This document shows positions 1-17,685 of a stretch of DNA of 17,685 bases, one piece after another. The stretch comes from Tannerellaceae bacterium (lineage in GTDB: Bacteria > Bacteroidota > Bacteroidia > Bacteroidales > Tannerellaceae), in assembly GCA_031279915.1 (NCBI GenBank), contig JAITHO010000043.1, forward strand, positions 1 to 17,685, written 5' to 3'. The stretch's first letter is position 1. Each line of letters starts with the position of its first letter. Made by a program: the position numbers and the translations under genes. A model generated the notes under the pieces. It saw only the letters and a list, made by a program, of their open reading frames with translations. It ran no database searches and had not been told where the DNA came from.

Positions 1-2
1 TT

Positions 3-41
3 GAGAAGTTTCAAATTGAGAAATTACTGCTGCAACAATAG
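3..41 (+). CDS. possible 3' end of an upstream gene (partial)
   Basis: One forward frame is open from the window edge to a TAG at 39-41 and would encode EKFQIEKLLLQQ. The charged and Gln/Leu-rich end is plausible for a protein C-terminus, and a gene ending just before the ruvB promoter would fit the layout. Twelve codons are too few to identify a family or to exclude chance. No terminator with a T tract follows. Confidence 0.2.
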   Translation, partial: EKFQIEKLLLQQ

Positions 42-124
42 GCTGTGTTAACCGCACCAGGAATTTAGCTGCCGGAGCCATCCATGGCTCTGCTATCGCT
101 GCAGAGTTGAGCTGGCGGGCTCGA

Positions 125-155
125 TTGCAAAATATAATCGGATACAATACCTTTG
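125..155 (+). promoter_or_regulatory. Bacteroidota-type promoter of the ruvB operon
   Basis: TTG at 125-127 and TACCTTTG at 148-155 are separated by 20 bp. They match the Bacteroides sigma factor consensus (TTTG/TTG at -33, TAnnTTTG at -7). Initiation would be expected about 5-8 bases after the -7 box, at roughly 160-163, which is almost on the ruvB ATG at 163. The mRNA would then have almost no leader. Confidence 0.65.
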
Positions 156-162
156 CGCGTAT

Positions 163-1188
163 ATGAATGATGAGTTTGATATCAGAGATACTCGCCTTCC
201 GGAGAGCGAGAAAGAATATGAAAATGCGTTAAGACCTCTTTCCTTTAAAGACTTTAGCGGACAAGCTAAGGCTACGGAGAATCTCAAGATCTTCGTGACC
301 GCGGCCCGTATGCGCGGAGAGGCTATGGATCATACGCTGCTGCATGGCCCTCCGGGACTGGGGAAGACTACCCTCTCCAATATTATCGCCAACGAACTGG
401 GAGTGGGGTTCAAAATAAGCTCGGGCCCTGTGCTCGACAAGCCGGGTGACCTGGCCGGCGTCCTCACTTCGCTTGAAAGGAACGATGTTCTTTTCATTGA
501 TGAGATTCATCGCCTCAGCCCTGTTGTCGAGGAATATCTGTACTCGGCCATGGAGGATTATCGCATCGACATCATGATCGACAAGGGGCCGAGTGCGCGT
601 TCCATACAGATTGATCTGTCGCCCTTCACGCTGGTTGGGGCTACCACACGCAGCGGACTGCTCACCAGCCCTCTGAGGGCGCGCTTCGGAATTAATCTTC
701 ATCTGGAATATTATGATACGGATATGCTGGCCAGGATACTCCTTCGCAGCGCAGGCATACTGCGGGTTAGATGCGACGAGGATGCGGCAAACGAGATAGC
801 GCTCCGCAGCCGGGGCACTCCGCGCATCGCAAACGCTCTGCTGCGACGGGTTAGGGACTTTGCCCAGGTTAAGGGTAACGGCGCGATTGATAAAGATATA
901 ACCTGCTTTTCACTCGAAGCTCTTAATATCGACCGCTACGGACTCGACCAGATTGACAACAAGCTCCTGACTACTATCATCGACAAATTCAGCGGCGGCC
1001 CTGTCGGACTGACCACCATCGCCACTGCCCTGGGCGAGGATGCGGGGACGGTGGAGGAAGTATACGAGCCCTTCCTTATCAAAGAGGGATTCCTGAAGCG
1101 CACCCCCCGCGGACGCGAAGCTACCGACCTGGCCTACGCGCATCTCGGACGCAAACGAATCAACCCCCAAGGTTTCTTATTCGACTAA
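163..1188 (+). CDS. ruvB: Holliday junction branch migration ATPase RuvB
   Basis: RuvB forms the hexameric AAA+ ring that, with RuvA, drives branch migration of Holliday junctions during recombinational repair in the cytoplasm. The 341-residue length is normal. Visible motifs are Walker A GPPGLGKT at 62-69, Walker B with DEIH at 113-116, sensor 1 GATTRS at 159-164, the arginine-finger segment RARFG at 172-176, sensor 2 [13 protein letters not shown] at about 217-229, and the C-terminal winged-helix DNA-binding domain ending in KRTPRGRE. The start at 163 is preferred because the N-terminus [12 protein letters not shown] resembles the MEEDFNIRD-type start of Bacteroides RuvB as I recall it. There is no Shine-Dalgarno sequence and hardly any leader if the upstream promoter is right. 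It is first in a four-gene unit and lies 4 bp from the next gene. Identification is certain. Confidence 0.98.
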
Positions 1189-1192
1189 AACG

Positions 1193-2710
1193 ATGGCCGC
1201 TGGAGCTGGAATGAAGCGATTGGCCAAGGAAACCGTCGTTTACGGGCTGAGCAACATACTGGGCCGCTTCCTGAACTGGCTGCTGGTGCCCATGTACGTT
1301 CGTGTGCTCAGTGATATAGGAGAGTTTGGGATATATACGAACCTATATGCATGGGTGGCCCTTCTGCTGGTGCTGCTGACGTATGGGATGGAAACCGGCC
1401 TGTTCCGATTCATCAATCGCAGGAGCGAGGAAGGACACAATCCCGATCGCGTGTACGCAACTACGCTGTACAGCATTGCCGCCACCTCCATCGCCTTCTT
1501 CCTGCTGACCCTGCTTTGCCTCGACCCGATCAGCAAAGTATTAAACTACCATATACATCCGGAATTTCTGGGAATGATGGCCGGAGTAGCAGCCCTCGAC
1601 GCCCTCTGCAGCATCCCCTTCGCCTACCTTAGGTATAAAGGCAAAGCCATGCGGTTCATGGCTATCAGAATGCTCAACATCGGTCTCAATATCTTTCTGA
1701 ATATATTCCTGCTGATAATATGTCCGTGGATATGGGCCAAGGCTCCGGAGACAATCGGATGGTTTTACTCGCCAACCTACGGCGTGGGATACGTCTTCGT
1801 AGCCAATGTCATCACAACGCTGATAACTTTTATCGTACTGATCCCCGATATGGCTCCGGGACTGAAAGCCAAAGGCGGCCCCGACCCAAAGCTGCTCAAG
1901 CGAATGTTGCGCTATTCGCTCCCCATCCTCGTGCTGGGCATCGCCGGGATATTCAATCAAACAGCCGATAAGATCCTCTTCCCCTTCCTCTTTTTCGACC
2001 AGGATTATGCTAACGAACAGCTCGGCATTTACGGAGCATGCTTCAAGATAGCCGTAGTGATGGTCATGTTCACTCACTCCTTCCGCTATGCATACGAGCC
2101 CTTTGTCTTTGCCCGACATAGCAAGGGCGATGGGCTTGAGGCCTATCCCGTAGCCATGAAGTTCTTCATCATCCTGGCCCTCGGCATCTTCCTCGGCGTT
2201 ATGTTCTACCTCGATGCGCTCAAGTATTTCGTTTCGCCGGCCTGCTATCCGGGCCTGCGGGTCGTGCCCATAGTAATGCTGGGCGAGCTGTTCTACGGCA
2301 TATACTATAACCTCTCCGTTTGGTACAAGCTAAGCGATAACACACAGTGGGGCGCCTATTTCTCGATTGCGGGATGCGTCGTCACGGTAGGCATCATACT
2401 GATTTATGCTCCGGTTTACGAATATATGGCCTGCGCATGGGCCTCGCCGGCCTGCAATGGGCTGATGATGGTACTGTCATATTTCGTTGGGCGGAAGAAG
2501 TTCCCGGTGAGCTACGACATTCGGTCGGCAGCCATCTACGCATTGCTGGCAGCAGCCCTATATGCAGCCGGCATGTTTGTAGAGATAGATAATCCGGCCC
2601 TGCGGATGATATGGCGAACGGGATTGCTGGCAATATTCGCCCTGTTCGTAGCCCGCAAAGAATTTGGCATGCTAAAGCCCAAACGATCCAAGAATATTAT
2701 TAACTCCTAA
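1193..2710 (+). CDS. oligosaccharide flippase / polysaccharide biosynthesis membrane protein (Wzx/MATE-like)
   Basis: This polytopic inner-membrane protein probably flips lipid-linked glycans to the periplasmic face for surface polysaccharide or LPS assembly; the exact lipid substrate cannot be read from sequence. The 505-residue chain has about 12-14 hydrophobic segments, for example near 51-66, 92-110, 160-182, 199-218, 241-258, 283-296, 322-340, 392-406 and 443-461. It opens with the family-typical amphipathic start (KETVVYGLSNILGRFLNWLL, 12-31) and ends in a basic cytoplasmic tail (KPKRSKN). The start at 1193 lies 4 bp after ruvB; a second in-frame ATG at 1211 (MKRLAKET) is an equally credible start and matches relatives better. 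It is co-transcribed between ruvB and the S46 peptidase. MATE, Wzx and MurJ-like proteins share this fold, so the subfamily assignment is inference. Confidence 0.88.
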   Translation: MAAGAGMKRLAKETVVYGLSNILGRFLNWLLVPMYVRVLSDIGEFGIYTNLYAWVALLLVLLTYGMETGLFRFINRRSEEGHNPDRVYATTLYSIAATSIAFFLLTLLCLDPISKVLNYHIHPEFLGMMAGVAALDALCSIPFAYLRYKGKAMRFMAIRMLNIGLNIFLNIFLLIICPWIWAKAPETIGWFYSPTYGVGYVFVANVITTLITFIVLIPDMAPGLKAKGGPDPKLLKRMLRYSLPILVLGIAGIFNQTADKILFPFLFFDQDYANEQLGIYGACFKIAVVMVMFTHSFRYAYEPFVFARHSKGDGLEAYPVAMKFFIILALGIFLGVMFYLDALKYFVSPACYPGLRVVPIVMLGELFYGIYYNLSVWYKLSDNTQWGAYFSIAGCVVTVGIILIYAPVYEYMACAWASPACNGLMMVLSYFVGRKKFPVSYDIRSAAIYALLAAALYAAGMFVEIDNPALRMIWRTGLLAIFALFVARKEFGMLKPKRSKNIINS

Positions 2711-2722
2711 ATATTAAAGTCA

Positions 2723-4864
2723 ATGAACATAGTAAAGAAAACCCTGGCAACGTTGCTGATTATCATAGCAGCATGCCCCTCATACGCCGACGAAGGAATG
2801 TGGGCGTTGAAAGAACTTAACAAGCAAAGTTTGGCGCGGATGAAAGAGCTGGGATTCGTTCCCTCGTACGACGTGCTTTATGACGACACAAAGCCCTCGC
2901 TTAGCCATGCGGTCGTAATCTTCGGAGGAGGATGCACCGGCATCACCGTATCCGAAGAAGGTCTGATCTTCACCAACCATCATTGCGGCTACGGATCCAT
3001 ACAGCAACTCAGCAGCCTGGAGCACGACTACCTGAAAGACGGATTCATCTCACAGTCGAAAGAGGCCGAGCTGCCCGTTCCCGGACTGAGCGTGCGCTAT
3101 CTCCGCGAGATGATAGACGTAAGCGATCGGGTCAATAGCGTAGTAGCCTCCATCGACGACGAAGTTCAGCGAGTGCGTAAGGCCGCAGAGATATCCGACG
3201 CCATCGCTGATTCGGTTGGAAAAGGACAATTCACGGCTGCCTCCGTCATTCCGTTTTACAGCAACAACAAATACTACCTTGTTGTGTACGACGTTTATCG
3301 CGACGTTCGGATGGTATTTGCTCCTCCCAGCTCCATGGGGAAGTTTGGCGGGGATACGGACAACTGGATGTGGCCGCGGCATACGTGCGACTTCTCTGTC
3401 TTCCGCGTATATGCCGACGGCGAGAATAAGCCTGCGGAGTACAGCGCCTCCAACCGCCCTTACCGTCCGAGGTACGTCGCCGAGGTATCTCTGCAAGGAT
3501 ACAAGGAGAACGACTTCGCCATGACGATAGGCTTCCCCGGAAGCACCAGCCGCTACCTCCGCTCTTGGGGCGTTGAGCAGCGAATCAACGACACCAACAC
3601 TCCCCGCATCGAAGTCAGAGGCGTCAAGCAGGAGATATGGAAGGAGGCCATGAGCTCCAGCGATGCAATCCGAATCAAGTACGCATCCAAGTATGCCGGC
3701 AGCTCCAATTACTGGAAGAACTCCATCGGCATGAATCGCGGGCTGGCCAACCTCGACGTCATCAGTCGCAAGAAAGCCGAAGAAGCGGCCTTCACCGCAT
3801 GGGTCAACGCCGATCCGGCTCGCAAAGCCAAGTATGGCGAAGCCCTCAGCCTCATCGAATCGGGATACACAAGCAGCAGCAACCTCCAGAATGCATACAC
3901 CTATATGTCGGAAACCTTCGTCAACGGAGCCGAGATCATACGCATCGCCAGAATGATAAACAGCTTTGACGTCAAAGGATCCACAGCCGAAGAACTCGAA
4001 ATATTCATAGAAGACGGACTGAAATCCTTCTACAAAAACTACGAGCCGGAGCTCGACCGCGAAGTCCTGCCCGCCATGCTATCTATAGCAAGCGATAAGA
4101 TTCCCCCGCAGTATCTCCCCGAAATCATCTCCAAAATAGATAAGAAGTACAAGGGCGACTACGACAAATATGCAGCCGACCTCTTCCGCAAAACGCAGAT
4201 TCTATCGCTCGACAAGGCCGTCGCCCTGCTCAAAGACCCCAAAAGCGCAAGCAAAATAGAGAAAGACCCTGCCGTAGAGCTCGCCACATCCGTCATACTT
4301 GCCATCTTCGAGCTCAGGCAGGAAATGGCGCAGGCGGACTTCGATAAATCCAAAGGCGAACGGCTATACCTCGCCGGACTGCAGGAAATGCATCCCGAAC
4401 GCGCCTTTTATTCTGACGCCAACTTCACCATGCGAGCCAGCTTCGGCTCCATCGGAGGATATCGCCCGTACGACGCCGCATGGTACAACTTCTTCTCAAC
4501 CGACCGCGGCATACACGAAAAGGCCGACCCCAACAACGATGAGTTTAACGTTGCGCCGGAGATTCTCGACCTCCTCCGCGCCAAAGATTTCGGCCCCTAC
4601 GGCAATGGCAACGGCAGCCTCAACCTCTGCTTCCTTTCAAACAACGACATCACAGGCGGCAACTCCGGAAGCCCCGTATTCGACGGCAATGCCCGCGTGA
4701 TAGGGCTCGCCTTCGACGGCAACTGGGAGGCAATGAGCGGCGACATAGCCTTCGAGCCCGAGCTCCAGCGATGCATAAGCGTTGACGTTCGCTTCATGCT
4801 CTACATGATCGACAAGTGGGGGAAATGCCCGCGCCTCATTAACGAACTCAAACTCGTGCGCTAA
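2723..4864 (+). CDS. S46 family dipeptidyl-peptidase, DPP7 type
   Basis: This is a secreted serine exopeptidase that removes dipeptides from oligopeptide N-termini, a main route of peptide feeding in Bacteroidales. A signal peptide covers residues 1-22 (hydrophobic 7-18, cleavage after SYA). The chymotrypsin-like catalytic residues are visible: His in TNHHCGY (84-90), Asp222 in RHTCDFSVF, and Ser648 in GGNSGSPV. The length (713) and the serine position agree with Porphyromonas DPP7 (about 712 residues, Ser648) rather than DPP11 (about 720, Ser655). The residue 18 after the serine, which discriminates the two enzymes (Gly in DPP7 for hydrophobic P1, Arg in DPP11 for Asp/Glu), is Gly666 in FDGNWEA. 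The N-terminal GGGCTG and GGDTDNWMWPRHT blocks are hallmarks of S46. It starts 12 bp after the flippase and is followed with no gap by the nitroreductase. Family assignment is firm; the DPP7 subtype is inference. Confidence 0.93.
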   Translation: MNIVKKTLATLLIIIAACPSYADEGMWALKELNKQSLARMKELGFVPSYDVLYDDTKPSLSHAVVIFGGGCTGITVSEEGLIFTNHHCGYGSIQQLSSLEHDYLKDGFISQSKEAELPVPGLSVRYLREMIDVSDRVNSVVASIDDEVQRVRKAAEISDAIADSVGKGQFTAASVIPFYSNNKYYLVVYDVYRDVRMVFAPPSSMGKFGGDTDNWMWPRHTCDFSVFRVYADGENKPAEYSASNRPYRPRYVAEVSLQGYKENDFAMTIGFPGSTSRYLRSWGVEQRINDTNTPRIEVRGVKQEIWKEAMSSSDAIRIKYASKYAGSSNYWKNSIGMNRGLANLDVISRKKAEEAAFTAWVNADPARKAKYGEALSLIESGYTSSSNLQNAYTYMSETFVNGAEIIRIARMINSFDVKGSTAEELEIFIEDGLKSFYKNYEPELDREVLPAMLSIASDKIPPQYLPEIISKIDKKYKGDYDKYAADLFRKTQILSLDKAVALLKDPKSASKIEKDPAVELATSVILAIFELRQEMAQADFDKSKGERLYLAGLQEMHPERAFYSDANFTMRASFGSIGGYRPYDAAWYNFFSTDRGIHEKADPNNDEFNVAPEILDLLRAKDFGPYGNGNGSLNLCFLSNNDITGGNSGSPVFDGNARVIGLAFDGNWEAMSGDIAFEPELQRCISVDVRFMLYMIDKWGKCPRLINELKLVR

Positions 4865-5665
4865 ATGAACTCCATTATCGAACAGATACGCCACCGACGC
4901 TCTGTTCGCTCCTACACCGGCGAACCTCTGCAAGCCCAGCACGAGAGCGATTTGCTTAAGTACATCGCCGGCCTGGCGCATCCCTTTGGAGGCAAAGCGC
5001 GCATCGAATACCTGCCATTGCACATGGGATCGGCGCCTGTTAAGCTCGGTACCTACGGCGTAATCAGCGGCGCTCCTGCCTTCCTTGCCTTGATTTACGA
5101 AGACTCGGAGCTTGGCAAAACAGGCGCAGCATACATGTTCGAGCAAACGCTCCTCCATTGCACAACCATGGGCCTCGGCACATGCTGGCTGGGAGGAGCC
5201 TTCAGCCGAAGCGACTTCAAGAAGCTATGCCGCGTCACTGCCGCCGAACGATTGCCCATCGTCTCGCCCGTGGGCTATCCCGTAGCCAAAGCATTGAAGC
5301 CGCCAACGCCTGCTGATCCGTCGCTGATCGATCGCCCACGCAAGCCCTTCGAAGCTACCTTCTTCAGCGGAGCATTTGGCTCTCCGCTTAGTCCGGAAGC
5401 CGCCGGAGAGTATGCCAAGCCATTGCAGATGGTGCGACTTGCGCCTTCGGCAAATAACATGCAGCCCTGGAGGGTGGTCGGCGATTCCGCAGGCTTCCAC
5501 TTCTATAAAACCTTCTCCTTTGGCTTTGCATCCGTCGACATCGGCATCGCCCTTTGCCACTTTGAGCAGACATGCCGCGAGCTCGGCCTTCCGGGCCAGT
5601 TCCAAAGCATAGCCTCTCCCCCGCAAGGGCGCAATGCCCGCTACGTTATCTCCTGGCTGAGATAG
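4865..5665 (+). CDS. nitroreductase-fold protein (TM1586-like putative nitroreductase)
   Basis: This is a probable flavin-dependent oxidoreductase of the nitroreductase superfamily; the natural substrate is unknown. The 266-residue protein begins with the family signature HRRSVRSYTGEPL (10-22), whose arginines contact FMN phosphate, and has GLGTCWLGG at 103-111 and a VSPVGYP segment at 133-139. A second FMN-site motif, APSANNMQPWRV, sits at 193-204 in the C-terminal half, where a typical nitroreductase would have it near the N-terminus. This two-lobed order fits the single-chain TM1586-like group, which I name from memory. The ATG follows the stop codon of the peptidase directly (TAA then ATG), so translation is probably coupled. 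It is the last gene of the ruvB unit and is followed by an intrinsic terminator. Confidence 0.85.
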   Translation: MNSIIEQIRHRRSVRSYTGEPLQAQHESDLLKYIAGLAHPFGGKARIEYLPLHMGSAPVKLGTYGVISGAPAFLALIYEDSELGKTGAAYMFEQTLLHCTTMGLGTCWLGGAFSRSDFKKLCRVTAAERLPIVSPVGYPVAKALKPPTPADPSLIDRPRKPFEATFFSGAFGSPLSPEAAGEYAKPLQMVRLAPSANNMQPWRVVGDSAGFHFYKTFSFGFASVDIGIALCHFEQTCRELGLPGQFQSIASPPQGRNARYVISWLR

Positions 5666-5699
5666 CGCAGGCTTTCGTCCTCCCCACACGGGCATAACA

Positions 5700-5742
5700 A
5701 AAGAGCCGCCGGACTTCATTGTCTCGGCGGCTCTTTCTTTTT
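5700..5742 (+). terminator. intrinsic terminator of the ruvB-flippase-DPP7-nitroreductase unit
   Basis: AAAGAGCCGCCG (5700-5711) pairs perfectly over 12 bp with CGGCGGCTCTTT (5725-5736) around a 13-nt loop, and a T-rich run (TTTCTTTTT) overlaps and follows the right arm. It lies 34 bp after the nitroreductase stop codon. Confidence 0.93.
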
Positions 5743-5756
5743 GTTATTGATTATGT

Positions 5757-6082
5757 GTAGAGACGCGATGCATCGCGTCTTTACGCGGCATTAACGCAGC
5801 CTGTTTGTGTTTGTAGAGACGCCCAAATTGGGCGTCTTTACGCGGCGTTGACACAGCCTATGTTTGTGTTTGTGTTTGTAGAAAGGTAATTCCGCCTGCC
5901 CAAATAGGTCATTCCCGCCTTCGCGGGAATGACCTGTTTTTCGAGCGGGAATGACCTGTTGCCACATTTACTTACGCGGCATTAACGCAGCCTATGTTTG
6001 CGTTTGTGTTTATAGAGACGCGATTAATCGCGTCTTTACGCGGCATTAACGCAGTAGAGACGCCCAAATTGGGCGTCTTTAC
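5757..6082. repeat. cluster of four 28-29 bp palindromic repeats with common linkers
   Basis: Four near-perfect palindromes lie at 5757-5784, 5813-5841, 6012-6039 and 6054-6082. Each has arms of the type GTAGAGACGC...GCGTCTTTAC. The centres alternate between GAT(GC or TA)ATC-type (first and third) and CCAAATTGG (second and fourth). Linkers share GCGGCATTAACGCAGCCT followed by runs of GTTTGTGTTT, giving a 56 bp period between the first two units. All copies have the same polarity. They lie in the convergent gap between the nitroreductase terminator and the next minus-strand gene. They look like REP- or MITE-type elements. No transposase is present. Confidence 0.85.
5878..5975. repeat. hairpin element occupying the third position of the palindrome cluster
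   Basis: Where another palindrome is expected (GTAGA at 5878, TTAC plus linker at 5972), about 90 bp of other sequence is found. It contains a perfect 13-bp inverted repeat, AGGTCATTCCCGC (5906-5918) and GCGGGAATGACCT (5923-5935), with a 4-nt loop and followed by GTTTTTC. A third partial copy, GCGGGAATGACCT, lies at 5945-5957 in direct orientation. The GTCATTCCCGC type of sequence is a common intergenic repeat in many bacteria. The hairpin plus T run could also terminate rightward transcripts. Confidence 0.7.
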
Positions 6083-6096
6083 GATGATGGGGGGCG

Positions 6097-7026
6097 TTAT
6101 TCGCCGGCTGCGGGTGGGTTGAGATCGTCGGGGTTGATGGGCGGGATCGTTATGTTGGGTTGCTGCGGAGGGGTGTCGGGGGCTTCCGGCAGGGTATTGT
6201 CGGGGGCTTGCGGATCGGTGGGCGGGGTGGTTGGATCGGTTGGCGGGGTGGCCGGAGGGGTGGATGGCTCGTCGGTTGCGGGCTTGTGATGGTGGTCGCG
6301 ACGTGATAGTACGCGCTCTGTTTGATGGAGGAGTCCGCTGATGTAGTTTGCGGCGTTTTCGAGATTGGTCTTGATGGCGGCGTCTTTGGCGGTCATTTCG
6401 TTGTATCCGTGAATGATGTTGATTTGGTCGATGATGTCGATGAAGGCCGCGTCAACTTCTTTGCGTATGTCGACTGCTTTGCCCATTTTTTCGAGTGCTT
6501 CGAGCGCCAAGAGGCGCTGCTGATAGAGGTCATAAAGGTTGGTGTTGACGGTGGCGAGCCTCTGGAGCATTGCGCCGATGCTGGGCAGGAGGGCGATGAA
6601 GCCTGCTAAGGCGGGCTTGTTGATGGCGATGAGGAAGTTCTGGATGAATTTTGTTTCCTCAAACAGATTTTTCTTGCTGGCATGCTCGTATGGCTTCAGT
6701 ACGAACAGAATCTCGAAGGCTGCCTGTTTGATGGCGGCGTCGGGGCTGTTGTGATGGAACTTAAGCTCGCGCTTGATCTCGTTGAAGAGGCGGTCGCGTT
6801 CTTTGTCGGCGGCGGCGATGAGGTGCGATTCGTAGGATTCGGCGGAGATGCGGAACAGGAGGTTTTCTTGCTCTACCAGGGCTTCGTATTTGTTCCATAT
6901 TTCGAGCAATAGGGCTACGGCTATTATGAAAGCCTTGATATTGTCGACTATACTGGTGCCGAACTCGACATGCTCTCCGTTGCGGAGGCGGCTAAAAAGG
7001 TGGGTGAGATGTTTATTCAATAGCAT
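6097..7026 (-). CDS. helical protein with proline-rich C-terminal tail, possibly DUF6261
   Basis: Function is unknown. The 309-residue protein has no signal peptide. Residues 1-245 are predicted by eye to be mainly helical, with one hydrophobic stretch at about 32-42 (AFIIAVALLLE) and another near 140-153, neither convincingly transmembrane. The LFSRLRNGEHVEF segment (10-22) resembles the N-terminus of Bacteroidota DUF6261 proteins as I remember them; this needs a profile search. A basic patch RRDHHHKP (242-249) leads into a low-complexity Pro/Thr/Asp tail (249-309) that contains a 7-residue repeat TPPTDP(T/Q), encoded by an imperfect 21-bp direct repeat near 6212-6253. The gene stands alone, with its own promoter and a palindrome 15 bp beyond its stop. 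The tandem array upstream of it shares its core with the array beside the PUL regulator. Confidence 0.75.
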   Translation of the reverse strand: MLLNKHLTHLFSRLRNGEHVEFGTSIVDNIKAFIIAVALLLEIWNKYEALVEQENLLFRISAESYESHLIAAADKERDRLFNEIKRELKFHHNSPDAAIKQAAFEILFVLKPYEHASKKNLFEETKFIQNFLIAINKPALAGFIALLPSIGAMLQRLATVNTNLYDLYQQRLLALEALEKMGKAVDIRKEVDAAFIDIIDQINIIHGYNEMTAKDAAIKTNLENAANYISGLLHQTERVLSRRDHHHKPATDEPSTPPATPPTDPTTPPTDPQAPDNTLPEAPDTPPQQPNITIPPINPDDLNPPAAGE

Positions 7027-7074
7027 TTTTGTTTGGGTATTATATTATTAGTAATTTGATTCAATAGAATGCTG

Positions 7075-7106
7075 CAAATATATGATTCCTTTTCTATATT
7101 TCAAAA
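7075..7106 (-). promoter_or_regulatory. Bacteroidota-type promoter of the proline-tailed protein gene
   Basis: On the minus strand TTTTG (7106-7102) and TATATTTG (7082-7075) are separated by 19 bp, a near-ideal -33/-7 pair. Initiation near 7068 would leave a leader of about 40 nt before the ATG at 7026. The stretch from 7107 to 7165 is AT-rich with an A-run/T-run pair and shows nothing else I can name. Confidence 0.7.
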
Positions 7107-7165
7107 TATCTTGCGCTCCAAAAAAACAAAAGTCTTTTTTTTGCCCCTCAACATTTTCACCGGCT

Positions 7166-7578
7166 CGACAGTTGTCGAAAGCTCCGTTTTGCCGGCGGGA
7201 TGGTTTCGACAAATGTCGGTGGCGCAAAAAAAGTCGTAATGAAGCTTTCGACAATTGATAATTCAACGGATTTGGGGATTTTGTTAAGCCCGACAAACCG
7301 CAGAGGCTCCAAAATTTCTCGCCGGAGGTTCCGACAGCCTTCGGAGCCTCAAAATCGTGAAATTTGTATAGCTCGACAAATGTCGAAAGCTCCGTACCGG
7401 AAAATCGGTCTCACCGACAAATGTCGAAAGCTCCGCGCTGGCGAATCTGCCCCACCAACAAATGTCGAAAGCTACCCGTCGGAAAATCGGCCCTACCAAC
7501 AAATGCCGAAAGCTACCTGCCGGAAAATCGGCCCAACCAACAAATGCCGAAAGCTACCTGCCGGAAAATCGGCCCAAC
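7166..7578. repeat. tandem array 1: ten units of 41-42 bp
   Basis: Units begin with CGACA or CAACA at 7166, 7207, 7249, 7291, 7332, 7374, 7415, 7456, 7497 and 7538, so the spacing is 41 or 42 bp throughout. The last five are well conserved: C(G/A)ACAAATG(T/C)CGAAAGCT, then a more variable stretch, then GGAAAATCGG in four of the five. Units nine and ten are identical. Units two to five keep the spacing but are strongly diverged. CGACAAATGTCG is itself a short dyad. A 41 bp period shifts frame at every unit, so this is not coding. The array ends about 27 bp from the GH28 stop codon. Confidence 0.9.
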
Positions 7579-7605
7579 CGATAATTAACCGACGCTTTGC
7601 ATCGG

Positions 7606-8937
7606 CTACAAATTGACCTGAGCGCGAGCGGGAACAATTGCAATGTTGGCCTGCCTGAGGTTATGGATGTAGCCGGCGGGCAGCGGGTGATTTTTATCTG
7701 CCCTGATCTTTAGATTTTCGAAAACGAAGTCGGAGAGCTCGTACTGATCGGATTTTTCGATGTTCAGAAATGTGCTGCAATCCAGGTTGATGTTGCGCAT
7801 TACGATATGGCTGGCGCGGGAGGGTAGGGGGGCGGGATGGCCTTTGAGGTCGAAAAATTGCGTCCAGGGATGCACGTAGAGGAAGTTGGCTGCGTTGCCG
7901 GCGATGTCTTCAAGGAGGATGTACTCGTAGCGCTGCGGGGTGTCGGGCCGCATCTTGAGCCAAAGGAGGCGCTGGGCGCGGTCGACGGTGGAGCGGCGGA
8001 AGATGATGTTGCGGTTGTGTATGGATTCGCTGCCGCAGGTGAGGGCGCTGTGGCAAAATCCGTAGGTGCAGTCTTCGATGATGATGTTGCGGTTGCCGCC
8101 GTTGTTGGGGTCGCGGTCGGCGGTGGGGCCTTTGCCTCCTTTGAGGGCTACGGCGTCGTCGTTGACCGACATGTAGCAGCCTGTGATATGAACGTTGGCG
8201 CATGCGTCGATGTCGACGGCGTCGGCGCTGGGAGCTTTCACGGGGCTGCTGGGCGAGAAGATATACAGGTTTTGGAGCCTGACGTTCTCGCATTTGTAGA
8301 GGTGGGTGGTCCAAAAGGGCGAGTTGATGAGGCTGAGGCCGGCTATCCGCACGTTGTTGCTGTTGGATATGTATATCAGCCTTGGGCGCATCTCGTCCAT
8401 GTTGGTGCACTGCGGATTGAACTCGCGCCGCAGCCAGAAGGCTTTCCAGTAGCGCAGCCCGTTGCCGTTTATCGTTCCTGGTCCGGATAGGCTGAAGCCG
8501 TCGACGCCATCGGCATTGACAAGGGCGGCGAAGTAGCGCAGCGTTTGGCCCTCCATGCGGGTCATGCGGAGGGGGAAATGGCTGATGTCGTCGCTCCCTT
8601 TCAATACTGCTCCCTCCTCGAGGTGCAAATGGGTTCCGGGCTTAAAAAATAGCGAGCCGCTCAGGAATGTTCCTTTGGGGATGATAATCACCCCGCCCCC
8701 GTCATCGTGCGCTTTGTTGATCACGGCCTGAATCTGCTCGGTTTGCACCGCTGAGCTGTCGGTCGTAACCCCGTAATCGCTAATCCGGTAATGCCTGCCC
8801 AATAAGTTGATATCAATAGCCTGCTTGTCATTAAACCAATCGGGAATGGGCGTTCCGTCGGGAAATAAATCCTGGGCCGATGCATTAAGTACGGCTATAA
8901 AGGCGCATATCCAAAGGCCATATATAGTTCTCATCAT
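7606..8937 (-). CDS. glycoside hydrolase family 28 enzyme (polygalacturonase / rhamnogalacturonase fold)
   Basis: This is a secreted beta-helix hydrolase that probably cleaves galacturonic-acid linkages in pectin-derived chains in the periplasm or at the cell surface. The 443 residues start with a signal peptide (1-21, cleavage after ASA, before QDLF). The parallel beta-helix gives the repeated NNVRIAG, NVRLQNL and NVHITGC turns. The catalytic acids of GH28 are present: Asp239 in SADAVDID (the NTD motif position), Asp260-Asp261 in SVNDDAVALK, and His296 in CHSAL (the GHG position). The position of the RIK motif reads WLKM (326-329), so the lysine is kept but the arginine is not. It is the last gene of the PUL and is separated from susD by an intrinsic terminator. 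Endo- versus exo-action and substrate cannot be decided from sequence. Confidence 0.92.
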   Translation of the reverse strand: MMRTIYGLWICAFIAVLNASAQDLFPDGTPIPDWFNDKQAIDINLLGRHYRISDYGVTTDSSAVQTEQIQAVINKAHDDGGGVIIIPKGTFLSGSLFFKPGTHLHLEEGAVLKGSDDISHFPLRMTRMEGQTLRYFAALVNADGVDGFSLSGPGTINGNGLRYWKAFWLRREFNPQCTNMDEMRPRLIYISNSNNVRIAGLSLINSPFWTTHLYKCENVRLQNLYIFSPSSPVKAPSADAVDIDACANVHITGCYMSVNDDAVALKGGKGPTADRDPNNGGNRNIIIEDCTYGFCHSALTCGSESIHNRNIIFRRSTVDRAQRLLWLKMRPDTPQRYEYILLEDIAGNAANFLYVHPWTQFFDLKGHPAPLPSRASHIVMRNINLDCSTFLNIEKSDQYELSDFVFENLKIRADKNHPLPAGYIHNLRQANIAIVPARAQVNL

Positions 8938-8958
8938 TGTTTTTAACAGATAAAATAC

Positions 8959-8995
8959 AAAAAAACGAAGGTGCAGTTGTCAGTCCTGCACCTTC
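8959..8995 (-). terminator. intrinsic terminator between susD and GH28
   Basis: Read on the minus strand, GAAGGTGCAG pairs with CTGCACCTTC (arms at 8986-8995 and 8967-8976, 10 bp perfect, 9-nt loop) and is followed after one G by seven T residues (8965-8959). It begins 17 bp after the susD stop. GH28 starts 21 bp beyond the T tract, so its expression must come from read-through or from an undetected promoter. Confidence 0.88.
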
Positions 8996-9012
8996 TCCTT
9001 CTTATGATTAGA

Positions 9013-11091
9013 TCAATAACCAGAATTTTGTAATTCCGTTTTCTGCGCATCGGTCAGAGCCGAGCCGTCATCGTTGATCAAGCCGTCAATAAATGATTGC
9101 GGAATGGGGCGGTATAGATGATGATCCTTGAGCGTGTTCGACGCCTTCGTTTCTCTGTTGAAGAGCATAGCCCGACGAACAAGCAATTTCGTGCGGGCCA
9201 GATCCTCCCAGCGATGGAACTCGCCGTTCAGCTCGCGGGTGCGTTCGTTCATAACGAAGTTCAGCATCCGATCATAGTCGCCCGAGCAATTCAGTTGCCG
9301 CAGTATGTACTCATCCTCCTTAGGCAGCTTGCTGACGCTGCTAACCGTAAGGCTCGTTGGCTGCGAGAAATCGCTCAGGCCGGTAGTTATCGTATAAGTG
9401 TTCTTCTTGCTGTAAGCCTTATACATGGTAGCGTTAGAGCCTTGGGTGAACATGGAGCTCGTTTCGAAAGCCTCCTGACCATCCTGATGGCGCGATCGAT
9501 CTTCGTTAGGCTTATACTGCGCCCGCTCGCGGAGTCGGTTAATCGGCTCGAGAGCTTCCTGGTACTTGCCCTGACGCACGAGAGCTTCGGCTTTGATGAG
9601 ATACGTCTCGCCTACGCGAGCCAGAACGCCGTCGCGATAGCTGTTGCCGCTCTCCGAGGTGCGGGTGCCGTCTTCAAACTTCGACAGGCCAACGTAGCCG
9701 TTCTTCGGTACAGCCACAACTGCATCTTTGGAGTTGTTCTGCATCCGCCACTGCCCTCCGGCATTACCGTTGTAGTGCACGATAGCATTCGGAACAACCT
9801 TGCCCTCAAACTCAAAGTCGGATTCGCCCACAAGAGCGAAATGCTTGCCGTTCCATGAAGGATCCCAGCGGTAGCTGAGCGACGATCCATCCTCCGACAC
9901 GGTTCCGTTAGGAATGAAAACGATAACAGGATCGCCTATTTCAATGGCATAGTTCTCGCCCGTGTTATTGTTCTTAATGTTGGCCGATTTGTTGGCATTG
10001 TAGATGGTTCGGGTAGACTTCCAGAAGCGGGAGTCGCTGGCCTTGTCGTAGGCGAGGATGTTGTATTCCGTCGGACGGCATCGCTGATAGTTATGGCCCA
10101 CCCATGGGCCGCGCTGAATCCATGTGCCGAAAGCTCCGTTATGGAATTGGCAGTTCCAGTAGAAGAAGTTGCGATTGCCGTATCGTCCTTGCGTGGATCC
10201 GTTATCGAACTCGGCGGCCATGAGAATCTCCGGCAAGGTCTCGGCTTCGCAGTTCACTCCCGTCCATTCGGCAAAGAGATTGGCGTAGTCGGCGGCTAAG
10301 GGTCGGTGAGAGATGACATCGTCGCAGAGCGTGACAATGCGAGCCAGATCTGCCGCTTTATACTGATCGTTCCATGATTCGTTGCGCTCGCTTACTCTGA
10401 GCAGAAGCGCCTTGGCGAGGAAGTGGGCTGCAGTATATTTTGTCCATCCAAGCTTGCCGCGACGGCTAACGTCACTTTGATCCGGCAGCAGCTCGTAAGC
10501 GGCTTGCAGATCGTCGATGATTTGAGCCAGGCAGTCTTCTTCGCTGGCTCGGCTGAAGGTTCGGACCACTCCCTCCGAGGGCTCCGTGCGCAAAACCACT
10601 CCGCCATACTGCGAAACCAAGCGGTAGTAATTGTATCCGCGAAGAAAATGTCCTTCGCCCAGCACCAGATTGCGGATGTCGGCCTTAGTAACCGCATCGG
10701 CGTTGGCTATAACGGTGTTGGCCGAGGATATTCCGTAGTAAAGCTGATCCCAGAGGGCTTGCGGAGTGGGAACGTTGGCGTTCATGCCGGTTGTGATGGC
10801 TCCGAGGCGTGCGTCGTATATCATCCAGGGCTCGGAGGTGGCGTCGGTTCCCATCTCAAATTCATCGGTGCCATAAGACGTAATACCGTAGGCCCATTCG
10901 AATGCGAAGAGCCAGCGCCCGTTGGAATAAAGCGAACCTGCGAGCTCAACTATGCCTTGCTCGGTTGTCAGATAATCGCTCAGGTATCCGCTCTTGTATT
11001 CCTCGTCGAGGAAGTTTTCTGAGCAGGAGTAGAACGATACGGAGGCTGTGATGCAAATTATGCATCCCAATATATATCTATACAGTTTCAT
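9013..11091 (-). CDS. SusD/RagB family outer-membrane glycan-binding lipoprotein
   Basis: This surface lipoprotein forms the lid of the SusCD transporter and captures oligosaccharide. The signal peptide ends in a lipobox-like SFYSC with Cys23 as the lipidation site, followed by SENFLDEE, the usual SusD N-terminus. TPR-like helices follow, with the LRGYNYYRLVSQYGGVVL block (about 149-166) typical of SusD. The C-terminal signatures are NERTREL (615-621), RWEDLART (627-634) and YRPIPQSF (660-667). At 692 residues it is longer than the starch-type SusD (about 550), mostly through an expanded central binding region (about 330-480). It lies 30 bp downstream of its susC partner. The neighbouring GH28 and GH105 genes suggest a pectic ligand. 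Confidence 0.96.
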   Translation of the reverse strand: MKLYRYILGCIICITASVSFYSCSENFLDEEYKSGYLSDYLTTEQGIVELAGSLYSNGRWLFAFEWAYGITSYGTDEFEMGTDATSEPWMIYDARLGAITTGMNANVPTPQALWDQLYYGISSANTVIANADAVTKADIRNLVLGEGHFLRGYNYYRLVSQYGGVVLRTEPSEGVVRTFSRASEEDCLAQIIDDLQAAYELLPDQSDVSRRGKLGWTKYTAAHFLAKALLLRVSERNESWNDQYKAADLARIVTLCDDVISHRPLAADYANLFAEWTGVNCEAETLPEILMAAEFDNGSTQGRYGNRNFFYWNCQFHNGAFGTWIQRGPWVGHNYQRCRPTEYNILAYDKASDSRFWKSTRTIYNANKSANIKNNNTGENYAIEIGDPVIVFIPNGTVSEDGSSLSYRWDPSWNGKHFALVGESDFEFEGKVVPNAIVHYNGNAGGQWRMQNNSKDAVVAVPKNGYVGLSKFEDGTRTSESGNSYRDGVLARVGETYLIKAEALVRQGKYQEALEPINRLRERAQYKPNEDRSRHQDGQEAFETSSMFTQGSNATMYKAYSKKNTYTITTGLSDFSQPTSLTVSSVSKLPKEDEYILRQLNCSGDYDRMLNFVMNERTRELNGEFHRWEDLARTKLLVRRAMLFNRETKASNTLKDHHLYRPIPQSFIDGLINDDGSALTDAQKTELQNSGY

Positions 11092-11121
11092 GATGACTAT
11101 TTATATGTATGATTAAACGGG

Positions 11122-14100
11122 TTAGAATGTCAGATCCAGACCTAAGGTCCATCCTTGATTGTATGTGGCTCCACCCAAATCTAAGTCGATGAAGTCTACG
11201 CTCGAGTAGATGGTGAAGGGGTTGTTTGCTTGCACATATATCTTCATGTTCGACAGGCCGGCCTTGCGGATAATGTTGCGCGGAACGATGTAGCCTAAGG
11301 AGATGTTGCGCATCTTAAGGAAATTGGCCTCGCGGAAGCCCAGGAGGTTGGCATAAGCATCGCCGCCTGATTCGTTGTAGATGGGCATCTGATATTCGGC
11401 TTCGATATTGCTCGGCGTCCAGTAATCGATTACTCTTTGATTGTAACGCCCGATCTGGCTCTCGCCGCCGGCTTCAACCCAATATTTGAATCGTCCGTAC
11501 ATCTGCAGGGAGAGCTCAAATTCTTTATAGGTAAAGCTGTTTAGCCAGCCGAACGTCCAGCGCGGGGTTCGATTTCCTAAGATGACGCGGTCATTGTCGT
11601 CAATTTTATATATCTCCTTGCCCTCGCTGTCTTGATCGTTCTTAACATCAAGTGGTTTTACCATGCCGGGCTTGAATTTATGACCGTTTGCATTATATTT
11701 TGCCATCAAATCTTGGTCGGCGGGAGTGTCTTGCCATAATCGTTCTTTCTGGAAGTTGTAATAGACGGAGATTGAATTGCCGATGAACCATGAATTGGAT
11801 ATGTCGTCGGCCTTTCCTGATGCTAGCTCTTCTATTTTATCCTTGGTGTAAGCTGCTGATATGGTGGAATGCCATGCGAAGGCTCGCGTTTGAATGGGAA
11901 TAAGGTTCAAACTGATATCTACGCCGGTGTTTGAAGTCCGACCAATGTTGGCTATGGTATTTGGATAGCCCAGTAGAGTGGGAATCTTCATGCTCAGGAG
12001 TAAATCCTTGGTGCTTGAAGCGTACCAATCTATTGATCCGCTTAGGCGCTCTCGGAGGATACTGAAATCAAGTCCGATATTCCATTGCGTGGTCTTCTCC
12101 CAACCGAGTTGTTTGTTAGGCATGCCTATTTGATCTCTTACATAGAAGGGTTCGTTGGTTGTGTAGATTATAATGTTGCCGTCGCTATTGATGCCATTGA
12201 ATGGTTGTCGTCCGGATTGGATGCTGCCGAGAGTGCCATAAGGATCGACGGCGGCGTTGCCGGTTGTGCCGATGCCAAATCGTAGTTTCAAATTGTCGAG
12301 CCAGGGTTTATCCAAGAGGAATGATTCTTGATTTACTCTCCAGCCGAGTGCAAGGGAGGGAAAGAAGTCCCATTTATGCCCGGCCGACAGCTGCGAGGCG
12401 CCGTCCCAACGTCCGGATGCCGTAAGCAGGTATCGATCGTTGAAGGAATAATTCACGCGCAGCATGTACGACTCTAGCTGACGCTCGTTTATACCTGTGC
12501 CCCACTTGGCCGACACCAGATCGCCCTTAGGATCGAGTGTGCCGAAGGCGTTCCACGTCCAAACCTCGTTGGGTACGCCTTGACCGTTCATGTCGGAGGT
12601 TTCGTACATCCAACTTGATGATGTGTGCAGCATGGTGGCGCCTATGGTGTGCTTGTTGAAAGTACGATTGTAGTCTAATTGCTCGTCGAGCGTCCACGAC
12701 AAATCATTGCGCTGCTGCAATCGAGCGTAATTCTGAGCGCCATTACCTCGAGTTACGGATTCGGAGCTGATGAAGATGCCCTCTCGCCAATAACGGAAGT
12801 CGGGGCCGAAGTTCACGCGAAGCTTTAAACCTTCAAGCGGCTTGATGATCTCGCCAAGATTCAGGATTCCATAGAAACTTCCGAGCGCGCGGAATGTTTT
12901 ACGCTGCTGTTGTGATCGATTCCATTCGCCTACAACGTTAGAGACGTTGTCCTCACCTCCGGGATGCTTGATGAAGGCTCCATCGGAGTCGTATGGACTA
13001 GAGAATGCGAAGTTTCTTTGCGCCCAACCGTAAATGTATGTTGGAATTCCCGTCGTGGTGGCCGAGCCGGTTTCGGATGTACCATATTCCTGCATTCCGT
13101 AGGAGGTATTGATGGAAGATCCAAGTGTAAACCACTTGACCGGACTGATGTTTGTATTGATTGTAGCTGTGTATCGCGTATACGATTGCCCCATTAGAGT
13201 GCCTTTATTATTAAGATAGCCTAATGAAGCGTAGGTGTTAGACTTGTCGCTACCTCCGCTCGCGCTAATTGTATGCTCGGTAACGACGCCTGTACGTGTG
13301 ACGAACTCAGTCCAGTCCGTCGAAGCCACGCGCGAACCGTCCCACTGTCCGTTGACCCATCCGTTCATTATATTATTATATGTAGTTGGGTCGCCGCTCA
13401 TGATGGCGAACACTTTCGCATCATCTTCCTGCGTGGGATTATCTCCCGGCGACGTAATCAAGCCTGCGTTGAACATGGCCCAGCGTCGCCAGGTGATATA
13501 ATCGCTAGCGTTCATCATCTCGGAGCGCGTTTTCTGCGTATCCGAACTGATAGTTCCCGAATAGCTCAGCCGATAGGCCCCCTCCTTACCTTTCTTTGTG
13601 CTCACGAGGATGACGCCGTTAGCGCCGCGAGATCCATATATGGCCGTTGCCGAGGCATCCTTCAGAACATCGACCGATTCTATGTCGCGCGGATTGATGG
13701 TTTCGATGGCCGAAGATGACATCAGGGGTACGCCGTCGACAACATAAAGAGGATCATTAGAGGCCGATATCGACCGGTTGCCGCGAATCAAAACCTTACC
13801 TAATTCGCCTGGGCGCTCGTTCGAAGTAACGTCAACGCCGGCTGCTTTGCCTTGCAGAGCCTGCATGGCATTCGTAACCGGACGCGCTTCCATCTCCTTA
13901 GCCCCTACATGAGTCAAAGCGCCCGTTACATCGCTCTTCTTCTGAACTCCGTAGCCCACAACAACAACTTCTTCCAGAAGCCGGGCATCTTCCTCAAGCA
14001 TAACATTAATAACTTTTCGCCCACCAACCCTTACGGATTGAGAAACGAAGCCTATGTAGGAAAACTGCAGCTCTGATTCAAGCGAGGGAATAGTTAATTC

Positions 14101-14301
14101 GTATCCGCCGTTCACGTCAGTAGCCGTTCCAATAGCGCTTCCAACTACCTGTACGCTTACGCCGGGCAAAGGATCGCCGAGCGCGTCACGAACAGTTCCT
14201 GTGATAGCAATTCTTTGTGCCATCACGATTGCGCAGAAAGAGAATAGCAGAAAAATAACTGTCATTCCTCTTCGTGCAAACATTCTTTTCTTTACATTCA
14301 T
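11122..14301 (-). CDS. SusC/RagA family TonB-dependent outer-membrane transporter
   Basis: This protein imports the oligosaccharide held by SusD across the outer membrane, energised by TonB. I place the start at the ATG 14299-14301 (MNVKKRMFARRG), giving 1059 residues. The frame can be extended to a TTG at 14326-14328, but that gives a poor signal peptide. The signal sequence covers about 1-28 (cleavage after IVMA). A carboxypeptidase-regulatory-like domain follows at about 30-103 (ITGTVRDALGDPLPGVSV), then the TonB box and SusC signature EEVVVVGYGVQKKSDVTGA (110-128), the plug domain with LYVVDGVP and SATAIYGSRGANGVI, and a 22-strand barrel ending in an aromatic residue (LDLTF). It forms a pair with the downstream susD and follows GH105 by 50 bp. 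A minor alternative start is the ATG at 14283. Confidence 0.96.
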   Translation of the reverse strand: MNVKKRMFARRGMTVIFLLFSFCAIVMAQRIAITGTVRDALGDPLPGVSVQVVGSAIGTATDVNGGYELTIPSLESELQFSYIGFVSQSVRVGGRKVINVMLEEDARLLEEVVVVGYGVQKKSDVTGALTHVGAKEMEARPVTNAMQALQGKAAGVDVTSNERPGELGKVLIRGNRSISASNDPLYVVDGVPLMSSSAIETINPRDIESVDVLKDASATAIYGSRGANGVILVSTKKGKEGAYRLSYSGTISSDTQKTRSEMMNASDYITWRRWAMFNAGLITSPGDNPTQEDDAKVFAIMSGDPTTYNNIMNGWVNGQWDGSRVASTDWTEFVTRTGVVTEHTISASGGSDKSNTYASLGYLNNKGTLMGQSYTRYTATINTNISPVKWFTLGSSINTSYGMQEYGTSETGSATTTGIPTYIYGWAQRNFAFSSPYDSDGAFIKHPGGEDNVSNVVGEWNRSQQQRKTFRALGSFYGILNLGEIIKPLEGLKLRVNFGPDFRYWREGIFISSESVTRGNGAQNYARLQQRNDLSWTLDEQLDYNRTFNKHTIGATMLHTSSSWMYETSDMNGQGVPNEVWTWNAFGTLDPKGDLVSAKWGTGINERQLESYMLRVNYSFNDRYLLTASGRWDGASQLSAGHKWDFFPSLALGWRVNQESFLLDKPWLDNLKLRFGIGTTGNAAVDPYGTLGSIQSGRQPFNGINSDGNIIIYTTNEPFYVRDQIGMPNKQLGWEKTTQWNIGLDFSILRERLSGSIDWYASSTKDLLLSMKIPTLLGYPNTIANIGRTSNTGVDISLNLIPIQTRAFAWHSTISAAYTKDKIEELASGKADDISNSWFIGNSISVYYNFQKERLWQDTPADQDLMAKYNANGHKFKPGMVKPLDVKNDQDSEGKEIYKIDDNDRVILGNRTPRWTFGWLNSFTYKEFELSLQMYGRFKYWVEAGGESQIGRYNQRVIDYWTPSNIEAEYQMPIYNESGGDAYANLLGFREANFLKMRNISLGYIVPRNIIRKAGLSNMKIYVQANNPFTIYSSVDFIDLDLGGATYNQGWTLGLDLTF

Positions 14302-14351
14302 AATAATTTGATTAAAGTGTGTCAACAACTAGAGATACTTAATATTTACGC

Positions 14352-15485
14352 TTATTGTAATCTATAAATTTCACTTGCGCCAAGAAGAAAACAACCTACG
14401 CCATAGTCCTCGAAATTCGGAATCTTATCGTATCCAAGCGGCTGCCCGTCTTTAGGTTCCTTGCCCGTACCTTGAACCCAGCCAAGGAAGCCGTCGGGAT
14501 GCACGGCATGACTTACTAAGCCTTCCCACGCCTTCAAAACAAGCGGTAAGTAGGTTTCTCGATCTAAAATCCCCTGCCGAATGCCCCAGGCCATACCATA
14601 AACAAAAAGCGACGTACCTGTCGTTTCCTTGCCTCCATAATGATTCGCATCGTGCAAGCTCACGTTCCAGAAACCATCCTCACGTTGGCAATCCTTCAAG
14701 GCTGCCGACATCGATTTGAAGTCTGAAACGTATTGCCCGCGATGCGCCTCATCCGCGGGAATACATTCAATCACCCGCGCCAAGGCCGCATAAACCCAGC
14801 CATTACCTCTCGACCAATAACAGTTCCTTCCGTTAGGCTCTTTATAAGGTGGAACAAAGCTAGCGTCGCGCCACCAAAGCCCTTCTGCACTGTTATACAG
14901 TCCGTGCAGCCCATGATGATTCCGGGTGAACATATACATGGCATGCATCTTCTCAAAATAACGCCGGTCGCCAGTTAATTCGCCCAGCTTAGCCAGCGCA
15001 GGCATCCCCATCTGAATTGCATCAATCCACGACCAATCGTCCAACTGCGGAGTATGTATCAGCATGTCTAAACAAGCCTTGATGTTACGAATCTTAACAG
15101 GATCCGGCGATATATTATACAAGTCGATATACGTTTGACCACAACATTGGTCATCCGCATTCCTCGTCGTATTCCCATTACGCAATCCCCACTTATGAAA
15201 CTCCGCCCAGTTAACCATATACGAGTAAAAATCCTCTTGAGGATAGATGCGGTAAAGCGACATAAGGCCCTCGTAGTAAACTCCGCGCGTCCAGATATTG
15301 CTCGGACGTATGATATCCGTATGCGAAGGCTTAGCGTAGTCCGCATACTTCTCCATAAAATACCTATTCACCTTGATCATAACCTTCAGCGCATCCTGCC
15401 TGTTTGGCAACTGAGCCCGCAGCCCAAAACAAGAGCACGTCATAATCAAGGCAACCATAATTGAAATTCTATTTAGCTTCATCAC
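14352..15485 (-). CDS. glycoside hydrolase family 105 (unsaturated rhamnogalacturonyl/galacturonyl hydrolase)
   Basis: GH105 enzymes remove the 4,5-unsaturated galacturonic acid left at the non-reducing end of pectin fragments by polysaccharide lyases, using a hydration mechanism. The 377-residue protein has a signal peptide (1-24, cleavage after LRA), so it probably acts in the periplasm. The alpha6/alpha6 barrel shows the expected motifs: NADDQCCGQ (109-117), whose Asp lies at a conserved substrate-binding position, and DDWSWIDAIQMGMPALAKLG (149-168), where Asp155 corresponds to the catalytic Asp143 of Bacillus YteR. YWSRGNGWVYAALAR and GFLGWVQGTGKEP are also family-typical. It is the first gene of the PUL operon, with its promoter immediately upstream. 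GH88 is a related alternative, but the length and motifs favour GH105. The need for an unsaturated substrate implies that a lyase is encoded elsewhere. Confidence 0.92.
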   Translation of the reverse strand: MMKLNRISIMVALIMTCSCFGLRAQLPNRQDALKVMIKVNRYFMEKYADYAKPSHTDIIRPSNIWTRGVYYEGLMSLYRIYPQEDFYSYMVNWAEFHKWGLRNGNTTRNADDQCCGQTYIDLYNISPDPVKIRNIKACLDMLIHTPQLDDWSWIDAIQMGMPALAKLGELTGDRRYFEKMHAMYMFTRNHHGLHGLYNSAEGLWWRDASFVPPYKEPNGRNCYWSRGNGWVYAALARVIECIPADEAHRGQYVSDFKSMSAALKDCQREDGFWNVSLHDANHYGGKETTGTSLFVYGMAWGIRQGILDRETYLPLVLKAWEGLVSHAVHPDGFLGWVQGTGKEPKDGQPLGYDKIPNFEDYGVGCFLLGASEIYRLQ

Positions 15486-15508
15486 ATTATAATAATATTA
15501 GATTGGCG

Positions 15509-15539
15509 CAAATCTAATCTCAAGCCCACCCTCACACAA
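15509..15539 (-). promoter_or_regulatory. promoter of the PUL operon (GH105-susC-susD)
   Basis: On the minus strand TTG (15539-15537) and TAGATTTG (15516-15509) are separated by 20 bp, matching the Bacteroidota -33/-7 consensus. Initiation near 15502 would give a leader of about 17 nt. No comparable promoter is seen in the 50 bp before susC, so GH105, susC and susD are probably one transcript. Confidence 0.7.
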
Positions 15540-15615
15540 TGGACAATAATACATATCAATGGAAAAAATGACTCCCCAAGCACATCCGAAAACCGCATCA
15601 ATGTAATATTGTCCA
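15540..15615. promoter_or_regulatory. inverted repeat abutting the PUL promoter, candidate operator
   Basis: TGGACAATAATACAT (15540-15554) and ATGTAATATTGTCCA (15601-15615) are inverted copies matching at 14 of 15 positions, separated by 46 bp. The left arm starts on the base next to the -33 element of the GH105 promoter, the usual place for an activator site. The natural candidate to bind it is the divergently encoded hybrid two-component regulator, whose family carries an AraC-type DNA-binding domain. Binding is inference. The stretch 15616-15717 shows nothing else I can name. Confidence 0.6.
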
Positions 15616-15725
15616 CAAAACATGGAAATTCATACAAACAACATCCTCAAACTACCTCTCCAGAAGCTCCTGCAACAGAAATTAAAGTTGTTCTCAGTTC
15701 ATGCAGAGCCAATTCAAGTAAAAAG

Positions 15726-16202
15726 CGTCCGCTTTTTGGTTCCCCAGAGAGTTGAGGAAGTGAAAATCGTCCGCTTTTTGCTTCTCCGAAAAGTATAGGA
15801 AGTAAAAGTCGTCCGCTTTTTGCTTGTCCAGAAAGTTTAGGAAGTGAAAATCGTCCGCTTTTTGCTTGTCAGGAGAGTTTAGGAAGTGAAAGTCGTCCGC
15901 TTTTTGCTTGTTCAGAAAGTTGATGAAGTGAAAGTCGTCCGCTTTTTACTTGTCTAAAGAGTTTAGGAGATGAAAATCGTCCGCTTTTTACTTGTCTAAA
16001 GAGTTTAGGAGATGAAAATCGTCCGCTTTTTGTATCTCCAGATAGTTTGTGAAGCAAAAATCGTCCGCTTTTTAGTTGTTGAAAAAGTTGGGGAGATAAA
16101 AATCGAACACTTTTTGGTTCTCGGAAAAGTTTAAAAGCAAAAAGCGGACGCTTTTCAGGTCTCCGGAAAGTTATGGAGCGAAAATCGTTCGCTTTTTGCC
16201 TC
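15726..16202. repeat. tandem array 2: twelve units of 42 bp
   Basis: Units starting with CGTCCGCTTTTT or a close variant begin at 15726, 15768, 15810, 15852, 15894, 15936, 15978, 16020, 16062, 16104, 16145 and 16186, so the period is 42 bp for nine steps and 41 for the last two. Each full unit has the block CGTCCGCTTTTT, then a less conserved stretch, then an AGAAAGTTTAGGAAGTGAAA-like block. Units six and seven are identical. The final three units are the most degenerate, and the last is truncated. The array fills most of the divergent region between the GH105 promoter and the regulator gene. Confidence 0.92.
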
Positions 16203-16229
16203 CACATAGCCCGCTAAAACAAATCAAAC

Positions 16230-16237
16230 TATATTTG
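16230..16237 (+). promoter_or_regulatory. candidate -7 element for the hybrid regulator gene
   Basis: TATATTTG matches the Bacteroidota -7 consensus TAnnTTTG and lies 26 bp before the ATG at 16264. The expected -33 position (about 16207-16210) has no TTG, and the nearest TTTG (16195-16198, inside the last unit of array 2) is too far away. It is therefore probably a weak or activator-dependent promoter. Confidence 0.45.
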
Positions 16238-16263
16238 TAGGCAACATCAGTAAGAGTATAAGA

Positions 16264-17685
16264 ATGAGTATCATTAAATCCTCCTCACTACATCGCATAT
16301 ATGCATTGCTAGGGCTGCTATTTGTCTTGAATCCGACAATAGCAGTCGAAATACTGCGTATGGAATGGATAAACGACCGTGACGGACTCTCGCAAAATAC
16401 AGTTCGCTGTATCATGCAAGACAATAAAGGATTTATGTGGTTCGGAACAATTAACGGGCTAAATCGATATAACGGCAAAGAATTTATCGTGATGCTTCCA
16501 CAAACCGGCAACTTCGCATCACTCCCCGACAACAGAATTAGAAGCCTGCAAGAAGATAAACACGGATACATCTGGATTCGTACAACCAACAACGTATTCT
16601 GCTGCTATGATCCCCGCCTCGAACGCTTCGTGGATTACGATCCCACAAACCAACAAAAGAGCTTCACGCACATCGCGCAGTTCTCCAACGGCGACGTTTG
16701 GCTCTGGGGAGCCAGCGACGGATGCTGCCGAATAAGCAACGACGGCAAAAAACTCCGCGCCCAACGCTTCGGAGAAACAGAATTGGGTAGCCCGTCCGTG
16801 CATTTTGTATACGAAGACGCTCTCCAGCAAACCTGGATAGGCTCCCGAAGCGGATTATTCAGAATAGACAACAACCAAGCCCTCAAGATCTCCTCCGAAT
16901 TCTTCTCCAGCATCCACGAAACCCCCGACGGCCTCTATTTAATCAGCGATCAACACCTAACTTATTTCAATAACAAACAACAAACATTCGGACAACCAAT
17001 CGCATATCCCGGAGGCCAAACAATCATGCTAAACATGGCAACTTTACTGGATAACGGACTGATTTTAATAGCAACAAAAGAAGAATTAATCGCCTTCGAT
17101 TCCCAACAAAAGATATTTATCCCCGCCGCGACATTATTCCAGAACGAAATAGTTCGCAATGCAACCTTTTATACCGATAATAAAGGCAATAAATGGGTTT
17201 ATAATATCTCAGGATCAGTCTGGCGAAACTTCCCCGATAATCACTTCGAGAAAATCAACCTTATCCCAGCCGATATCCTGACAGCAATCGACGCAGAACG
17301 CTATGAAATATACCACGATTCCCATAATATAATATGGATAACAACCTACGGAAACGGACTATTCGCTCTCGATCAAAACAACGGACAAACATATCATTAT
17401 ACAACAGATAATAGCGATCTGCCAACCGACTATTTATTGTGCGTAACAGAAGATCGGCTCGGAGAAATATGGGTCGGAACCGAATTTTCAGGTATAAGCA
17501 AAATTTCGCTGAATAACTATCCGGTAAAGATATTATATCCGGCATCCGACGAGCGTAGCCCACGCAAAAATGCAGTTCGTTTGATCTACGAAGACAGGCA
17601 GGGACGCTTCTGGATCGGTACGCGAACCGGCTATCTGCACATTTACGACGCATCATTCATCAAACTCAAATCCCACAAAATCGAC
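16264..17685 (+). CDS. hybrid two-component system regulator (HTCS), N-terminal sensor part; 3' truncated by window
   Basis: The frame is open from the ATG at 16264 to the window edge (474 codons, no stop). A signal peptide or anchor covers about 1-27 (LLGLLFVLNPTIA). The rest is a series of two-component-regulator propeller blades: GLSQNTVRCIMQDNKGFMWF, then QEDKHGYIWIRT, FSNGDVWLWG, YEDALQQTWIGSRSGLFRI, DSHNIIWITTYGNGLFAL, TEDRLGEIWVGTEFSGISKI and YEDRQGRFWIGTRTGYLHIY. This is the periplasmic ligand-sensing half of Bacteroidota HTCS proteins, which continue with a YYY domain, a membrane helix, histidine kinase, receiver and AraC-type DNA-binding domain. Those parts lie beyond the window and are inferred. 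Divergent placement next to the GH105-susCD operon suggests that it senses the pectic oligosaccharide and activates the PUL. Confidence 0.93.
   Translation, partial: MSIIKSSSLHRIYALLGLLFVLNPTIAVEILRMEWINDRDGLSQNTVRCIMQDNKGFMWFGTINGLNRYNGKEFIVMLPQTGNFASLPDNRIRSLQEDKHGYIWIRTTNNVFCCYDPRLERFVDYDPTNQQKSFTHIAQFSNGDVWLWGASDGCCRISNDGKKLRAQRFGETELGSPSVHFVYEDALQQTWIGSRSGLFRIDNNQALKISSEFFSSIHETPDGLYLISDQHLTYFNNKQQTFGQPIAYPGGQTIMLNMATLLDNGLILIATKEELIAFDSQQKIFIPAATLFQNEIVRNATFYTDNKGNKWVYNISGSVWRNFPDNHFEKINLIPADILTAIDAERYEIYHDSHNIIWITTYGNGLFALDQNNGQTYHYTTDNSDLPTDYLLCVTEDRLGEIWVGTEFSGISKISLNNYPVKILYPASDERSPRKNAVRLIYEDRQGRFWIGTRTGYLHIYDASFIKLKSHKID

What the first reader, a model, noticed from the sequence alone, without database searches (positions are those of the whole stretch)
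7166..16202. Two distant tandem arrays share one skeleton: GAAAG-N10-GAAAATCG with a 41-42 bp period
Arrays 1 (7166-7578) and 2 (15726-16202) look unrelated when their most conserved blocks are compared (CGACAAATGTCG versus CGTCCGCTTTTT). Aligned on the same strand they coincide. Array 1 unit six reads GAAAG, ten bases, GAAAATCG, 18 bases, GAAAG. Array 2 unit three reads GAAAG, ten bases, GAAAATCG, 19 bases, and again. The shared core is constant across loci, while the rest is homogenised within each array and different between them. The period is close to four helical turns, so all cores would face the same side of the DNA. This suggests a dispersed family of phased binding arrays, of nucleoid, structural or RNA type, that spreads as a core and evolves by unit duplication. 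I know of no named family with this layout.
Basis: partly seen in the sequence, partly recalled or inferred. Interest (0 to 1): 0.82.

Follow-up and report, generated by a model that had tools for sequence, protein, structure and literature searches.

The report
Tandem DNA arrays sharing only spacing
A gut bacterium related to Parabacteroides has many short DNA repeat arrays between its genes that differ in sequence but mostly repeat every 41-42 bases and tend to contain mirror-symmetric sites, which suggests that spacing and symmetry rather than letters are what the cell keeps.

Summary
Both arrays are real: array 1 has sites every 41-42 bp over 7166-7579, array 2 runs 15716-16199 at 42 bp. 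The claimed skeleton GAAAG-N10-GAAAATCG does not relate them: their units match at 19 positions, shuffles average 19.1, and 64% do as well.

What arrays share is wider. In 197,683 bp of own contigs picked by number, 23 of 24 arrays with period >=25 lie at 40-42 bp. Over 3.10 Mb of Bacteroidales DNA, 199 intergenic arrays split 29 at 10-20 bp, 66 at 21-23, 2 at 24-39, 100 at 40-43 and 2 above. Ninety-six long-class arrays from two species form about 47 sequence clusters. Units carry DNA dyads (z 9.3), palindromes covary, and spacing holds while sequence decays: 7 of 87 spacings shifted in the most diverged arrays against 44% in a neutral simulation.

I read them as DNA platforms with phased two-fold sites, selected for register; the partner is unknown. 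Nearest known: the 41-nt PgRS and 23-nt BrickBuilt repeats of Porphyromonas; the PgRS unit has dyads half a period apart.

The parts
7142..7373 (+). Leader of array 1: decayed 41-42-bp units, register kept (half-sites CGACA at 7166, 7207, 7249, 7291, 7332)
   Evidence: Aligned with copies on contigs C222, C115, C5, C93; sharp left edge near TCAACATTT; register positions
7374..7579 (+). Array 1, five 41-bp units, dyad CGACAAATGTCG followed by GAAAGCTCC, then an array-specific half
   Evidence: TRF 7376-7579, period 41; half-unit conserved between loci, other half not
15716..16199 (+). Array 2, about 11.5 units of 42 bp; includes a stretch in inverted orientation at 16135-16157
   Evidence: TRF rows; self-match in reverse orientation, 96% over 23 bp
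7606..8937 (-). Neighbour: glycoside hydrolase family 28; its 3' end abuts array 1
   Evidence: PF00295, E 7e-22
14352..15485 (-). Neighbour: glycoside hydrolase family 88, 5' side faces array 2
   Evidence: PF07470, E 1e-91
16264..17685 (+). Neighbour: two-component regulator propeller protein (open at window end), 5' side faces array 2
   Evidence: PF07494, E 3e-30
6097..7026 (-). Neighbour: DUF6261 protein, starts 116 bp left of the array-1 leader
   Evidence: PF19775, E 2e-23

Best explanation
The arrays are DNA-level platforms: rows of two-fold-symmetric sites laid down every ~21-23 or ~41-42 bp, so that successive dyads fall on about the same face of the helix. Most likely a homodimeric, DNA-shaping protein of nucleoid-associated type sits on each dyad and recognises symmetry and shape rather than fixed letters, so sequence drifts while spacing and self-complementarity are kept by selection. 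Arrays grow by unit duplication; some families are dispersed as a leader plus array, a few may move inside short elements with inverted ends. Shown here: period lock, dyads (statistically), covariation in one superfamily, spacing constraint, intergenic position. Inferred: the bound protein, its helical phasing, and any role in compaction, insulation or gene control.
For: Period lock with unrelated sequences. 483 spacings of the long class: 39 x5, 40 x31, 41 x283, 42 x162, 43 x2. Spacing off-mode 6/58, 22/190, 27/148, 7/87 with rising divergence, against 0.15, 0.24, 0.35, 0.44 in a neutral simulation put through the same pipeline, calibrated by 4785 substitutions to 461 indels in non-array intergenic DNA. 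Dyad score z 9.3 (z 5.9 with a 6-bp core) and pairing beyond the core 0.37 vs 0.25; perfect six-pair dyads centred between bases 13 vs 0.66 in shuffles, with the loop-2 pair complementary in 77% of them. Four paired states of one palindrome, 101 of 124 units fully paired. Pairing at exactly half a period from the first dyad, 1.70 vs 1.26 +- 0.13, and dyads 20.5 bp apart in the 41-bp Porphyromonas unit. Dyad-anchored base composition repeats in own versus G017 clusters, r 0.85 and 0.77, 1 of 300 shuffles each.
Against: No protein partner found; HU-type genes (PF00216) occur in 18 of 18 genus genomes and their number does not visibly follow array richness. Array content varies sharply within the genus: G010 none in 50,558 bp, G007 five short arrays of 21-22 bp in 100,000 bp; 11 order-level genomes sampled at up to 20 kb each show neither class. 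So the arrays are not indispensable. Mean spacings are 41.26 and 21.6: the short class is not exactly two turns of 10.5 bp nor half of the long class. The short class of own and G017 alone has a weak dyad signal (z 2.1, 19 arrays). Second dyads are not stronger overall than in partly shuffled units (3.64 vs 3.57 +- 0.08), only better placed. Two 22-bp arrays of P. gulae show no significant dyad (p 0.26, 0.32). Eleven arrays from other genomes did not repeat the composition profile (r 0.14 and 0.37), and own/G017 agreement could be residual homology.
Confidence: 0.42

Rival explanations
1. Mutational ruler: an enzyme or replication process makes tandem duplications of fixed length and copies one palindrome arm onto the other (quasi-palindrome correction); no function, arrays are selfish or neutral by-products.
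For: No gene-orientation preference: 38 tandem, 8 convergent, 16 divergent of 62 placed arrays, against 113/18/45 gaps of 150 bp or more. Patchy within the genus. Arm-copying would give covariation without selection. Two arrays have inward-facing pairs of a transposon-like end.
Against: Spacing does not loosen as units diverge; the decayed leader of array 1 keeps the 41-42-bp register. Two period classes with almost nothing between need two rulers.
Confidence: 0.3
2. Minisatellite-bearing MITEs of the PgRS/BrickBuilt kind: the arrays are simply the insides of non-autonomous IS5-type elements.
For: Porphyromonas has 41- and 23-nt repeats inside MITEs; inward pairs of GAGAGCTTTGCA, one letter from the end GAGACCTTTGCA of BrickBuilt_4 and _5, flank the arrays at L067:1649 and L052:2513; array 1 has a dispersed leader.
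Against: Of 16 matches to this end in 750,340 bp only 5 face an array within 500 bp. Inverted arms around the array in only 3 of 92 arrays with both flanks, one of them (L238) just a dispersed hairpin repeat; none is a window array. No shared right end is seen in the array-1 family. It does not explain the period lock.
Confidence: 0.12
3. RNA elements: transcribed rows of hairpins acting as terminators, stabilisers or sponges.
For: Units are palindromic, so transcripts would fold.
Against: Complementarity extends to the loop-2 pair, which an RNA hairpin cannot use: 61% of relaxed and 77% of perfect between-base axes in the long class, 67% and 90% in the short class (small numbers: 33, 13, 72 and 21 axes). 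G-T plus A-C make 50 of 146 non-pairs in the two relaxed tests, about the third expected from equal base use, so no wobble tolerance. No Rfam match in the window. No orientation preference to genes.
Confidence: 0.09
4. REP/BIME-like arrays spread by a RAYT (Y1) transposase.
For: Palindromic, intergenic, arrayed. G004, with one long-class array seen, has a Y1_Tnp.
Against: No Y1_Tnp match in array-bearing G000 (61% complete), G017 (83%), G011 (92%) or G005 (84%); 6 of 18 genus genomes have one.
Confidence: 0.03

Closest known systems
PgRS / MITE464 of Porphyromonas gingivalis (and P. gulae)
   Same: 41-bp tandem units; the P. gulae unit has dyads TCAGCTGA and CCTGCA-TCG-TGCAGG centred 20.5 bp apart, half a period
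   Different: One sequence family bounded by IS5-type ends; here about 47 clusters, mostly without such ends, at about one long-class array per 8.6 kb
BrickBuilt (23-nt minisatellite MITE of P. gingivalis)
   Same: Intergenic tandem units of the short class, with a leader; the end of BrickBuilt_4 and _5 differs by one letter from those at L067 and L052
   Different: Has leader and tail, one sequence family, 23 nt; the window arrays show no such ends and are 41-42 bp
REP/BIME elements
   Same: Intergenic palindromes in clusters (recalled)
   Different: No RAYT found in several array-rich genomes; unit length fixed across unrelated sequences
CRISPR arrays
   Same: Leader followed by regular repeats
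   Different: No unique spacers: in the array-1 family the variable half recurs from unit to unit within an array

Membership tests
PgRS/BrickBuilt-type MITE | Tandem repeats of 41 or 22-23 nt, intergenic | tested here: met
PgRS/BrickBuilt-type MITE | IS5-type terminal inverted repeats around the array | tested here: not met
   GAGAGCTTTGCA (one mismatch allowed) does not face either window array within 500 bp, and no inverted arms were found there; inward pairs at 2 arrays (L067, L052) in 750,340 bp. Other end sequences are not excluded
PgRS/BrickBuilt-type MITE | Sequence homology to the Porphyromonas repeats | tested here: inconclusive
   Units printed show no obvious likeness; no formal alignment was run
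REP/BIME with RAYT | Y1_Tnp (RAYT) gene in the genome | tested here: not met
   None in G000, G017, G011, G005; present in G004. G000 is only 61% complete
REP/BIME with RAYT | GTAG or CGTC tag beside the palindrome | not tested
   Recalled feature (a paper title names it); no dedicated test
CRISPR | Unique spacers between repeats, cas genes | tested here: not met
   Units contiguous and alike within an array; cas genes were not searched
Protein-coding repeat | Open frame with a known domain, period a multiple of 3 | tested here: not met
   41-bp period; frames across both arrays give 0 Pfam matches; 93 of 96 arrays overlap called genes by less than half
Structured RNA family | Rfam match | tested here: not met
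   0 matches at gathering score in the window

The most novel reading that the evidence does not exclude
Bacteroidales carry a sequence-free DNA code: intergenic arrays whose only conserved properties are an even number of helical turns per unit and two-fold symmetry, read by a shared dimeric protein that senses dyad and shape. Because a dyad repeated with period P recurs at P/2, in-phase dyads require P/2 to be a whole number of turns, which would allow about 21 and 42 bp and forbid about 31 and 52 bp, as observed.
Probability: 0.22. Interest if true: 0.9.

Novelty: new variant of a known kind. Interest (0 to 1): 0.7.

Why it matters
Bacterial repeats are normally classed by sequence. Here many unrelated sequences share one unit length and a tendency to symmetry, and unit length resists indels as sequence decays. 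That points to an unrecognised constraint on intergenic DNA in a major gut lineage, links the 41- and 22-23-nt repeats of Porphyromonas to a wider class, and gives a directly testable prediction (spacing and symmetry matter, letters do not). In practice the arrays probably also break short-read assemblies: 31 of 96 lack a called gene on one side, many lying at contig ends.

Tried and rejected
Shared skeleton between arrays 1 and 2: no better than shuffles over the whole unit; the loose core is over-represented in the 96 arrays (10 vs 0.2) but not once clusters are counted once and the discovery families dropped. A single strong motif: k-mer counts in 47 clusters show only A-tract, CTTGCG and CTCC/GGAGG themes; a 16-bp EM motif (cTcC.GAAAAA.ATcC) scores 89.5 against 64-71 in 8 dinucleotide shuffles (60 seeds against 40, so slightly favoured) and is very degenerate; widths 10 and 24 give 57.8 vs 39-54 and 118.8 vs 90-99. 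RAYT transposase: absent in several array-bearing genomes, present in one. HU gene number: no visible relation to arrays. Phage and plasmid homes: array 1 against phages and array 2 against plasmids gave no match (the reverse pairs were not run). Common element ends: 3 of 92 arrays have inverted arms. Clean empty site at L067 in G017: both flanks meet across 126 bp without an array, but the alignment is too poor to show an insertion scar. Assembly artefact: rejected, since units differ from each other (TRF matches 69-98%), G017 and other assemblies show the class, and a 41-bp array occurs in Porphyromonas.

Literature: searches listed no paper that I recognised as describing a sequence-independent shared period; only openly licensed PMC text was searched, and most hits were seen as listing only. 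PMC4596501: abstract, found passages and part 1 of section 7 read. PMC5771137: found passages only.
Full report
SETTING. The window is contig C80 of a draft genome of 2,085,321 bp in 229 contigs, 60.75% complete. Its RuvB protein is about 86% identical to Parabacteroides, so it belongs to or near that family of Bacteroidales; the genome itself is unnamed. Array 1 lies between a DUF6261 gene and the 3' end of a GH28 gene. Array 2 lies between a GH88 gene, followed on the same strand by TonB-receptor (SusC-like, name inferred), SusD and GH28 genes, and a divergent two-component-regulator propeller gene.

OBSERVATION. Both arrays exist. Array 1 extends left of the part that TRF sees: half-sites stand at 7166, 7207, 7249, 7291, 7332, 7374, 7415, 7456, 7497, 7538 and 7579, 41-42 bp apart even where the rest of the unit is unrecognisable; one match at 7149 is out of register. 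The proposed skeleton does not relate the two arrays over the unit: 19 matching positions, shuffles 19.1 on average, 63.8% of 500 shuffles at least as good. The local score of 17 lies between the 95th (16) and 99th (19) percentile of shuffled pairs. The exact pattern occurs 6 times in the held genome, in array 1 (4), array 2 (1) and a relative of array 1 (1). A loose form (N9-11, at most 2 mismatches) is found in 10 of 96 arrays against 0.2 in shuffles, but in 44 clusters without the discovery families at most 1 at any of these spacings, no better than neighbouring spacings.

A GENOME-WIDE CLASS. I took 20 own contigs by number, not by content (197,683 bp). They hold 30 arrays of period 15 or more and at least 2.4 copies: 22 bp x4, 23 x2, 40 x2, 41 x13, 42 x8, 45 x1. 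Two of the 42-bp arrays (L071:8131, L078:5918) and the 45-bp one overlap called genes. The nearest species, G017, sampled over 298,994 bp largely chosen by similarity, gives 36 at 40-42 and 9 at 21-23 among 53. Pooled over 3,096,918 bp (own, G017, other genus members, family and order members, 80 named RuvB loci), the 199 intergenic arrays of period 10 or more are 29 at 10-20, 66 at 21-23, 2 at 24-39 (24 and 26), 100 at 40-43 and 2 above (96 and 126). The own and G017 shares include contigs chosen for array similarity, so the 100 is inflated: 57 are own, 36 G017, 6 other genus members, 1 a named MAG (L141). Arrays in called genes are left out of these counts; they include 6 more of 42 bp. Short arrays of 21-23 bp occur in many named Bacteroidales, but 11 order-level genomes sampled at up to 20 kb each (216,592 bp) show neither class. 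The long class is common in own and G017, and seen in G011, G004, G005 and a family member G022, some of them in called frames.

UNRELATED SEQUENCES. Ninety-six arrays of period 40-43 from own and G017 form 32 clusters at score 26, 47 at 30 and 61 at 38; the highest score of 4000 shuffled pairs was 26. So the period is shared far beyond recognisable homology. Some families are dispersed: array 1 has a conserved leader of about 230 bp with copies on C222, C115, C5 and C93 and three in G017; the half-unit CGACAAATGTCGAAAGCTCCG is largely shared, the other half is array-specific.

POSITION. By my own simple gene caller, 93 of the 96 overlap genes by less than half; 31 of these could not be placed between two called genes. 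The 62 placed arrays are 38 tandem, 8 convergent and 16 divergent, like gaps of 150 bp or more (113/18/45), so there is no preference for terminators or promoters. They lie nearer 3' ends (median 134 bp) than 5' ends (281 bp).

SPACING IS KEPT. The 483 unit spacings of the long class are 39-43 bp, 445 of them 41 or 42. Binned by divergence from consensus, spacings off the array's own mode are 6/58, 22/190, 27/148 and 7/87, never by more than 2 bp. Non-array intergenic DNA between own and G017 has 4785 substitutions to 461 indels (10.4:1; 180 alignments of 50 bp or more at up to 88% identity, dispersed repeats not removed). Arrays evolved in silico at that ratio, each site independently, and put through the same pipeline show 0.15, 0.24, 0.35 and 0.44 off-mode, with shifts up to 8 bp. 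Detection bias is therefore unlikely to be the cause. Units copied together share history, which the simulation lacks; this affects substitutions and indels alike.

DYADS. Each array tends to have a two-fold axis: inner-8 score 6.21 against 5.27 +- 0.10 (z 9.3; z 5.9 with an inner 6) and pairing further out 0.37 against 0.25 (47 clusters). The 57 arrays of 21-23 bp from genus, family and named relatives give z 7.2 and 0.45 against 0.26; the 19 short arrays of own and G017 only z 2.1. Perfect six-pair stems centred between bases: 13 against 0.66 in shuffles; centred on a base: 4 against 0.48. In the 13 the loop-2 pair is complementary in 77% (61% in the 33 relaxed axes), which no RNA hairpin can use. 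Non-pairs are not enriched in G-T/A-C (50 of 146 in the two relaxed tests). In one superfamily, C[GA]A[CT]A-NN-T[GA]T[CT]G, the four fully paired states occur 17, 30, 27 and 27 times, 101 of 124 such 12-mers in or near arrays; away from arrays 5 of 46 are fully paired. Units within an array are not independent. Half a period from the first dyad there is extra pairing: 1.70 against 1.26 +- 0.13 of 5, and 11.3 against 6.5 +- 1.9 second axes fall within 19-21 bp (3 of 200 null sets reach this); the second axes are however no stronger overall than in the null (3.64 vs 3.57 +- 0.08).

A FAINT COMMON CODE. Aligned on the dyad, 47 cluster representatives are G+C-rich at 9-10 bp (z -5.6 and -3.7 for A+T) and pyrimidine-rich at 10-13 bp on the outward strand. 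Nineteen own and 13 separate G017 clusters give the same profile (r 0.85 and 0.77; 1 of 300 shuffles each), but 11 arrays from other genomes do not (r 0.14 and 0.37). Shared descent and shared recognition cannot be told apart here.

TURNOVER. Of the own arrays' flanks, 18 (from 15 arrays) had an ortholog in the G017 stretches and 9 (from 7 arrays) met a G017 array nearby. At L079/L209 both flanks agree and both units are 42 bp and recognisably related. Both flanks of array 2 meet G017 arrays with an unrelated 41-bp unit, because in G017 the whole GH88-to-GH28 block is inverted relative to the regulator, between two arrays of one family in opposite orientation. This suggests recombination between arrays, from one example.

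KNOWN RELATIVES. P. gingivalis has 41-nt repeats in PgRS/MITE464 and 23-nt repeats in BrickBuilt, not homologous to each other, both with IS5-type ends, and 22-nt repeats were also reported; BrickBuilt segments carry promoters active both ways (PMC4596501: abstract, passages, section 7 part 1). From the P. gulae genome behind L143 I fetched such an element: the unit AGAATCAGCTGACAATCGCGTCCTGCATCGTGCAGGAAGCA repeats 7.4 times at 41 bp. Read directly, the palindromes TCAGCTGA and CCTGCATCGTGCAGG are centred 20.5 bp apart, half a period; one search scores 4 of 5 pairs at that axis. Its main dyad has p about 0.015-0.02 in shuffles (one element, seen through two loci); two 22-bp P. gulae arrays have p 0.26 and 0.32. 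Ends one letter from those of BrickBuilt_4 and _5 flank 2 of the own arrays, L067:1649 and L052:2513.

MECHANISM. Period lock and spacing constraint are shown; DNA-level dyads are shown statistically; the bound protein and helical phasing are inferred. The even-turn idea (P/2 must be a whole number of turns for all dyads to face one way) was formed after seeing the data and would account for the nearly empty 24-39 and empty 44-62 ranges. Against it, 22-23 bp is longer than two turns of 10.5 bp. The strongest rival is a mutational ruler; kept spacing in decayed units speaks against it but does not exclude it.

VERDICT. The finding led to something larger than claimed, but its stated evidence, a shared core, is not better than chance between the two arrays. 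I file this as a new variant of a known kind.

Noticed in passing
L067 1531-1981: Array flanked by 118-bp imperfect inverted arms beginning AGCTTGAGAGCTTTGCAC, so the element is close to one large palindrome; no array was found at the orthologous spot in G017.
   Followed up: partly
window 5882-5968: Dispersed hairpin repeat (CATTCCCGCCTTCGCGGGAATG and neighbours), 85-98% identical copies on many own and G017 contigs; beside it GTAGAGACGC...GCGTCTTTAC repeats.
   Followed up: no
window 6097-6483: The 3' part of the DUF6261 gene with a proline-rich tail has 65-88% identical matches on contigs C159, C65, C119, C90 and C62.
   Followed up: no
window 7606-16264 versus G017 C40 19044-27990: The GH28-SusD-SusC-GH88 block is inverted relative to its regulator in G017, with related arrays in opposite orientation at both ends.
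   Followed up: partly
window 16135-16157: One core of array 2 stands in inverted orientation; array 2 also aligns to contig C204 in both orientations, 71% and 67%.
   Followed up: no
L233 733-1091: Intergenic array with a 126-bp period, three times 42; its printed consensus looks like a large palindrome.
   Followed up: no
L089-L168: Named Bacteroidales carry intergenic 21-23-bp arrays, 23 in 1.41 Mb, mostly of few copies; pooled with genus and family members they are dyad-rich.
   Followed up: partly
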